This document shows, one piece after another, positions 1 to 64,000 of a stretch of DNA of 64,000 bases. The notes beneath the pieces are model-generated. The model searched no databases. It saw only the letters and a list, made by a program, of their open reading frames with translations, and was not told the DNA's origin. The translations under genes were made by a program, and so were the position numbers. The stretch is from Ensifer sp. LC163 (GTDB lineage Bacteria > Pseudomonadota > Alphaproteobacteria > Rhizobiales > Rhizobiaceae): assembly GCF_001695855.1 (NCBI RefSeq), contig NZ_MBSS01000001.1, positions 620,001-684,000 of the forward strand, in the 5' to 3' direction. Position 1 is the first letter of the stretch. Each line of letters begins with the position of its first letter.

Positions 1-588
1 ATTGATGCCGAACCCGCTGTCGAGCGCGGATACGACAGACATCACCGCGATAGATGCGATCGACAGCACCAGGCCGGCCAGGGCCAGCGGAACGCGGTAG
101 CGCCAGTAAAACAACGCCAGGGGTATCGGGAAAGCCGCGAGATACGTCAGTGCAAGGGTTTGAGGATGCCATTCATCCCGGTGTCCGCTCAACACGGCGT
201 ACGTCGCCATCGCAACCCAATGCACGAGCGCCAGTGTCAGCGCCACGGAGGGCAGCGCCAGCCGCTGGCGCCGCACCAGGATTTCCGCAAGCACGACAAT
301 CACCGGCAGCGTTGCGAACGGACCGCCCAGGCCCCAGAGGCCGATCAGGACCACCACGACGCCGATCGTGATCAGGATATCGTGAAATCCCCTGACGAAC
401 CGCGGCTGCTCGCTGTCTTCGGCCGCACATGCATCGAGAGCAACATCGTCCCGGTCTACGGCATCCGCTGCCACCGGCCCGAAGCTGATGCCGCGGTCGG
501 TGAGATAGGCCTCGAGATCGCTCACCTGATGCGCGGAGATAATCCCTTTTTCGGCCGCTCCTGCGAGCGCCCTGTTCAGTTCGGTCAC
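1..588 (-). CDS. Multi-pass membrane protein, unknown function (3' end outside window)
   Basis: Reading the complement from about 594 down to base 1 gives one uninterrupted frame that leaves the window without a stop, so the C-terminus is missing. The first ~70 residues are soluble and fairly acidic. About five hydrophobic segments follow (near residues 70-90, 92-105, 113-135, 145-162 and 166-188), with short basic loops such as RRQR and YWRYR. An ATG at 594 sits directly on the GAGGA motif, too close to be used; the GTG at 588 lies about 7 nt downstream of it and is preferred. The layout of a soluble N-terminus plus many helices resembles DUF2157-type membrane proteins, but I do not recognise the family with confidence. 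Confidence 0.7.
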   Translation of the reverse strand, partial: MTELNRALAGAAEKGIISAHQVSDLEAYLTDRGISFGPVAADAVDRDDVALDACAAEDSEQPRFVRGFHDILITIGVVVVLIGLWGLGGPFATLPVIVVLAEILVRRQRLALPSVALTLALVHWVAMATYAVLSGHRDEWHPQTLALTYLAAFPIPLALFYWRYRVPLALAGLVLSIASIAVMSVVSALDSGFGIN

Positions 589-700
589 GAGCATTCCTCA
601 ATCAAAAAGGGGTCGATACATCCGTAAAACAGGTGGTTGCATGAACGACCGGCATGCGCAACCTGGAAATTCCTCGATACGGTCGTATCAACTGATGCGA

Positions 701-806
701 GAGCGCCACGCGTCAAACGTGACGCATGAGGGACGCTGTAACGCCTGAAAGCGACTGCTCAATTTCCCGCTCAAATCGATTCCGATTTGAGAAATTATGC
801 AGTACG
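701..806 (+). repeat. RIME-like intergenic palindromic element, copy 1 (diverged)
   Basis: This has two palindromes in tandem: a GC-rich one (GCGCCACGCGTC / GACGC) and an AT-richer one centred on TCAAATCGATTCCGATTTGA, ending in the family tail TTATGCAGTA. It matches other copies in this window in the same order. It sits just upstream of the first MaoC-type gene. Confidence 0.75.
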
Positions 807-840
807 TAAAGCGGCAGCAAATCAGACGGGACAACTCAGC

Positions 841-1293
841 ATGCTGTATTTCGAGGATTTTTCGCAAGGGCGGCGCTTCGACTACAAACCAGTCGAAATG
901 AAGCCCGCGGACATGGTTGCCTTTGCCCGCGAATTCGACCCGCAGCCGATGCACCTCGACGAGGAAGCCGGCAAGCGCAGCATCCTCGGTGGGCTCTCGG
1001 CCTCGGGCTGGCACACCAGCGCCGTTGGCATGCGCATGATGCTCGACGCCTTCATGGGCCAGTCCTCGTCTCAAGGTTCGCCCGGCATCGACTTCATGGA
1101 CTGGAAGAAGCCGGTGATCGCGGGCGACGTTCTAACTGGCTTCAGCCAGGTGCTCGAAGCGCGCCGCTCGCAGTCCAAGCCGAGCCTCGGCATCGTCAGG
1201 TTTCGCAACGAAATCGTCAACCAGGCCGGTGAGCCGGTGGCGGTTTCGGAATGTTCCGTGCTCTTCCGTTGCCGCGACCAGGGTCAGAACTGA
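841..1293 (+). CDS. MaoC-like (R)-hydratase/dehydratase domain protein
   Basis: A 150-residue single-domain hot-dog-fold protein of the MaoC/hydratase-2 family, which hydrates enoyl-CoA or acts on related acyl-thioesters. The hydratase motif is visible at residues 28-40 (FAREFDPQPMHLD), with the expected catalytic Asp33 and His38. A second family signature, GGLSASGWHTSA, follows. The ATG at 841 begins the family-like N-terminus MLYFEDFSQG; upstream in-frame codons fall in the repeat. The stop TGA overlaps the ATG of the next gene, a paralogue, as TGATG, so the two are probably translated together and may form a mixed dimer. The physiological substrate cannot be told from sequence. Confidence 0.85.
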   Translation: MLYFEDFSQGRRFDYKPVEMKPADMVAFAREFDPQPMHLDEEAGKRSILGGLSASGWHTSAVGMRMMLDAFMGQSSSQGSPGIDFMDWKKPVIAGDVLTGFSQVLEARRSQSKPSLGIVRFRNEIVNQAGEPVAVSECSVLFRCRDQGQN

Positions 1294-1763
1294 TGATGAC
1301 GATGGAGGAGTTTTACGCCACCGGCCGCAGGACCATCATCGGCAGCCTGACATTTACCGCTGACGACATCGTCCGTTTCGCCCGCGACTTCGATCCGCAG
1401 CCCTTTCATCTCGACGCCGAAGAAGCCCGGCATTCGCTCTTTGGCGGCCTGTGCGCGTCCGGCTGGCATACCTCCGCTGGATGGATGCAGTGTTTCGTCC
1501 GGTTCTGGAAGGATGAGCAACGGCGGCTTGCCGCCGAAGGCCTGCAGGCACCAAGGCTTGGCCCTTCGCCCGGTTTCCGCGATCTGAGATGGCTGACGCC
1601 GGTCTATGCCGGCGACACCGTGACCTATGCCGTGACGTTCCTCGAAAGCCGCACGCTTGCGTCGCGGCCGGGCTGGCGGATCAACAGCATCCTGTGCGAA
1701 GGCGAAAACCAGCACGGCGAAGCGGTGATCCGTTTCGAAAGCAAGGTGATCGAGTTCGTATAG
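1293..1763 (+). CDS. MaoC-like hydratase/dehydratase domain protein (paralogue)
   Basis: A 156-residue paralogue of the preceding gene, with the same motif (FARDFDPQPFHLD, Asp34 and His39) and the same GGLCASGWHTSA signature. The ATG overlaps the upstream TGA by one base (TGATG), so translational coupling is likely; an alternative ATG two codons on is possible. The family acts on acyl-CoA or acyl-ACP enoyl substrates, and paired MaoC genes often encode heterodimers, which is inferred here only from adjacency. The TAG stop is the first three bases of the downstream repeat element. Confidence 0.85.
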   Translation: MMTMEEFYATGRRTIIGSLTFTADDIVRFARDFDPQPFHLDAEEARHSLFGGLCASGWHTSAGWMQCFVRFWKDEQRRLAAEGLQAPRLGPSPGFRDLRWLTPVYAGDTVTYAVTFLESRTLASRPGWRINSILCEGENQHGEAVIRFESKVIEFV

Positions 1764-1862
1764 AGCACTTCCCGGAAAAGGGCGAAGCGATTTTCCGTCC
1801 GGAAATGTGTAAAAACAAGGAGCTAGCGCGTTTCCGTGACGCTATCTAACGCGGAAACGCTC
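1761..1862 (+). repeat. Second repeat family (TAGAGC...GCTC element), copy 1
   Basis: About 100 bp starting TAGAGCACTTCC, containing the core GCGAAGCGATTTTCCGTCCGG and a GTAAAAACAAGG tract, and closing with an inverted GGAAACGCTC. The same order of blocks occurs inverted at 34214-34322. The first three bases are the stop codon of the MaoC-like gene. Confidence 0.7.
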
Positions 1863-2028
1863 CAGAGCGTGAACGACCGTCGCCCATCCCAGAAGATGCG
1901 CGCTGCGGTTATTCCTTAAGTCGGGAACGATTTGGGCGTAAAATCCGTTCGGACTTTCAAAGCTCCACGCCAGTGGCCGGCAGGCCAACGCGCAGGCGAG
2001 CTTCGACAGGAGGAACGGAGAATTATCG

Positions 2029-2241
2029 ATGGAAAAGACCCATGTTCGTGAACTGGCGGATGAGTATCTTCGCCTTGGAGGCCATCGCCGCGTGGCGATC
2101 GACGATAATGAAACCTCGATCAGAAGCTGGGAAAGCGAACCGCCGGAAGCCGACGCATTCTGGCGGAACAATGTGGAAACGCTTTCGCCGGCAACGCAGC
2201 GCGAGGTGCAGCTGATGCTGCCGACGATCAACCGGGCCTGA
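2029..2241 (+). CDS. Small conserved hypothetical protein
   Basis: A 70-residue acidic, soluble protein with no signal peptide or membrane segment. An AGGAGGAACGGAG sequence lies about 10-20 nt upstream of the ATG. Codon use is typical of the neighbours (GC at third positions). No catalytic motif is seen and I do not recognise a named family. It is convergent with apt, with only a few bases between the two stops. The strong purine-rich leader and the lack of a better frame on either strand are the reasons for calling it a gene. Confidence 0.6.
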   Translation: MEKTHVRELADEYLRLGGHRRVAIDDNETSIRSWESEPPEADAFWRNNVETLSPATQREVQLMLPTINRA

Positions 2242-2245
2242 GCCC

Positions 2246-2791
2246 TTAGTGACCTTCGAATTCGATCAGCGTGCGGACGTTGACGCCGAGCGCTTCGAGC
2301 TTCTTGCGCCCGCCGAGTTCCGGCAGGTCGATCACGAAGCAGGCCGCGACGATATCGGCGCCCATCTGCTTCAACAGCTTGACGGCCGCCTCGGCCGTGC
2401 CGCCGGTCGCGATCAGGTCGTCGACCAGAATGACCTTCTCGCCAGGGCTGATCGCATCCTTGTGCATCTCCATCTCGTCGACGCCGTATTCGAGGCTATA
2501 GGCGATGCGCACCGTGTCGTGCGGCAGCTTGCCCTTCTTGCGGATTGGCACGAAGCCGGAGGAAAGCTGGTGCGCGATCGCGCCGCCGAGAATGAAACCG
2601 CGCGCCTCGATGCCGGCGATCTTGTCGATCTTGGTACCGGCATAGGGATGCACCAGTTCGTCGATCGCACGGCGGAACGCACGTGGATTTCCAAGCAGGG
2701 TGGTGATGTCGCGGAACATGACGCCCGGCTTCGGATAATCCGGAATGTTGCGGATGGCGGCGATCAGTTCCGATTGAACGGTGGTGGTCAT
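2246..2791 (-). CDS. apt: Adenine phosphoribosyltransferase
   Basis: A 181-residue cytosolic enzyme that converts adenine plus PRPP into AMP and pyrophosphate (purine salvage). The length equals the usual ~180 residues of Apt. The PRPP-binding loop [13 protein letters not shown] lies at residues 120-132, and the N-terminal family stretch [15 protein letters not shown] and [10 protein letters not shown] are present. The ATG at 2791 (MTTTVQ) is preferred; a TTG two codons upstream is an alternative. It stands alone on the minus strand. Confidence 0.95.
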
Positions 2792-2877
2792 GGGCAAAGA
2801 AGGCCTTTGTGTCTCTTGTTACCGCAAACCCATAACACCATCGACCCGCATGTCTATAACGGTTTCTTGCCCCGCGC

Positions 2878-2983
2878 CTACAGCGCCGCGCGTCAAGTAT
2901 GACGCGCTAAGGACGCTGTAGCACTGCAAACTTGCTGTATAATTTTCTCCTTAAATCGATTCCGATTTAAGGGCTTATGCAGT
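2878..2983 (+). repeat. RIME-like element, copy 2
   Basis: It follows the family consensus: CTACAGCGCCGCGCGTC with its inverted partner, GGACGCTGTAGCAC, then the palindrome CTTAAATCGATTCCGATTTAAG and TTATGCAGT. It lies in the 307-bp gap between apt and the DUF1059 gene; nothing else was seen in that gap. Confidence 0.85.
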
Positions 2984-3098
2984 CGCTGGAACAATTTGGC
3001 CGCTCCGGGGGTTGATGCTACGCTGGTGCCTACGGCACGCGGAGGAGATGGGCGTGCCGCCTGCCTCGCTTTGAGCTCACATCGGAAGGAGGAACATC

Positions 3099-3284
3099 AT
3101 GCGCCTGTTTGAATGCGGTTCTCTTGTCCCGGGTTGCGAATGGCACACCCGCGCCGATAACGACGCCGAAATCGTCCGCCGCGTGGTGGAACACATGCGC
3201 CAGGCCCACGGCGAAACGATGATCCGCGAAAACATGATCGACAACATCAAGGCCCGCATCGTCGAAGAGACCGAGGCCGCCTGA
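3099..3284 (+). CDS. DUF1059 family small protein
   Basis: A 61-residue protein that covers a complete DUF1059 domain: an N-terminal CGSLVPGCEWHTRA segment with two cysteines, then a helix with VVEHMRQAHGE. A near-perfect ribosome site (GGAAGGAGGAAC) lies 4 nt before the ATG. Family members are small cytosolic proteins of unknown function, often near stress or metal genes. No operon partner is evident, since a RIME-like repeat follows at 3412. Confidence 0.8.
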   Translation: MRLFECGSLVPGCEWHTRADNDAEIVRRVVEHMRQAHGETMIRENMIDNIKARIVEETEAA

Positions 3285-3411
3285 CGCAGACACATGCCGT
3301 CTGAACGCGCGGGTTTCGCGATCATAGCGCACCCGGAGCGCATCTCATTGCCTTGCCGCCCGATGATGGTGCGTGGTGCCGAACGGGTGCGAGGCACCAA
3401 AGCGATCACGG

Positions 3412-3514
3412 CTACTGCATAATTCCTTAAATCGGAATCGATTTAAGGAATTATGCAGTAACTCAAAGTGTTACAGCGACCTTTGCGCGTCTAAATAGAC
3501 GCGCGGCGCTGTAA
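3412..3514 (-). repeat. RIME-like element, copy 3 (inverted orientation)
   Basis: The same element on the opposite strand: CTACTGCATAATTCC, the palindrome CTTAAATCGGAATCGATTTAAG, then GTTACAGCGACC, GCGCGTC/GACGCGC and GGCGCTGTAA. It is the only full-length copy in the window in this orientation. Confidence 0.85.
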
Positions 3515-3532
3515 ACCGCCCGACCTGGATTT

Positions 3533-3667
3533 TCAGAACGCATTGACCGATTCCGTGATCCAGTTCTGGAACTGGGGGCACACAGCACTGCCTTCGGCGA
3601 TCCCAGGCGCAGTGGCAATGGCGTGAACGGAGATTTGACCCGCGCGGTACTCACGCTCTATAGCCAT
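3533..3667 (-). CDS. Possible 44-codon small protein or gene remnant
   Basis: A minus-strand frame from ATG at 3667 to TGA at 3533 gives 44 residues with a protein-like composition (MAIEREYRAG..., ending FQNWITESVNAF). There is no clear ribosome site and the family is unknown. It fills most of the 490-bp gap 3285-3774 not taken by the repeat. It may be the C-terminal relic of a larger gene. Evidence is weak. Confidence 0.25.
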   Translation of the reverse strand: MAIEREYRAGQISVHAIATAPGIAEGSAVCPQFQNWITESVNAF

Positions 3668-3774
3668 TCAATCAGCACGTGGCCTGCAGTCCTCATGGTG
3701 ATCTCTTGCGTTTGCCGGCGGCCTGCGCGAACGTCCCATGCCCTGCATCTTTTTTGAACTGGCATTCGAAACCA

Positions 3775-4080
3775 ATGAACGACAAAGTTTTTGAAACGTT
3801 GACCGGCATGTACTTCACGGTCGACGACCCCGATGGAAGTTACGGCACCGGTCAAGTTATTCGTCTCGCTGCCGAAGGGATCTATTTCATTCGCTTCGAT
3901 GGCAACGAGGTGACACTGCCTCTGGAGCTCGTATCCATCGGCGAGATGTTGCAGACCACCGAGGAAGAGTACAAGCTCTGGCGGTTCTTCGACACGATCG
4001 AGGAAAGGGACAAGTGGATCGAATGGCTAGACGCACCGTCGAAGCCGCGGGTCGTCTCGCTCGTGAAGCCGGCCAAGTAA
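3775..4080 (+). CDS. Hypothetical protein, 101 residues
   Basis: A soluble, acidic protein (MNDKVFETLTGMYF...). The body is predicted beta-rich around GTGQVIRLAAEGIYFIRFDG, followed by an acidic helix with WRFFDTIEERDKWIEWL and a basic tail. The ATG at 3775 is chosen because upstream in-frame codons look non-coding. No ribosome site is obvious, and no family is recognised. It is followed by 159 bp with no gene, then the convergent cca. Confidence 0.6.
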   Translation: MNDKVFETLTGMYFTVDDPDGSYGTGQVIRLAAEGIYFIRFDGNEVTLPLELVSIGEMLQTTEEEYKLWRFFDTIEERDKWIEWLDAPSKPRVVSLVKPAK

Positions 4081-4239
4081 CGGCTGTCGGCTGGTACCGC
4101 AGAGGCCGACAGCTTGTACCTGGCAGAAGGTCTTATGGGCGACACTTTCAAGGCTGCATGGTCAATCTTGGGGGCTGCCCATGAGGGGTATTTTTGCTGC
4201 CATGCTGCTGACACGACGCCAGAGTGCTTTCCGCGCGCT

Positions 4240-5499
4240 TTACGCGCGCGGCACCATGGCTTCGAGCCGGGCGACAAGGTTCGCCCGGTCGACGCTGAAG
4301 TTGCGCTCGACCCACAGGGTCTCCAGTTCACCCAGCACCTCGCCGACGCGCGGCCCGGCCGGAATGCCGGCCTTCAGCACATCGGCGCCCGTCAGCGGGA
4401 AGCTTGGACGCTTCCATGTCTCGGCGCGCTTCAGCAGGCGCTGGAACGCCGCCGTCTCGGCAAGCAATGTCGGATCGTTCTCGGACTTGCGTCTGGCCGA
4501 GGCGAGCGCCAGCCGCAGCCGAGCCGAAATCCCCTCTGCACCGTGGCGATAGAGCAACCGGTCGAGCGCCGCATCGACCGTCGTTGCCGGGATTGCGGGC
4601 GCACTCGCCCAGCGCGCGAAGTAGCCGGCCTCCGCCTTCGACAGGCGCAGCCGTCCAGCCATGGCTTCGAGCCGCTCTTCATCCGGTGGCACGATCGCGG
4701 CAAGGCGCAGCAGCGGATCCGGCGCCCACGAGAATGCCCGCTCGGCGGCAACCAGTTCCGGAATGGCGTCGATGCCCCATTTCTCCGTCTCGGGCAGGAT
4801 TTCGGTCAACACGCCGGCCTGTCGCATCCAAAGCAGCGCTCGGCCCGGGTCCTCGGCCGAAAGCAGCTTCTTCGTTTCCGCCCAGACCCGCTCTGCCGAA
4901 AGCGTCGACAGCTTGGAGCGCGCCTGGGCGCAGGCCCTCAAGCCATCGGCATCGGGACGACCGTTGCCGTAATGGGCAAAGAAGCGGAAAAAGCGCAGAA
5001 TCCGGAGATAGTCTTCGGCCACCCGCTCGGCCGCGTTGCCGATGAAACGCAAGGTCCGGCTCTCGATATCGGCAAGGCCGCCGACATCATCCACGACCTC
5101 GCCCCGATGGTCGGCGTAGAGCGCGTTGATGGTGAAGTCGCGTCGCTCGGCATCCGCTTTCCAGTCGGTGCCGAAGGCCACTTCCGCGCGGCGCCCGTCG
5201 GTCGCAACATCGCGGCGCAGCGTCGTCACCTCATAGGGCGTGCCGTCGATCACCAGCGTCACTGTGCCGTGGTCGATGCCTGTTGGTACCACCTTGATAC
5301 CGGCGGCCTTGGCGCGGGCGACAACCTCGTCGGGATGCCAGGTGGTGGCCATGTCGACATCGCCTGCCGGCACGCCCATAAGGCTGTTGCGCACGGCGCC
5401 GCCGACGACGCGCACCTCCCCTCCTTCCCCATTCAGGAGGTCGAAAACGCGGCGAAGGGATGGAGCCGAAAACCAGCTCTCACCGGCAACCGAGGTCAT
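4240..5499 (-). CDS. cca: CCA tRNA nucleotidyltransferase / poly(A) polymerase family
   Basis: A 419-residue class II nucleotidyltransferase that adds or repairs the 3'-CCA end of tRNAs. The nucleotidyltransferase signature GGAVRNSLMG starts at residue 33, and the metal-binding carboxylates are in DVD (47-49). The RRDFTINALY motif at 119-128 and the RILRFFRF segment near 167-174 follow, as in the family. Its ATG overlaps the stop of the upstream NUDIX gene by four bases (ATGA). It is the last gene of a DUF1285-NUDIX-cca operon, an order I regard as common in Rhizobiales. Confidence 0.95.
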   Translation of the reverse strand: MTSVAGESWFSAPSLRRVFDLLNGEGGEVRVVGGAVRNSLMGVPAGDVDMATTWHPDEVVARAKAAGIKVVPTGIDHGTVTLVIDGTPYEVTTLRRDVATDGRRAEVAFGTDWKADAERRDFTINALYADHRGEVVDDVGGLADIESRTLRFIGNAAERVAEDYLRILRFFRFFAHYGNGRPDADGLRACAQARSKLSTLSAERVWAETKKLLSAEDPGRALLWMRQAGVLTEILPETEKWGIDAIPELVAAERAFSWAPDPLLRLAAIVPPDEERLEAMAGRLRLSKAEAGYFARWASAPAIPATTVDAALDRLLYRHGAEGISARLRLALASARRKSENDPTLLAETAAFQRLLKRAETWKRPSFPLTGADVLKAGIPAGPRVGEVLGELETLWVERNFSVDRANLVARLEAMVPRA

Positions 5500-6128
5500 G
5501 CATAAAGCCTTTCATAGAGCATTCGAACGATGCCGGCGGTGATACCCCAGATATTCCTGTCGCCATAGGGCATGCGATAGAAATGCCGGTCCTCGCCCTG
5601 CCAATGGCCGCTTCCGCGCCCATGGTTTCCGGGGTTCATCAGGAACGACAACGGCACTTCGAAGACACTTTCGACCTCGTCCGGATTGGGCACCAGCTCG
5701 AAGCCGGGCTGCACCACCGCCAGAACCGGCGTAATCTTGAAGCCGGACAGCGCCATGTAGTGCGGCAGTCGTCCGATGGTTTCGACGAAACGTGGATCGA
5801 GACCGATCTCCTCCTGCGCCTCGCGAAGGGCGGCAAACTCGATCGAGCGGTCCTCCGGGTCGACGGCGCCGCCGGGGAACGCCACCTGGCCGGAATGCTT
5901 ACGCAGGCTTGCGGTCCGCTGGGTGAAGATGACATGCGCATCCTCGCCGTCGTCGACCACCGGCACCAGCACGGCGGCATCCTTCAGATGCAGGGTCTCA
6001 AGATGCGGCACGATGCCGGGATTGAGGAGGAAATCGCCGTGCTCCCGCCACGCGCTTTCCACCGGCCCGCCCATCTGGGTCAGTGCCCGGCGGCGAAATT
6101 CGTTGGCGGAATAGGGATGCACATTCAT
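5496..6128 (-). CDS. NUDIX hydrolase, CoA pyrophosphatase type
   Basis: A 210-residue cytosolic protein. The NUDIX box (GGAVDP...REAQEEIGLD) lies at about residues 86-111, preceded by the CoA-pyrophosphatase signature FTQRTASLRKHSGQVAFPGG at 68-87. That family splits CoA into phosphopantetheine and 3',5'-ADP. Both ends overlap neighbours by four bases, so it sits in the middle of a tightly coupled three-gene operon with cca downstream. Substrate specificity is inferred from the extra motif only. Confidence 0.9.
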   Translation of the reverse strand: MNVHPYSANEFRRRALTQMGGPVESAWREHGDFLLNPGIVPHLETLHLKDAAVLVPVVDDGEDAHVIFTQRTASLRKHSGQVAFPGGAVDPEDRSIEFAALREAQEEIGLDPRFVETIGRLPHYMALSGFKITPVLAVVQPGFELVPNPDEVESVFEVPLSFLMNPGNHGRGSGHWQGEDRHFYRMPYGDRNIWGITAGIVRMLYERLYA

Positions 6129-6748
6129 CGCGACAGCGCTTCCAGTTCAGCGGCTGGCATGATCGGGAAGACGGAACCACCCGAGCGCACGCAGAACATC
6201 TCGATGCCGTCGACGACCACGGTCTCGCCGAGTTCGACAATATCGTACATGACGGGCCGCGAAACCAGCGCTTCGAGCCGGCCACGCACATGCAGATAGG
6301 GCTTCAGTTCGCGGTTCTCGCCGTGGATGACAAAACGCAAGACATGTTCCGGCCCGGCCTCGACAACGTCGCCGACATTGGTGCGAAAGGTCAGCACCTG
6401 CACGCCATCCGTCTGCGTCACGCTCATTTCGACGGCAACGAAGGGCGCGTCGACGATGCGGATCGCCACCTTTTCCACAGGCGTCACCAGATAGGTAACG
6501 CCGTCGTCGTCCTTGCGCAAAACTGTGGAGAACAGCCGCACCAACGGCTGGCGGCCGATCGGCGTGCCGAGATAGAACCAGGTGCCGTCGGCGCGGATTT
6601 CCATGTCGATATCGCCGCAGAACGGCGGATTCCAGCGCTCCACGGGCGGCAGGCCGCGGTTGCCGTCACCCGTCTGGCCGGCCGCGCGCGAGATCAGCGC
6701 CGCCAGTCCGGCTGCGTCCCCGGTTCGCTGAATTTCGGCTTCTGCCAT
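6125..6748 (-). CDS. DUF1285 domain-containing protein
   Basis: A 207-residue soluble protein of the DUF1285 family. The region PPVERWNPPFCGDIDMEI (residues ~34-51), the following G-WFYLGTPIGRQPLVRLFSTVLRKD block and the late DIVELGETVVVDG block are the recognisable conserved parts. Function is unknown; the fold is predicted mostly beta. It is first in the operon with the NUDIX gene and cca, overlapping the former by four bases. It is divergent from moxR, with 194 bp between the two starts. Confidence 0.85.
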   Translation of the reverse strand: MAEAEIQRTGDAAGLAALISRAAGQTGDGNRGLPPVERWNPPFCGDIDMEIRADGTWFYLGTPIGRQPLVRLFSTVLRKDDDGVTYLVTPVEKVAIRIVDAPFVAVEMSVTQTDGVQVLTFRTNVGDVVEAGPEHVLRFVIHGENRELKPYLHVRGRLEALVSRPVMYDIVELGETVVVDGIEMFCVRSGGSVFPIMPAAELEALSR

Positions 6749-6786
6749 CGTTCCGTCCCGATTGGCCCCGATTTTGCACCGGAGGC

Positions 6787-6834
6787 GTGTATGCGGTCGC
6801 GAGATGCGACGTGTATGCTGTCACGAGATAGTGC
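6787..6834. repeat. Imperfect 24-bp tandem direct repeat in divergent promoter region
   Basis: Two head-to-tail 24-bp units begin GTGTATGCGGTC and GTGTATGCTGTC and both contain CGAGAT. They lie between the divergent DUF1285 and moxR starts, so they could bind a regulator. This was seen directly; the function is inference. Confidence 0.55.
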
Positions 6835-6942
6835 GTCTGCGGCGACTTGTCAGCCGTCAGCCAGGGTCTAAATTGGAATAAGGCAACTGAAATCCCCGGC
6901 GGGGCGATTCGGTTCAACAACGGGCGACCGGGGAGTACGACC

Positions 6943-7956
<1,014 letters not shown>

Positions 7957-7959
7957 AGA

Positions 7960-8880
7960 ATGGCGTCCATCGGGCACATTGTTGCGCGTACCCCCGCTGG
8001 TGAGGTTCTTTCCCGTGCGCAGCAGCGCGCGATGCTCGTTCCTGACTGCCTGGTCGAAGCCCGCCGGATCGCCAATACGGTGATCTCCGGCTGGCATGGC
8101 CGGCGCAAGCGCGGGATCGGCGAGAATTTCTGGCAGTTCCGCCCCTATAGCGACGGCGAGAGCCTGTCGCGTATCGACTGGCGCCGCTCCGCCCGCGACG
8201 ATCATACCTATGTGCGCGACCGCGAATGGGAAGCGGCCCACACCATCTGGCTCTGGGCCGACCTGTCGCCGTCGATGATGTACAAGTCGACGCTCGGTTC
8301 GGTGTCGAAGGAAAGCCGGGCGTTGGTGCTGATGCTTGCGCTCGCCGAGATCCTCGCGCGCTCGGGCGAACGCATCGGATGCCCCGGGGTGATGGAGCCC
8401 GTCTCTGCCCGCAACGCCGCCGAACGGCTGGCAACCGCGATCATGCTGAGCCCGCTTGCCGAAGGGCTTCCGGACACGGGCATGATCCGCAGCGCCAGCG
8501 ATCTCGTGCTGATCGGCGACTTTCTCGATCCGACCGACAGGATCATGGAGCGGCTGGGTCCCCTCGCCCGCCGCGGCCTGCGCGGCCATGTCGTCGAGAT
8601 TGCCGATCCTGCGGAGGAAGTTTTCCCCTATGCCGGGCGGACCGAATTCAGCGATCCGGAAACCGGCCAGAAGCTGACGGCTGGCCGCGCCGAGATCCTG
8701 CGCGAGGACTACCAGCGCGCCTATCTCGCCCGCCGTGAGAGCCTCGGCGTGACGTTGCGCCATCTCGGCTGGACCTTTACGCCGCATAGAACCGACCGGC
8801 CGGCCTCCGAGGCGCTGGTTGCCGTCCACATGTACCTCTCCGGCATGCCGGGACGCGCCACCCATGGGGGCCAGCTATGA
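7960..8880 (+). CDS. DUF58 domain-containing protein
   Basis: A 306-residue protein with the DUF58 core: GIGENFWQFRPYSDGESLSR and the adjoining IDWRRSAR at about residues 50-78, then the WLWADLSPSM strand that begins the VWA-like fold. It starts 3 nt after the moxR stop, and its TGA overlaps the next ATG (ATGA). MoxR and DUF58 proteins are standard partners. The lack of strong membrane helices suggests a cytosolic adaptor between the ATPase and the membrane proteins that follow. Confidence 0.9.
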   Translation: MASIGHIVARTPAGEVLSRAQQRAMLVPDCLVEARRIANTVISGWHGRRKRGIGENFWQFRPYSDGESLSRIDWRRSARDDHTYVRDREWEAAHTIWLWADLSPSMMYKSTLGSVSKESRALVLMLALAEILARSGERIGCPGVMEPVSARNAAERLATAIMLSPLAEGLPDTGMIRSASDLVLIGDFLDPTDRIMERLGPLARRGLRGHVVEIADPAEEVFPYAGRTEFSDPETGQKLTAGRAEILREDYQRAYLARRESLGVTLRHLGWTFTPHRTDRPASEALVAVHMYLSGMPGRATHGGQL

Positions 8881-11684
8881 CCGGCCTTCCATTCCTCTTT
8901 GCCAATCCTGCGCTGCTTGCCGCCCTCATCGCTCTGCCGGTGATCTGGTGGCTGTTGCGCATGACGCCGCCGAAGCCGGCGGCCGAAGTGTTTCCGCCGC
9001 TGCGCATTCTCGCCTCCGTGCTCAAGCGCGAGGAGACGCCCTCCAAAAGTCCGTGGTGGCTGACCCTGCTGCGCATGCTGATGGCGGCCGCGGTCATTCT
9101 CGCGATCGCCGATCCCGTCGTGAACCCGCGGCAGAACACGCTTGCGACCGGCGGCCCACTCGCGATCGTCGTCGACAACAGCTGGGCCACTGCCACCGAT
9201 TGGGAACAGCGCGTCAATGCCGTCAGTACGCTGATCGATGATGCGGAAGCGCGCGATCTGGCGATCTCGATCGCCTTCACCGGCGATCGCCAGCACGATG
9301 CCACGCCGGGCTCGGCCGCGACCGCGCGCAACAGGCTTGCCGCTGCCGCCCCCATCCCGCTTGCCGTCGACCGCGGCCAGGCGATAGCCGCGCTGAAAAC
9401 CGCATTTGCGGGCACGAAACCCGGCACGCTCGCCTTCGTCAGCGACGGCATCGAGGCTGCAGACCAGAAAACGATGGCAGCGCTCGCTGAGGTTGGTGCG
9501 GCCGAATTGCGGCTGATCGAGGCCGATGGCAGCCGCACCGTGGCGCTGACCGATACCAGCAACGGCTCGACCGGCATGTCGGTGACCGCCACGCGCCTGC
9601 GCAAGGACGGTGCGCTGACCCTGCCGATCGTCGCCTATGATACGCGCGGTCGCGCCATCGCCGACGGACAGATCGCCTTTGCCGCCGGCGATGGCGTTGC
9701 CAAGGGCAGCATCGAAGCGCCCTTCGAACTGCGCAACGACTTTGCCCGCATCGGCATCGAGAATGCCGCGACCGCCGGCAGTGTGCATCTGCTAGACGAT
9801 GGCTTCCGCCGTCGCCGCGTCGCCCTTTTGAGCGGCGAAGCCCGCGACCTGTCGCAACCGCTTCTGTCGCCGCTCTACTATATCAACCGCGCGCTCGCCC
9901 CCTACGCTGACCTCGTCGAACCGCACGAGACCGATCTGGCCGTCGCCATTCCGGAACTCTTGGAACAGAAACCATCCGTGCTGATCATGGCCGATATCGG
10001 CCGGCTGCCTGAAGAGATCTATCCGAAGCTGTCGAAGTGGATCGACAATGGCGGCATGCTCATCCGCTTCGCCGGCCCACGACTAGCCGCTGCGCCCGCC
10101 GACGATCCGCTGGTGCCGGTGACGCTGCGCCAGGGCGAGCGGGCGCTCGGTGGCGCGCTTTCCTGGTCCGAACCGCAGCCGCTCGCCGACTATCCGGCCA
10201 ACAGCCCATTTGCCGGCATGGCACGCCCGAACGACATTCTCGTCAAGCGGCAGGTGCTGGCCGAGCCGACTGCCGATCTTGCCGAGCGCACCTGGGCAAG
10301 CCTTGCCGACGGCACGCCGCTGGTAACGACGTCGGCCCGCGGCGCCGGCCGCATCATCCTCTTCCATGCCAGCGCCGAGGCCACCTGGTCGAACCTGCCG
10401 ATCTCAGGCGACTTCGTCGAGATGCTTCGCCGCAGCGTCCAGCTTTCGCGCGGCGGCGGCGTTGCCAACGAGGGCAAGGTCCAGCAGCAGACGCTCGCGC
10501 CTTACCGGCTGCTCAATGCCGACGGCGTGCTCGTGGCCGAGACCGGAAACGCCCGGCCGCTTGACGTCGTCCCCGGCAAGGTGCCGGTTGCGACGCCGAA
10601 CAACCCGCCGGGTCTCTATGGCTCGGAAGACGGTTTCACCGCGCTCAACCTGCTGCCGCGCGACGCCGAACTGCAGCCGATCGACATGGCCGCCGCCGGC
10701 GCTCACACCGTGCAGCAATTGGCCGGCTCCGAGAGCTGGTCGCTGAAGCCGGCCCTGTTCACGCTGGCGCTGCTGCTGTTGCTGGTCGACGCGCTGATCG
10801 TGCTGTTCATGGGCGGTGCCCTCTCGCGGCCGCGCGCAGCAAAGTCAATGACCGCGGCCATGCTGCTGGCAGCAAGCGCCTTCCTCGTTTCGCCGCCGGA
10901 CGGTCTGGCCGACGACAGCCGACCGGAAGACGCGGCCATCCTCGAGCGCCTCGACACGACGCATCTGGCCTATGTCGTGACCGGTGAAAGCGAAGTCGAC
11001 CGCCTTTCCGAGCGGGGCCTGATGGGGCTGACCGACTTCCTCACCTATCGCACGACGCTTGAACCCGGCACGCCCGTCGGCCTCGACATCGCCAAGGACG
11101 AACTCTCCTTCTACCCGATCATCTACTGGCCGGTCTCCGCATCGGCGCCGATGCCGAGCCCGCAGGCCGTCAGCCGCATCGATGCCTATATGCGCGCCGG
11201 CGGCACCGTACTGTTCGACACGCGAGACCAGTTCTCCTCGCTCGGCGCAACTTCCGGCGGCACCAGCCCCAACACCGAGAGGCTGCAGGCGATCCTCGCC
11301 AACCTCGACATCCCGCCGCTGGAGCCGGTTCCGACCGATCATGTGCTGACCAAGGCCTTCTACCTCCTGTCCAATTTCCCCGGCCGCTATGCCGGTAGTC
11401 CGCTCTGGATCGAGGCGCAGCTCGACAATCGCGAAGAGGCAAGCAATCGGCCGGCCCGCTCGGGCGACGGCGTGACGCCGATCATGATCACCGGCAACGA
11501 CTTTGCCAGCGCCTGGGCGGTGGACGCCAATGGCGTCGCGCTCTTGCCGACGGTGCCGCCGGACGAGATGCAGCGCGAATACGCCTTCCGCTCCGGCGTC
11601 AACATCATGATGTATATGCTGACCGGCAACTACAAGGCCGACCAGGTGCACGTGCCGGCCCTGCTCGAACGGCTCGGACAGTGA
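8877..11684 (+). CDS. DUF4159 domain membrane protein with BatA-like N-terminus
   Basis: A 935-residue protein. The N-terminal ~80 residues form the BatA/aerotolerance-type region with two helices (around 6-28 and 62-80) and the PPKPAAEVFPPLRIL linker. A VWA-like and glutamine-amidotransferase-like periplasmic middle follows, then a helix near 622-645. The C-terminal part from about residue 690 carries the DUF4159 domain (FLTYRTTLEPG, then FYPIIYWPV and GTVLFDTRDQ). It overlaps the DUF58 gene by four bases, and a 10-nt gap leads to the next gene. The role is probably as an inner-membrane partner of the MoxR ATPase. Confidence 0.88.
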   Translation: MTGLPFLFANPALLAALIALPVIWWLLRMTPPKPAAEVFPPLRILASVLKREETPSKSPWWLTLLRMLMAAAVILAIADPVVNPRQNTLATGGPLAIVVDNSWATATDWEQRVNAVSTLIDDAEARDLAISIAFTGDRQHDATPGSAATARNRLAAAAPIPLAVDRGQAIAALKTAFAGTKPGTLAFVSDGIEAADQKTMAALAEVGAAELRLIEADGSRTVALTDTSNGSTGMSVTATRLRKDGALTLPIVAYDTRGRAIADGQIAFAAGDGVAKGSIEAPFELRNDFARIGIENAATAGSVHLLDDGFRRRRVALLSGEARDLSQPLLSPLYYINRALAPYADLVEPHETDLAVAIPELLEQKPSVLIMADIGRLPEEIYPKLSKWIDNGGMLIRFAGPRLAAAPADDPLVPVTLRQGERALGGALSWSEPQPLADYPANSPFAGMARPNDILVKRQVLAEPTADLAERTWASLADGTPLVTTSARGAGRIILFHASAEATWSNLPISGDFVEMLRRSVQLSRGGGVANEGKVQQQTLAPYRLLNADGVLVAETGNARPLDVVPGKVPVATPNNPPGLYGSEDGFTALNLLPRDAELQPIDMAAAGAHTVQQLAGSESWSLKPALFTLALLLLLVDALIVLFMGGALSRPRAAKSMTAAMLLAASAFLVSPPDGLADDSRPEDAAILERLDTTHLAYVVTGESEVDRLSERGLMGLTDFLTYRTTLEPGTPVGLDIAKDELSFYPIIYWPVSASAPMPSPQAVSRIDAYMRAGGTVLFDTRDQFSSLGATSGGTSPNTERLQAILANLDIPPLEPVPTDHVLTKAFYLLSNFPGRYAGSPLWIEAQLDNREEASNRPARSGDGVTPIMITGNDFASAWAVDANGVALLPTVPPDEMQREYAFRSGVNIMMYMLTGNYKADQVHVPALLERLGQ

Positions 11685-11694
11685 GGGCCGATCG

Positions 11695-13764
11695 ATGACC
11701 GCCGACTTCTCGCCTTTCATCCCCTGGCCCTATCTTGCGATGCTTGCCATTGCAGCCGCGGTTCTCGCCGCGCTCGGCATCTGGCGCGGTGTGCGCGGGG
11801 CCTGGGTTCGTGCCGCAGCCCTTGCCGCCTTCTGCCTGGCACTTGCCAATCCGATCCTGTTTCAGGAGGAGCGCGAACCGCTGTCGACGATCGTTGCTGT
11901 TGTCGTCGACCGCAGCCAAAGCCAGGACTATGCCGGCCGGCGCGAGCAGACCGACAAGGCGCTTGCCGACCTCAAGGACCGGCTCGCCCGCTTCCCGCAG
12001 ATCGAGACCCGCATTGTCGAAGCTGCCGACAGCGAGGACAGCGAAGCACCATCGACGCGGCTCTTCTCCGCGTTGACATCCGTGCTTGCCGATGTGCCGC
12101 CGGCGCGGGTCGGCGGTGCGATCTTCATCACCGACGGCCAGATCCACGACGTCCCCGATATCAATCAGAAGCTCGGCTTCGACGCGCCGGTCCATGGGCT
12201 GATCAGCGGCAGACCGGACGAGTTCGATCGCCGCATCGAGATTGTCAGCGCGCCGCGTTTCGGCATCGTTGGCGAACAGCAGAAGCTATCCTTCCGTGTG
12301 GTCGACGATGGCAAGGCGCCGGGCGGAACCGCCGAGGTGACCATCCGCCTCAACGGCAACGAGATTGCCACCGAGGTCGCCGAACCCGGCACCGACGTGC
12401 CTTTCAGCTTCACCGTGCCGCGCGGCGGCAACAACATTCTCGAATTCGCCGTGAACGGCGTCCCCGGCGAAGTCACCGAAACCAACAATCGCGCCGTCCA
12501 TGTGCTCGACGGCATCCGCGAGAACCTGCGCGTCCTGCTCGTCTCGGGCGAGCCGCATGCGGGCGAGCGCGCCTGGCGCAATCTTTTGAAATCCGATGCC
12601 GCCGTCGACCTCGTGCACTTCACCATTCTGCGGCCGCCGGAAAAGCAGGACGGAACTCCGATCAACGAATTGTCGCTGATCGCCTTTCCGACGCGTGAGC
12701 TGTTCGTCGACAAGATCAGCGAATTCGACCTGATCATCTTCGACCGCTACCAGCACCGCGGCGTTCTGCCGATCCTCTACTACGACAACATCGCCCAATA
12801 TGTGCAGAACGGCGGCGCGCTTCTGATCGCCGCCGGGCCTGAGCATGCCGGCAACGATTCCATTGCAGCCACGCCCCTGTCGGCCGTGCTGCCGGCAAAC
12901 CCCACCGGCGTGATGAATGAAAAAGGCTTCTACCCACGCCTGTCGGACGAGGGAAAGAAGCATCCGGTCACCCGTGGCCTCGAAGGCGCTGCAAGCGAGC
13001 CGCCGCAATGGGGCCGCTGGTTCCGCACCGTCGATGTCGATCGGCCGCTCGGTCAGACCGTGATGGAGGCCGCTGACGGCAAACCGCTTCTGGTGCTGAA
13101 CCGCGTCGGCAAGGGGCGCGTCGCCATGCTCCTGTCCGACCAGGGCTGGCTCTGGGCTCGCGGCTTCGAAGGAGGAGGTCCGCACGTCTCGCTCTATCGC
13201 CGCACCGCCCATTGGCTGATGCAGGAGCCGGCGCTGGAAGAGGAAGCGCTGACAGCACGCGCGGCCGGCCGCACGTTGGAAATCACCCGCCAGACCATCG
13301 AAGGCGACCCCGGCCCGGCGACCCTCAGCTATCCCTCTGGAAAGACCGAGGAACTGACGCTGACCCAGCGCGAGCCCGGCCTCTACAGCGCCGAAGTCAA
13401 AACCACGGAGACCGGGCTGTTCGAAGTCGCCAACGACGAACTGACGACGCTTGTTCACGTCGGCAATGTCGACGCTCCGGAGTTCAGGGCGGCGATCTCG
13501 ACCGAGGACAAGCTGCGCCCCTGGGCTGAAAAGACCAAGGGGCTGGTGCGCCGGCTGGCTAGCGCCGACGGCGCCATCGACCTGCCGTCGATCCTGCCGG
13601 TGCGCGGCGCTATCCGTGTCGCCGACGACCAGCGGCTGTCGCTGCGCATGACCGACGAGACGGTGCTGCGGGGCATCAACTCGCTGTCGCTGTTTACCGG
13701 TCTCTTCGGCCTTGCGGCCCTGCTCTTCCTGATATCGGCGACCTGGTACCGCGAGGGCCGATGA
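11695..13764 (+). CDS. Large membrane protein of MoxR/Bat operon (GATase1-like domain)
   Basis: A 689-residue protein. Two N-terminal helices (about residues 9-27 and 32-52) are followed by a long extracytoplasmic region beginning IVAVVVDRSQSQDYAGR, which resembles a VWA strand. The region LIAAGPEHAGN and the block around residue 450 look like a class-I amidotransferase fold without a visible catalytic Cys. A final helix lies near 660-682, close to the C-terminus. Its stop overlaps the ATG of the GNAT gene (ATGA). Rhizobial genomes pair such a protein with the DUF4159 gene; the biochemical role is unknown. Confidence 0.82.
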   Translation: MTADFSPFIPWPYLAMLAIAAAVLAALGIWRGVRGAWVRAAALAAFCLALANPILFQEEREPLSTIVAVVVDRSQSQDYAGRREQTDKALADLKDRLARFPQIETRIVEAADSEDSEAPSTRLFSALTSVLADVPPARVGGAIFITDGQIHDVPDINQKLGFDAPVHGLISGRPDEFDRRIEIVSAPRFGIVGEQQKLSFRVVDDGKAPGGTAEVTIRLNGNEIATEVAEPGTDVPFSFTVPRGGNNILEFAVNGVPGEVTETNNRAVHVLDGIRENLRVLLVSGEPHAGERAWRNLLKSDAAVDLVHFTILRPPEKQDGTPINELSLIAFPTRELFVDKISEFDLIIFDRYQHRGVLPILYYDNIAQYVQNGGALLIAAGPEHAGNDSIAATPLSAVLPANPTGVMNEKGFYPRLSDEGKKHPVTRGLEGAASEPPQWGRWFRTVDVDRPLGQTVMEAADGKPLLVLNRVGKGRVAMLLSDQGWLWARGFEGGGPHVSLYRRTAHWLMQEPALEEEALTARAAGRTLEITRQTIEGDPGPATLSYPSGKTEELTLTQREPGLYSAEVKTTETGLFEVANDELTTLVHVGNVDAPEFRAAISTEDKLRPWAEKTKGLVRRLASADGAIDLPSILPVRGAIRVADDQRLSLRMTDETVLRGINSLSLFTGLFGLAALLFLISATWYREGR

Positions 13765-14249
13765 CCGATCCGAGCATCGCCATCAGCAACCTGCGCGACG
13801 TGCCGTGTTTCGCGGACGATATTGCCGACCGCGTCTGGCGGGCCTGGTGGGAACCGCGCGGCTTTCCGCTCGGCCATATCGCCGGGCTGGTTGCCGGAAG
13901 CCTCGGCGACGATCACATTCCATTTGCCATCGTCGCCCATCGCGGCGCGACCTTCATCGGTACCGCATCGGTCATCGAATCCGATCTGGACGAGCGGCCG
14001 GCGCTTGGCCCCTGGGTCGCGGCGGTCTGGGTAGAGCCTACATTTCGCGGGCTGGGCATTGGGGCAAGCATCGTTCGCCATGCGGCGGAAGCGGCTTTGG
14101 CCATCGGCGTCGACAGCGTTTATCTCTGCGCCTTGCCGCAGAAGCGCGCGTTCTACCAACGCGGCGGCTGGCAGCTCGACGAAAAGGATGTGGGTGAAAG
14201 CCGGCTCGACGTCTTCAGCATGCGCCGTTCCCGATTTAGGCCACAATGA
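13761..14249 (+). CDS. GNAT family N-acetyltransferase
   Basis: A 162-residue single GNAT domain. The acetyl-CoA-binding motif A is AAVWVEPTFRGLGIGASIVRHA (about residues 90-111), followed by SVYLCALPQKRAFYQRGGW, typical of motif B. It is coupled to the upstream membrane protein by an ATGA overlap, so it belongs transcriptionally to the moxR operon although its role there is obscure. Substrate unknown. Confidence 0.85.
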   Translation: MTDPSIAISNLRDVPCFADDIADRVWRAWWEPRGFPLGHIAGLVAGSLGDDHIPFAIVAHRGATFIGTASVIESDLDERPALGPWVAAVWVEPTFRGLGIGASIVRHAAEAALAIGVDSVYLCALPQKRAFYQRGGWQLDEKDVGESRLDVFSMRRSRFRPQ

Positions 14250-14287
14250 CTGTCGACATCGCAGGGACAATTTTTGGAGCCCTGTAG

Positions 14288-15481
14288 ATGCGTTTGATAG
14301 CCTCCTCCCTCCTCGCCCTTGCCTTAGCCGGTCCTGTCATCGCCGGGCCCGCCCACGCCGCCGATCTCATCGGTTTCTGGGACAAGCCGCAGCATGGCGG
14401 CAATAGCTTCAACCGGCTGCCGCCGGACGAGGCCTATTTCAAGGCACTGTCCGGCTACGGCGCCACCTGGGTTCGCCTGTCCTACGACAAGTGGAAGCCG
14501 GCCAAGCGCGACTATCTGATTGGCGACGCCGACAAGTACGAGGGCATTCCCGCCGCCGACCTGAAGACGCTGAAGGAAACGCTCGACCGGGCCGACAGGG
14601 CCGGATTGAAGATCGTCATCACCCCCTTGTCGCTGCCCGGCATGCGCTGGTCGCAGAACAACGGCAACAAGTTCGACGGCCGCATCTGGCAGGACAGGGC
14701 CTGGTGGGCTCAAGCCGCAAGCTTCTGGCGCGATCTTGCGCGCGAGCTTAGGGATCATCCTGGTGTTGCGGCCTACAACATCATCAACGAACCGGCCCCT
14801 GAAAAGCAGAATGGCCTGGCCGAACATGCCGACAACAAGGCGATGCTCGACTGGTATGCGGAAAAGAAGGACGGGGCCTCCGACCTCGTCGCCTTCTACG
14901 AAACGATCATCGCCGCCATCCGCGAGGTCGATCCAGCCACCCCGATCATGGCCGACGCCGGCTGGTATGCCGCAGCCGACGGTTTCAACTATTGGCCGTC
15001 CGGCCTCAGCGACCAAAAGGTGCTCTACAGCTTCCACATGTACGAGCCCTATGCGGCGACGAGCGCGCCCAACATGAAGCGCGAAAAGCCCTACGCCTAT
15101 CCCGGCAAGGTACCCTTCGGCGAAGGCGAAGAGAACTGGGACAAGGCGCGGGTTGCGTCCTACCTCGACCAGCCAGTGCAATGGGCGAAAGACAAGGGCA
15201 TTCCGCTCAACCGCGTCGTTGCCGGCGAGTTCGGCTGCATGCGGCGCTGGACCGGCTGCAAGGCCTATCTCGAAGACGTTCTGACGACGCTCGACAAGGA
15301 CAGCCTGCACTGGGCCTTCTATAGCTTCCGCGAAGACAGCTGGGACGGCATGGACTACGAGCTGGGATCGAAGAAGGTCCACTGGAAATACTGGGACGCG
15401 ATCGACGCCGGCGCGCCGGACCCGGTCAAGCGCACGGCGACACCGGAATTCGAGCCGATAGCCAAGCGGCTGGCGAAATAG
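14288..15481 (+). CDS. Secreted glycoside hydrolase family 5 (endoglucanase-like)
   Basis: A 397-residue protein with an N-terminal signal peptide (residues 1-25, cleavage after AHA). The GH5 clan A barrel is seen in WVRLSYDKW and YNIINEP, where Glu168 is the acid/base, and in VVAGEFGC, where Glu314 is the nucleophile; SFHMYEPY supplies the usual His/Tyr before it. Likely action is hydrolysis of beta-1,4-glucan or a related glycan in the periplasm or outside the cell. It is not coupled to the GNAT gene (38-nt gap). A GH9 cellulase lies elsewhere in the window. Confidence 0.85.
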   Translation: MRLIASSLLALALAGPVIAGPAHAADLIGFWDKPQHGGNSFNRLPPDEAYFKALSGYGATWVRLSYDKWKPAKRDYLIGDADKYEGIPAADLKTLKETLDRADRAGLKIVITPLSLPGMRWSQNNGNKFDGRIWQDRAWWAQAASFWRDLARELRDHPGVAAYNIINEPAPEKQNGLAEHADNKAMLDWYAEKKDGASDLVAFYETIIAAIREVDPATPIMADAGWYAAADGFNYWPSGLSDQKVLYSFHMYEPYAATSAPNMKREKPYAYPGKVPFGEGEENWDKARVASYLDQPVQWAKDKGIPLNRVVAGEFGCMRRWTGCKAYLEDVLTTLDKDSLHWAFYSFREDSWDGMDYELGSKKVHWKYWDAIDAGAPDPVKRTATPEFEPIAKRLAK

Positions 15482-15489
15482 GAGCGCCC

Positions 15490-15694
15490 AACCTGCGCGG
15501 ACGGGGTCTGGCGGGAAAGCTGCTGGCAGCGGCCGAGGTAGAGGCGGTCCGCCGCGGCTGCTAAGGCGCCTGGATCGACACCGTCAACCTGCAGGCGCTG
15601 CGCCTACAAGCGCCAGGGCTACGAGACGTTCTGCGAGCTGCCCGACTTCCCGCCGGGCCGCAGCCGGGTCTTCCTGAAGAAGCGGTTGGCTTAG
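15490..15694 (+). pseudogene. Decayed GNAT acetyltransferase (C-terminal remnant)
   Basis: Immediately after the GH5 stop, one frame reads RGRGLAGKLLAAAEVEAVRR, the end of motif A, then meets a TAA. The same frame continues GAWIDTVNLQA before a frameshift restores YKRQGYETFCELPDFPPGRS and an RVFLKKRLA end with TAG at 15692-15694. This is the classical C-terminal half of a GNAT protein (GAW-DT...FY-R-GYE). It has at least one internal stop and one frameshift and no N-terminal half, so it is a pseudogene fragment. Confidence 0.7.
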
Positions 15695-15697
15695 AGG

Positions 15698-15808
15698 CTA
15701 CAGCGCCGCGCGTCTTATCAGACGCGCAAAGGTCGCTGTAGCACTTTGAACCGCTGCATGTTTCTATCCTTAAATCGGATACGATTTAAGGATAGAAACA
15801 TGCAGTAG
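15698..15808 (+). repeat. RIME-like element, copy 4
   Basis: CTACAGCGCCGCGCGTC / GACGCGC, then GGTCGCTGTAGCAC, then a longer second palindrome here (CTGCATGTTTCTATCC with its inverted partner) centred on TTAAATCGGATACGATTTAA. This copy has the best-matched second stem of those in the window. It follows the GNAT remnant directly. Confidence 0.85.
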
Positions 15809-15826
15809 CGGCCGCGGCGTTATCTA

Positions 15827-16387
15827 TCAGACGGCAAGCGCCAGTTCGATATCAGCCTCCGATGCAGTTGCACCGTGGGCCGCCGCATCATCCCGCCAGC
15901 TGATGACACCGGAAAGGCCGGCGTGCACACCCTCGGCCATCGGCACCACCAGCACCCGCGCCGGATCGACCGGGCCCGGAAACTCCAACGCGGCGTAGCG
16001 GACTTTTTCGAATCCGAGCGGCTGATAATAGGGCGGATCGCCGACGAGGATGACGGCCTCAGACCCCTTCCGCCGCGCCGCCTCCACGGCGATGCGCACG
16101 AGTTCCCGGCCGATGCCCATGTTCTTGTGCGACGGCCTGACGGCAAGCGGCCCAAGCAGGTGGCCCTTGATCGAACCGGCCATGACAGGCGTCATCCGCA
16201 CCGAGGCGATCGTCTCGCCATTGTCGGCGCAGACGAATGACAGCGACCGATCGTGCGGCCCCTGCTCACGGATGCGCGCTGCCGCCCGGGCAAACCGGCC
16301 GGGGCCAAAGGCTTCATCGTTGATGATTTCGATGGCTGCGTCATGGGACGCGTCTTCGGTCAGGTAGACGAGGTCGTGCTTTTTCAT
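15827..16387 (-). CDS. GNAT family N-acetyltransferase (YhbS-like)
   Basis: A 186-residue protein with a GNAT core: LLGPLAVRPSHKNMGIGREL (acetyl-CoA motif) and VILVGDPPYYQPLGFEKV, as in YhbS-type predicted acetyltransferases. The C-terminal extension ends near the adjacent repeat. It is alone on its strand between two plus-strand units. Substrate unknown. The 257 bp upstream to the next gene contain no further feature I can support. Confidence 0.85.
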   Translation of the reverse strand: MKKHDLVYLTEDASHDAAIEIINDEAFGPGRFARAAARIREQGPHDRSLSFVCADNGETIASVRMTPVMAGSIKGHLLGPLAVRPSHKNMGIGRELVRIAVEAARRKGSEAVILVGDPPYYQPLGFEKVRYAALEFPGPVDPARVLVVPMAEGVHAGLSGVISWRDDAAAHGATASEADIELALAV

Positions 16388-16644
16388 GGGATCAGGAACC
16401 AGGCATACGAACGGACATGGGATGGCTTCGCCCGAAGGGGCGTTGGCAGCATCAGCGTCGTCGCAGGTTTCCCGAGAAGGTCATGAGTACGGTTCGTTCC
16501 GGACACAGAGAAATTTTCTGAAATCGCCGATAGCAGAAAATTGCCCGATGTCAAAGCCCAAAACGCACTGTTCAGAAATCGATACCTACCGCAGGCCGAC
16601 AAAGCGGCTATCTATGAACGACGAAAACCCGAAGGAGATCGCCC

Positions 16645-17622
16645 ATGGGCAGGCTTGTAGACGGCGTCTGGCAGGACGTCTGGTATGACACGGCGGCGAC
16701 GAAAGGCCATTTCAAGCGCAGCGAATCACAATTCCGCAACTGGATCACCGCCGATGGTTCGCCGGGCCCATCCGGCCAAGGCGGCTTCAGGGCAGAGGCC
16801 GGGCGTTATCATCTCTACGTCTCGCTTGCCTGCCCCTGGGCGCATCGCACGCTGATCTTTCGCAAGCTGAAGAAGCTCGAAGACCTGATTTCGGTCTCGA
16901 TCGTCGATCCGCTGATGCTGTCGAAGGGCTGGGAATTCAAGGGCAAGGATGGCGGCACCGTCGATCACCTCTTCGGCTTCGACGCCCTTTGGCAGGTCTA
17001 TGCCCGTGCCGATCCCAGCTATTCCGGCCGGGTAACCGTACCGGTGCTGTGGGACAAGCAGCAAAACACCATCGTCTCCAACGAATCCGCCGAAATCATC
17101 CGCATGTTCAACTCCGCCTTCAACGGACTGACGGGCTCGAAGGACGATTTCTATCCGGAGGACCTGCGCACCGAAGTCGACGAACTGAACGGCCGCATCT
17201 ATGGGGCGGTCAACAACGGCGTCTACAAGGCAGGTTTCGCCACGAGCCAGGAGGCCTACGAGCAAGGCGTCACCCCACTGTTCGATATGCTCGACGAACT
17301 GGAAGAACGGCTCGCCACTCGACGCTACCTGACCGGCAGCAAGCTCACCGAAGCCGACTGGCGGCTATTCACGACGCTGGTGCGCTTCGACCCTGTCTAT
17401 GTCGGTCACTTCAAGTGCAACATCCGCCGGATCGCCGAATACAAGAACCTGCAGGGCTACCTGCGCGACCTCTACCAGGTGCCGGGTGTGGCCGAGACGG
17501 TCAACATGCATCACATCAAGGACCATTACTACCGCAGTCACACGATGATCAATCCGACCGGCGTCGTACCCGTCGGCCCGATCCTGGATCTGGATGCGCC
17601 GCATGGGCGGGAAACCATTTAG
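16645..17622 (+). CDS. Glutathionyl-hydroquinone reductase (Xi-class GST, ECM4/YqjG type)
   Basis: A 325-residue protein that reduces glutathionyl-hydroquinones to hydroquinones. The active-site motif CPWA has Cys63 as the nucleophile, inside the family stretch YVSLACPWAHRTLI. The C-terminal alpha-helical GST domain includes LTEADWRLFTTLVRFDPVYV and HFKCNIRR, which typify this class. An AAGGAG site lies before the ATG. It is monocistronic and cytosolic. Confidence 0.93.
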   Translation: MGRLVDGVWQDVWYDTAATKGHFKRSESQFRNWITADGSPGPSGQGGFRAEAGRYHLYVSLACPWAHRTLIFRKLKKLEDLISVSIVDPLMLSKGWEFKGKDGGTVDHLFGFDALWQVYARADPSYSGRVTVPVLWDKQQNTIVSNESAEIIRMFNSAFNGLTGSKDDFYPEDLRTEVDELNGRIYGAVNNGVYKAGFATSQEAYEQGVTPLFDMLDELEERLATRRYLTGSKLTEADWRLFTTLVRFDPVYVGHFKCNIRRIAEYKNLQGYLRDLYQVPGVAETVNMHHIKDHYYRSHTMINPTGVVPVGPILDLDAPHGRETI

Positions 17623-17679
17623 GCCCGTGCCCTTTAAGGCGTCCCCGCGCGTTCAGGCGCGCGGGGGCGGGCAGCCGGC

Positions 17680-18189
17680 CTACCAGTAAGTGTCGAAAGC
17701 AGTGCCACCCGCCAGCTCGGCAAGCCGGCGACGCGTTGCCGGAGTGGCATCGTCCGGCAGCGCGTCAAGCGCGAAGAAACCGCTCGCCGCGATCTCCAGA
17801 TCCGGCACTTTCGGTAACGTCTGGCGCACGCCGTCGCAACGGTAGAAGACCACATGATCACGACGGCTCGTGCGCCTGTTGTAATAGACCTGCACCAGTG
17901 TCGGCGGGATCGTCGTCTCCAGATTACCCTCTTCCCGCAACTCCCGCAGCAGGCCCTCAAGCGCAGTCTCGTCGCGGTCGAGCCCACCGCCCGGCAGGTG
18001 CCAGCCGGGAAGATAGGAATGCCGCACCAGGAAGACGCGCCCTTCGCCGTCGAAACAAGCGGCGCGCACGCCGATCGTCATGCCACGCGCCAACGCGTAA
18101 TAGCCATGGGCCAGACGCATCAGGACGCGGAGATACCAGCGCCGCATCTCCGGTGGCCGCTGCTGTTCCAGATGCCGTTCCTCCCGCAT
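17680..18189 (-). CDS. NUDIX hydrolase
   Basis: A 169-residue protein with a complete NUDIX box, GGGLDRDETALEGLLRELRE and the following EGNLE, at residues 67-91. It is preceded by FLVRHSYLPGWHLPGG, a pattern common in ADP-ribose/NADH-type NUDIX enzymes. The N-terminal ~40 residues are basic with a hydrophobic stretch (LRVLMRLAHGYYALA) seen in many alphaproteobacterial members. Substrate is not predictable. It is convergent with the hydroquinone reductase and divergent from the phosphoesterase gene. Confidence 0.88.
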   Translation of the reverse strand: MREERHLEQQRPPEMRRWYLRVLMRLAHGYYALARGMTIGVRAACFDGEGRVFLVRHSYLPGWHLPGGGLDRDETALEGLLRELREEGNLETTIPPTLVQVYYNRRTSRRDHVVFYRCDGVRQTLPKVPDLEIAASGFFALDALPDDATPATRRRLAELAGGTAFDTYW

Positions 18190-18257
18190 TTACCGCCAGG
18201 CCGGATTAATCCGGCGACATGATTCCCCTCAACTGGAATATGCGCTAGACGGGGATG

Positions 18258-19160
18258 ATGTTCAAACTCGCCCATATCTCCGATGTCCATCTCGGCCCTC
18301 TGCCCGACCTCTCCTTGAGGGAGCTTGCCTCCAAGCGCATCACCGGCTTCGTCAACTGGCACCGGAACCGTAGACGGCACCTGTTCACGGGCACGCTCGA
18401 CTGCCTGATGGCCGATATCGAGAAGCGCGATCCCGACCACATGGCGATCACCGGAGACCTGGTGAACCTCGCCTCGTCGCGGGAGATCACGGCGGTCACC
18501 GATTGGCTCGAGGACGCCGGCGATCCCGCCAACATCTCGATCGTCCCGGGCAACCACGATGCCTATGTGCCCGGCGCCTACGAAAAGACGACGCGCGCCT
18601 GGTATCCCTATATGCGCGCCGATGGCGCACCGGCCAATTGGCACGAGAGCCACCGTTGTTTCCCCTATATGCGGGTGCGCGGCCCGGTGGCGCTGATCGG
18701 CTGCTCGACCGCAGTGGCGACACCGCCCTTTGCCGCCAGCGGATATTTCGGCCAGAGGCAGGCGCGGGCCACCGTCAACCTGCTGCGCCAGGCGGGCGAT
18801 GCCGGGCTCTTCCGCGTGGTGATGATCCACCATCCGCCAATCCGCGGTGCCACCTCGCTGCACAAGCGCATGCTCGGCATCCGCCGGTTTGCAGCGACGA
18901 TCTCGTCCGGCGGTGCCGAACTGGTGATCCACGGCCACACGCACCTGAACACCGTCTATTCGCTCAAGGGCCCGAACGGCCCCGTGCCGGTCGTCGGCAT
19001 CTCCTCCGCGTCGCAGGGGCCGGGCGGCCACAAGCCGCAGGCCGCCTACAACCTGTTCACGATTGCCGGTGAGGCCGGTAACTGGCACCTCACCCGCGAG
19101 CGCTACGCGCTCAACGCTGATGCGACCGGCGCGACGCTGGTCGAAACCACCCGCTTCTAG
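18258..19160 (+). CDS. Calcineurin-like metallophosphoesterase
   Basis: A 300-residue protein with the five metallophosphoesterase signatures in order: HISDVHLG (Asp9, His11), GDLVN, PGNHDAY, a late MIHHPP and VIHGHTHLN. These coordinate a dinuclear metal site. The substrate could be a cyclic nucleotide, a phosphoester or a phospholipid; this cannot be decided. Two ATGs lie one codon apart (18255 and 18258), and the second begins the usual MFKLAHISD start. The TAG stop abuts a downstream repeat. Confidence 0.88.
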   Translation: MFKLAHISDVHLGPLPDLSLRELASKRITGFVNWHRNRRRHLFTGTLDCLMADIEKRDPDHMAITGDLVNLASSREITAVTDWLEDAGDPANISIVPGNHDAYVPGAYEKTTRAWYPYMRADGAPANWHESHRCFPYMRVRGPVALIGCSTAVATPPFAASGYFGQRQARATVNLLRQAGDAGLFRVVMIHHPPIRGATSLHKRMLGIRRFAATISSGGAELVIHGHTHLNTVYSLKGPNGPVPVVGISSASQGPGGHKPQAAYNLFTIAGEAGNWHLTRERYALNADATGATLVETTRF

Positions 19161-19268
19161 GTCATGTCGCGCAAAAGTGCGCAGCGGTTTTGCGATAACG
19201 ACATGCGAGGGAACACGAGCTTAAAGCGCAACAAGCGGATCTGAAAGATCGCGGCGCGCTTTAGGCCC
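19161..19268 (+). repeat. Third repeat family (CATGTCGCGCAAAAG...GACATG)
   Basis: This begins immediately after the phosphoesterase stop: TCATGTCGCGCAAAAGTGCG, GCAGCGGTTTTGCGATAACG, ACATGCGAGG, then GAGCTTAAAGCGC and its inverted GCGCGCTTTA. I recognise this layout from memory as a common dispersed rhizobial intergenic repeat. Only one copy lies in this window. The remaining 180 bp to the next gene show no gene. Confidence 0.5.
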
Positions 19269-19452
19269 CTCGCCCGAAGGCCGCTTGAACGAGCAGACCG
19301 GCCTGTTTTTCGCCGGAGCCTCGTCGCCGGGCGAATAAATGCGTCTGTTCGTGCGTCACACTCCCGTTCGGGTTCCCACAACCGGCAGAGCGATCTATTC
19401 TCTGTGCCGAAAATGGTGTGCTCGGCGCCATTGCAGATGATGGGAGATCGGC

Positions 19453-20004
19453 ATGATGTACCGCAAGACCATTCTATGTGCCCTGTTTGCCGCCAGCGCG
19501 GCTGCCTTTGCAGGGCAGACGGCCATGGCCGCCGGCGAGGACACCAGCGAGCCGCCGAAGAAAACCAAGACGAGCAGCGAATGCACCAATGGCAAGATCT
19601 GGGATGCCAAGAAGAACGCCTGCGTCAACGCCAAGAAGAGCGATCTGAGCGACGACATCCTGTTTGAGGCCGCCCGCGAGCTTGCCTACGCCGGTCAGTA
19701 TGAGAACTCCATCAAGGTTCTCGGCGCCGTCAAGGATCAAAAAAGCGCCCGCGTGCTGAACTATCTCGGTTATGCCAACCGCAAGGCCGGCCGCATGGAA
19801 CTCGGCATGCAGTATTACAAGTGCGCGCTTCAGGCCGACGAGAACTATATCCTCGCCCGCTCCTACATGGGCCAGGCCCTGATCGAGCAGGGTCAGATCG
19901 AGGATGCCCGCGTACAATTGGTCGAGATCCGCGATCGCGGCGGCGAGGACAGCTGGGCCTATCGCTCGCTGCTGCAATCGCTCGGCGGCGTCAGACAATA
20001 TTGA
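19453..20004 (+). CDS. Exported tetratricopeptide-repeat protein
   Basis: A 183-residue protein with a signal peptide (first ~27 residues, ending QTAMAA). A short lysine-rich, cysteine-containing segment (SSECTNGKIWDAKKNACVN) suggests a disulphide. About three TPR-like helical pairs then cover residues 70-175, for example ARVLNYLGYANRKAGRMELG and NYILARSYMGQALIEQGQIE. GGGAGA lies upstream of the ATG. It probably acts in the periplasm as a protein-interaction scaffold; partner unknown. Confidence 0.85.
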   Translation: MMYRKTILCALFAASAAAFAGQTAMAAGEDTSEPPKKTKTSSECTNGKIWDAKKNACVNAKKSDLSDDILFEAARELAYAGQYENSIKVLGAVKDQKSARVLNYLGYANRKAGRMELGMQYYKCALQADENYILARSYMGQALIEQGQIEDARVQLVEIRDRGGEDSWAYRSLLQSLGGVRQY

Positions 20005-20068
20005 TGCATGCCCTCTGCCTTCCCGAACATGGGAAGGCAGCCGCGGCATCGACCCAAGAAGCCTTTCC

Positions 20069-20968
20069 TCAGATGCGCTTCTTCTCGGTCCATTCCGGCG
20101 GCAGGCCCAGCGCGCCGCCGACGATGCCCGTCACGCCCGAGCCACGCCCGAAGATAGCGCAATCGGGATCGGTCGACTTGCCGGTAACGGCATAGGAGAC
20201 GCTGTTCGAGACGTTCTTCATTGACGGCAGTTCGAAGCCGGACTTCATCGGGTCGTTCGATTTTGCCAGCAACGCACTGAAATCGTCGGAAAAATCGCCG
20301 GCCAGTTCGAACGCATCGGCAGCGGTCGACGCGCGCGAACCGTTGGTCAGGATGTTGGCTCCGCGCGCCCATGTCAGCCCGGCGATCTGCTTGCCCTTCG
20401 CATCGAAGGCCTCCGCCTCGACGGCGAGACTGCCAAGGCCGATCGGAATGCGCGGAACCGGCACGGGGGAAACCGCCGTGGTGACAGTCGACACGCCGGC
20501 GACGACGGCGTTCGTTGCCTTGACCTTGCTGACCACGGAGCGCACGGCCATATCCGCCGGCTTCGATACCGGTACCACATCGAAATGTGCACTGAGTGCC
20601 TCGCACAGCGACCGGTCGATGGCCGTTGCCACCAGCTTCTTCTGCGGGTCGCCGAGCGTGCCGACATCGGCATTGGCGGCAAAGGTCGTCGGGATCAGAT
20701 GCACCGTCTTGACGTTCTTGGTCGAAGCGGAATCCACCCGATATTTCGTCTTGGTCACCATGCCGTCGCTGGCGACGAAATCCTTGTAGGACGACAGCGA
20801 ACCGGTTTCACTGAGGGACGCGCTCTGGCAGGCCGCAAGGCCTGTCAGCAACGCGGTCAGCCCGGCAATCCGGATGCAGGCCCGCGCCGGCCGCAACCGA
20901 TCAGAACGCGATCGCCCCGTGGATCGCCGACCGTCACGTCTTCCGCTACCGCATTCTTGTTTGTTCAT
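20069..20968 (-). CDS. DUF3313 family lipoprotein
   Basis: A 299-residue protein with a basic N-terminus, a hydrophobic stretch and the lipobox LTGLAAC (Cys47), so an outer- or inner-membrane lipoprotein is likely. The body has the DUF3313 pattern: YKDFVASDGMVTKTKYRVD near the start and a central glycine/valine segment. The ATG at 20968 is chosen because GGGGGAAG lies 5 nt before it; an in-frame TTG 18 nt upstream has no such site. Function unknown. It is divergent from the ECF sigma factor gene, with 290 bp between starts. Confidence 0.82.
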   Translation of the reverse strand: MNKQECGSGRRDGRRSTGRSRSDRLRPARACIRIAGLTALLTGLAACQSASLSETGSLSSYKDFVASDGMVTKTKYRVDSASTKNVKTVHLIPTTFAANADVGTLGDPQKKLVATAIDRSLCEALSAHFDVVPVSKPADMAVRSVVSKVKATNAVVAGVSTVTTAVSPVPVPRIPIGLGSLAVEAEAFDAKGKQIAGLTWARGANILTNGSRASTAADAFELAGDFSDDFSALLAKSNDPMKSGFELPSMKNVSNSVSYAVTGKSTDPDCAIFGRGSGVTGIVGGALGLPPEWTEKKRI

Positions 20969-21258
20969 TGACACTTCCCCCGACAACGACCTGCAGTTGT
21001 GCGGATGAGTACCGATCAGATTCGGGCCGAACTTTGGCGCAATGCCGGCCAGCCCTTGCAGTTTACGGTAACGAAAGCGCCGCGAGATGGAACGCCGATG
21101 CGCGAAGGTTTTTGGGATAATGGCGCGCGAAAGAACAGATTTCGCTTTCCGATCCGTGACTTCCCTTGCAGACTGAGGACCAAATGTTTCATATCATTCG
21201 CTGTGGATATTACTTGGCGAATAAAGACACGATCCCGCACGTTTCATTTGGAAGAGCA

Positions 21259-21777
21259 ATGCGCCCAGCGGCAGAAACGAAGGACTTCAGACGCGACTTG
21301 GTCAGCCTGCTGCCCAAATTGCGCCGCTTCGCGATGACATTGACGCGCAATGCACATGATGCCGATGACCTTGTCCAGGAAGCTTGCGAAAGAGCGATTA
21401 CGCGCAGTCACCTCTGGAACGGCGAAGGCCGCCTCGAAAGCTGGATCTACGCCATGACGCGCAATCTTTGGGTCGACGAGATCCGCAAGAGGAAGGTCCG
21501 AACCGGCAGTGGTACGATCGATGTGTCCGACCAGGATGAACTGAGCGTCGAGGCCTCCGCCGAGAAAGCCGTCTACGCCAATCAACTGCAGAAGATGATC
21601 CTCTCTATGCCCGAGGGCCTGGCAAGCACCTTCCTTCTGGTCAATGTCGAAGGCCACAGCTACCGCGAAACGGCCGATATCCTCGGCATTCCCATCGGCA
21701 CGGTGATGAGCAGGCTGTCGACGGCGCGCCTGAGGCTCGCCGCGATGATTTCCGAGAACACCGAAAGGAGGGCATGA
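21259..21777 (+). CDS. ECF-type RNA polymerase sigma factor
   Basis: A 172-residue sigma-70 family protein with only regions 2 and 4. Region 2 carries RNAHDADDLVQEACERA and WIYAMTRNLWVDEIRKRK; region 4 carries the helix-turn-helix SYRETADILGIPIGTVMSRL. The ATG at 21259 has GGAAGAG just upstream. The gene for a membrane-bound anti-sigma factor follows after 3 nt, so the pair probably forms a stress-signalling switch. The regulon is unknown; no clear autoregulatory promoter was identified. Confidence 0.92.
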   Translation: MRPAAETKDFRRDLVSLLPKLRRFAMTLTRNAHDADDLVQEACERAITRSHLWNGEGRLESWIYAMTRNLWVDEIRKRKVRTGSGTIDVSDQDELSVEASAEKAVYANQLQKMILSMPEGLASTFLLVNVEGHSYRETADILGIPIGTVMSRLSTARLRLAAMISENTERRA

Positions 21778-21780
21778 CCG

Positions 21781-22608
21781 TTGCAGCAGACGAAAGGTCA
21801 CGCGCTCGAAATCCGGTTGTGCGCCTATATCGACGGCGAACTCGGCGAGGCAGAAAAGACTGAACTCGAGACACTCCTCGCCCATGACGAGGACGCCAAG
21901 GCGTTGTTTGAAAAGCTGAAGGCGGGCAGCGCCTTCGGCGACACGGCTTTCGAGGATTTCCTTCACGATCCCGTTCCGCTGGCTCTGGTGCGTCAGATCA
22001 AGCAGGGCTCCGGCATCAATCCCAAGGCGGAACGCGTAACCATAGCGGCCGCCAATGTGCGCAGTGCACGCATCTGGCCACGTGTCATGGCGGCATCCGT
22101 GGCGCTGGTGTTGGTCGGTGGCGCCACCGGCTTTATCATCGGCACGGCCAACAACGTCGCCGAGCCGACGAAGCTCGCGTCGGCACGCACCTGGCTTGAC
22201 GACATCGCCGACTACCACCGCATCTATTCGCGACAGAAGGAACGCCTCGTCGAGGTTCCGGCCTCCGACGCGCCGAAGATCGAGACATGGCTCGCCTCCA
22301 GCGTCGGTGTCCCGTTCACCATTCCCAACCTGACCGGCAAGGGCCTGAACTTCGAGGGTGCGCGCCTGCTTGTCGCCAACAGCAAACCCGTCGCGCAACT
22401 CATCTATCGCAATGCCGATGGCGATGTGTTTGCGATCTGTTTCCTCAAGGACAGCGACAGCCCGCAGTCCGACAAGTTCTCCGAAAGCATCCGCGACGAT
22501 CTTGGCATGGTTTCCTGGCAGCGCGGCGGCGCGTCCTTCGTGGTCGTCGGTCCGTCTGCCACCGTCGGCCTGCACGATCTCGCCGAAGCGGTCGCAACGA
22601 CGATCTGA
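21781..22608 (+). CDS. Membrane-anchored anti-sigma factor
   Basis: A 275-residue protein. The N-terminal cytoplasmic ~75 residues contain ICAYIDGELGEAEKTELE-like anti-sigma features (read here as LCAYIDGELGEAEKTELE). One transmembrane helix lies at about residues 100-118 (VMAASVALVLVGGATGF), followed by a periplasmic domain. The start is a TTG at 21781: AGGAGGG lies 8 nt before it, an in-frame stop lies just upstream, and the nearby ATG at 21774 is in another frame. It is the partner of the sigma factor ending 3 nt upstream. The signal sensed is unknown. Confidence 0.85.
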   Translation: MQQTKGHALEIRLCAYIDGELGEAEKTELETLLAHDEDAKALFEKLKAGSAFGDTAFEDFLHDPVPLALVRQIKQGSGINPKAERVTIAAANVRSARIWPRVMAASVALVLVGGATGFIIGTANNVAEPTKLASARTWLDDIADYHRIYSRQKERLVEVPASDAPKIETWLASSVGVPFTIPNLTGKGLNFEGARLLVANSKPVAQLIYRNADGDVFAICFLKDSDSPQSDKFSESIRDDLGMVSWQRGGASFVVVGPSATVGLHDLAEAVATTI

Positions 22609-22688
22609 GTCCACGCCTTGAAAGCGTAGCTGAGCCGCGACCTCCGCGAACGTTCGGGAACGGTCTCATCGCAGCGCCCGTTGCCGGA

Positions 22689-22976
22689 GTGGATCTCGCG
22701 GCCGATGCAAGGACAGCGCTTCTTCAAGCCGACCGCGCGGCAAAGGAAGCCGCAGAACGACCCAGCTCGCCCGAGCGTCAGGCGGTCGCGGCGGCCCGCG
22801 AGGAGTGGCGCATCAATCGCGAACGGGTAAAAATCGAGGAGCGCGAGCGCGCGCCGGCCGAGCGCGGGGCCGACCGTGATCGGCGTCACCCCGATCGCAA
22901 GGCTCGGCGGGCCCGGCAGGCTCCTTGCGACCGACAGGCCGGCATGACGCCCGCGTCATTGCCAGACCGTGATTGA
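22689..22976 (+). other. Possible charged small protein or degraded gene
   Basis: Within the 432-bp gap between the anti-sigma gene and leuA, one plus-strand frame from GTG 22689 to TGA 22976 encodes 95 residues rich in Ala, Arg and Glu (a helix-forming AADARTALLQADRAAKEAAE followed by EEWRINRERVKIEERER). There is no clear ribosome site and the end is very arginine-rich. It could be the tail of a decayed gene. Low confidence. Confidence 0.22.
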
Positions 22977-22998
22977 GAGTTGTGTCAGGTATCGATCG

Positions 22999-23035
22999 AA
23001 AACGCCGCGCGTCCGTTTCGGGCGCGCGGCGTTTT
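22999..23035. terminator. Bidirectional intrinsic terminator before leuA 3' end
   Basis: A 13-bp perfect stem, AAAACGCCGCGCG, faces CGCGCGGCGTTTT across an 11-nt loop, with A/T runs on both sides. It can terminate leuA (minus strand) and any plus-strand transcript from the sigma/anti-sigma operon. Confidence 0.85.
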
Positions 23036-23040
23036 GGTGA

Positions 23041-24750
23041 TCAGCCGCGCTTCATTTCCAGCACGCGGTTTGCCGCCGAGACGATCGCTTCCAGTGAGGC
23101 AGCCACGATGTTCGTGTTGATGCCGGCGCCGAACAGCTTGCCGCCAGGGTGCTCCATCTCGACGTAGGCGATGGCGGCGGCGTTCGAGCCGTGCTGCAGT
23201 GAATGCTCGGAGTAGTCGGCGACCGAGAGATCGACGCCGAGATAGATCGACAGCGCGTTGATGAAGCCGTCGATCGGACCGGTGCCCTTGCCCTCGATGC
23301 GCTTGATCTCGCCGTTGTCGGTGATCTCAGCCGAAACCACGCGCACACCCTTGTGTTCGCCCACCGGATAGGTGTGGTGATCGACGAACTTGATGCGCGC
23401 GCCCGGCTGCTCGACATAACGCTCGATGAAACGCTCGTGGATGCGCTTGGAGGGTAGCTCCTTGCCTTCCTCGTCAGTGATGCGCTGGATGTCCTCGCGG
23501 AACTCGACCTGCAGGTTGCGCGGCAGGTTGATGCCGTAGTCTTCCTGCAGGATATAGGCGATGCCGCCCTTGCCCGACTGCGAATTGATGCGAATGATCG
23601 CCTCATAGGAGCGACCGACGTCACGCGGATCGATCGGCAGGTACGGCACTTCCCACAATGGCTTGTTGGCGGTCTTGATCGCCTTCATGCCCTTGTTGAT
23701 CGCGTCCTGGTGCGATCCGGAGAAGGCCGTATAGACCAGTTCGCCGACGTAAGGGTGGCGCTCCGGAATGACCATCTGGTTGGAATACTCGTAGACTTCC
23801 TTGATCCGCTCGATATCGGAGCAGTCCAACTTCGGGTCCACGCCCTGGGTGAACATGTTCAACGCCAGCGTCACGACGTCGACGTTGCCCGTGCGCTCGC
23901 CATTGCCGAAAAGTGTGCCTTCGACGCGGTCGGCACCGGCCATCAGGCCGAGCTCGGTCGCCGCGATGCCGGTGCCGCGGTCATTGTGCGGATGCAGCGA
24001 AATGATCAGGCTCTCGCGATTGTCGAGGTTGCGGCACATCCATTCGATCTGGTCGGCATAGATGTTCGGCGTCGCCATCTCGACGGTCGACGGCAGGTTG
24101 AGGATCAGCTTGTTGTCCGGGGTCGGCTTGACGATCTCGGTTACGGCGTTGCAGATCTCCAGCGCCACTTCCAGCTCAGTGCCGGTGAAGCTCTCCGGCG
24201 AATACTCGAAGCGATAGCCACCGCCGGCCTTGGCCGCCATGTCGGTGATCATCTTGGCCGCGTCGGTCGCGATCTGCTTGATGCCGGCGACATCCTTGGC
24301 AAACACCACGCGGCGCTGCAGTTCACTCGTGGAATTGTAGAAATGCACGATCGGCTTGTGGGCGCCCTGAAGCGCCTCGAAGGTCCGGGTGATCAGCTCC
24401 GGCCGGCACTGCACCAGCACCTGCAGGGACACGTCTTCGGCGACGTTGCCCTCCTCGATGCACCAGCGGGCGAAGTCGAAGTCCGTCTGCGAGGCCGAGG
24501 GGAAGCCGATCTCGATTTCCTTGAAGCCCATGTCCAGCAGCAGCTGGAACATGCGCGCCTTGCGGTCATGGCCCATCGGGTCGACGAGCGACTGATTGCC
24601 GTCACGCAGGTCGACCGAGCACCAGATCGGCGCCTGGGTGATCGTCTTCGACGGCCAGGTACGTTCGGCAAGCGCGATCTGCGGGTAAGGCTGATACTTC
24701 ACCGCCGCTTCCGGCATGCCGTTCTTGATGGAATGGGATTTCTGGATCAT
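23041..24750 (-). CDS. leuA: 2-Isopropylmalate synthase
   Basis: A 569-residue protein of the long LeuA form (N-terminus with YQPYPQIALAERTWPSKTI). It condenses acetyl-CoA with 2-oxoisovalerate, the first step of leucine synthesis. The catalytic barrel starts at VDLRDGNQSL (Arg49/Asp50), and the metal-binding motif SLHPHNDRGTG is present. The C-terminal regulatory domain that binds leucine is complete. A 455-bp region separates it from clpP and contains a possible leader peptide with a run of Leu codons, so attenuation is plausible. A strong terminator follows the stop. Confidence 0.95.
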   Translation of the reverse strand: MIQKSHSIKNGMPEAAVKYQPYPQIALAERTWPSKTITQAPIWCSVDLRDGNQSLVDPMGHDRKARMFQLLLDMGFKEIEIGFPSASQTDFDFARWCIEEGNVAEDVSLQVLVQCRPELITRTFEALQGAHKPIVHFYNSTSELQRRVVFAKDVAGIKQIATDAAKMITDMAAKAGGGYRFEYSPESFTGTELEVALEICNAVTEIVKPTPDNKLILNLPSTVEMATPNIYADQIEWMCRNLDNRESLIISLHPHNDRGTGIAATELGLMAGADRVEGTLFGNGERTGNVDVVTLALNMFTQGVDPKLDCSDIERIKEVYEYSNQMVIPERHPYVGELVYTAFSGSHQDAINKGMKAIKTANKPLWEVPYLPIDPRDVGRSYEAIIRINSQSGKGGIAYILQEDYGINLPRNLQVEFREDIQRITDEEGKELPSKRIHERFIERYVEQPGARIKFVDHHTYPVGEHKGVRVVSAEITDNGEIKRIEGKGTGPIDGFINALSIYLGVDLSVADYSEHSLQHGSNAAAIAYVEMEHPGGKLFGAGINTNIVAASLEAIVSAANRVLEMKRG

Positions 24751-24910
24751 TGCAGCTTCTCTTCATCACTGAGCGCTCTAGCCGCTTTGCCATAACCGAT
24801 CGGGGATCGGATTGCGATGGCAAATGCCGCGGCGGGCGCGCCTTTGTCCTAAAACTCTATCGGATTCGAGGAGCATCTGCCGGCGTGGCTTTTCGGCCGC
24901 CGGGCGCTCC

Positions 24911-25036
24911 TCAGCGAACCCGGCAACCGCGAGTAAGGCCGAGAAGAAGAAGCGAGGCGAAGGCGCGCAACGGCGCACGATTGTCATCGTGTGCGGCAGA
25001 GATCGTAGCGATCCGATATGCGTCGGCCTTGGTCAT
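24911..25036 (-). promoter_or_regulatory. Candidate leuA leader peptide with Leu-codon run
   Basis: A minus-strand frame from ATG 25036 to TGA 24911 (41 codons) ends ...FASLLLLGLTRGCRVR, five Leu codons out of six. It is followed at once by a long hairpin, GAGGAGC...GCTCCTC enclosing CCGGCG/CGCCGG (about 24864-24914), 114 nt before the leuA start. This is the layout expected of a leucine attenuator. Weaknesses are that no good ribosome site is seen and the hairpin lacks a clean U-run. Confidence 0.45.
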
Positions 25037-25137
25037 GCCAAAGCCTATACACGGCTTGCCGAAACGGAGCAAGGCTCCCGGGAGCCGAAACATGAAGCGG
25101 GCGGCCGCCACCCCTCTCGCGCGATGCTCGGCAAAGC

Positions 25138-25171
25138 AAAAGGGCACCGGCGCTACCGCCGATGCCCTTTG
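25138..25171 (-). terminator. Intrinsic terminator of clpP
   Basis: Read on the minus strand, AAAGGGCATCGGCG and CGCCGGTGCCCTTTT form a stem of about 13 bp with a 4-nt loop and a T-run, 35 nt after the clpP stop. Confidence 0.85.
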
Positions 25172-25205
25172 CGACCTCAACGTCGTTGCCGACGGAATGC
25201 GGGTC

Positions 25206-25790
25206 TCAGATATCAGAAACCGAGGTGATGATGCGCGAGACGAGACCGTAGTTCTTGGCCTCTTCAGCCGACAGCCAATAATCGCGTTCCGTATCCTTGG
25301 CGATCTTTTCGACCGACTGGCCAGTCGCTTCGGAGAAGATCCTGTTCAGGCGCTCGTTCATCTTGATGATTTCGCGTGCCTGGATCTCGATGTCAGAAGC
25401 CATGCCGCGGGTGCCGCCCGACGGTTGGTGAAGCAGGAAGCGGGTGTTCGGCAGGCAGACGCGACGCTCCTTGGGCACGCCGACATAGACCAGCGCGCCG
25501 GCCGATGCGACCCAGCCGGTGCCGATCGTCCAAACCTTCGGCTTCACGAACTTGATCATGTCGTGAATGCTGTCGCCGGATTCGACGTGGCCGCCCGGCG
25601 AGCTGACGAAGAGGCGAATGTCGTCATCGCTGGCGGACGCAAGCGCCACGAGCTGCGAGCACACCTTCTGCGCCAGTTCCTGCGTGATCGTGCCGTAGAT
25701 GAAAATCGAGCGCGACTTGAAAAGGTTCGCCTCCGTTTCCTTGCCCAAGGGCAGTTCGGTGTTCTTGTCTTCCTCGTCGTTGTCGTTCAT
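25206..25790 (-). CDS. clpP: ATP-dependent Clp protease proteolytic subunit (secondary ClpP)
   Basis: A 194-residue serine peptidase with the catalytic triad Ser96 (in GWVASAGAL), His121 (FLLHQPSGG) and Asp166 ([10 protein letters not shown]). It differs from the main ClpP: the usual GQAASMGA is replaced by GWVASAGA, and an acidic, hydrophilic N-terminus replaces the propeptide. It therefore matches the extra ClpP paralogues (ClpP3-like) found in rhizobia. No clpX lies next to it, another sign that it is not the primary copy. It works in the cytosol as a ring with a Clp ATPase. Confidence 0.92.
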
Positions 25791-26031
25791 CCGTGATTCT
25801 CCGGCGTCTCATGAATTTCTCTGTCAAAGTCAGATAATGCGACTCGACCGCGAAGACAATGCAACAAACCGAAGGGGCGACAAAGCGGCAATCCGGACTG
25901 TGCCTATGGTAAACGCTGCCACCGTCAAATGCCGTATGGACAGAGACCCAAAGCCCAATAAGATCGATCCCGTCAAAAAGCAGCAAAGGCGGGGCTGTCC
26001 TCCCAGGCCCTGTCGATCCATGGGGACAGAT

Positions 26032-26610
26032 ATGAACAGACGCATCCTGATTGCGGCGGCGGCGCTGATGGCATCCGCAGCACCCGCCTTCGCACATCTC
26101 AACCCGGACGAGCACGGCTCGTTTGCGGCCGGCTTCTCGCATCCACTCTTCGGCCTCGACCATATTCTGGTCATGGTCGCCGTCGGTCTCTGGGCGGCGC
26201 AGATTGGCGGTCGGGCGCTATGGATCGTGCCGACGGCCTTCGTTTCGATGATGGCCGTCGGCTTCGCGCTGGCAACCGCCGGCATCGAGCTTCCCTTTGT
26301 CGAGCCCGCGATCCTCGCCTCGGTCGTCGCACTGGGGTTGCTGGTGGCCATGGCCGTGCGCCTCGATACGGCCGCGTCGGCAGCGATCGTCGGCCTCTTC
26401 GCGCTCTTCCACGGTCATGCGCATGGCGGCGAACTCGGCAGCGCCGGCGCGCTTCCCTTCGCCGTCGGCTTCCTGATTGCAACCGCCGCCCTTCACGCGG
26501 CCGGCATCGGCCTTGGCATGATGCTCGGTCGCCTCTCAGGCGGCGGTGCGCTGGCGCGCGTTCTCGGCGGCATCACCGCACTTGCCGGCGCAGCCTTGAT
26601 CTTCGGCTGA
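26032..26610 (+). CDS. HupE/UreJ family membrane protein
   Basis: A 192-residue protein with a cleavable-looking signal (ending APAFA), then HLNPDEHGSFAAGFSHPLFGLDH, typical of HupE/UreJ, and about six membrane segments. The LFHGHAHGGELG motif between helices supplies metal-binding histidines. The family is implicated in nickel or cobalt uptake near hydrogenase or urease genes, but no such gene lies here, so the metal is uncertain. A GGGGAC site precedes the ATG. The 241 bp back to clpP hold nothing else I can support. Confidence 0.9.
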   Translation: MNRRILIAAAALMASAAPAFAHLNPDEHGSFAAGFSHPLFGLDHILVMVAVGLWAAQIGGRALWIVPTAFVSMMAVGFALATAGIELPFVEPAILASVVALGLLVAMAVRLDTAASAAIVGLFALFHGHAHGGELGSAGALPFAVGFLIATAALHAAGIGLGMMLGRLSGGGALARVLGGITALAGAALIFG

Positions 26611-26644
26611 CGGTCGTAACGAGCCGCAAAACGAAAATGGCGGG

Positions 26645-26752
26645 CTACAGCGCCGCGCGTCAAATATGACGGGCAAAGGACGCTGTAACACCTTAAATCT
26701 GCTGCATAATTTTCTCCTTAAATCGGACCCGATTTAAGGAATTATGCAGTAG
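26645..26752 (+). repeat. RIME-like element, copy 5
   Basis: A full consensus copy: CTACAGCGCCGCGCGTC, GGACGCTGTAACAC, CTGCATAATTTTCTCC, palindrome CTTAAATCGGACCCGATTTAAG, TTATGCAGTAG. It lies between convergent hupE-like and queF genes and ends 12 bp before the queF stop. Confidence 0.88.
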
Positions 26753-26764
26753 GCCCGCCATTTT

Positions 26765-27229
26765 CTATCCGCGTCCGCGATAGGCGGGAACGCCCTGGTC
26801 GGGCAACCAGAGCCCTTCCGGCGGCTTGCCGGTCTGCCAGAAGACATCGATCGGAATGCCGCCGCGCGGATACCAGTAGGCGCCGATGCGCAGCCATCGT
26901 GGCGACAAAAGCGTTACCAGCCGCCTTGCAATGTCGATGGTGCAATCCTCGTGGAAGGCGCCGTGATTGCGGAAGGAATGCAGGAACAGCTTCAGCGACT
27001 TCGATTCCACCAGCCATTCATCCGGCACGTAGTCGATGACGATGTGGGCGAAGTCAGGCTGGCCGGTCATCGGGCAGAGCGAAGTGAACTCCGGCGCGGT
27101 GAACCGCACCAGGAAGTCCGCGCCCTGGTTGCCACTCGGCACGCGCTCAAGCACCGCTTCGTCGGGGCTCTGCGGCAGGTCGACCTTCGCGCCCAATTGC
27201 GACAGGCCGGATACGTCAGTCTTGCTCAT
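26765..27229 (-). CDS. queF: NADPH-dependent 7-cyano-7-deazaguanine reductase
   Basis: A 154-residue enzyme of the short (YkvM-type) QueF class, which reduces preQ0 to preQ1 in queuosine synthesis. Catalytic Cys52 and Asp59 are in [17 protein letters not shown], and the signature [20 protein letters not shown] is intact. Its ATG overlaps the stop of the upstream cation-efflux gene by four bases, so it is co-translated with that gene, an unusual partner. No preQ1 riboswitch was recognised upstream. Confidence 0.95.
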
Positions 27230-28155
27230 TTTCGTGGTGCTCCACTCACTTTTACGCGCACGCCGTGCGCCTTTTCACCTTCCGGCTCGACATGGATCGC
27301 GATCTTGGCGCCGGGATGAACGGCGCGGATCGCGTCCTCGATCCGATCGCAGATATCATGCGCCTCGCCCACCGGCATCATTTCGGGCACGACCATGTGG
27401 AAATCCACAAAGATCACCGGACCTGCCTGGCGGGTCTTGAGGTCATGCACCCCGAGCGATCCCTTGGCATTGGCGGCAATCGCCGTCTTGATCGCCTCCT
27501 CCTCCTCGGCCGGCACCGCCCGATCCATCAACCCGTCGATCGACCGCGAGATCACCATCCAGCCCTGGAACAGGATGTTGCAGGCGACAATGACGGCGAG
27601 CAAGGGATCAAGGATCGCGTAGCCCGTGGCAATGGCAAGAACAAGGCCAATCAAAACACCGATCGAGGTGACGACATCCGACAGGATGTGGTGGCCGTCG
27701 GCGCTAAGAGCCGGCGAGCGATGTTTCCGACCGGCACTGATCAGCACATAGGCCCAGATGGCGTTGAGGACGCCCGCTGCAAAGTTGATCGCCAGGCCGA
27801 GCGCCGGCGCTTCCAGCACCACCGGCGCCATCATCGCCGGCACCGCTTCCCAGACGATCAGCAGAGCGGCAACGACGATCAGTACACCCTCGACAACCGC
27901 GGAAAAATACTCCGCCTTGTGGTGCCCGAAGGGATGGCCGGCATCCGCCGGTTTCGCCGCATAGCCGATCATCAGATAGGCGATCACCGCCGCGATCACA
28001 TTGACCGTGGACTCGAGGCCATCGGACAGAAGGGCCACCGAGCCCGTTACCCACCAGGCGAGAAGCTTCAGCCCCAGCACGGCCAGAGAAAGCGGAATGC
28101 CCCAGAAGGCAAGCCGCAGGACGGTTCGGTTATCGGATCGAGACATCTTCTTCAT
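27226..28155 (-). CDS. Cation diffusion facilitator family transporter
   Basis: A 309-residue inner-membrane CDF protein. About six helices cover residues 15-205, with metal-site residues in [12 protein letters not shown] (helix 2) and [12 protein letters not shown] (helix 5). A cytosolic C-terminal domain with [20 protein letters not shown] follows. It exports Zn, Fe, Mn or similar divalent cations by proton exchange; the metal is not certain. It is first in a two-gene operon with queF. A TTGACA/CATATG promoter and a hairpin lie directly upstream (28204-28274). Confidence 0.9.
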
Positions 28156-28203
28156 TCCTCATGCAGATGCAAACGAGTTGCAAACGCAAGCCCATTGAAA
28201 CGC

Positions 28204-28237
28204 AAAACCGCCCGCGCGAATTTCGCGCAGGCGGTTA
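28204..28237 (-). terminator. Terminator-like hairpin in CDF-queF leader
   Basis: On the minus strand AACCGCCTGCGCG pairs with CGCGCGGGCGGTT, followed by TTTTGCG. It lies between the predicted promoter and the CDF start codon, 48 nt upstream of the ATG, so it might attenuate that operon rather than end trpE(G), which has its own terminator. Confidence 0.65.
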
Positions 28238-28245
28238 CTGGAAAA

Positions 28246-28274
28246 CATATGTGCCAACGATGCCGGATTGTCAA
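28246..28274 (-). promoter_or_regulatory. Predicted sigma-70 promoter for the CDF-queF operon
   Basis: On the minus strand, TTGACA (28274-28269) and CATATG (28251-28246) are separated by exactly 17 nt. A start would fall at about 28238-28240, at the foot of the leader hairpin. Confidence 0.55.
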
Positions 28275-28351
28275 AGGGGTGATCGGCTCACTCCCGCTTT
28301 CATTCCTGCTACGCCAAACGTCCCATGAAGACGCCTACAAGCCCAACAACG

Positions 28352-28384
28352 AAAAGCGCCGCCCCTTGGTACGGAGGCGGCGCC
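28352..28384 (-). terminator. Intrinsic terminator of trpE(G)
   Basis: On the minus strand GCGCCGCCTCC...GGGGCGGCGC forms a stem followed by TTTTCG, about 20 nt after the trpE(G) stop. Confidence 0.82.
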
Positions 28385-28406
28385 TGACTGTCTGCAAATA
28401 CTTTCC

Positions 28407-30596
28407 TTAAGCGGCCTTGACCTTCGCCCGCTTGGCGAGATGCGCGACCACGTTTTCGATCATGCGCATGCCGGCATCACCACCGAGCGTCATGATCGAT
28501 TCCGGATGGAACTGCACGGCGGCCACGGGCTCCTTGGTGTGCTCGATGCCCATGATCGTGCCGTCTTCGCTTTCGGCGGTGATCATGAAATCGCGCGGCA
28601 GGCTGGACGGATCGGCAAAGATCGAGTGGTAGCGACCGACGGTCACCTCCTTGCCGAGGCCGGAGAAGACGATGCCGGGTTCCAGCACGCGGATGCGCGA
28701 CGGCTTGCCGTGCATCGGGATCGCCAGTTGCCTGAGGTCGCCGCCATAGGCCTCGGCAAGGGCCTGAAGGCCGAGGCAGACGCCGAAGATCGGCAGGTCG
28801 CGGGCGCGCGCCTTCTTGATCGTCGCCTTGCAATCGAAATCCTTCGGATTGCCGGGTCCGGGCGAAAGCACGACGAGATCCGGCTTCACTCGATCGAAGA
28901 TCTCCTCGGCCACCGGCGTGCGCACCGTCGTCACCGTCGCCCCCGTCTGGCGGAAATAGTTCGCCAGCGTGTGCACGAAGCTGTCCTCGTGATCGACAAG
29001 CAGGATGTTGACGCCCGCGCCGACGGCAGCGACGTCGCGGCCAGCCTTGCCGGCGTTGGCGGATTTCGCGTCACGAATGGCTGCGATCATGGCAGAGGCC
29101 TTCAGTTCCGTCTCGGCTTCTTCTTCTTCCGGGTTCGAATCGTAGAGCAGCGTCGCGCCCGCCCTCACCTCGGCAATGCCGTCCTTGATGCGGATGGTGC
29201 GCAGCGTCAGCCCGGTGTTCATGTCGCCGTTGAAGCCGACCATGCCGATGGCGCCACCATACCATGCGCGCGGGCTCTTCTCGTGGCTTTCGATGAAGCG
29301 CATCGCCCAGAGTTTCGGCGCGCCGGTCACGGTCACCGCCCAGGCGTGGCTGAGGAAGCCGTCGAAGGCGTCCATGTCGTCGCGCAGGCGCCCCTCGATG
29401 TGGTCGACGGTATGGATCAGGCGCGAGTACATCTCGATCTGCCGGCGACCGATGACCTTGACCGAACCCGGCACGCAGACACGGCTCTTGTCGTTGCGGT
29501 CGACGTCCGAGCACATGGTCAGCTCGGATTCGTCCTTCTTGGAGTTCAGGAGCTTGAGGATCTGCTCGCTGTCGGCGATCGGGTCGTCGCCACGCTTGAT
29601 CGTGCCCGAAATCGGGCAGGTCTCGATCCGGCGGCCGGACACGCGCACGAACATCTCCGGCGAGGCGCCGACCAGATATTCCTGGTTTCCGAGATTGATG
29701 AAGAAGGAATAGGGCGACGGGTTGATCGCCTTCAACCGGTTGGAGATCTCCGACGGCTTGCTGTCGCAGCGCTCGAAGAACTTCTGGCCGGGAACGACTT
29801 CGAACAGGTCGCCGCGGCGGAAGCTTTCCTTGGCCTTGACGACCAGCTCGGCATATTCACCGGGACGATGGTCGCCATGCGGCGGAATGCTGTCGACTGT
29901 CTGGAAGGGTTCGCTGGCGATCTCCTCGGCCTTGCCTTCGGTCGAAAGCCCGTCCTTGGCGAAATCATAGCGGTCGATCCAGGCCTTGGCGGCATAGTGG
30001 TCGACGACGAGAATCTCGTCGGGCAGGAACAGCACCATGTCGCGCTGGTCGTCCGGGCGCTTCAGCTTCAGGTCGATGGCGTCGAACTGAAAGGCGAGAT
30101 CGTAACCGAAGGCGCCGTAGAGGCCGAGGCTCGCATCCTCGGCCGAATGGAAGAGATTGGTGACGGCCCGAAGCACGGTGAAGACCGTCGGCATCTTCGA
30201 GCGCTCTTCTTCGGTGAAGACGCGGTCGGGCGCGTTGATCGTCAGGTCGAGACGGGTCGCCGTTAAGGCGCCGAGCGTGATGTCGGCGACCGACTTGAGG
30301 TGATCAGCGATGATCGACAGCAGCACTTCGCCGCGGCCGTTATAAGCTTCGATCCAGAGCGAGCGGCCGAAGGAGGAGATGCCGAGCGGCGGGTCGACGA
30401 CGGCCGTGTCCCAGCGGGTGTAGCGGCCGGGATATTCGTAGTTGGATGAAAACACTGCGCCGCGGCGCTCGTCCAGCCTGTCGACATAGCTTGAAATCGC
30501 TTCCGCATAGGAGGCCTCGCGCCGCCTGCGGGTGACGACGATGCCGCCCCTGGTGGTATAGCTTTCCGCACCGTCTTCGAGAACTACCGTTGCCAT
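28407..30596 (-). CDS. trpE(G): Anthranilate synthase, fused TrpE-TrpG
   Basis: A 729-residue fusion of both anthranilate synthase subunits, which make anthranilate from chorismate and glutamine. Residues 1-~510 are the TrpE part, with [28 protein letters not shown] and HIEGRLRD...[13 protein letters not shown]. Residues ~530-729 are the amidotransferase, with its catalytic Cys in [16 protein letters not shown] and the His/Glu pair in VQFHPES. The fusion is typical of rhizobia. Expression is controlled by the trpL attenuator upstream, and a terminator follows. No other trp gene is adjacent. Confidence 0.96.
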
Positions 30597-30642
30597 TCAT
30601 CTCGCTCCGTAAAAGCCCGGTTTTCCCACACGGCCAGAATAC

Positions 30643-30674
30643 GAAAAAGCCGCCTCGAAATCTCCGGGCGGCTT
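30643..30674 (-). terminator. trp attenuator terminator hairpin
   Basis: On the minus strand GCCGCCCGGAGATTTCGAGG CGGC is followed by TTTTTC. A GGCGGCC stretch at 30701-30709, overlapping the trpL end, can pair with the first arm to make the antiterminator. It lies 47 nt upstream of trpE(G). Confidence 0.85.
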
Positions 30675-30709
30675 CATGTCTCAATCACGCATGACTGGTC
30701 AAGGCCGCC

Positions 30710-30754
30710 TCAGCGAGCCCACCACCAGATCGAAATGTTGCGTGCGCTTGTCAT
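30710..30754 (-). CDS. trpL: trp leader peptide
   Basis: A 14-residue peptide, [14 protein letters not shown], encoded from ATG 30754 to TGA 30710. The last nine residues (ISIWWWAR with the preceding Asn) match the published Sinorhizobium meliloti leader [14 protein letters not shown]; the N-terminal residues after Met differ. The three Trp codons pause the ribosome when charged tRNA-Trp is low, which controls the downstream terminator. The predicted -10 box ends 9 nt before the ATG, so the message would begin at or next to the A of ATG, as reported for S. meliloti. The released transcript is the sRNA rnTrpL in that species. Confidence 0.92.
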   Translation of the reverse strand: [14 protein letters not shown]

Positions 30755-30762
30755 GGGCGAAA

Positions 30763-30791
30763 GTGTTAGCGCGGGTTGGTGCCTTGCGCAA
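30763..30791 (-). promoter_or_regulatory. Predicted trpL promoter
   Basis: On the minus strand TTGCGC (30791-30786) and TAACAC (30768-30763) are separated by 17 nt. The expected start is near 30754-30756, i.e. a leaderless trpL message. Confidence 0.55.
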
Positions 30792-30814
30792 GCGGGAAAA
30801 GCGGTGCCGTGAGG

Positions 30815-30846
30815 GCAAAAGAGAAGGCGGCCACAAGGACCGCCTT
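30815..30846 (-). terminator. Intrinsic terminator of the heme receptor gene
   Basis: On the minus strand GGCGGTCCTTGTGGCCGCC forms a short stem followed by TTCTCTTTT, about 35 nt after the receptor stop and just upstream of the trpL promoter. Confidence 0.7.
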
Positions 30847-30872
30847 TTCGACTGGAGCTCGTCTGCAAGAGC

Positions 30873-32978
30873 TCAGAATTTGGCCTTCGCCGTGACGAGG
30901 AAGGTTCGGCCGCGGCCGGTGTCGATCGAGCTGCCGGCAATGGTGCTCGACGACGGAGTGTAGGTCTTGTCGAACAGGTTCGTCACTGTCGCCGTCACTT
31001 CGAAGCCGTTCTCGAACTTGTAGTTCGCGAACATATCGACCAGGCCGTAACCCGGAACGGTCGGCGGTGTGCGGTTGATCGCGCCGACGTCGGCACTCGA
31101 TACGGCGTAGAAGCGCGTTCCGACAGTCAGGCGCTGGTCTTCGAGGAAGCGGGCACCGAGCGTGGCGCTGACAATATTGTCCGGCAGATAGCTCTGCACG
31201 CCGAAACCGTTGATCTGTGACGGCAGCTTGCTGTCGGTATACGTATAGGCGAGGTCACCGAAAACATAACCGGCATCATAGGCCGCCTGCAGCTCGAAGC
31301 CCTGAACCGTCGAGGTGCCGGGATTGTTGACGAAGAAGATCTGACGGCCGCCATTGAGCAGGGCTGCGGTGATGTAGTTGTCGATCTTGTTGTGGAAGTA
31401 GTTCGCCTTCACACGCAGGCTGTCGCTTGAGTCGAGCAGGCCGTCGAAGGTGAAGTTGGCGCCGACTTCCCAGCCCTTGGAAGTTTCAGGCTCCAGGAAC
31501 GGATTGGGGAAGAAGGACTGGCCGCTGGAACCCGGATGCGTGCCGCCGGCAAACGTCTCGTTCACGGTCGGCGAACGCGAGGTCTCGGCGTAAGTCACAT
31601 AGGGCTGGAACCAGTCGGTCGGGTTGAGCGCAAGCGTGATGCTCGGGTTGAGGCGGCCGTCCGACTTGTCGACCGTATAAGGGCCCGCCGGAAGACCGAT
31701 CGGGTTGCCGGCAACGACAGCGCCCGAGCCGTCGAGGCTGAAGTGGTCCCACCGCAGGCCGGCCGTCAGGTCGACGATGCCATAGGTGAAGGTCGTGTTG
31801 CCGAAGACGCCCGTCGTGGCATTGGTGCCACTGCCGTTGACGCCGGCGCCCGGCCGCGCCGTGCTGTTGATGACGTCGTAGTCGTCGCGGAAATATTCGA
31901 CGCCGTAGTTGGCCCTGACCGCGACTTCGCCGAGATCGAACAACGAGGTGTTAGAGATATCGAAGCCCTTGCCGGTGTCGGTGATCTGACGGCCGGCGGC
32001 AGTACCACCACCTCTGACATCGGTGTCGTACTTCATCTTCAGCCGATTCCAATAGGCATTGGCGCGAAAATCGATGAGTTCGTTATCAGGCGTATAGGAA
32101 TAGCTTGCAGCCAGCGTCTGGTTCTTCACGTTCTGGAAGTAGGAGTTGGCGAAGAAGTCGTTGTCATAGGTGATGCCGCTGAACTTGAAGGTATGATCCT
32201 CATCCGGCGTCACCTCGAACTTCAACATGCCCGACAGCAAATCTTCTTCGGTGTAGGGAACCTGAACGCCATTGCCGTTGTCGTAGTTGCCGGGGTCGGC
32301 CTTGCTGATGCCCCCCAGCACCGAGAAAACGTCGTTGAAGCGGTACGCGCCGATCAGTGATTCCGACCAGCCGGCGCCGTTGGTGCCGTAGGTGGCGGAG
32401 GCGATGCCGCCGTAGTTCTTGCCGTCCTGGATCAGGTCTTCGATGTCATAGGTCCTGAAGTTGACCGAACCGGCCAGCGCGCCGCCGCCGACGCCGTTGA
32501 CGGCGCCGCGGGTCACGTCGATCTCGGACAGGAACGCCGGATCGAAGTAGGCAAGACCTTGCGCTTCGTGACCGGTGAAGCGGAAATTCTGACGCACGCC
32601 ATCGATCATCATGTTGACGCGGCCGGAACCTTCGAAGCCGCGAATGTTGACGGCCACGCCCGGGTTCTGCGGGTTGTTCGCCGTCGATGTGCCGGGCACG
32701 CCGCGCAGCAGCTCGTCGGTTTCAAGCCCGGACTGGAGGTCGATCTGGTCGGTCGTTACCACGCTGACCGGGCCGGCCTTGGCATAGGGATCGCCAGTGC
32801 GCGCACCCTTGACGACGATCGGCGAAAGGAAGGTCTCGCCTTTCTTGGTGGCCTCGGCGTTCTGCTCGTTTGCCTTTGGCTCGTTCGTCGCGGTCTGCGC
32901 GAAAGCACCAGTGGCAGCGGAAAGAGCAAGTGTAGTCGTGCAAGCCAAGAGAGCCAGGCGACGGTGCCGGTTAAGCAT
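30873..32978 (-). CDS. shmR: TonB-dependent heme/hemoglobin receptor
   Basis: A 701-residue outer-membrane receptor. The signal peptide ends ATGAFAQ (about residue 28). The plug domain contains ELLRGVPGTSTANNPQNPGV, NIRGFEGSGRVNMMIDGVRQ and the GGALAGSVNFRT block. The barrel ends FLVTAKAKF with a terminal Phe. The FRAP/NPNL heme-receptor region is recognisable as AETSRSPTVNETF followed by NPFLEPETSKGWE. AAAGGA lies 7 nt before ATG 32978; an ATG 21 nt upstream is less likely. An IRO box lies upstream. The symbol follows the S. meliloti heme receptor and is by resemblance only. Confidence 0.88.
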   Translation of the reverse strand: MLNRHRRLALLACTTTLALSAATGAFAQTATNEPKANEQNAEATKKGETFLSPIVVKGARTGDPYAKAGPVSVVTTDQIDLQSGLETDELLRGVPGTSTANNPQNPGVAVNIRGFEGSGRVNMMIDGVRQNFRFTGHEAQGLAYFDPAFLSEIDVTRGAVNGVGGGALAGSVNFRTYDIEDLIQDGKNYGGIASATYGTNGAGWSESLIGAYRFNDVFSVLGGISKADPGNYDNGNGVQVPYTEEDLLSGMLKFEVTPDEDHTFKFSGITYDNDFFANSYFQNVKNQTLAASYSYTPDNELIDFRANAYWNRLKMKYDTDVRGGGTAAGRQITDTGKGFDISNTSLFDLGEVAVRANYGVEYFRDDYDVINSTARPGAGVNGSGTNATTGVFGNTTFTYGIVDLTAGLRWDHFSLDGSGAVVAGNPIGLPAGPYTVDKSDGRLNPSITLALNPTDWFQPYVTYAETSRSPTVNETFAGGTHPGSSGQSFFPNPFLEPETSKGWEVGANFTFDGLLDSSDSLRVKANYFHNKIDNYITAALLNGGRQIFFVNNPGTSTVQGFELQAAYDAGYVFGDLAYTYTDSKLPSQINGFGVQSYLPDNIVSATLGARFLEDQRLTVGTRFYAVSSADVGAINRTPPTVPGYGLVDMFANYKFENGFEVTATVTNLFDKTYTPSSSTIAGSSIDTGRGRTFLVTAKAKF

Positions 32979-33101
32979 GGACCAATCCTTTGAAATCATG
33001 GGCCGGGCTTGCTGTTGAGCGGCGAACTCAAGGGGCTGGCTGGGCGTGGGTTCGAATACGTTGCGACATTGCGTCGCCTCATTTATGCCGCATAAAAAAC
33101 A

Positions 33102-33116
33102 TGACTATTATTGTCA
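33102..33116. promoter_or_regulatory. IRO box (RirA-type iron-responsive operator)
   Basis: TGACTATTATTGTCA is a perfect TGA-N9-TCA dyad, the published consensus of RirA iron-responsive operators in rhizobia. It lies 124 bp upstream of the heme-receptor start, and 156 bp from the divergent extensin-family gene. Confidence 0.65.
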
Positions 33117-33271
33117 ACATAGAAACACCTCCCCCACAATTTATAGGATCGTCCCAATTCGGAGCGTTGCCGAACTGCAACGCCCCTTGCCATCAGGTCG
33201 ATGAAACCAGATGGCTTCCCATGCGTTCCTCCCCTCGGGGCCTGCCCTCGCGGACATGTGAAAGGAAATGC

Positions 33272-34216
33272 ATGCGTTGTCATATGCCCCTGATATTCCT
33301 GTCGTCATTGCTCCTCATGAGCGCAAGCCTTCCAAAAACCGGCCCCCTTCCCTCCAGCAAACCACCTGCTGACGCGCAGGCGGAGGCACCGATCCCCGCT
33401 CCGGAAAAAAAGCCGGAGACGCCGGTGAAGGAAGGGGACGAAGACAAGAACCAGCCGCCGCCAGACGGAAAACACGGCAGCCAGGCGCCGACGCCTGAAC
33501 CGAAGCCGACGGAAGGCACAGAAGGCGAAAAGGCTGGTGACAACGGAGCAGACGGGATGAAGGACGACGACGCCGAAGAGGAAAAGAACAAGGACAAGTC
33601 GGCGGACGACAAGGCGGACCAAGCGCCTGTCACCTACCCGCCTGTCGAAAACGAGAACCCGGCCGAATACGCCAAGTGCCTGTCCGAGCTGAAAGCGCTG
33701 GGCGCCGTCTTCGCCGAAGCCAGGCGGATCGACGACGGCAAGGGCTGCGGCATCGACAAGCCGCTCGATGTCGAGAGCGTGTTGCCCGAGGTCAAGCTGG
33801 CGCCGAAAGGGCTGATGCGCTGCGAGGCGGCATTGGCATTGGCGCGCTGGACGAAAGAAACGGTGCAGCCGGCCGCCGACGTCGCGTTTGCCAAGGGCAC
33901 GACCGTCAAGACGTTGAACCAGGCCTCCACCTATATCTGCCGCCTGCGCAACAATGGCGCGACAGGCAAGATCTCGGAGCATGCCCACGGCAACGCCGTC
34001 GACATCGCCTCGTTTACCCTCAGCGACGGCAAGACCATCGAGATCCAGCCCCGCGACGAAGACGGCACCATGACCGGCGCCTTCCAACGCGCGATCACTG
34101 CCTCGGCCTGCCTCTACTTCAAGACCGTGCTCGATCCGGGCAGCGACGCAGCTCATGAGACGCACCTGCATCTCGATGTGATCGAGCGCGGGAACGGATA
34201 CCGCTACTGCCGATAG
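33272..34216 (+). CDS. Exported extensin-family protein
   Basis: A 314-residue protein. A short hydrophobic N-terminus (residues 5-19) acts as signal or anchor. A ~95-residue low-complexity linker rich in Pro, Glu, Lys and Asp follows. The C-terminal ~190 residues are the extensin-like C domain: CLSELKALGAVF, GCGIDKPLDV, the SEHAHGNAVDIASF motif and the closing HLHLDVIERG with four cysteines. The SEHAHGNAVD/HLHLD layout resembles zinc peptidases of the D-Ala-D-Ala type, so a cell-wall role is likely. AAAGGAA lies 7 nt before the ATG. Confidence 0.85.
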   Translation: MRCHMPLIFLSSLLLMSASLPKTGPLPSSKPPADAQAEAPIPAPEKKPETPVKEGDEDKNQPPPDGKHGSQAPTPEPKPTEGTEGEKAGDNGADGMKDDDAEEEKNKDKSADDKADQAPVTYPPVENENPAEYAKCLSELKALGAVFAEARRIDDGKGCGIDKPLDVESVLPEVKLAPKGLMRCEAALALARWTKETVQPAADVAFAKGTTVKTLNQASTYICRLRNNGATGKISEHAHGNAVDIASFTLSDGKTIEIQPRDEDGTMTGAFQRAITASACLYFKTVLDPGSDAAHETHLHLDVIERGNGYRYCR

Positions 34217-34322
34217 AGCCGTTCCGCCTTAGACGGCGTCGCAGAAACGCTCTATCAATTTGTTTTTTTACGCATTTCCCGACGGAAAACCGCTTCGCGC
34301 TTTTCCTGGAAATGCTCTAATC
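34214..34322 (-). repeat. Second repeat family (TAGAGC element), copy 2, between convergent genes
   Basis: Read on the minus strand: TAGAGCATTTCCAGGAAAAG, GCGAAGCGGTTTTCCGTCGG, GAAATGCGTAAAAAAACAAA, then AGAGCGTTTCTGCGACG and an inverted end CGGAACGGCTCTA. Both outer ends read TAG inward: one is the stop of the extensin gene and the other the stop of the thioesterase-like gene. It matches copy 1 at 1761-1862. Confidence 0.75.
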
Positions 34323-34769
34323 CGCACCATGCCCCAGGGCGACGAACTCGCCTTCGAAACGCCCGGCAAGGTCGCCGCCATCGAGCAACTCGGCGGTAAC
34401 GACGATGCGTGCCCTGCCCCGGCGGTGAAGCATGCGCAGAAAGCCCGGCCATTGCCCCGTGTCCGCCAGGGTTGACCGGGCGGAGAATGCGCCGGCAACC
34501 GGCTTCAGATACTCCATCCGGTTGCTCTGGATAACGAGGCGGGCCGCAACGCCGGCGCGGCTCAAGCGCACGTGCAGCAGCGCCCAGGCGGAAAGGATCG
34601 ACAGCGCCGAGGCGCTGCCGCCGAACACGGTTTCACGGTGATTGATGTTGGGAGCGAGCGGCGCAGAAAGCTGCACATGCTCCTCCGTCGCCTCGTCGAC
34701 ATGAACCTGCATCGCTGCGGAAAGCGGGATATGGTTGTGAAGATAGGCTTCAAGGTTGAGTGGAGTCAT
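34317..34769 (-). CDS. YiiD C-terminal-type (hot-dog) thioesterase-like protein
   Basis: A 150-residue protein with the hot-dog fold of the YiiD_C family: MQVHVDEATEEHVQLSAPLA, then NINHRETVFGGSASALSILS, a typical NHxxTxFGG active-site-like segment, and VIQSNRMEYLKPV. The likely role is acyl-thioester hydrolysis or binding; substrate unknown. The ATG at 34769 (MTPLNLEAYL) is preferred to an upstream in-frame start because family resemblance begins there. The TAG stop is provided by the neighbouring repeat. Confidence 0.82.
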   Translation of the reverse strand: MTPLNLEAYLHNHIPLSAAMQVHVDEATEEHVQLSAPLAPNINHRETVFGGSASALSILSAWALLHVRLSRAGVAARLVIQSNRMEYLKPVAGAFSARSTLADTGQWPGFLRMLHRRGRARIVVTAELLDGGDLAGRFEGEFVALGHGAD

Positions 34770-34999
34770 GGAGGCACATATCCATTTCGAGCTTAAGACG
34801 TGTTCGTCAGCGGGCAATCACAACATGAACATAGAGGCGGCGATGCAGACAATACCCACCACCTTTCGTCGCCAGCCCGCGAACAATCCGTAAGGTTCGC
34901 ACGGCATCAAAGATGGCGCCGGCGCCTTGCAGGATCAAGTTTCGTTTCCCAGATAGCAGTCCAGGAATATCACCTTCCCCAAGCCCGAGGAAACGTCCC

Positions 35000-35506
35000 A
35001 TGGCCCTCACAATGTACAGGCTCTCCGTCCCCACTTTCGTTCATGGCTTCAATGTCCTCGGCAAGCTGCTCGACAAGGCCGAGGCCCATGCCGGCGAAAC
35101 CGGCCTTTCGCTCGATGAACTGGTCAACGCCCGGCTGGTCGCGGATATGCTGCCGCTCTCAGGCCAGGTGCAGCGCGCCAGCGACACGTCAAAGGGCACC
35201 ATCGCCCGGCTGACCGCACTTCAGGTGCCGAGCTTTCCCGATGAGGAGAAAACGTTCGGTGAGCTGCGCGAGCGCATCGGCAAGACCGTCACCTTCCTGG
35301 AAACGGTTCGGCCGGCCGATCTCGAGGGCAGCGAGACCCGCGAGGTCACATTGAACTTCACCAAGCTGAAGATGACGCTGAGCGGCGAGGATTATCTGCT
35401 AAAGTTCGTGTTGCCCAACTTCTACTTCCATCTGACCACCGCCTACGACATTCTCCGCCACAAAGGCGTTCCGGTCGGCAAGGCGGACTTCATCAACCTC
35501 AGCTGA
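35000..35506 (+). CDS. DUF1993 domain-containing protein
   Basis: A 168-residue soluble, helical protein of the DUF1993 (DinB-like four-helix) family. Conserved parts are YRLSVPTFVHGFNVLGKLLD at the start, LPLSGQVQRASDTSKG in the middle and LPNFYFHLTTAYDILRHKGV near the end. GAGGAAA lies 6 nt before the ATG. The function of the family is unknown. It is monocistronic and followed by a degenerate repeat. Confidence 0.88.
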   Translation: MALTMYRLSVPTFVHGFNVLGKLLDKAEAHAGETGLSLDELVNARLVADMLPLSGQVQRASDTSKGTIARLTALQVPSFPDEEKTFGELRERIGKTVTFLETVRPADLEGSETREVTLNFTKLKMTLSGEDYLLKFVLPNFYFHLTTAYDILRHKGVPVGKADFINLS

Positions 35507-35554
35507 GGCGGTGCATAAAACAGGACGCGGTAGAGCTTTAAGATCACGCCGCAA

Positions 35555-35582
35555 CGCCTCAAATTGATTCCGTTTTGAGGCG
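35555..35582. repeat. Degenerate RIME-like palindrome
   Basis: CGCCTCAAATTGATTCCGTT and its inverted TTGAGGCG resemble the second palindrome of the RIME-like element. The first palindrome is only faintly recognisable upstream (from about 35512). It lies between DUF1993 and fhs, and may serve as a terminator-like stem. Confidence 0.45.
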
Positions 35583-35602
35583 CTGTGGATAGCCGCAACC
35601 GG

Positions 35603-37282
35603 CTAGAACAGGCCCTCGATATAACCCTGCTGGTTGAGATAGATCTTCTCCGACGATGGCGCCTTCGGCAGGCCCGGCATCGTCATGATCTCGCCGGTAA
35701 TGACGACGATGAAGCCGGCGCCGGCGGCGAGCCGCACTTCGCGGATCGGCACCGTGTGGTCGGTCGGCGCGCCACGCAGGTTGGGATCGGTCGAAAACGA
35801 ATACTGCGTCTTGGCCATGCAGATCGGCAGGTGGCCGTAACCCTGATCCTCCCAGGTCCGCAGTTGATCGCGCACCGACTTGTCGGCGATCACTTCGCCG
35901 GCGTGGTAGATGTCCTTGGCGATCGTCTCGATCTTGTGGAACAGCGACATCTCGTCGGGGTAAAGCGGTGAAAACTGCGAGTGACCGCCTTCGGCCAGCT
36001 CGGCTACCTTTCGCGCCAGTTCCTCGATGCCGGCCGAGCCTTCGGCCCAGTGGCGGCAGAGCACGGCTTCGGCCCCGAGCGTCGCGACATAGTCCTTGAT
36101 CGCCTGAACCTCCGCCGGCGTATCCGAGGTAAAATGATTGATCGCGACGACCGCCGGCACACCGAATTTCTTGACGTTCTGAACATGGCGACCAAGGTTG
36201 GCGCAACCCTTGCGCAGCGCCTCCAGGTTCTCCTTGCCGAGATCGTCCTTCTTGACTCCGCCATTCATCTTGATGGCGCGCACTGTTGCGACAACGACGG
36301 CCGCATCGGGTTTAAGCCCGGCCTTGCGGCACTTGATGTCGAAGAACTTTTCCGCACCGAGATCGGCGCCGAAACCGGCTTCGGTCACGACGTAATCCGC
36401 AAGTTTCAGCGCCGTCGTCGTCGCGATTACCGAATTGCAGCCATGGGCGATGTTGGCAAACGGACCACCATGCACGAAGGCCGGATTGTTCTCCAGCGTC
36501 TGCACGAGGTTCGGCTGCATCGCATCCTTCAAAAGCACGGTCATCGCGCCATCGGCCTTGATGTCGCGGGCAAAGACCGGGCTCTTGTCGCGCCGGTAAC
36601 CGATGATGATGTTGCCGAGGCGCTTTTCGAGATCCCTAAGGTCGGTTGCCAGGCACAGGATCGCCATGACTTCCGAGGCGACGGTGATGTCGAAACCGGT
36701 CTCGCGCGGATAACCATTGGCGACACCGCCGAGCGGCCCGACAATGCTGCGCAGTGCCCGATCATTCATGTCTATCACGCGGCGCCAGGCGATGCGGCGG
36801 ATGTCGACGTTCTGCTCGTTGCCCCAATAGATATGGTTGTCGAGCAATGCCGCAAGCAGATTGTGCGCCGAAGTGACGGCGTGGAAATCGCCCGTGAAAT
36901 GGAGGTTCATGTCCTCCATCGGCACCACCTGTGCGTAGCCCCCGCCGGCGGCCCCACCCTTGATGCCGAAGCAGGGGCCGAGCGACGCCTCGCGGATGCA
37001 GACGATCGCCCTCTTGCCGATACGATTGAGCCCGTCGCCAAGACCGACCGTCGTCGTCGTCTTGCCCTCACCCGCCGGCGTTGGGTTGATCGCCGTCACC
37101 AGGATCAGGTGGCCGTTCTTCCGGTCTTTCTGGGCGGCGATGAAGTCGGCGCCGATCTTTGCCTTGTCGTGACCGTAGGGCAGCAAATGCTCCGGCGGAA
37201 TGCCGAGCTTTGCGCCGATCTCCATGATCGGTTTCTTCTTCGCGGCGCGCGCGATTTCGATATCGGACTTGACCTCCGCCAT
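35603..37282 (-). CDS. fhs: Formate-tetrahydrofolate ligase
   Basis: A 559-residue cytosolic enzyme, matching the usual ~557 residues, that makes 10-formyl-THF from formate, THF and ATP. The P-loop [16 protein letters not shown] lies near residue 65. [24 protein letters not shown] and [16 protein letters not shown] segments are clear family signatures. GGGGAGGGG lies just before ATG 37282; an in-frame start 27 nt upstream is less likely. It is followed by a degenerate palindrome and stands alone. Confidence 0.96.
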
Positions 37283-37404
37283 GGGTTTTCCCCTCCCCCC
37301 AAGCTGCATTCTTGTACCTCATCCCTTATGGGATGATGTGTTTCGTTCAGCTTCGCCGTGGCGGGCAGCTCCGGACTGGAGCCGCCGCCAACAGGGGCTG
37401 ATTT

Positions 37405-38628
37405 CTATCGTGCGAGGATGTCGCGCATCTCGACGATGTTGGAGCGCACCCGCAGGATATAGAAGCCCATGGTCGCCAGATGCGTCGGCATGATCCAGCC
37501 GGCCTCCTCGCCGTTGGAGATGATCAGCGGCTGGATGCGAAGTGCCGCGCGCAACTGCTTGATCGTTTCCGTCCAGATCGGCGTCAGACCGCGCTGGACA
37601 ACGACGTTGTCGAAGTCGGCGCCGGCAGCGGAGAGGATACCGTAGTAACCATAGAGCTGGCCGTAGGCGAACCAGAAACGGTCGTCGGCACGCGTATCGA
37701 ACCAACCGCCATTGTGGTTTTCCGAGCGCTCCCGAATGATCGCCGAGGTATTGCCGAGATCGTTGGCGATGCGGTCGAGGAATTCGACCAGGTTGTCCGC
37801 GCGGCCGTCAAAGATCGCCTCGCACTTGGCAAGCGAGGTGTTGAAGGTGCGCATGTCCTTCATCGCCGCGCGATAGAAGCTCGGCGTCGGGGTCTTCGGG
37901 CCAAACGGATTGAGGCCGAAGTACCAGGTCTCCTCATCAAACTGGATGTTGCCGCGCGCGCGCTGCAGATCGTTGTTGATGCCCGACGTGCCGCGAACGC
38001 GGCCGAGCGAATCGACCAGCTCCACCGAAGTACGGCGAACCGCCTGGTTGATGCCGCGCTGGAACGACGCCTTGTTGTCGAGCCAGGGCGTATCGTCCCA
38101 ATCGAGACCGAAGAAGCCGACCTTGTAAAGCAGCATCGACGAAATCCAGGCATTCTCGTTGACGTTGAAATCGATGAGGTCGGCCGCAACATCGACGATC
38201 GCCGAGGTCTGGCACTGGGTTCCGGCCGGCAATTGCACGGCGGCGAGCGCCTCAGGCGTGACTTCGGCCGGCGGGGCCGCTGCCGCTGCCTGGTTCGCGG
38301 CCGGTGCGCCGGTCGTCGTTTGGCCCGTCGTCGCACCCGGCCCGCTCACCGGAGAACCGGCCGGCGCCTTGCGCTCGGCGAGCTTGTAGCGATCGACATA
38401 GTCGGCATCGAAATTCGTCCAGGCCTGGGTCTGCCAGATGAAATAGCCATAGAAGAAGATCAGACCAAGCAGGATGATGCCGATCGGCCCCTTGATGATC
38501 CAGCTGCGCGCCCGATACCAGTTTCCAAGCGCAACGAACGGCCACAGCAGCCAGGCAACGGCCAGGCCGATGCCGCGACCGATCGCGGTAAAGACACGCT
38601 GGAAAAACGCGACGATCGGATCAAACAT
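37405..38628 (-). CDS. DUF2333 family inner-membrane protein
   Basis: A 407-residue protein. A reentrant or membrane region lies in the first 65 residues (one clear helix at about 47-65, GPIGIILLGLIFFYGYFIW). An Ala/Pro/Thr-rich linker (about 88-125) follows, then a conserved extracytoplasmic DUF2333 domain containing DLIDFNVNENAWISSMLLYK and SENHNGGWFDTRADDRFW. It is the last gene of a minus-strand run that starts with the coiled-coil gene at 44792, and begins 3 nt after DUF6638. Function unknown; it is probably the membrane anchor of that system. Confidence 0.85.
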   Translation of the reverse strand: MFDPIVAFFQRVFTAIGRGIGLAVAWLLWPFVALGNWYRARSWIIKGPIGIILLGLIFFYGYFIWQTQAWTNFDADYVDRYKLAERKAPAGSPVSGPGATTGQTTTGAPAANQAAAAAPPAEVTPEALAAVQLPAGTQCQTSAIVDVAADLIDFNVNENAWISSMLLYKVGFFGLDWDDTPWLDNKASFQRGINQAVRRTSVELVDSLGRVRGTSGINNDLQRARGNIQFDEETWYFGLNPFGPKTPTPSFYRAAMKDMRTFNTSLAKCEAIFDGRADNLVEFLDRIANDLGNTSAIIRERSENHNGGWFDTRADDRFWFAYGQLYGYYGILSAAGADFDNVVVQRGLTPIWTETIKQLRAALRIQPLIISNGEEAGWIMPTHLATMGFYILRVRSNIVEMRDILAR

Positions 38629-38631
38629 GTC

Positions 38632-39921
38632 CTATTCCTCTCTGAGGCCGTAAAGCTTGCGGCGGAAAGCCGCCTTGTCCTTGAGATATGTGCCGGTCAG
38701 TGTCGCCACAACATATTCCCTGAACTTTTCGCTGTAACGCTCATAGGCGTCATAAAATCCCTGCTTGTCGAAGACGAAGCGGGAAACGAAATCGCGGGGA
38801 ACGAGCTGGGCGATCAAGCGGTTGACCAGCCACTGATCGGGATGCGTCGGCGAGGCCCTGACCAGCATGAAGCGGTTTGCCGGCGCGACATCCTGCATCC
38901 TGATGCTGCCTGTCGTCTGCACGGTGCGCAGCATTTCCTGCAGGAAGGGATAGGCCCCGTCGCTCGCGACAAGCGCGGCATTGCGGTGCATCCAGGTCTG
39001 CAGCCAGATGCGGTCGGCACGGGCAAGATCCGTCGTCGGATCGGCGTCATTGATCAAGCCGCGTACCACCATGTCGGCACGATGCTGGTAGAGCCCGGAG
39101 TCCTCGACCCAGGACGCCTGCGGCAGCTGCAGCCGCTTCGTCGAGGCGAGAAAGTCGTAGATGCGGGCATGATCGTCGATCGCGATATAGCTGACCTGCC
39201 AGGGCCGCGATCGGCGAAACCCGGGAACCGACGGATCGCAGATAACCGTCGTCGTCTTTTCGTCGAGGAAGACATAGACACCGCCGAAATGATTGGCCCA
39301 GAAGGCATCGTGGCGGAAAACCAGCTGATCGGGCACCAGCGCGTTCTGGCGGATGTCGCCCGTCACCTTCGCCAGCTCGACCATGCGGTTCAGCATGTCA
39401 TCGTCCGTCCACGCCGTCGGCACCTTCTTCAGCCGGTCGACGAGGGCCCTGAGTTCGGCCGCCTTGCCGAGCATGTCTTCGGCCGAGAGCACCCGGAAAC
39501 GCACCTCGTTGATCGACAGCAGATCGTCGATGTCGTCGACGATGGAAACCGAATCCTCGATCTCGCCGTAGAGCGCATCCTTGATCGTCACCGCGTTGAT
39601 CGCGCGACTGTTGGCGTTGAAGAACTCGTGCATCAGCGCCGCCGTGTTGGAAAAGCTCGTATGCACGACCGGCAGTTCCGCCTGATCCGGCGTCATGATG
39701 ATGAAGCGACGGTTGACGCGGTTCGGATCGAGATAGTCGCGGTCGCCGAGCTCGTCGGCGATCTCAGGCGAGAACCCGGTCATGTCAATGCTGAAGCGCG
39801 TCAACGCCGTCGGACGCAGACCGAACCCCTGCAGCGCCTTGTTGTAGCGCGCGATCAGATGCGGTTCGGCAATGTCAAGCAGCCGTCCATAGATAAGCTC
39901 GGCTTCGAGCAGACGTTTCAT
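38632..39921 (-). CDS. DUF6638 family protein
   Basis: A 429-residue soluble protein with no signal peptide. I recognise it as the uncharacterised DUF6638 type from blocks such as DDIDDLLSINEVRFRVLSAE, FRHDAFWANHFGGVYVFLDE and VSRFVFDKQGFYDAYERYSE. No catalytic motif is evident. It is separated from DUF2333 by 3 nt and from the upstream AAA ATPase by a 654-bp gap that contains the inverted-repeat DUF559 unit, whereas other gaps in the run are short. It is probably a functional partner of the ATPase. Confidence 0.8.
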   Translation of the reverse strand: MKRLLEAELIYGRLLDIAEPHLIARYNKALQGFGLRPTALTRFSIDMTGFSPEIADELGDRDYLDPNRVNRRFIIMTPDQAELPVVHTSFSNTAALMHEFFNANSRAINAVTIKDALYGEIEDSVSIVDDIDDLLSINEVRFRVLSAEDMLGKAAELRALVDRLKKVPTAWTDDDMLNRMVELAKVTGDIRQNALVPDQLVFRHDAFWANHFGGVYVFLDEKTTTVICDPSVPGFRRSRPWQVSYIAIDDHARIYDFLASTKRLQLPQASWVEDSGLYQHRADMVVRGLINDADPTTDLARADRIWLQTWMHRNAALVASDGAYPFLQEMLRTVQTTGSIRMQDVAPANRFMLVRASPTHPDQWLVNRLIAQLVPRDFVSRFVFDKQGFYDAYERYSEKFREYVVATLTGTYLKDKAAFRRKLYGLREE

Positions 39922-39999
39922 GCCTGCACCTCCGCCGTGAAGATATCGCGAGGTTGCTCAGCGCCATCGAGCTCGTGTTGGCCCAACAGGTGTCCGCGT

Positions 40000-40040
40000 C
40001 CCCTCTCCCCGCTCGCGGGGAGAGGGCTAGGGTGAGGGGC
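40000..40040. repeat. Left 41-bp inverted repeat (REP-like hairpin)
   Basis: The hairpin CCCCTCTCCCCGC / GCGGGGAGAGGG carries a tail CTAGGGTGAGGGGC. It is the reverse complement of the right arm at 40467-40507 apart from the loop. A partial, degenerate relative is at 57088-57115. Confidence 0.8.
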
Positions 40041-40053
40041 AAATCTCCATCGC

Positions 40054-40461
40054 TCAATCATGGCTTTCGCCCGCGGGAATGAACGTCAAATCCGATGTTC
40101 TCACTTCACCTGTCAACCGCTTCTCCAGGATCGCGACGATTGTCTCCAGAACCGTCTCACACTCCTGAAGAACGTGGGTGTTCCAGAAGCGAACGACACT
40201 CCACCCGTTGGCCACCATGTACATATCGCGAATTGAATCGCTACTCCTATTCGCGTGCTGGCTTCCGTCTACTTCGACAATGAGATGATCATCCCGACAG
40301 GCGAAGTCAGCAAAATAGCGACCGATAGGAAACTGCCGCACAAACTTGTAGCCGTTGAGCCGCCGACCTCTGAGTTCTGCCCACAGCATCGCTTCTGCCT
40401 CGTTGTCCGAACGTCTTAGAAGGCGGGCACGCGCAGTCTCTTTCGTGTTCGCTCCCCTCAA
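40054..40461 (-). CDS. DUF559 (Vsr-like PD-(D/E)XK) nuclease-fold protein
   Basis: A 135-residue protein of the DUF559 family, related to Vsr mismatch endonucleases. Signature blocks are NEAEAMLWAELRGRRLNGYKF, split here as NEAEAMLW and LRGRRLNGYKF (Glu on the first helix); then FPIGRYFADFAC (Asp) and IVEVDGSQH (Glu-x-Asp), a plausible metal site of the PD-(D/E)XK fold. It is bounded tightly by 41-bp inverted repeats and lies within an unrelated operon. Reading direction is the same as the operon. Whether it cuts the flanking repeats is unknown. Confidence 0.85.
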   Translation of the reverse strand: MRGANTKETARARLLRRSDNEAEAMLWAELRGRRLNGYKFVRQFPIGRYFADFACRDDHLIVEVDGSQHANRSSDSIRDMYMVANGWSVVRFWNTHVLQECETVLETIVAILEKRLTGEVRTSDLTFIPAGESHD

Positions 40462-40466
40462 TATCG

Positions 40467-40507
40467 GCCCCTCACCCTAGCCCTCTCCCCGCAGGCGGGG
40501 AGAGGGG
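40467..40507. repeat. Right 41-bp inverted repeat (REP-like hairpin)
   Basis: The sequence GCCCCTCACCCTAG followed by CCCTCTCCCCGC / GCGGGGAGAGGGG. It is the mirror image of the left arm at 40000-40040. Confidence 0.8.
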
Positions 40508-40575
40508 ACGGCGCTGCGCCCCGCTTCCGATTTGCAGAACTGGGCGTGACAGAAGCTGATATGCATTCTGGACCA

Positions 40576-42492
40576 TCAGCCCTGCCACCGGCCGTCGCGT
40601 TTCATCGCCTCGATCTCGCGGATCGCCTTTTCGCGCTGGCGCTCGCGGCGGATGATGTCGGTGACGGCGGCATCGTCCGACTTGTCGGTGTAGCGGAATT
40701 CGCTGTCGGCGTAGCGGTTGATTTCCTGCAGCACCATCTCGATGGTGATCGGGCCGCGAAGCGCCTCGATCATCGCCTTCTTCTCGTCGTAACCCTTGTG
40801 TATGAACGAGCCGGCATCCCTGAACCAGTCGTCGGGCAATTCGACGTCCATCGCCCTCAGCTTGACTGCGTCGGTGATGTTCTTGATCGCCCGGCCGGTA
40901 AAGCGCGGCTCGGCTTCCTTGATCATGTGCAGATAGGCGCCGACATCGGCGAGCGTGGCAAGCGCCCCCTTCTCCTTCTGATAACGCTCCCAGACGGAAA
41001 CGAGGCCCTCTTCCTGCGGTCGCGAATGCGCCTCGTAGGACTGCGACACGGCGCGGTTGATCTCCTGTCCTTCGAACAACGCGTGCTCGCCGAGCGGGAT
41101 CTTATGGTTCTTGCCGACCAGCAGCGCGAAGATGTCGACATAGTCGTCTTCCGTCTGCGGCCCGTCGACCAGCCAACGGGCGCCGGCGCGCTGGCGCAGC
41201 GCATCGTCGACATTCTCAGGATAGTTGGAGAACATGCCGAAGGTGCAGTTGCCGCGCACCACCGTCGAGGCGCCGGCAAAGCTCTCCATCAGCACCGCCG
41301 TCACCTCGTGCTGGCCGGCGGACGCCCGGTCGTCGGAACGCTTGGCCGCGACCTGGTCGACGTCGTCGATGGTGCCGAAGCCGATCGCCCGCGGGTTGAC
41401 GACGTTGTTGACGAACTCCTTGCAGTTCTGGCCGGACTTGCCCTGATAGGACGAGATCTGGTCGACGCCGAAATTCTCGTAGTGGAAGGCGTAGCCGGCG
41501 ATCTCGCAATATTCGTTGAGCATGCCGGCGAGCATCTGGATCAGGATCGTCTTGCCGGTGCCCGGCATGCCGTCGCCGATGAAGGTAAAGAGGAAGCCGC
41601 CAAGCTCGACGAAGGGGTTCATCTGCCGGTCGAAGTCGTAGGCCATCAGCATCTTGGCAAGCTTCAGCGCCTGGTACTTGGCGATATGGTTGCCGATGAT
41701 CTCTTCCGGCTTCTTGAAGGTCATCACCAGCGGCTTGCGCTTCTGGCCCGGCGCGACATCGAAGCCGTTGAGCGTGAAGTCGTCCTGGTCGAGACGGATA
41801 TGCACGTTCTCGAAACTCTGCAGGCCGGTAAAGCGGCCCTTGCGCGCAATCAGCCCTTCGATGGCGACGCGCGAAAGCGCGCGCGCGCGCGCCGTCAGCG
41901 CCAGATCGTCGGCCGCCCCGGCAATGCTCCGGTCGAGTGCGGCGATCAGTCCTTTGAGCGCATCCTGCGGCGTGTCGAACAGGAAATCCGGCTCGACCGC
42001 ATCGTCCACCGGCTCGCCCTCGCCCGACAGCGTCGAGCCGAGATAGGCGGCCAGCGTGAAGGCGCAGATGTAGGCAGAGGCGTTGAGCAGCGCCTTGAAC
42101 TGGCTGGCGTCCTCACCGGCAAGCGGCGCGGTCGTATTGCGGGCCTGCAACTGTTCAAGGCTCGTCTGGCGCGCAAAGACGTCGGCCACGGCCAGCGCCA
42201 CCTGAATACCGCGGCGGGTCCTGTAGAGGACGGCGTGCTGCGCCGGCGACAGCATCGGGTCGCCCTGCCGCACCGCCTGGATGGTCTTAACAAGCTCGAC
42301 CTCGCGCGTGCGGCGTTGGCCGCCGGTCGAAACCGTCGAGACGAACCGCCGCCCGGTGCCGGCGAGCGGCGCGCCGACTGAGCCCTCGTCCCGCTCGAGG
42401 ATCACCAGCTTGGTCACCAGCCCCTGCGCGATCGCCTGGTGCTTGGCAATCTCGTCCTCGTGCAGCGTCGTCAGTCCGGTATTGAGTGTCAT
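40576..42492 (-). CDS. AAA family ATPase, unknown function
   Basis: A 638-residue protein. The first ~290 residues are helical without recognised motifs. The ATPase domain has Walker A GDGMPGTGKT (306-315), Walker B IGFGTIDDVD (370-379), sensor-like NCTFGMFSNYP and an arginine-rich DDALRQRAGARW. The C-terminal ~150 residues are highly charged. Its start lies 2 nt after the stop of the 382-residue gene upstream. DUF6638 would be next but for the inserted DUF559 unit. The ATPase presumably powers an envelope-linked or scaffold process with its operon partners; the actual role is unknown. Confidence 0.85.
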   Translation of the reverse strand: MTLNTGLTTLHEDEIAKHQAIAQGLVTKLVILERDEGSVGAPLAGTGRRFVSTVSTGGQRRTREVELVKTIQAVRQGDPMLSPAQHAVLYRTRRGIQVALAVADVFARQTSLEQLQARNTTAPLAGEDASQFKALLNASAYICAFTLAAYLGSTLSGEGEPVDDAVEPDFLFDTPQDALKGLIAALDRSIAGAADDLALTARARALSRVAIEGLIARKGRFTGLQSFENVHIRLDQDDFTLNGFDVAPGQKRKPLVMTFKKPEEIIGNHIAKYQALKLAKMLMAYDFDRQMNPFVELGGFLFTFIGDGMPGTGKTILIQMLAGMLNEYCEIAGYAFHYENFGVDQISSYQGKSGQNCKEFVNNVVNPRAIGFGTIDDVDQVAAKRSDDRASAGQHEVTAVLMESFAGASTVVRGNCTFGMFSNYPENVDDALRQRAGARWLVDGPQTEDDYVDIFALLVGKNHKIPLGEHALFEGQEINRAVSQSYEAHSRPQEEGLVSVWERYQKEKGALATLADVGAYLHMIKEAEPRFTGRAIKNITDAVKLRAMDVELPDDWFRDAGSFIHKGYDEKKAMIEALRGPITIEMVLQEINRYADSEFRYTDKSDDAAVTDIIRRERQREKAIREIEAMKRDGRWQG

Positions 42493-42494
42493 GC

Positions 42495-43643
42495 TTAAAC
42501 CTCGCTCACGACCTGGTTTCCGGAGATGACATGCACCTTGTAGTCGCCGAAGACCTGGGCCGCCTCGCCGGATGCATAGAGCGCCTGATAGGCGTCGTGC
42601 GGCACCAGCGCATGCTTCTCGTAGGACGACACGCCCATGCGCGTGGCCTCCAGATTGTCGGTGTCGATGTGGAACTCCTCCTGTGCCGGCGTCGTCGACC
42701 AGAAGCCGCGCTTTGCGGCGCGTTCGGCCTTGGAAAACACCTCCTGCACGGTCCAGGTCAGGAGCCAGGCATTTTCGGGCTTGCGCACCTTGGACAGGAT
42801 CTCGTTGATTTTCTCGTTGTTCTCGGTGATCCCGGCCGAATAGAACGGACCAAGCACGATGCGCCGCAACTGCTTGGGGTGCAGTTCGGGGAAATCCTTG
42901 TCCATGTTGGTGGCGATCGTCACCGGTGTCAGCGAATAGGTGCTGTTCTTCGAGGCGAAATCATCGAAGCGGCTGGCAAGTTCCGGATTGAGCAGGCCGC
43001 CCACCGGCAGCGGAATATCGATCTGCGGATTGAGCTTGCCATCCTCGGTGACGAGCATTTCGACGATCTTCTCGGACGAATCCTCGATTGTCGCCATGTA
43101 GACCATCGGCAGGGTCTGGGTGCCGTCGAAGGCGCCCCAGCTCACCACATAATAGGGTCGCATGGTCTTCGGGTTGACGGCGACGCGGATCGTTTCCGGC
43201 AGGATGAACGGCGAGAAGATCTCGCCCTTGCCGATCTGTTCGAGATAGAGGCGCTCGGCCATGCGCGACTGAAGCGCTTCGGGAAAAGCCTTCTGCCGCA
43301 GGATGAAATCGGCCATCTCCTCGCGCAGCGCATCGGCCGAGGGAATATCCGCAAGCCGCTTGCCCGCCGCCTGGCGGTCGTTTTCCAGTTCGAGCACGTT
43401 CTGGAAAACCGGAAAGCCGCTCTCAGCCCGGGAGATCCTGAACTGATCGACGAAGCCGATGCGGTTCTCCCAGCAGGCGATCGACGCCTTCAGCCGGGCG
43501 AGGTAGGGAACGATCACCTCGCCGACCACCGTGTTTCGATAGAGCGGCGAATTGCGGTCGCCGAGAAACAGCTCGAGCCCGGCCAGCGCCGAATGGATCG
43601 AGGTAAAATACTGCGTGACGGCAGAAGATGCTGCGACTTTCAT
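42495..43643 (-). CDS. Conserved hypothetical protein, 382 residues
   Basis: A soluble protein with no signal peptide. The N-terminal ~140 residues are helical; a mixed alpha/beta part from about 140 to 270 contains YYVVSWGAFDGTQTLPMVYM. A C-terminal block includes KPENAWLLTWTVQEVFSKAE. No catalytic motif or named family is recognised. It sits between the coiled-coil gene (60-nt gap upstream) and the AAA ATPase (2-nt gap downstream), which indicates a shared function. It has typical codon use of the window. Confidence 0.78.
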   Translation of the reverse strand: MKVAASSAVTQYFTSIHSALAGLELFLGDRNSPLYRNTVVGEVIVPYLARLKASIACWENRIGFVDQFRISRAESGFPVFQNVLELENDRQAAGKRLADIPSADALREEMADFILRQKAFPEALQSRMAERLYLEQIGKGEIFSPFILPETIRVAVNPKTMRPYYVVSWGAFDGTQTLPMVYMATIEDSSEKIVEMLVTEDGKLNPQIDIPLPVGGLLNPELASRFDDFASKNSTYSLTPVTIATNMDKDFPELHPKQLRRIVLGPFYSAGITENNEKINEILSKVRKPENAWLLTWTVQEVFSKAERAAKRGFWSTTPAQEEFHIDTDNLEATRMGVSSYEKHALVPHDAYQALYASGEAAQVFGDYKVHVISGNQVVSEV

Positions 43644-43703
43644 GCCGTTCCTCCCGGCGTGTGCCGCAAGGCAAACTCGGACCGTATCATGCCCTGGCGC
43701 CGA

Positions 43704-44792
43704 TCACTGCTGCACGTAGTTGGCGGTGTTGTGCTTGTCCATCACCGCCTGGAACCGGCGGGCAAAGGCGTCGTCAGCCAGCTTCTTGCGGCGCTGGATG
43801 TCCTGCGTCGACAGCATGTTCTTCTCGTGCATTTCAAGAAGGTCGCCGATGTGCCGCTGGGCCGCCGCGCCGATGCCGGCCATCGTCTCTTCGGCTGCCG
43901 TATCGACCTGGCTTCCGAGCGTATTGATCTTGTGGGCGACGTCCTGCTGGGCCGCCGTCTTCAACGAGTCTTCCAGTGCCTTGTAGAGCACGATGCGCTG
44001 TTCGGTATCGATCGTCAGCTTGTTGATCAGCGTGTTCTGCGCAGCGATCTGGTTGTTGAGCGAATCGACGAAGGTCTGGAACATCGAGGTGTAGCGCTCG
44101 AGCGTCTGGCTTTCGGCCAGCAGTTCCTGCTCTTTCGCCTGCTTCTCGTTGTATTCCGTCGCCAGTGCCGAGCGCTCGCCTTCAAGCTCGGTGCGCACCT
44201 TCTGCTCGGTCGACGCGGCGATGCGGTTCTCGATATCGAGCAGCAGCGGGTTCAGCTCCTCGATGCGCTTCTGCACCGCTTCGAGATTGGACATCGTGCC
44301 CTTGCGGCGCTCGATCACCTGGATCAGGCTCTGCTCGGAGGTCTTGTAGCGCTGGTCGAGGATCGACTTCTGGTCCTTGAGGATGCCGACGATGGTGTCG
44401 GATTTCGACAGCAGCTCCTGCAGGTTGCCGGCAAGCGACATGTTGCGCACCCGGTCGGTGCGCATGCGCTGCATCTTCTGCTTGGAGAAGATGCCGATGA
44501 ACTTTTCGTAGCCGGTGTAGTTCTTCATGCTCTCGAACTCGGAGCCGAAGATGTTGGTCGCATCTTCCAGTCCGATGATCAGGTCGGCGATGTTGGCCTC
44601 CATCACCTTCTGCTGGCTGATCACGTCCTGGATGCGGGCGTTCTCGATATCGAAATTGACATCGCCGAGCTTGGTCTCGGCCTTGGCGAATTGCTCCAGC
44701 ACGACGCCGGATTGCTCGAGCTTGCCGCGCATCTGCTCGACAACGCTTTTCGTCTTCTCGATTTCCGCGTCAAAATTCTGAAGAGTCGCCAT
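43704..44792 (-). CDS. Coiled-coil protein, 362 residues
   Basis: Almost entirely predicted coiled coil: long heptad-rich stretches from residue 5 to about 60 and again from about 130 to 330 (for example RKGTMSNLEAVQKRIEELNP), interrupted by a glycine-containing hinge near residues 90-105. There are no membrane helices. It loosely resembles toxic-anion-resistance (TelA-like) helical proteins, but I do not claim membership. GGGGGAT lies just before ATG 44792. It is first of the five-gene run and probably forms a filament or scaffold for the AAA ATPase. Confidence 0.8.
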   Translation of the reverse strand: MATLQNFDAEIEKTKSVVEQMRGKLEQSGVVLEQFAKAETKLGDVNFDIENARIQDVISQQKVMEANIADLIIGLEDATNIFGSEFESMKNYTGYEKFIGIFSKQKMQRMRTDRVRNMSLAGNLQELLSKSDTIVGILKDQKSILDQRYKTSEQSLIQVIERRKGTMSNLEAVQKRIEELNPLLLDIENRIAASTEQKVRTELEGERSALATEYNEKQAKEQELLAESQTLERYTSMFQTFVDSLNNQIAAQNTLINKLTIDTEQRIVLYKALEDSLKTAAQQDVAHKINTLGSQVDTAAEETMAGIGAAAQRHIGDLLEMHEKNMLSTQDIQRRKKLADDAFARRFQAVMDKHNTANYVQQ

Positions 44793-44957
44793 ATCATCCC
44801 CCTGGATCGGTTGAGGCAACAGGTGCCATCCGGGCCAAATTACTCAGCCTTCGATTGCAGTTATATAAAGGGTGTTTATCGAAAGAGAACAAGTCTCGAC
44901 CGCCGGCTTTTTTGGTCAACCGTCCCGTCGAAGTACTTGAGATATCGACGGCATTGC

Positions 44958-45356
44958 CTATTTGGCGGCCGACGGGTCCCTCAGATAGGCAATGACGTCG
45001 GCAATGTCCTGCGGCTTCTTCAGCCCGGCAAAGCTCATCTTGGTGCCGCCCACCATCGCCTTGGGGCTCAAGAGATACTCGCTCAGCGTCGCCTCATCCC
45101 ATACATGCCCCTCGGAACCGAAGGCCTTCATGGCCTCGGAATAGCTGTAGTCGGGGACCGAGGCGGCCGGGCGGCCGATGACGCCCATCAGGCTCGGCCC
45201 CACCCTGTTGTTGGGCTCGGTCGCCGTGTGGCAGGCGCCGCATTTGCGGAAGACGCCAGCGCCCGCCTTGGCATCGCCGCCGGCATGGCCGGGCGTGGCC
45301 CCGAGACAGAGACAGAGCAGGAGAGACGGAAGCAGACGCGGCATCGCGAACCTCAT
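44958..45356 (-). CDS. Class I cytochrome c (c2-type), periplasmic
   Basis: A 132-residue protein with a signal peptide (about 25 residues, ending GHA). One heme site, CGACH, covers Cys39 to His43. The axial Met is in KMSFAGL near residue 110. NRVGPSLMGVIGRPAA and the C-terminal PQDIADVIAYL helix are typical of c2/c550 cytochromes. It carries electrons in the periplasm. It is not coupled to the coiled-coil gene (165-bp gap downstream). Confidence 0.93.
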   Translation of the reverse strand: MRFAMPRLLPSLLLCLCLGATPGHAGGDAKAGAGVFRKCGACHTATEPNNRVGPSLMGVIGRPAASVPDYSYSEAMKAFGSEGHVWDEATLSEYLLSPKAMVGGTKMSFAGLKKPQDIADVIAYLRDPSAAK

Positions 45357-45423
45357 CGGGAAGAACCGGGATCAGCATGGCATCCCGAAGGCGTGACTTT
45401 CAAGGTGCCACGCGGCCGCACAC

Positions 45424-45509
45424 GGCGCCACGCGTCCAATGGGACGCTGTAACACTCTAAAGCTGCTGCATAACGCCTTGAATCGAATCCGGTTTAAGGC
45501 GTCAAGCAG
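45424..45509 (+). repeat. Degenerate RIME-like element overlapping the tdk stop
   Basis: The first palindrome is eroded (GCCACGCGTCCAATGGGACG), then CTGTAACACTCTAAAGCTGC, then CTTGAATCGAATCCGGTTTAAG. The right end contains bases 45502-45504, the tdk stop codon. Confidence 0.6.
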
Positions 45510-46095
45510 GGTCGCAGCGCATCTTTTCTTCCCAATGGCGCCGGCAATAGGAGACATATTTCTCGTTGCCGCCGACCTCGACCTGGGCACCCTCGCGCAC
45601 GACATTGCCCTGCCCGTCGAGACGGACGACCATGGTCGCCTTGCGGCCGCAGTCGCAGATCGTGCGCACTTCGCGCAGCTCGTCGGCAATTGCCAGCAGC
45701 GCCATCGAGCCCGGAAAGAGCTTGCCCTGGAAATCGGTGCGCAACCCGTAGGCCATGACGGGAATGCCGATCCGGTCGGCGACCCGCGCCAGCTGCCAGA
45801 CCTGCTCCTCATCGAGAAACTGCGCTTCATCGACGAAGACACAGGCAATCTGACCGGCGCCATCGGTGTTGAGCTTTTCGATCAGCGCGTAAAGATCGTC
45901 GCCGCCATGGAAGGGAATGGCATCCGCATCGAGGCCGATGCGGGACGAAATACGCCCGGTGCCTGCCCGGTCATCGAACGCCGCAATCAGCATGACGACG
46001 CGCATGCCGCGTTCCTGATAGTTGTAGGATGCCTGCAACAGCAACGTGCTCTTGCCCGCATTCATCGTCGCATAGCTGAAATAGAGTTTGGCCAT
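45502..46095 (-). CDS. tdk: Thymidine kinase
   Basis: A 197-residue type II thymidine kinase, which phosphorylates thymidine to dTMP. The P-loop YATMNAGKSTLLL lies at residues 8-20, VFVDEAQFL contains the acidic catalytic pair, and the zinc ribbon has CDCGRKA and CRRHW. ATG 46095 (MAKLYFSYAT) has GCAGGAT before it; longer upstream readings lack family similarity. The last few codons and stop lie in a repeat remnant, so the tail may be locally variable. Confidence 0.95.
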   Translation of the reverse strand: MAKLYFSYATMNAGKSTLLLQASYNYQERGMRVVMLIAAFDDRAGTGRISSRIGLDADAIPFHGGDDLYALIEKLNTDGAGQIACVFVDEAQFLDEEQVWQLARVADRIGIPVMAYGLRTDFQGKLFPGSMALLAIADELREVRTICDCGRKATMVVRLDGQGNVVREGAQVEVGGNEKYVSYCRRHWEEKMRCDPA

Positions 46096-46296
46096 ATCCT
46101 GCCGTTTCCGGAAATCGTCTTGCCGGTACATGACGAGGCTTCGCCCCGAAGGCCAGTGCCTGTTTGCGCGACCCACAGTTTTTCGCCCGGCTTGACCATT
46201 TCGTGGGCATTGCGACATTCAGCGTCGCATCGTGCATCCCGTCCGCGTATTGACGCAATACACTTCCTTCGACATCAAAGCGCTTGAATTCGCTAT

Positions 46297-46338
46297 CCAA
46301 TGGTGTTTGGCTAAAATGCCAATGGTGTTTGGCTAAAA
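46297..46338 (+). promoter_or_regulatory. Tandem 20-bp direct repeat upstream of choX
   Basis: CCAATGGTGTTTGGCTAAAA occurs twice without mismatch (46297-46316 and 46319-46338), offset by 22 bp, about two helical turns. Each unit contains the dyad GCCAA/TTGGC on the second copy (GCCAATGGTGTTTGGC) and nearly so on the first. It lies 29 bp before the choX start, as an operator would. Confidence 0.5.
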
Positions 46339-46366
46339 CAATAATAGAGGCAGGGGAACGACAACT

Positions 46367-47323
46367 ATGAACAAAGCACTCTCTCTCAAATTCATGCTCG
46401 CGGGCGCCGTTTCGGTGGCTGCCCTCGTTGCAGGAAACGCCGCGGCAGCCGAGCCGGAAAGCTGTGGCACCGTCCGGTTCTCCGATGTCGGATGGACGGA
46501 TATCACCGCCACCACCGCCACGGTTTCCGCTGTCCTCAAGGGGCTCGGCTACGAGACCGACATCAAGGTTCTCTCCGTTCCGGTCACCTACACCTCGCTC
46601 AAGAACAAGGACATCGACGTCTTCCTCGGCAACTGGATGCCGACCCAGGAAAACGACGTGCGCCCTTATCTTGACGACAAGTCGGTGGAATCCTTCGGGC
46701 CTAACCTCGAAGGCGCGAAGTACACGCTGGCGACTAACGCCAAGGGTGCTGAACTCGGCATCAAGGACTTCAAGGACATCGCCGCCCAGAAGGACGCGCT
46801 CGAGGGCAAGATCTACGGCATCGAGCCGGGCAATGACGGCAACCGCCTGATCATCGACATGGTCGACAAGGACACTTTCGGCCTCAAGGGCTTCGAAGTC
46901 GTCGAATCCTCCGAACAGGGCATGCTGGCGCAGGTCGCCCGCTCCGAAAAGGACGGTGCGCCGATCGTATTCCTCGGCTGGGAACCGCACCCGATGAACG
47001 CCAATTTCAAGCTCACCTATCTCTCCGGCGGCGACGATATCTTCGGCCCCAACTTCGGCGGCGCCACCATCTTCACGAACGTGCGTGCCGGCTATACCAC
47101 CGAATGCCCGAATGTCGGCAAGCTGCTCACGAACCTCAAGTTCTCGCTGCAGATGGAAAATGAGATCATGGGCAAGATCCTCAACGACGGCAAGGAACCG
47201 GACGCCGCCGCCAAGGAATGGCTGAAGGCCAACCCGACGGCGATCGAACCATGGCTTGCCGGCGTCACAACCAAGGATGGCGGCGAAGGCCTCGCCGCGG
47301 CGAAGACCGCGCTCGGGCTCTGA
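46367..47323 (+). CDS. choX: Choline ABC transporter, substrate-binding protein
   Basis: A 318-residue periplasmic binding protein with a signal peptide (about 28 residues). It binds choline for ChoW/ChoV. The aromatic cage residues of S. meliloti ChoX are all present at the same numbers: Trp43 and Asp45 (VGWTD), Trp90 (GNWMP), Tyr119, Asn156 and Trp205 (LGWEPH). AGGGGAA precedes the ATG. The tandem 20-bp repeat upstream may be the operator, and a terminator-like hairpin follows the stop before choW. Confidence 0.97.
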   Translation: MNKALSLKFMLAGAVSVAALVAGNAAAAEPESCGTVRFSDVGWTDITATTATVSAVLKGLGYETDIKVLSVPVTYTSLKNKDIDVFLGNWMPTQENDVRPYLDDKSVESFGPNLEGAKYTLATNAKGAELGIKDFKDIAAQKDALEGKIYGIEPGNDGNRLIIDMVDKDTFGLKGFEVVESSEQGMLAQVARSEKDGAPIVFLGWEPHPMNANFKLTYLSGGDDIFGPNFGGATIFTNVRAGYTTECPNVGKLLTNLKFSLQMENEIMGKILNDGKEPDAAAKEWLKANPTAIEPWLAGVTTKDGGEGLAAAKTALGL

Positions 47324-47329
47324 CCGGTA

Positions 47330-47354
47330 GCAAGGCGGGGCAAGTCCCCGCCTT
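47330..47354 (+). terminator. Hairpin between choX and choW
   Basis: AAGGCGGGG and CCCCGCCTT form a perfect stem with a 4-6 nt loop and a TTTTTT run. As an internal terminator it would yield more ChoX than ChoWV, as needed for a binding protein. Confidence 0.85.
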
Positions 47355-47405
47355 TTTTCACCGCATCGCGCGATATTTTTGATCTGACGAGACGGATTCA
47401 CTCCT

Positions 47406-48251
47406 GTGGAATTTCTGACCGAAAACCGCATCCCCATCGGCGGCTGGGCCAAGGCGTTCGTCGACTGGCTGACAACGAACTTCGAGCTGTTCTTCGACCA
47501 GCTTGCTGGCTTCCTGTCGGGCGTCGTCGGCGTTCTGCTCTATATCCTGCAGACGCCGCACCCGATGATCGTCGTTGCCGTGATCACGGCGCTCGCCTGG
47601 TGGTTCCGCCGTTCGCTCGGCGTGACGCTTTTCACCGGCCTCGGACTGCTGCTGATCATCAACCAGGGCTACTGGAAGGAAACGACGGAGACGCTGGCGC
47701 TGGTGCTGGCCGCGAGCGTCGTCAGCATGGCCGTCGGCGTTCCACTCGGAATTGCCGCCGCGCGCCGGGCCTGGGTCTATGCCGTCATGCGGCCGATCCT
47801 CGATCTGATGCAGACGATCCCGACCTTCGTCTACCTGATCCCGGCTCTGATCCTCTTTGGTCTCGGTATGGTGCCTGGCCTGATCGCAACCGTGATCTTC
47901 GCCATTCCCGCACCCATCCGCCTGACCCGCCTCGGCATCATCTCGACGCCGCCCTCGCTGGTCGAAGCGGCACAGGCCTTCGGCGCAACGCCCGGCCAGG
48001 TGCTGCGCAAGGTCGAGCTTCCCTTCGCCATGCCGCAGATCATGGCGGGCCTTACCCAGACGATCATGCTCTCCCTGTCGATGGTGGTCATCGCCGCGCT
48101 CGTCGGCGCCAACGGCCTCGGCGTTCCCGTGCTTCGGGCGCTTAACTCGGTCAATGTCGCCAAGGGGTTCGAGGCCGGTCTCTGCATCGTTATCCTCGCC
48201 ATCATCCTCGACCGCCTGTTCCGCTCGTCCGACGAAGGAGAGGGTGCATGA
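47406..48251 (+). CDS. choW: Choline ABC transporter, permease
   Basis: A 281-residue integral membrane protein with about seven helices. A long first periplasmic part precedes a helix near residue 65, and the EAA-type motif LVEAAQAFGATPGQVLRKVE faces ChoV. The family is the OpuAB/ProW-like permeases. It lies 82 nt after choX, beyond the terminator hairpin, and overlaps choV by four bases (ATGA). Together with ChoX and ChoV it imports choline for use as osmoprotectant precursor or carbon and nitrogen source. Confidence 0.95.
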   Translation: MEFLTENRIPIGGWAKAFVDWLTTNFELFFDQLAGFLSGVVGVLLYILQTPHPMIVVAVITALAWWFRRSLGVTLFTGLGLLLIINQGYWKETTETLALVLAASVVSMAVGVPLGIAAARRAWVYAVMRPILDLMQTIPTFVYLIPALILFGLGMVPGLIATVIFAIPAPIRLTRLGIISTPPSLVEAAQAFGATPGQVLRKVELPFAMPQIMAGLTQTIMLSLSMVVIAALVGANGLGVPVLRALNSVNVAKGFEAGLCIVILAIILDRLFRSSDEGEGA

Positions 48252-49297
48252 CCGACGCCGTCGTTTTCAAGAATGTCGACATCATCTTCGGCAACAATCC
48301 GCAGACAGCACTGCAGATGGTCGACCAGGGCAAGACCCGCGACGAAATCGGCGCCGCCACCGGGCTGGTGCTCGGCGTCGCCGGCGCATCGCTGGCGATC
48401 AACGAGGGCGAGATCCTCGTTTTGATGGGCCTCTCCGGCTCCGGCAAGTCGACCCTGCTTCGCGCCGTCAACGGCCTTGCGCCCGTCGTTCGCGGCGAGG
48501 TCGAGGTCAAGACGGCAAACGGGCCGCTCAACCCCTATCGCACCAACGCCAAGTCGCTGCGCGACTTCCGCATGCACACTGTGTCCATGGTGTTCCAGCA
48601 GTTCGCGCTCTTGCCCTGGCGCACTGTCGCCGACAATGTCGGCTTCGGTCTCGAGCTTGCCGGCATGCCGGACGCCGAACGCAAGGCCCGCGTCGGCGAG
48701 CAGCTTGAACTCGTCAACCTGACGAAGTGGGCAGATCGCAAGGTCAACGAGCTTTCGGGCGGCATGCAGCAGCGTGTCGGCCTTGCCCGCGCCTTTGCGA
48801 CCGGCGCGCCGATCCTGTTGATGGACGAGCCGTTCTCGGCCCTCGATCCGCTGATCCGCACCCGGCTTCAGGACGAGCTGCTTGAATTCCAGCGGCGCCT
48901 GAAGAAGACGATCGTGTTCGTCAGCCACGATCTCGATGAGGCGTTCCGCATCGGCAACCGCATTGCCATCATGGAAGGCGGCCGCATCATCCAGTGCGGG
49001 ACTCCGCAGGACATCGTCAGAAACCCGGCGAACCAGTATGTCGCCGATTTCGTCCAGCATATGAACCCGATCAGCATGCTGACGGCCAAGGACGTGATGC
49101 AAACCGGCGTCGAGCGTGGAGCGACCGTTGCCGGCGTAACGGCGACCGCCAAGCCGACGACGCCGCTCGTCGACATCCTCGATGCCATGTCCCGCCACCC
49201 GGGCAGCGTCGGCGTCGTCGACAACGGCTCCGTCGTTGGCACGATCAACGCGCAGAACATCGTCGACGGCCTGACGCGACATCGCAGCAGAAGTTGA
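48248..49297 (+). CDS. choV: Choline ABC transporter, ATP-binding protein
   Basis: A 349-residue ABC ATPase of the ProV/OpuAA type. Walker A is GLSGSGKST, the signature LSGGMQQRVGLARAF, Walker B ILLMDEPFSALDP and the switch His in FVSHDLDEA. The last ~75 residues hold a single CBS-like region (LTAKDVMQTGV... to DNGSVVGTINAQNIVDGL), which senses ionic state in ProV relatives. Its ATG overlaps the choW stop. A terminator follows 21 nt after its TGA. Confidence 0.95.
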   Translation: MTDAVVFKNVDIIFGNNPQTALQMVDQGKTRDEIGAATGLVLGVAGASLAINEGEILVLMGLSGSGKSTLLRAVNGLAPVVRGEVEVKTANGPLNPYRTNAKSLRDFRMHTVSMVFQQFALLPWRTVADNVGFGLELAGMPDAERKARVGEQLELVNLTKWADRKVNELSGGMQQRVGLARAFATGAPILLMDEPFSALDPLIRTRLQDELLEFQRRLKKTIVFVSHDLDEAFRIGNRIAIMEGGRIIQCGTPQDIVRNPANQYVADFVQHMNPISMLTAKDVMQTGVERGATVAGVTATAKPTTPLVDILDAMSRHPGSVGVVDNGSVVGTINAQNIVDGLTRHRSRS

Positions 49298-49317
49298 CGA
49301 ACGCACACAAGAAGCCA

Positions 49318-49350
49318 ATAAAAGCCCGGAATCCGTTCCGGGCTTTTTCG
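49318..49350 (+). terminator. Intrinsic terminator of choXWV
   Basis: AAAAGCCCGGAA pairs with TTCCGGGCTTTT with a 6-nt loop and a T-run. Confidence 0.88.
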
Positions 49351-49386
49351 TCTGGAGCCGGGCTGAAATTCAGGAAGGACTGACGA

Positions 49387-50130
49387 ATGAGCGACAAACC
49401 GAATGTGTTGCGCGAAACCGATGACGAGGCCCGCACGCTGGCGCATACGCTGTTGCGTGGCGCGCGCAGCGGCTCGCTTGCGGCAATCGAACCGGAGAGC
49501 GGCGGTTTCCCCTTCGTCAGTCGTGTGCTCGTCGGCATGGACGTCGACGGCGTACCGGTGATCCTGATCTCCAAGTTGTCGACCCATACCAAGGCGCTGC
49601 TTGCCGACGCGCGCGCCTCGCTGCTGACCGGAGAGCCCGGCAAGGGCGACCCCCTCGCCCATCCCAGGCTCACTGTGCAGTGCGAGGCCGAAGCGGTCTC
49701 GCACGATTCGGAAGCCCATGCGCGCATCCGCGAGCGATTCGTTCGTCGTCATCCGAAATCGAAGCTCTATGTCGACTTTCCCGATTTCGGCTTCTTCCGC
49801 CTGAACCCGTTACGCGCCAGCCTTAACGGTGGCTTCGGCCGCGCCTATGTCCTGACGGCGCAGGACCTGGTGATCGAATCACCGGCGACGGCATCGCTCG
49901 CCGCCATGGAAGCCGGGGCTATCGAACATATGAATGCCGATCATGCCGACGCGGTCAGATTTTACGCTGAGAAACTCTGCGGTGCTCCTGCGGGCGACTG
50001 GAAAGTCGTCGGAATCGACGCTGCCGGGCTCGATCTCGCCCTTGGCGACCAATTGAAGCGGCTTGAGTTCCCTGCGCCAATGCGGGACAGTTCGGAGTTA
50101 CGGCCACTTTTGCGCGAACTTTACGGTTAA
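49387..50130 (+). CDS. HugZ/pyridoxamine-oxidase-like heme or FMN protein with DUF2470
   Basis: A 247-residue cytosolic protein. Residues 1-150 form the split-barrel FMN-binding fold (GSLAAIEPESGGFPFVSRVL, HTKALLADARASLLTGEPG, RLTVQCEA). The C-terminal ~80 residues are a DUF2470 domain with AIEHMNADHADAVRFYAEKL. This combination is seen in HugZ/HutZ heme-utilisation proteins. A heme receptor lies 17 kb away, but linkage is not shown. GGAAGG precedes the ATG. It is followed by nolR after 107 bp. Confidence 0.85.
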   Translation: MSDKPNVLRETDDEARTLAHTLLRGARSGSLAAIEPESGGFPFVSRVLVGMDVDGVPVILISKLSTHTKALLADARASLLTGEPGKGDPLAHPRLTVQCEAEAVSHDSEAHARIRERFVRRHPKSKLYVDFPDFGFFRLNPLRASLNGGFGRAYVLTAQDLVIESPATASLAAMEAGAIEHMNADHADAVRFYAEKLCGAPAGDWKVVGIDAAGLDLALGDQLKRLEFPAPMRDSSELRPLLRELYG

Positions 50131-50237
50131 TCGCTCGCCAGCTACCCCCATTTCTTGCAGTAGGTAGTTGCCCTTTTATGCATCACGACTAATTATCGTC
50201 CTTCGTCAACCATAACTACGTGTGATGTAATTTTCGC

Positions 50238-50594
50238 ATGGAGCACGCAATGCAGCCACTTTCGCCTGAAAAACACGATGAAGCCGAGATAGCAGCCGGC
50301 TTCCTCTCGGCCATGGCAAACCCTAAGCGCCTTCTCATCCTCGATTCCCTTGTCAAGGAAGAGATGGCGGTCGGCGCATTGGCCAATAAGGTGGGGCTGA
50401 GCCAGTCCGCTCTGTCCCAGCACCTGTCCAAGCTGCGAGCCCAGAATCTGGTCAGCACTCGGCGCGACGCTCAGACGATCTACTATTCCAGCTCGTCCGA
50501 CGCCGTCATGAGAATTTTGGGTACGCTCTCCGATATCTACGGCGTTGCAGCAAATGCCGTGGAAGAAAAGACATTGGTCCGCCGCTCGGCCTGA
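50238..50594 (+). CDS. nolR: ArsR-family transcriptional regulator NolR
   Basis: A 118-residue winged helix-turn-helix protein. FLSAMANPKRLLILDSLV, GALANKVGLSQSALSQHLSK (recognition helix) and DAQTIYYSSSSDAVM are as I recall for S. meliloti NolR, the repressor of nod genes and of quorum-sensing and growth-linked genes. The length equals the usual 118. A second ATG lies four codons on (MQPLSPEK) and could be used. In S. meliloti NolR binds its own promoter; I could not mark a confident operator in the 107-bp upstream gap. It is monocistronic. Confidence 0.92.
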   Translation: MEHAMQPLSPEKHDEAEIAAGFLSAMANPKRLLILDSLVKEEMAVGALANKVGLSQSALSQHLSKLRAQNLVSTRRDAQTIYYSSSSDAVMRILGTLSDIYGVAANAVEEKTLVRRSA

Positions 50595-50809
50595 CCTTCT
50601 CAGTCCGCAACAGGGATCATGCCCTGAAGTAGCCCCACACGAGAAATCGCGCGGGGCTTATTCTTTTCTGGAAGATCGGCAGACGGGGCAAGCCATTGCC
50701 CGGCCGAAGCGCCCGTTGCCCTGATAACATCGGCAGCCAATGTTGCCCGGAGCTTGCCGCCGATGTTTACGCGGCCTTGAGGTTTCCGGGTCAGGATGCG
50801 CCCGGACAT

Positions 50810-50914
50810 TACAGCGCCGCGCGTCAAATATGACGCGCAAAGGACGCTATACGCTTTAAACCTGCTGCAGGATTTTATCCCTAAATCGGATCGATTTAAG
50901 GAATTATGCAGTAG
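50810..50914 (+). repeat. RIME-like element, copy 6
   Basis: TTACAGCGCCGCGCGTC, GGACGCT (slightly eroded), CCTGCTGCAGGATTTTATCC, palindrome TAAATCGGATCGATTTA, ATTATGCAGTAG. It ends 25 bp before the following oxidoreductase gene, so it is probably in its 5' untranslated region. Apart from this repeat, the gap 50595-50939 (345 bp) shows nothing else. Confidence 0.85.
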
Positions 50915-50939
50915 CAGCCGGGACATCGGGTTTCACGCA

Positions 50940-51986
50940 ATGCAAGACAAGGTCCGTTGGGGCATCGCTGGTACTGGCGCCATCGCGAACAGCTTCGCGT
51001 CCGACATCCGGTTTACCGGCAATGCCGTGCTGGCCGCCGCCTATTCCCGCAGTCAGGAAAAGGCTGATGCCTTCGCCGCCCGTTTCGGCGGCATCGCCAG
51101 CCATTCCAGCATCGAGGCCTTCGCCGCCGATCCGGGTATCGACGCGGTCTACGTCGCCTCGCCGAACGCCGTCCACCTGGAGCACGCCATCGTCTTCCTG
51201 TCGGCGAACAAGGCCGTGCTGGTCGAAAAGCCGCTGGCGACTTCGTTCGACGACGCGCGTTCGCTCGCCGCCTTGGCCGCAGCCAAAAGCCTGTTCGCCA
51301 TGGAGGGCATGTGGTCCTGTTTCCTGCCGGCGATCACAAAGGCGCGCGCCCTGCTCGATGGAGAAGCGCTGGGTCGCATCCGGCATGTCAAAGCCGAGCT
51401 TGCCTATGAGAAGCCGTTCGATCCCACGAGCCGCTTCTTCGACGCCAGGCTCGGTGGTGGATCGCTGCTCGACCTAGGCATCTACCCGCTGTCCGTGTGC
51501 CTTAACCTGTTCGGGCACCCGCAAGCCGTCGACGGCCACTGGCAAAGCGCACCCACGGGCGTCGACCTCTCGGCGGGCATACGCCTTGCCTATACCGGCT
51601 TCGAGGCTCATCTTTCCTGCGGTTTCGACCGTGACGGCGACAATCGCTTCATTATCGACGGAGACCGCGGTACGCTCGTCATCGACGCGCCGTTTCTGAA
51701 GGCGAACCGGCTGTTCCTCGGCAGCAACGGCCTGGTGCGCAAGGTTATCGCACCAAAGGGCCAGGGCCTGTGGGCAAAGGCACTGACGCGAATTGCCAGG
51801 CGTACCTCGCTGCCCGGCCTTCAGCGCTTCGATCTGCCCTTCCCCGGCAACGGATTGCAATTCGAGATCGAAGCGGCAAGTGCGGCGATCCTGGAGGGCT
51901 GGCACGAGCATATCCTGATGCCGATGTCGCGCAGCACCCAGGCGGTCGAAATCATCGAGAAGATCCGCGCCCTGCCGCCGTCATAG
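50940..51986 (+). CDS. Gfo/Idh/MocA family oxidoreductase
   Basis: A 348-residue NAD(P)-dependent sugar or inositol dehydrogenase-like protein. The Rossmann motif is GIAGTGAIANSFA (residues 8-20). The conserved EKPLA of this family is present as VLVEKPLATSFDDA. The C-terminal substrate-binding part starts KARALLDGEALGRIRHVKAE. ATG 50940 (MQDKVRWGIAG) is the first with family resemblance. Its 3' end overlaps the convergent second Gfo/Idh gene by six bases. Substrate unknown. Confidence 0.9.
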   Translation: MQDKVRWGIAGTGAIANSFASDIRFTGNAVLAAAYSRSQEKADAFAARFGGIASHSSIEAFAADPGIDAVYVASPNAVHLEHAIVFLSANKAVLVEKPLATSFDDARSLAALAAAKSLFAMEGMWSCFLPAITKARALLDGEALGRIRHVKAELAYEKPFDPTSRFFDARLGGGSLLDLGIYPLSVCLNLFGHPQAVDGHWQSAPTGVDLSAGIRLAYTGFEAHLSCGFDRDGDNRFIIDGDRGTLVIDAPFLKANRLFLGSNGLVRKVIAPKGQGLWAKALTRIARRTSLPGLQRFDLPFPGNGLQFEIEAASAAILEGWHEHILMPMSRSTQAVEIIEKIRALPPS

Positions 51987-53117
51987 ATCGAGCGGGCGAT
52001 AGCCCTGGCGGCCGTTGTTGAGGGCAAGCACGATCTCGGTGAGGTGGCGCGCCGTCGTTCCGGAAAAGAACGGCGCCTCCCCACGCGCGATCGCATCGGC
52101 CTGAGCAGCAATGCCACTGACAAAATCGATCTTTGAGGGATAGGCGGGCAAGACCGACGCCTTGGCCCTGGTCGGATAGCGCACCTTGTTGCCGGCGTAG
52201 AGCCGGACAGGCAGCTTGCGACCGGTCTTCCACTCGACCCAGTCGAGGATGCGGTGCTGCAGCGAACGCTTGGCACCGAAAGCTTCGACATGAATGGGAG
52301 AGCGGTTGTCCCAGAGATCACGTACGACGATGGTGCCCTTGTCGCCGATAACTGTCAGCGAACGGTCGCGCGGGGCCGCAAGCCCGCAGGTTACGCGCGC
52401 CGTCACGCCTGAACGGAAGGAAAGGCAACCGACGGAAAAATCCGGGCCGAGGTGCAGCCGTTCCGTGCCCGGTCCCTTGTCCGGGAAGGTCAAGGCAGAA
52501 ACGGCGCTGACCTCGGCAACCGGTCCGAAAAGCGAAACAAGCCAGCTTGCCGCATAGCCCGCATGCTCCAGCGTGCAGCCGACTTCGAACTCATGCACGC
52601 CGGGCCAGCGGGCGCCGGAACGGCTGCGCCATTCGCGCCAGTTCGCTCTAAACACCGGGCCGTCTTCCATTTCCGCATAGACGAGGCGCGGCTTGCCTAT
52701 GGCGCCGGCCGCAAGCAGCGAGGCACAGAGCGCCTGCGCTTCGCTGAGTGCATTGGCCGGGGCGCCACCAAGCACCAGCGCCCGCTCTCGCGCCAGCTCT
52801 ACGAGTTCACTCGCCTCCTCGACGCCCATTGCCAGCGGCTTTTCACAATAGACGTGCTTGCCGGCGAGAAGCGCTGCGCGGTTTACCGTATAGTGGCTCT
52901 CCGGCGTCGTCAGGTTGACGACGATCGCCACCGCCGGATCCGCTAGCACCTCGTCCAGCGTCGCGTAACGGTTGACCTTCCAGTAGGCGGCAAACTCCGT
53001 CAGGCGTGTTTCGTCTCGATCCCAGACGCCGGTGAGCCGCAGCTGCGGATGGTTGGCAAGCGTCGTCATGTAATAGTCGGCAACGAAACCCGTTCCGACA
53101 AAGGCTATCCCGGTCAT
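51981..53117 (-). CDS. Gfo/Idh/MocA family oxidoreductase (second, convergent)
   Basis: A 378-residue paralogue-type protein. Rossmann motif GIAFVGTGFVADYYM at residues 3-17, NLTTPESHYTVNRAALLAGK and the catalytic-region EKPLAMGVEEA, then GVHEFEVGCTLEHAGY in the C-terminal domain. ATG 53117 is used; a GTG one codon upstream is possible. It is convergent with, and overlaps, the first Gfo/Idh gene by six bases. The GH9 cellulase gene ends 12 nt upstream on the same strand, so the two may form an operon for glucan use. Confidence 0.9.
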   Translation of the reverse strand: MTGIAFVGTGFVADYYMTTLANHPQLRLTGVWDRDETRLTEFAAYWKVNRYATLDEVLADPAVAIVVNLTTPESHYTVNRAALLAGKHVYCEKPLAMGVEEASELVELARERALVLGGAPANALSEAQALCASLLAAGAIGKPRLVYAEMEDGPVFRANWREWRSRSGARWPGVHEFEVGCTLEHAGYAASWLVSLFGPVAEVSAVSALTFPDKGPGTERLHLGPDFSVGCLSFRSGVTARVTCGLAAPRDRSLTVIGDKGTIVVRDLWDNRSPIHVEAFGAKRSLQHRILDWVEWKTGRKLPVRLYAGNKVRYPTRAKASVLPAYPSKIDFVSGIAAQADAIARGEAPFFSGTTARHLTEIVLALNNGRQGYRPLDL

Positions 53118-53129
53118 CACTGCAGCCCC

Positions 53130-55415
53130 CTAGCGTGCGTCGGCAAGGAACGACGCGACATAGACCAGCGGCGCATTCCAGTTGATGGTGATTTCATTGG
53201 AGCCATAGGCTTCGATATCGTCGACATAACAGGTCTGGGGCGCGCAGCCCTGCAGCCGCTGTTTTGCGATGGCATCCACCGGCGTCGAATTCGGCCCGCC
53301 GGCAAGCGAGCCGACCGGCGGATTGGGCAGCGTCGGGTCGACCTGATGCGCGTACCAGCGGCTGTGCTGGTTCTCGGGCGAGCGCGCGCCGTAACCGCTG
53401 ATGTAGGCGAGCGCCATGGCGTTGCGGCCAAGGATATAGTCCATGCTTTCGCGCGCCGCATTGAGGAAGACCTTGTCGCCCGAAAGGTCAAAGGCCGCCG
53501 ACAGGACGATGATGTTTTGCAGGATCAGCTGGTTCGACCCCCAGTCAAATTGGTGGTTTTTCGGGCGATAGATCTGCCCGAACGGCTCGGCCGCCTGCAG
53601 CGACAGGAATGCCCGCGCCGCCGTCAGAACCGAGCGTCGCACCATGTCGAGATCGGCTTTGGGCAAGGCTTCACCGTAAAGCGCCAGCTGCAGCCGGGCA
53701 AAGCCGGCAACATTGCGCCAGTGGAAAGCGCCGGTCGGCGGCAGCACCTCGCCTGACCAATGCGGAGAAGCGCGCAAGGCATCGATATACTTCGCCTCTC
53801 CGGTGGTCAAAAACAGTTCGGCCGCGGCCCAATAGAACTCGTCGGAAACATCGTCGTCGTCATAGTCGCCACCGCCTGAGAGGCCGTCCGATTTCGCGGC
53901 GAACAGGGCCGGATTGGCATTGGCCGCCACCCACGCCTTGCGCGCGGCCGCAAGCAGCCTTGCGGCGAAGGTCGGATTGTCCTTGGCAAAGAGCCGCGAG
54001 GCCTGCGCGGCAACCGCCGCCACGTCGAAGGTCGCGGCCGTCGAAGGCCGGTGAAGCGCCCGCGGCTTCGGGTCCTCGCTCGGTAGCATCGGTGGCGACG
54101 TCCAGGCCGTGTCGTGGATCTTGTGGTGCACCATCCCGGCAAGCGGCTCGCCGTCCGGCACCATCATCGAAAGCAGAAATTGCAGCTCCCACCGCGCCTC
54201 GTCGAGCAGATCGGGGATGCCGTTGCCGCTCTCGGGAATGCGCGAAAGCCGATCGCTAAGGACAGGCGAAGCGGCATCGCCGAAAACACGGCCACGCTCG
54301 AACGTGGCCAGCAACTGCGCGACCGAGATCGCACCATTGACGGCGTACTTGCCGTGATCGCCGGCATCGTACCAGCCGCCGGAAACGTCGAGACGATAGG
54401 AGCAGGACCAGTCGCCGTAGAGCGCGGCGGCCCCAGCGCCAGTGAAGCAGCCGACGGATTTGTCGCCCTCGTTCGGTGCGACACCGACATGGCCGGCCGG
54501 CCGCGCATAGGCCTTTCCGGCGATATCGCCCCGGATTTTGATACCGCTGCGCTGCGGGTAGAACCAGGAGAGCGCATCGACGGTGAGGCGGCCATAGAGA
54601 TCGTCGGAGATCGAGAAGCGATCGCTGGTCCAGTCGCCGGAGACCAGCCGGTAACCGTCGCCGGGAGCGGCATAGGCGGAAAAGTCCGCCACATGCGTCC
54701 TGACCCCGGCGGACGGATCGAAGCCGCTCGGCCGTGTTGTCCCCTCGCCGACGACGACATCGCCTGCATCGACCAGCTGGAAGGAAATGGGGCGGCGCGC
54801 CTCCGAGATCACCGTCGCCCGCTTCGGACCATCGGTGAAATAGCCGAGCTGGTTAACGCGGATGACCGGCCCCTGGTCCGCGCGGTTGGCCGCAGCAGGC
54901 GGTGCGGCAATCTCGACCAGCGACAGGTTGTCGATACAGAAGCGCCAGGCGTTCTCGGCACCACCGAGCGGGAAAACCAGCTGGGCCTCTTCCTCTTCCG
55001 ACGCCATGAAATCGGCTGAAAACAGCACGCGCTCGGCCGAGCCGCCGACGCTGAACTCGCCCTGCACCGTCCAGGGCTCGGCACCGCGCTGGATGCGGGC
55101 CGATACCGCACGGGCGGGATCGGCCATGGCCGACAACGAAAGCCTGTAATGAAGTCCCGGCTCGAGTTTCAACCCGTTGACGCCGATGAGCCTGTCCCAG
55201 GTGTCGCCGCCTGCCGAAACCCCGGCGCACAGCTGCCCGCCATCCCGCGTCAGCACCACGCCTTTTCCGGCCCAGAACGTATCTTGCCCGTGTTCGAAGC
55301 GGCCGTCGACGATGAGGTCGGCGCCCGCTGCCATGCCGGGCAGAATGAGGACGGCAATGGCCGCCTGCGCGATCCCCAACCTCGACACCGTCTCGCCACT
55401 CCGCTTCTTTGCCAC
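53130..55415 (-). CDS. Secreted glycoside hydrolase family 9 (cellulase-like)
   Basis: A 761-residue protein. A signal peptide is followed by a ~140-residue carbohydrate-binding-like beta domain (FEHGQDTFWAGKG..., to FCIDNLSLVEI). An Ig-like CelD_N domain (VIRVNQLGYFTDGPKRATV) comes next. The GH9 catalytic domain runs from about residue 280, with GGWYDAGDHGKY (Asp pair), FYWAAAELFLTTGEAKY and the closing CYVDDIEAYGSNEITINWNA with the acid Glu. It hydrolyses beta-1,4-glucans outside the cell. The start is a GTG; a second GTG nine codons on gives a better signal peptide. A Gfo/Idh oxidoreductase gene follows 12 nt downstream. Confidence 0.88.
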   Translation of the reverse strand: MAKKRSGETVSRLGIAQAAIAVLILPGMAAGADLIVDGRFEHGQDTFWAGKGVVLTRDGGQLCAGVSAGGDTWDRLIGVNGLKLEPGLHYRLSLSAMADPARAVSARIQRGAEPWTVQGEFSVGGSAERVLFSADFMASEEEEAQLVFPLGGAENAWRFCIDNLSLVEIAAPPAAANRADQGPVIRVNQLGYFTDGPKRATVISEARRPISFQLVDAGDVVVGEGTTRPSGFDPSAGVRTHVADFSAYAAPGDGYRLVSGDWTSDRFSISDDLYGRLTVDALSWFYPQRSGIKIRGDIAGKAYARPAGHVGVAPNEGDKSVGCFTGAGAAALYGDWSCSYRLDVSGGWYDAGDHGKYAVNGAISVAQLLATFERGRVFGDAASPVLSDRLSRIPESGNGIPDLLDEARWELQFLLSMMVPDGEPLAGMVHHKIHDTAWTSPPMLPSEDPKPRALHRPSTAATFDVAAVAAQASRLFAKDNPTFAARLLAAARKAWVAANANPALFAAKSDGLSGGGDYDDDDVSDEFYWAAAELFLTTGEAKYIDALRASPHWSGEVLPPTGAFHWRNVAGFARLQLALYGEALPKADLDMVRRSVLTAARAFLSLQAAEPFGQIYRPKNHQFDWGSNQLILQNIIVLSAAFDLSGDKVFLNAARESMDYILGRNAMALAYISGYGARSPENQHSRWYAHQVDPTLPNPPVGSLAGGPNSTPVDAIAKQRLQGCAPQTCYVDDIEAYGSNEITINWNAPLVYVASFLADAR

Positions 55416-55732
55416 CGGATCGCGCCGTCAGACGACGGCGAGAAACACGGCCATGGATCCGGCGATACACGGCGCGGCAGCGTTGACGCAAACAGGTTAA
55501 ACTTGAGAAAACGTCCGGGCCCACGACGAAAATTCCCCGGTACAGCCTCGACCCGACCACATGATTTTCGCCACGGATCATGCTCCTCCGCGAAATCGGA
55601 CGCGAGCCTTGAACCATCGCACGCGGCGCGCGAGGCTTGACCCGAACCGGCGCCCTGATAGTTTGACCAAAGGGTAAAAGAATCCAAGCGGGCACCGCGA
55701 CCCGACACAGGACCATGCCGAGGAGAACTGGA
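55416..55732. other. Intergenic region between divergent genes
   Basis: A 317-bp gap between the GH9 gene (minus) and the aminotransferase (plus). I see no repeat, terminator or small gene here that I can support. It should hold both promoters, but no confident -35/-10 pair was found. Confidence 0.5.
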
Positions 55733-57061
55733 ATGTCGAACCGTCTGAATACCACGCCGAACGACCTGCGCGCCTTCTGGATGCCGTTCACCGCCAACCG
55801 GCAGTTCAAGAAGGAGCCGCGCCTCTTCGTCGGCGCCAAGGACATGTACTACACGACCCATGACGGTCGCACGGTCCTCGACGGCACGGCAGGTCTCTGG
55901 TGCGTCAATGCCGGCCATTGTCGCCCGAAGATCACTGAGGCGATCCGCGAACAGGCGGGCGAACTCGATTATGCGCCGGCCTTCCAGCTCGGCCATCCCA
56001 AGGCCTTCGAACTGGCGAACCGCCTGGTCGATATCGCGCCAGAGGGCATGAACCACGTTCTCTACACCAATTCCGGTTCGGAATCGGTCGACACTGCGCT
56101 GAAGGTGGCGCTGGCCTATCACCGCGCCAAGGGCGACGGCTCGCGCTTCCGCCTGATCGGTCGCGAGCGCGGCTATCATGGCGTCAATTTTGGCGGCATC
56201 TCCGTCGGCGGCATCGTCTCCAACCGCAAGATGTTCGGCACGCTCCTGACCGGCGTCGACCACATGCCGCACACCCACCTGCCGGCCCAGAACGCCTTTA
56301 CCCGCGGCGAGCCCGAGCATGGCGGCGACCTGGCGACCGAGCTTGAGCGCATCGTCACCCTGCACGACGCCTCGACGATCGCCGCCGTCATCGTCGAGCC
56401 GGTTGCGGGTTCGACCGGGGTGCTGATCCCGCCGAAGGGCTATCTCAAGAAGCTCCGCGATATCTGCACCAAGCACGGCATCCTGTTGATCTTCGATGAG
56501 GTCATCACCGGTTTCGGTCGCCTCGGCACGCCGTTCGCCGCGCAATATTTCGACGTGACGCCGGATATCATCACCACGGCGAAGGGGCTGACCAACGGCG
56601 TGATCCCGATGGGCGCCGTGTTCGTGACCTCGGAAATCCACGATGCCTTCATGAACGGTCCGGAACACCTGATCGAGTTCTTCCACGGCTACACCTATTC
56701 CGGCAATCCGATCGCCTCGGCCGCAGCGCTTGGCACCCTCGACACCTACAAGGAGGAGGGCCTTTTGACACGCGCTGCCGAGCTTGCCTCCTATTGGGAG
56801 GACGGGCTGCATTCGCTGAAGGATTGCCCGAATGTCATCGACATCCGCAATGTCGGCCTGATCGGCGCGATCGAGTTGCAGCCGATCGCCGGCGAGCCGA
56901 CCAAGCGTGCCTTCTCCGCGTTCCTGAAGGCCTATGAGAAGGGCCTTCTGATCCGCACCACCGGCGACATCATCGCGCTCTCGCCGCCGCTGATCATCTC
57001 CAAGGCGGAGATCGACGAGCTGTTCGGCAAGCTTCGCGACGTGCTCGTCAACAATATCTGA
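55733..57061 (+). CDS. Omega-amino acid:pyruvate aminotransferase (class III)
   Basis: A 442-residue PLP-dependent class III aminotransferase. Signatures: GTAGLWCVNAGHCRPKITEA, YTNSGSESVDTALKVALAYH, GRERGYHGVNFGG, FDEVITGFGRLGTPFAAQYF and TTAKGLTNGVIPMG, whose Lys holds PLP. The start AFWMPFTANRQFK is typical of beta-alanine/omega-amino-acid:pyruvate transaminases. GAGGAGA precedes ATG 55733. Substrate is probably beta-alanine or a similar omega-amino acid, not proven. It stands alone. Confidence 0.92.
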   Translation: MSNRLNTTPNDLRAFWMPFTANRQFKKEPRLFVGAKDMYYTTHDGRTVLDGTAGLWCVNAGHCRPKITEAIREQAGELDYAPAFQLGHPKAFELANRLVDIAPEGMNHVLYTNSGSESVDTALKVALAYHRAKGDGSRFRLIGRERGYHGVNFGGISVGGIVSNRKMFGTLLTGVDHMPHTHLPAQNAFTRGEPEHGGDLATELERIVTLHDASTIAAVIVEPVAGSTGVLIPPKGYLKKLRDICTKHGILLIFDEVITGFGRLGTPFAAQYFDVTPDIITTAKGLTNGVIPMGAVFVTSEIHDAFMNGPEHLIEFFHGYTYSGNPIASAAALGTLDTYKEEGLLTRAAELASYWEDGLHSLKDCPNVIDIRNVGLIGAIELQPIAGEPTKRAFSAFLKAYEKGLLIRTTGDIIALSPPLIISKAEIDELFGKLRDVLVNNI

Positions 57062-57087
57062 TTGCGTCGTCCATCGACGAATACGAC

Positions 57088-57115
57088 CCTTTCCTCGGCA
57101 ACGGGGAGAGGGTTA
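57088..57115. repeat. Degenerate relative of the DUF559-flanking hairpin
   Basis: CCCTTTCCTCGGCAACGGGG followed by AGAGGG resembles the hairpin arm at 40000-40030 (CCCCTCTCCCCGC.. GCGGGGAGAGGG) with several mismatches. Confidence 0.4.
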
Positions 57116-57122
57116 ATCTTAT

Positions 57123-57230
57123 TTACAGCGCCGCGCGTCAAATATGACGCGCTAAGGACGCTGTAGCACTTTAAACTTGCTGCATAATTTTATCCTTAAA
57201 TCGGATCCGATTTAAGGAATTATGCAGTAG
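57123..57230 (+). repeat. RIME-like element, copy 7
   Basis: The cleanest consensus copy: TTACAGCGCCGCGCGTC, GGACGCTGTAGCACTTT, CTGCATAATTTTATCC, palindrome CTTAAATCGGATCCGATTTAAG, ATTATGCAGTAG. It ends 24 bp before the ade start, so it may be in the ade leader. Confidence 0.9.
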
Positions 57231-57254
57231 AGGCCGAAAATGAGGGGTGCAGTG

Positions 57255-58952
57255 ATGTCCGCGGCGTTGGAACGAATGATCGACCAGGGCGTCGGCCGCG
57301 AGCCGGCCGACATCGCGCTCAAGGGCGGGCGCTTCTTCGATCTGGTGACGGGTGAGCTGATTGCCTCCGACATCGCCATATCGGGGGGCCGCGTCGTCGG
57401 CACCTATGGCGACTATGAGGGGCGCGAGGAGATCGATATCTCCGGCCGCATCGTCGTGCCCGGTTTCATCGATACACATCTGCACATCGAATCCTCGCTC
57501 GTCACGCCGCATGAGTTCGACCGCTGCGTGCTGCCGCTCGGCATCACCACCGTCATCTGTGACCCGCACGAGATCGCCAACGTGCTCGGCACCGAGGGCA
57601 TCCAGTTCTTTCTCGATTCCGCCCTCGAGACCATCATGGATATCCGCGTGCAGCTGTCGTCCTGCGTGCCGGCAACGCATCTGGAGACATCAGGCGCCGA
57701 CCTGCCAATCGAAAGGCTGCTGCCTTTCCGCGACCATCCGAAGGTGATCGGCCTTGCCGAGTTCATGAACTTCCCCGGCGTCATCCACAAGGATCCCGTG
57801 TGCCTGGCGAAGCTGGAGGCGTTCCAGGGCGGCCACATCGACGGCCACGCGCCTCTGCTGCGTGGAAAGGACCTCAACGGCTACCTCTCGGCCGGCATCC
57901 GCACCGAGCATGAATGCACCACCGCGGAAGAGGCGATGGAGAAGATCCGCAAGGGCATGCACATCCTGGTGCGTGAAGGCTCCGTCTCCAAGGACCTGCA
58001 CGCGCTGATGCCTGTTATAACTGAGCGGCTTTCGCCCTATCTTGCGCTCTGCACCGACGACCGCAATCCACTCGACATCGCCGAGCAGGGCCACCTCGAC
58101 TACATGATCCGCACCGCGATCGCCGCGGGCGTCGAGCCGCTGGCGATCTATCGCGCCGCCTCGATCTCGGCCGCGCGTGCCTTCGGCCTTCGCGACCGTG
58201 GGCTGGTGGCGCCCGGCTGGCGCGCCGATCTCGTCGTGCTCGACAGCCTCGAAAGCTGCCGGGCGCAGATGGTGTTTTCAGGCGGTCGCCGCGTGACCGA
58301 CGCGCTGTTTGCCACCCGCAAGCCGGTTGCCCCCGTCGGGCTCGACAGCGTCAAGGCCGGCCATGTCAATGCAAGCGACTTCGGCGTGCCCTATTCCGAC
58401 AGCGAGACGTCGGTCATCGGCGTCTTGCCGGGCAAGATCATCACCGAGCACCGGCGTTACCGTCTGCCGGCTGATGGCAACGAGACCGGCGTCGACCTCG
58501 GTCGCGACATCATCAAGGTGGCGGTGATCGAGCGGCATGGGGTCAACGGCAACCACGCCAACGGCTTCGTGCAGGGCTTCGGTCTCAAGAAGGGCGCGAT
58601 CGCCTCGACGGTTGGCCATGACAGCCACAACATCTGCGTCGTCGGCGTCAACGTCGAGGACATGGCGACCGCCGCCAATCGGTTTGGCCAGATCAAAGGC
58701 GGCTTCGTCGTCGTCGAGGATGGCAAGGTTACCGGCGAGATCGCATTGCCGGTGGCGGGCCTGATGAGCCTGGAGCCGCACGAATCCGTGCGCGACACCC
58801 TGCATCACCTGCGTCAGGCGGCCTTCGCACTTGGCGCAACGTTGGAGGAGCCGTTCCTGCAGCTCGCCTTCCTGCCGCTACCGGTGATCCCGCACCTGAA
58901 GATTTCCGACCGCGGACTTGTCGATGTCGACAAGTTCATGCTGATCGGCTGA
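57255..58952 (+). CDS. ade: Adenine deaminase
   Basis: A 565-residue amidohydrolase of the Ade type, which deaminates adenine to hypoxanthine (purine salvage, together with apt). The metal-binding start [44 protein letters not shown] and [11 protein letters not shown] all agree with the family. The C-terminal [15 protein letters not shown] and GLMSLEP complete it. ATG 57255 has AGGGG 7 nt before it; the ATG 15 nt upstream lacks one. A RIME-like repeat lies directly upstream. Confidence 0.95.
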
Positions 58953-58967
58953 ACGAGATCGGCTCGC

Positions 58968-59432
58968 TCAGTTGTCGGTGAACGACGCCGAGAGCTCCTT
59001 GCGAAAATAGACGACCCGCTCGGTTTCCTCGAAACCGAGCGCGGTGTGCAGGCTCAGGCTTTCCAGGTTGTTAGTGTCGGTGTCGGAGGCAAGCTCCCGG
59101 CAGCCGCGGCTGACGGCCCAGCGCTCGGCGGCCGTGATCAGCGCCCGCGCCACGCCATGGCGCCGGTAGCGGGGAATTACATAGATGCCCTCAAGAAAGG
59201 CAACCGGTGACGTCTCGCAGCCATTGACGTAATCGGTGCGCAACGAAACCTCGGCAAAGCCGGCAGCGACACCGGCATCGTCTTCGCAAAGGAAAGCGGC
59301 CTGCCGCTCCCCGGCGGCGAGACAGGTCTCTATCTCGCCGCGGTGGATGCCAGCCGGCGTATCGGACCAGAGCGCCAGCCGCATATCCAGCCAGCGTCCA
59401 ACCATTTCTGTATTCATCGACACCACGCGCAT
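58968..59432 (-). CDS. Aminoglycoside 6'-N-acetyltransferase-like GNAT protein
   Basis: A 154-residue GNAT protein with the AAC(6') pattern: LRTDYVNGCETSPVAFLEGI, YVIPRYRRHGVARALITAAE (acetyl-CoA motif) and ALGFEETERVVYFRK. Its ATG at 59432 overlaps the stop of the alpha-glucosidase gene as TGATG, so it is co-translated. Chromosomal AAC(6')-like genes of soil bacteria do not prove drug resistance; the natural substrate may be another amine. It is convergent with ade. Confidence 0.88.
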   Translation of the reverse strand: MRVVSMNTEMVGRWLDMRLALWSDTPAGIHRGEIETCLAAGERQAAFLCEDDAGVAAGFAEVSLRTDYVNGCETSPVAFLEGIYVIPRYRRHGVARALITAAERWAVSRGCRELASDTDTNNLESLSLHTALGFEETERVVYFRKELSASFTDN

Positions 59433-61069
59433 CAAAGTTTCCCGCAATAGGCAGTCAGACCATTGAGTTTGAGCACGCCGCCCGCGACCTGCGCCGATTG
59501 GCCCGGCAAGGGCATGGCTTCCACGACCGTATCGGAAACGAGGAATTCCTGCGGCTCCCGCGTCAGGTTGAAGACGAAGAGCAACCGCTCGCCATCCTTC
59601 TCGCGGATGAACGCCAGAAGGTCGCGGTTGCTCTCGACGAACGACATGTCACCGTCGTGCAGGACCGCATGCGATTTGCGAAAGGTCAGCATGGCGCGAT
59701 AATGGTTCAGCACCGTGACAGCGCCAGCCTCCTGCGTATCGACCGCCAGCCGCGCCTGTTCAGCCGGCACCGGCAGCCACGGTTTTCCGGCAGAGAAACC
59801 AGCATTCTCGGCGGTCACCTCCCACACCATCGGCGTGCGGCAGCCATCCCTGCCCTTGAAGGACGGCCAGAAGCGAATGCCATAGGGGTCGCGCAGATCC
59901 TCGAAGGCGAGATCCGCCTCAGATAGGCCAAGCTCCTCACCCTGGTAGAGACAGACCGAGCCGCGCAGGCTTGCGAGCAAGGTGATCGCCAGCTTGGCGA
60001 CCACGTCCCGTTCCGCCTCGCTCTCGGCAAAGCGGCTGACATGGCGCATGACGTCGTGGTTGGAAAAGGCCCAGCACACCCAGCCGTCGGTGACGGCCTT
60101 CTGGAAATTGTCGACGCAGCGGCGGATATGGCCGGCGGTGAAATCCGGACCGAGCAGATCGAAGGTGTAGCACATGTGCAGCTTGTCGCCGCCGCTGGTG
60201 TAGGCCGCCACCGTCTTCAGCGACCGTGCCCCGTCTCCCACCTCGCCCACCGTCGTGCGCCCGCCATAGCCATCGAGCAAGGCCCGGAACCGCTGGAGAA
60301 AGGCGACGTTCTCCGGCTGGCTCTTGTCGTAGAGATGGTCCTGCATGCCGTAGGGATTGACGTCGGGCGCATCGTTGCTGGTCGCATCTAGGTCCGGCAC
60401 GAGCGGCGGATTGTCCCTGAGATGGCGATCGTGGAAATAGAAGTTGACGGTATCCAGCCGGAAGCCGTCGACGCCGCGGTCGAGCCAGAAGCGCGCGGCA
60501 TCAAGCACTGCGTCCTGAACTTCCGGGTTATGGAAATTGAGATCCGGCTGCGAAGCGAGGAAGTTGTGCATGTAATATTGCTTGCGCACCCCGTCCCATT
60601 CCCAGGCCGGGCCGCCGAAGATCGAAAGCCAGTTGTTGGGCGCAGTCCCGTCCGGCTTCGGGTCGGCCCAGACATACCAGTCTGCCTTCGGGCTCTCGCG
60701 ACTGGCGCGGCTTTCGACGAACCAGGGATGACGATCGGACGAATGCGAAATCACCTGGTCGATGATCACCTTGAGGCCAAGGTGGTGCGCCTCCGCCAGC
60801 ATCGCATCGAAATCGGCAAGGGTGCCGAACATCGGATCGATATCGCAATAATCCGAGACGTCATAGCCCATGTCTGCCTGCGGCGAGGTAAAGAACGGCG
60901 ACAGCCAGATGGCGTCGACGCCGAGCGAGGCGATGTGGCCGAGCCGTCGCGTGACGCCCTTCAAGTCGCCGATGCCATCGTCATCGGTATCCTGAAACGA
61001 GCGCGGATAGACCTGATAGATCACCGCGCCGCGCCACCAATCGTCACCCGAACCCTGCTGAGACGCCAT
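59432..61069 (-). CDS. aglA: Alpha-glucosidase, GH13
   Basis: A 545-residue GH13 enzyme. WWRGAVIYQVYPRSFQD begins the barrel. Conserved regions are DQVISHSSDRHPWF, GFRLDTVNFYF (nucleophile Asp), TVGEVGD (acid/base Glu) and FSNHDVMRH. It lacks a signal peptide, so it is cytoplasmic, as for the rhizobial AglA. ATG 61069 is used; longer upstream readings are not family-like. In S. meliloti aglA is within an alpha-glucoside transport operon; here no transporter is adjacent, and an AAC(6')-like gene is coupled downstream. Substrates are probably maltose- or sucrose-like alpha-glucosides. Confidence 0.93.
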   Translation of the reverse strand: MASQQGSGDDWWRGAVIYQVYPRSFQDTDDDGIGDLKGVTRRLGHIASLGVDAIWLSPFFTSPQADMGYDVSDYCDIDPMFGTLADFDAMLAEAHHLGLKVIIDQVISHSSDRHPWFVESRASRESPKADWYVWADPKPDGTAPNNWLSIFGGPAWEWDGVRKQYYMHNFLASQPDLNFHNPEVQDAVLDAARFWLDRGVDGFRLDTVNFYFHDRHLRDNPPLVPDLDATSNDAPDVNPYGMQDHLYDKSQPENVAFLQRFRALLDGYGGRTTVGEVGDGARSLKTVAAYTSGGDKLHMCYTFDLLGPDFTAGHIRRCVDNFQKAVTDGWVCWAFSNHDVMRHVSRFAESEAERDVVAKLAITLLASLRGSVCLYQGEELGLSEADLAFEDLRDPYGIRFWPSFKGRDGCRTPMVWEVTAENAGFSAGKPWLPVPAEQARLAVDTQEAGAVTVLNHYRAMLTFRKSHAVLHDGDMSFVESNRDLLAFIREKDGERLLFVFNLTREPQEFLVSDTVVEAMPLPGQSAQVAGGVLKLNGLTAYCGKL

Positions 61070-61248
61070 GCCCTGCCCCCGTGAAACCGATCTGTGCGCC
61101 AAGATGTAGCCTCGCCCGGCGCGCGAGTAAACGCCGGACTGCGGTCGCGTCACCGCCCAAATCGGCAACGTCGGAAAACAATCTCTTGCCGAGACCGGCC
61201 TTGAACCTTATCCCGTCAGCACGGGAAAAACCAAAGGGAGAGAAGACG

Positions 61249-62163
61249 TTGGCCGGAACGATGCTTTCGATCGGGGAGTGCATGGTCGAACTGATGCAGG
61301 CCGAGGGCGGTCTGTTGCGCAAGGGCTATGCCGGCGATACTTTCAACGCTGCCTATTACGCGCGGCTGTTCATGCCGAGCGACTGGACGGTCGGCTATTG
61401 CTCGGCCGTCGGCATCGACACCGTTTCCGACGAAATGCTCGCCTTCATGGCCGAAAAGGGCATCGACACCACGCCCGTTCGCAAGATCGAGGGCCGCACG
61501 CCGGGCCTCTACATGATCCATCTGAAGGACGGCGAGCGCAGCTTCTCCTATTGGCGCTCGGCTTCCGCAGCACGGCTTCTCGCCGATGATCCCGACCATC
61601 TGCGCCGCGCCATCGAAGGCTCCGATCTCATCCTGTTTTCCGGCATCACCCTTGCGATCCTGGCGCCCGAGGCGGTGGAAACGCTGCTTGCCGAACTGCG
61701 CCGCGCCAAGGCCACAGGAAAACGCGTCGTCTTCGACCCCAACATCCGCCCTCGCCTCTGGGACGACGCCGAGCGCATGCGCCAGACACTGACGGATGGC
61801 GCCCGCGCCGCCAGCCTGGTGATGCCGAGCTTCGACGACGAAGTCACGCATTTCGGAGACGGCTCGATCAAGGCGACGATCGAGCGCTACAAGGCGCTGG
61901 GTGTCGCGGATGTGGTCGTCAAGGACGGGGAAAAGGGTGTGACACTGGCTTTTGCTGGCGCAGAGGTCGACCACGTCCCGGCAACGCCGGTCGAGCGTGT
62001 GGTCGACACCACCAGCGCCGGCGACAGCTTCAACGGCGCTTTCCTCTCGCGCCTCGTTGCGGGCGACACGCCGAGCGAGGCTGCAACCTTCGCGGCCCGC
62101 ATCGCTGCCGGCGTCATCGGCCATCACGGCGCACTCGTCGACAAGAGCAAGCTCGTCGGCTGA
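61249..62163 (+). CDS. kdgK: 2-Dehydro-3-deoxygluconokinase (PfkB family)
   Basis: A 304-residue sugar kinase. LSIGECMVELMQAEGG and GYAGDTFNAAYYARL at the start, and VDTTSAGDSFNGAFLSRLVAG at the C-terminus with the catalytic Asp and anion hole, fit KDG kinases. They phosphorylate KDG to KDPG for the Entner-Doudoroff pathway. The TTG at 61249 has GGGAGAGAAG 4-10 nt upstream; ATG 61261 is too far from it and is the alternative start. Specificity for KDG rather than a related sugar is inferred. Confidence 0.88.
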   Translation: MAGTMLSIGECMVELMQAEGGLLRKGYAGDTFNAAYYARLFMPSDWTVGYCSAVGIDTVSDEMLAFMAEKGIDTTPVRKIEGRTPGLYMIHLKDGERSFSYWRSASAARLLADDPDHLRRAIEGSDLILFSGITLAILAPEAVETLLAELRRAKATGKRVVFDPNIRPRLWDDAERMRQTLTDGARAASLVMPSFDDEVTHFGDGSIKATIERYKALGVADVVVKDGEKGVTLAFAGAEVDHVPATPVERVVDTTSAGDSFNGAFLSRLVAGDTPSEAATFAARIAAGVIGHHGALVDKSKLVG

Positions 62164-62211
62164 GGTTCCCCCCAACCGCGATCTGCGGCAGAGAGCGCTG
62201 ATGCCGACGGC

Positions 62212-63642
62212 TTAGCGCTTCTTGCGGGCCTTGTTCTCGAACGGATTGTCCGATGCGCGATAGTGGATGCGGATCGGCACGCCGGGCAGGTCGAAATCGT
62301 TGCGCAGCCCGTTGATCAGGTAGCGCGTATAGGATTCCGGCAGCGCGTCGGGGCGTGTGCACGAGATCATGAAGCCCGGCGGGCGGGCCTTCACCTGCGT
62401 CATGTACTTCAGTTTCAGGCGGCGGCCGGAAACGGCCGGCGGCGGATGCTGCACCTGCTGGGAATCGAGCCAGCGGTTGAGACGCGCGGTCGAGATGCGA
62501 CGGTTCCAGGTCTTGTCGGTGTCGATGATCGCCTGCATCAGGCGGTCGAGGCCGTAGCCGGTATGGCCGGAAATCGGTATGGCGCGAATGCCGCGCGCCT
62601 GTGGCAACAGCCGCTCGGTCTTTTCGCGAAGGTCGGCAAGTACCGCCTGCCAATCTTCCACCAGATCCCATTTGTTGAAGGCGAGCACGGCGGCCCGGCC
62701 TTCGCGAATGATGAGATCGACGATCTGCAGGTCCTGTTTTTCGAACGGAATGGTCGCGTCGAAGACGATCACCACCGTTTCGGCAAACCGGATGGCGCGC
62801 AGCGCATCGGCGACCGAGAGCTTTTCCAGCTTCTCCTGCACCTTCGCCTTGCGGCGCATGCCGGCGGTATCGAACATCTTGATGGTGCGGCCGCGCCAGT
62901 CCCATTCGACCGAGATCGAATCGCGGGTAATGCCGGCTTCCGGTCCGGTCAAAAGCCGGTCTTCGCCAAGGAAACGGTTGATCAGCGTCGACTTGCCGGC
63001 ATTCGGCCGGCCAACGATCGCCACGCGAAGCGGCTTGGTTTCGTCATAGGCCGGCTCGACCTCATCCTCTTCCGCCGCCTCACCGGTGGTCGGGCGCAGG
63101 TCGATGTCAGTCTCGGCCACGTCGTCTTCCGGCGGGTAGGCACGGTCTTCACCGATCGCCGCGACGATCGCGTCGCGCAGATCGAGCATGCCCTGGCCAT
63201 GCTCGGCAGAAATCGGGCAAGGATCGCCAAGCCCCAGCGTAAAGGCGTCATAGAAGCCGCCGTCCGAACCGCGCGCCTCGGACTTGTTGGCAACCAGCAC
63301 GACCGGCTTACCGCGCCGACGCAGCATTTCCGCCAGCGTCTTGTCGGCCGGCGTCAGGCCTGCCTTGGCATCGACCACGAACAGCGACAGGTCGGCTTCG
63401 TCGATCGCGGCCTCGGTCTGTGCCCACATGCGGCCCTGAAGGCTGGAGGGTGCTGACTGCTCGAGACCAGCGGTGTCGACGATGCGGAAGCGCAGGTCGA
63501 TGAGCTTGGCATCGCCCGGACGGCGGTCACGGGTAACACCCGGGGTATCGTCGACGAGCGCCAGCTTCTTGCCAACCAGGCGGTTGAACAAGGTGGACTT
63601 GCCGACATTGGGGCGCCCGATGATGGCGACGGTGAAACTCAT
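62212..63642 (-). CDS. der: Ribosome biogenesis GTPase Der (EngA)
   Basis: A 476-residue essential GTPase with two G domains in tandem. The first has [14 protein letters not shown] (from residue 8), DTPG and NKSE; the second has [13 protein letters not shown] with DTAG and NKWD. A short acidic linker separates them, and the C-terminal KH-like domain follows, ending in a basic RKKR tail. It matures the 50S subunit. It is followed on its strand by 45 bp of gap and then kdgK in the opposite direction. A TPR-protein gene lies upstream, as in many proteobacteria. Confidence 0.97.
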
Positions 63643-63660
63643 GAACGTATCCGTTTCCGT

Positions 63661-63759
63661 CTGAAAGCGCTGCGCGTCATCAGGACACGCAGCGCTCCAA
63701 CACTTTGAAAATCAACATATCCTTTCCAAAGACCGGTCCCGGTCTTCAGGGATATGCGC
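63661..63759 (+). repeat. Variant RIME-like element between der and the TPR gene
   Basis: The dyad GCGCTGCGCGTCATC / GACACGCAGCGC, then CCAACACTTTGAAAATC, then the longer dyad ATATCCTTTCCAAAGACC / GGTCTTCAGGGATAT. The layout (GC-rich stem, -CACTTTGAAA- linker, second stem) equals that of the other copies, but the second stem sequence differs. Confidence 0.6.
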
Positions 63760-64000
63760 TTAGGCTTTGCCGCTCGCGGCAATCACGTCGAGCAGCATCT
63801 GCGCCCGGCCTGCGACATTGCGCGGGCTCTGGGCGTCATCGACGATCTGTTGGAACCAGCTCTTCGCCTTGGCGACGTCGCCGGCCTTGTAGGCAGACAG
63901 GCCAAGCGCCTCGCGGGCCGAGTGGCGCATAGTGTTCTGCGGCACCGCCAGTTGCTCGACTTCGGCAGAGACTTGGTCATAGGTGCCGTGATCGACCAGC
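63760..64000 (-). CDS. TPR (YfgM-like) protein, C-terminal part (5' end outside window)
   Basis: The frame enters from the right edge and ends at a TAA near 63760. The ~80 visible residues end in SARE ALGLSAYKAGDVAKAK, a TPR helix pair, and AGRAQMLLDVIAASGKA. The gene lies just upstream of der on the same strand, which fits the TPR-der order seen in many proteobacteria. N-terminal features (membrane anchor) cannot be seen. Confidence 0.75.
   Translation of the reverse strand, partial: LVDHGTYDQVSAEVEQLAVPQNTMRHSAREALGLSAYKAGDVAKAKSWFQQIVDDAQSPRNVAGRAQMLLDVIAASGKA

What the first reader, a model, noticed from the sequence alone, without database searches (positions are those of the whole stretch)
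40000..40507. DUF559 nuclease-like gene packaged between 41-bp inverted repeats inside an operon
The sequence shows two 41-bp arms, near-perfect reverse complements, each a hairpin, with a single gene between them whose product has Asp and Glu-x-Asp metal-site residues of a Vsr-like nuclease fold. The unit separates two genes (AAA ATPase and DUF6638) that would otherwise be adjacent. No transposase is present. This recalls REP/RAYT pairs, in which a nuclease and its palindromes travel together, but with a different nuclease family. A DUF559-plus-hairpin unit acting as a self-propagating or domesticated element is, as far as I know, not well described.
Basis: partly seen in the sequence, partly recalled or inferred. 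Interest (0 to 1): 0.75.

Follow-up and report, generated by a model that had tools for sequence, protein, structure and literature searches.

The report
Nuclease gene with its own triplex repeats
A small DNA-cutting enzyme gene sits between two copies of a folded DNA repeat that is scattered through many bacterial genomes, and comparison of many genomes suggests that this enzyme family is the long-missing partner that moves or maintains those repeats.

Summary
In detail: a 44-bp inverted repeat (95%) flanks one DUF559 gene between the AAA and DUF6638 genes. Each arm is a hairpin plus a purine tail that mirrors the stem: the BoxC/PIT/TM "intrastrand triplex" repeat, described as of unclear origin and without a mobility gene in the paper I read. 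This genome has 25 arms and one DUF559 gene.

The link is general. Inverted repeats straddle 88 of 130 DUF559 genes from Pseudomonadota genomes (controls 23/390 and 11/130) and 54 of 75 usable named loci, among them Chloroflexota and Planctomycetota; 7 of 11 plasmid loci, including Deinococcus and Pseudanabaena, show it too. Arms differ between loci but keep the stem-tail mirror.

Strongest evidence: in 102 Mesorhizobium genomes the same gap holds unit T (17), unit C (23) or no DUF559 (62). Arm type and DUF559 clade are never crossed (40 of 40). On a tree of the adjacent AAA gene the state changes as often as shuffled labels. Each arm is commoner elsewhere in genomes that hold the matching unit.

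Verdict: a REPIN/RAYT-like pair built on an unrelated Vsr/EDxHD-homing-type nuclease. The linkage is shown; that DUF559 cuts the repeats and drives homing and spread is inferred.

The parts
39997..40040 (+). left arm: CGTC + 26-bp palindrome (hairpin) + 14-nt purine-rich tail pointing at the gene; BoxC/PIT/TM-type repeat
   Evidence: inverted repeat I1; fold; 25 copies in the genome
40467..40510 (-). right arm, inverted copy of the left arm
   Evidence: inverted repeat I1, 95% complementary; fold
40001..40026 (.). left palindrome CCCTCTCCCCGC-TC-GCGGGGAGAGGG, also a direct repeat of the right palindrome
   Evidence: repeat family D2, 92%; a bare palindrome is what remains at this site in genus genome G012
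40481..40506 (.). right palindrome
   Evidence: repeat family D2
40027..40040 (+). tail CTAGGGTGAGGGGC, mirror of the purine strand of the stem (possible third strand)
   Evidence: sequence; mirror test over 56 different stems
40467..40480 (-). tail of the right arm
   Evidence: sequence
40054..40461 (-). DUF559 protein, 135 aa, TTG start as listed; Vsr-like nuclease fold
   Evidence: PF04480 E 2.4e-35; solved homologue 3hrl E 3.4e-25; model pLDDT 85.6; fold search
40576..42492 (-). upstream neighbour, AAA ATPase (host locus, not part of the unit)
   Evidence: PF00004 E 6.7e-11
38632..39921 (-). downstream neighbour, DUF6638 (host locus, not part of the unit)
   Evidence: PF20343 E 3.1e-75; present in 16 of 16 genomes of the genus

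Best explanation
The unit is a compact (about 0.5 kb) selfish or semi-domesticated element: one Vsr/EDxHD-type nuclease gene (DUF559) between two inverted copies of its cognate repeat, a palindrome with a mirror-symmetric purine tail that can form hairpin or intrastrand triplex DNA. Proposed working: DUF559 recognises and cuts or nicks its cognate palindrome or triplex, perhaps when it is extruded on single-stranded DNA at replication; break repair from an occupied copy then (a) spreads the whole unit into the same site of other genomes, as homing does, replacing an empty or differently occupied gap, and (b) at lower rate leaves arm pairs and single arms elsewhere, the dispersed BoxC/PIT/TM-like repeats. 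Loss by recombination between the two palindromes, which are direct repeats of each other, leaves a bare palindrome. Shown: the linkage, its generality, arm-protein matching, swaps at one site, copy-number association. Inferred: that DUF559 cuts the arms, that the three-stranded form is what is recognised, and that repair makes the new copies.
For: Straddling inverted repeats at 88 of 130 loci vs 23 of 390 swapped-flank and 11 of 130 reversed controls; 54 of 75 usable named loci vs 21 of 228, 6 of 76 and 1 of 174. Tail mirrors stem across 56 different stems: 0.805 vs 0.736 +- 0.009 for re-dealt tails, none of 500 as high; mirror beats direct reading in 30 stems, loses in 4, ties in 20 of 54. 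In Mesorhizobium 17 T units and 23 C units at one site, arm type and DUF559 clade never crossed. State on the AAA tree needs 36 changes, shuffled mean 35.3. Copies elsewhere: T arm median 5/0/1 and C arm 2/5/1 in T/C/no-DUF559 genomes, T vs C p 3.9e-4 and 2.3e-3; independent pairs for C 8.2 same way vs 0.0 other way, median p 0.008; both cross controls not significant. Bare palindromes at the site: G012 and 5 Mesorhizobium genomes. Two Deinococcus plasmids carry units at different places of one gene cluster. Fold nearest to 3hrl, then homing endonuclease I-Bth0305I and Vsr.
Against: 42 of 130 and 21 of 75 loci show no straddling repeat at the threshold; DUF559 also occurs in long proteins (ORF over 180 aa: 7 of 14 loci with arms, against 81 of 115 shorter). 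Arms persist in genomes without DUF559, e.g. G011 with 28 exact arms and 14 of 68 TM-positive Pseudomonadota genomes. For the T unit the phylogenetically independent test points the right way (4.0 vs 0.1) but is not significant (median p 0.125). No target-site duplication seen. Rhizobium and Shinella relatives at this locus keep a left arm only, and the near relatives L210, L211, L216 have no straddling repeat. Nothing shows cutting of an arm by DUF559, and the paper on the triplex repeat found no support for stable triplex in vivo.
Confidence: 0.72

Rival explanations
1. Passenger or insulator: the arms are ordinary dispersed repeats moved by some other enzyme, and DUF559 (a mismatch-repair or defence nuclease) merely sits between two of them, which may serve as terminators.
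For: The repeats occur in genomes without DUF559; a DUF559 protein of Caulobacter, VsrA, is proposed to act in mismatch repair (PMC12907096, passages).
Against: Arms straddle the gene far above controls, both arms are of one kind that differs from locus to locus, arm kind and protein clade match in 40 of 40 units, and only the matching arm is enriched genome-wide. The unit holds no other gene.
Confidence: 0.13
2. Host homologous recombination alone shuffles alleles of this gap between strains; the nuclease plays no part and the copy-number link reflects shared ancestry or shared gene flow.
For: The swaps keep one site, as allelic recombination would; the AAA tree is short and its bootstrap had not settled; the uncorrected tests ignore kinship.
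Against: The state is unclustered on the adjacent AAA gene (36 changes vs 35.3 shuffled), so any exchanged tract must be short; independent pairs for the C unit keep the link and the cross controls do not; DUF559 loci in other bacteria show the same anatomy at other sites.
Confidence: 0.12
3. Defence nuclease: DUF559 restricts foreign DNA and the hairpins regulate it.
For: A long anti-phage protein model (ProA) shares the domain weakly (E 9.1e-5, below its cut-off); one Synechocystis plasmid copy lies near a BREX methylase.
Against: No PADLOC model matches; one small gene without a partner; it does not explain dispersed cognate repeats.
Confidence: 0.03

Closest known systems
REP/REPIN repeats with RAYT (TnpA-REP)
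   Same: One nuclease gene flanked by inverted palindromes that are also dispersed as pairs and singles; genomes with the enzyme hold more repeats (for RAYT: PMC8049555, passages; here).
   Different: RAYT is an HUH tyrosine enzyme and is described there as single-copy and vertically inherited; DUF559 has a Vsr-like nuclease fold, occurs up to 10 times per genome and its unit is swapped at one site. The arms carry a mirror tail instead of a GTAG tag.
BoxC / PIT / TM_ECO intrastrand triplex repeat
   Same: Arm sequence and anatomy: 34-37 nt, stem GGGAGAGGG, loop TTA (here YTA), tail GGGTGAGGGG (Table 1 of PMC4666352). In E. coli K-12 TM no. 9 lies beside ycjD, its annotated DUF559 gene.
   Different: That paper reports no mobility gene near the motif and an unclear origin; the DUF559 link is not mentioned in it (0 occurrences of 'duf' and 'ycjd').
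EDxHD / Vsr-like homing endonuclease elements (I-Bth0305I)
   Same: Second-best fold after the solved DUF559 protein: 3r3p E 1.7e-3, TM 0.54/0.72; acidic and His motif E..D..ExD..H..D; repeated replacement of alleles at one site.
   Different: No intron or intein; the element brings its own palindromes and dispersed repeats; I-Bth0305I is a longer multi-domain protein (PMC3943268, passages).
Vsr very-short-patch repair endonuclease; Caulobacter VsrA
   Same: Fold (1vsr E 1.5e-2, TM 0.54); VsrA has a DUF559 domain and causes DNA damage in a methylase mutant.
   Different: No arms or repeats are discussed in the VsrA passages that I saw (0 occurrences of 'palindrom'); role there is mismatch repair.
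CGTC-tagged REPs
   Same: Short palindromes common in Alphaproteobacteria and said to lack a dedicated transposase (PMC3733652, abstract and passages); the window arms start with CGTC.
   Different: Those have 8-9-bp stems that almost always begin with A-T pairs and a short CCA-like tail; the window arm has an 11-bp GC stem and a 14-nt tail.

Membership tests
DUF559 (PF04480) | profile match over cut-off | tested here: met
   121.1 bits against a cut-off of 20.6
BoxC/PIT/TM repeat | hairpin with purine 3' stem plus mirror purine tail, core GGGAGAGGG-NNN-GGGTGAGGGG | tested here: met
   all 25 copies share one unit with at most 2 mismatches in the 23-nt core
BoxC/PIT/TM repeat | forms a triplex in vitro | not testable with these tools
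   reported for E. coli TM oligonucleotides (PMC4666352 abstract), not for this arm
REP-RAYT system | enzyme gene flanked by inverted palindromes that are dispersed in the genome | tested here: met
REP-RAYT system | HUH tyrosine transposase | tested here: not met
   the enzyme is DUF559 with a Vsr-like fold
REP-RAYT system | more repeats where the enzyme is present | tested here: met
   C unit significant after pairing, T unit not; uncorrected
Homing endonuclease element | homing-type nuclease fold | tested here: met
   3r3p E 1.7e-3
Homing endonuclease element | cuts the empty allele and converts it | not testable with these tools
   only the pattern of swaps at one site is seen
Vsr mismatch endonuclease | linked cytosine methylase or T:G mismatch cleavage | not tested
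   none of the six proteins scanned around the unit is a methylase; activity not testable
CGTC-REP | 8-9-bp stem starting with A-T pairs, short CCA-like tail | tested here: not met
   11-bp GC stem and 14-nt tail
DNA transposon with target-site duplication | short direct repeat at insertion boundaries | tested here: inconclusive
   no clear duplication in the gaps printed; the flanks of occupied and short gaps differ

The most novel reading that the evidence does not exclude
DUF559 proteins are the general, so far missing enzymes of a bacteria-wide class of mobile repeats that are recognised as three-stranded DNA: each DUF559 homes with, and seeds, its own stem-and-mirror-tail repeat. This would cover E. 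coli BoxC, the rhizobial and Mesorhizobium palindromes, and the Pseudanabaena and Deinococcus repeats seen here.
Probability: 0.45. Interest if true: 0.93.

Novelty: new variant of a known kind. Interest (0 to 1): 0.85.

Why it matters
Triplex-forming palindromes of the BoxC/PIT/TM type are reported from more than 260 bacterial genomes and tied to genome instability, with origin unclear (PMC4666352), and CGTC-type repeats were said to lack a dedicated transposase (PMC3733652). DUF559 is still named a protein of unknown function in Pfam. If the two belong together, a much-annotated orphan nuclease family gets a job, an orphan repeat class gets an enzyme, and the old question of how these repeats arise becomes testable with one gene in E. 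coli K-12 (ycjD) or in rhizobia. A nuclease that reads triplex DNA would be new to me; I did no search for that alone.

Tried and rejected
A mismatch-tolerant TM scan of the 130 loci (30 with a hit) was useless as a statistic: its backward control hit 25 loci because the control lies within two mismatches of the pattern; I used the pattern-free inverted-repeat test instead. L237 scored 96 only through runs of N and was removed from numerator and denominator. Mantel test of arm against protein similarity: r 0.27, 0 of 999 permutations as high, but the rank correlation is only 0.086 and just 13 cross-genome pairs exceed similarity 0.6, so I lean on Mesorhizobium instead. The loose 'T palindrome' count can also match C palindromes and is not used. 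First idea that G086 alone shows a swap (95/85 support with a long branch) was replaced by the 102-genome survey. Phages: 2 weak hits only. PADLOC: none. Rejected: a RAYT element, a CGTC-REP, a standard transposon.

Rows dropped before counting: 4 of 80 named loci for short flanks and L237; the 130 loci are 30 given automatically plus 100 that I took from the listed matches, mostly in order of E-value, not a random draw, and the list itself was capped; of 106 Mesorhizobium genomes with DUF6638, 102 were read (G399, G414, G424, G460 left out: contig edge or partial gene), and 99 entered the AAA tree. The 11 plasmid regions were my choice from 41 records. E. coli figures are 60 evenly spaced rows of 5,105 records with a match, no kinship correction.

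Full report
Observation. The window holds a 44-bp inverted repeat, 95% complementary, at 39997-40040 and 40467-40510. Between the arms lies one gene, 40054-40461 minus, a DUF559 protein (PF04480, 121.1 bits, cut-off 20.6). It separates an AAA ATPase gene from a DUF6638 gene. Each arm is CGTC, a 26-bp palindrome and a 14-nt tail pointing at the gene; alone it folds as an 11-bp hairpin with a free tail. The genome has 25 copies of the arm core with at most two mismatches, none for the backward control, all sharing one unit of about 40 bp with unrelated flanks, and one DUF559 gene.

What the arm is. A search of papers for the arm letters led to Holder et al. 2015 (PMC4666352; I saw the abstract, sections 15 and 18 and passages). 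The arm is their TM motif, earlier called BoxC or PIT: a C-rich stem, a G-rich stem and a tail that mirrors the G-rich stem, so that the strand can fold into a triplex. They list 23 copies in E. coli MG1655, found no mobility genes beside them and call the origin unclear. One of the 23, no. 9, lies about 170 bp from ycjD, which is annotated as DUF559. That neighbour is not named in the text.

The genus. Of 16 genomes, 7 carry the 138-140-aa DUF559 at this locus with both arms, 8 have a short gap, and G012 keeps one bare palindrome at the place of the unit, without tails or gene. Exact arm counts are higher with the gene than without (median 21 vs 10, 7 and 9 genomes, p 0.011, no kinship correction); G011 has 28 arms without the gene. 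G003 and G009 hold a second DUF559 of another clade whose 3' side carries an inverted pair of a different repeat; Mesorhizobium relatives of that clade (L122, L285) are straddled by the same kind of repeat.

Generality. In 349 Pseudomonadota genomes DUF559 is found in 122 and the TM core in 68; 54 of the 68 have DUF559 against 68 of the other 281 (Fisher p 4.6e-17, without kinship correction and with weak DUF559 matches counted). For 130 DUF559 loci of that survey I asked, without any motif, for the best ungapped inverted repeat between the two flanks. It scores 15 or more in 88 of 130, against 23 of 390 with swapped right flanks and 11 of 130 with the right flank reversed; 25 or more in 57 against 5 and 0. 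The outer length of the unit is 494 bp in the median (70 loci). A second, named set gives 54 of 75 usable loci against 21 of 228 and 6 of 76, and 1 of 174 random spots of the window. It includes a Dehalococcoidia MAG (L251), a Kuenenia MAG (L264) and two Desulfobacterales MAGs (L246, L250). Of 11 plasmid loci that I chose, 7 qualify, among them three Deinococcus and one Pseudanabaena (40 of 40 bases); Picosynechococcus, Synechocystis, one Sphingomonas and Thermoactinomyces do not. Two Deinococcus plasmids carry units at different joints of one gene cluster; in one of them the two genes that the other unit separates overlap by 4 bp.

Structure of the arms. Stems differ widely between loci, yet the tail mirrors the stem: third-strand matching (G on G, A or T on A) averages 0.805 over 56 different stems against 0.736 +- 0.009 when tails are re-dealt, the best of 500 re-deals being 0.768. 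In 54 stems that are not themselves mirror-symmetric, mirror reading beats direct reading in 30, loses in 4 and ties in 20 (Wilcoxon p 6e-6). A direct or inverted duplication would not make a mirror; selection for, or recognition of, a three-stranded form would. This is inference; Holder et al. saw triplex in vitro, not stably in vivo.

The natural experiment. The AAA-DUF559-DUF6638 order is also present in Sinorhizobium, Rhizobium, Shinella and Mesorhizobium, so the place is old. In Mesorhizobium I read the gap in 102 genomes: 17 have DUF559 with T arms (BoxC-type; both arms in 17), 23 have DUF559 with C arms (GGGGAGAAGG-TGCCCGAAGGGC-GGATGAGGGG type; both arms in 20), 62 have no DUF559. In the DUF559 tree the 23 C-arm proteins are one clade (100/100); of the 17 T-arm proteins 15 form one clade (100/98) and two (G401, G432) lie elsewhere; no protein of the C clade has T arms and none outside it has C arms. 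On a tree of 99 AAA gene parts the state needs 36 changes, the shuffled mean being 35.3; well-supported branches alone force at least 15 changes for C and 10 for T. Well-supported sister pairs differ, e.g. G444 C and G374 T. So gene and both arms change as a block at one site, again and again. The gaps without DUF559 hold no remnant in 30 of 62, a C palindrome with tail in 20, a bare C palindrome in 5 (G425, G386, G451, G448, G446), and in 27 a further repeat pair.

Copy number. Leaving out the copies at the site, T arms number 5, 0 and 1 in the median in T, C and no-DUF559 genomes, C arms 2, 5 and 1. T copies: T vs C p 3.9e-4, T vs none 1.0e-4, C vs none 0.38. C copies: C vs T 2.3e-3, C vs none 6.2e-5, T vs none 0.91. 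On phylogenetically independent pairs C copies follow the C unit (at least 1 copy: 8.2 pairs same way, 0.0 other way, median p 0.008); T copies point the same way but are not significant (4.0 vs 0.1, p 0.125); neither cross control is significant. In E. coli the ycjD region is found (80% of the query or more) in 3,364 of 5,426 genomes; in 60 evenly spaced rows, 39 with ycjD have a median of 3 further places like its arm, 21 without have 1 (p 2e-7, kinship not corrected).

The enzyme. Invariant residues are E23, D52, E63, D65, G66, H69, D75 among others. A homologue is solved, 3hrl of Neisseria gonorrhoeae (E 3.4e-25). The model (pLDDT 85.6) matches 3hrl, then the catalytic domain of the EDxHD homing endonuclease I-Bth0305I (E 1.7e-3), and Vsr (E 1.5e-2). 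A Caulobacter DUF559 protein, VsrA, is needed for the DNA-damage response of a methylase mutant (PMC12907096, passages), which fits an active nuclease.

Mechanism and odds. I take as shown that gene and arms form one unit, that arms and proteins are matched, and that the unit is gained, lost and swapped at one site. I infer that the nuclease acts on its own arms and that break repair gives homing at the site and, rarely, new arms elsewhere. It works like REPIN/RAYT (in E. coli RAYT-bearing genomes hold more REPINs, PMC8049555, passages), but it is not a RAYT: the enzyme is of another fold. It works like a homing element, but conversion was not tested.

Literature. DUF559 occurs in 14 papers of the library (listing; one opened for passages); combined searches with repeat, palindromic, RAYT, Vsr, COG2852, BoxC, triplex and REPIN terms listed nothing that by its title or abstract start links DUF559 to repeats. 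Subscription journals and preprints are mostly outside that library, so novelty is not proven.

Noticed in passing
L027 1251-1463 and L028 1859-2059 (genus genomes G003, G009): A second DUF559 clade with an inverted pair of another repeat (ATCTCCCCCCTTGTGGGGGAGATGCCCGGCAGGGCAGAGGGGGG) on its 3' side; the same repeat kind straddles relatives L122 and L285 in Mesorhizobium.
   Followed up: partly
Mesorhizobium AAA-DUF6638 gaps, e.g. G442, G070, G434: In 27 of the 62 gaps without DUF559 a different inverted arm pair of the CCTTCTCCCCTTGTGGGAGAAGG kind occurs, often beside a remaining right C arm: nested repeats of several kinds in one gap.
   Followed up: partly
L290 2373-3062 (S. meliloti Ak57) and L291 2338-3061: At the same locus Sinorhizobium has nested arms (outer arm, spacer, inner arm, gene, mirrored), and in Ak57 an ISRm16 element sits between the unit and the DUF6638 gene.
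   Followed up: no
L297 1319-1358 and 1905-1944 (Pseudanabaena plasmid): A 40-bp perfect inverted repeat AAGGGATCTGCCCCCTAAATCCCCCAATTCTGGGGGACTT flanks a DUF559 gene; I recall this as a common cyanobacterial repeat, not checked by a search.
   Followed up: no
C-terminal ends of several DUF559 ORFs, e.g. L100, L112, L118: The reading frame runs on into the arm, giving proline-rich tails such as SAPSPQPSP.
   Followed up: no
Own-genus pairs such as G003:C18:92227/92396, G009:C1:2826716/2826885: Pairs of arms about 170 bp apart in the opposite arrangement (tails outward) recur in several genomes of the genus.
   Followed up: no
window 37405-44819: A run of genes on the minus strand (DUF2333, DUF6638, AAA, and two proteins of 382 and 371 aa without a Pfam match at E 0.001) looks like a conserved operon of unknown function.
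   Followed up: no
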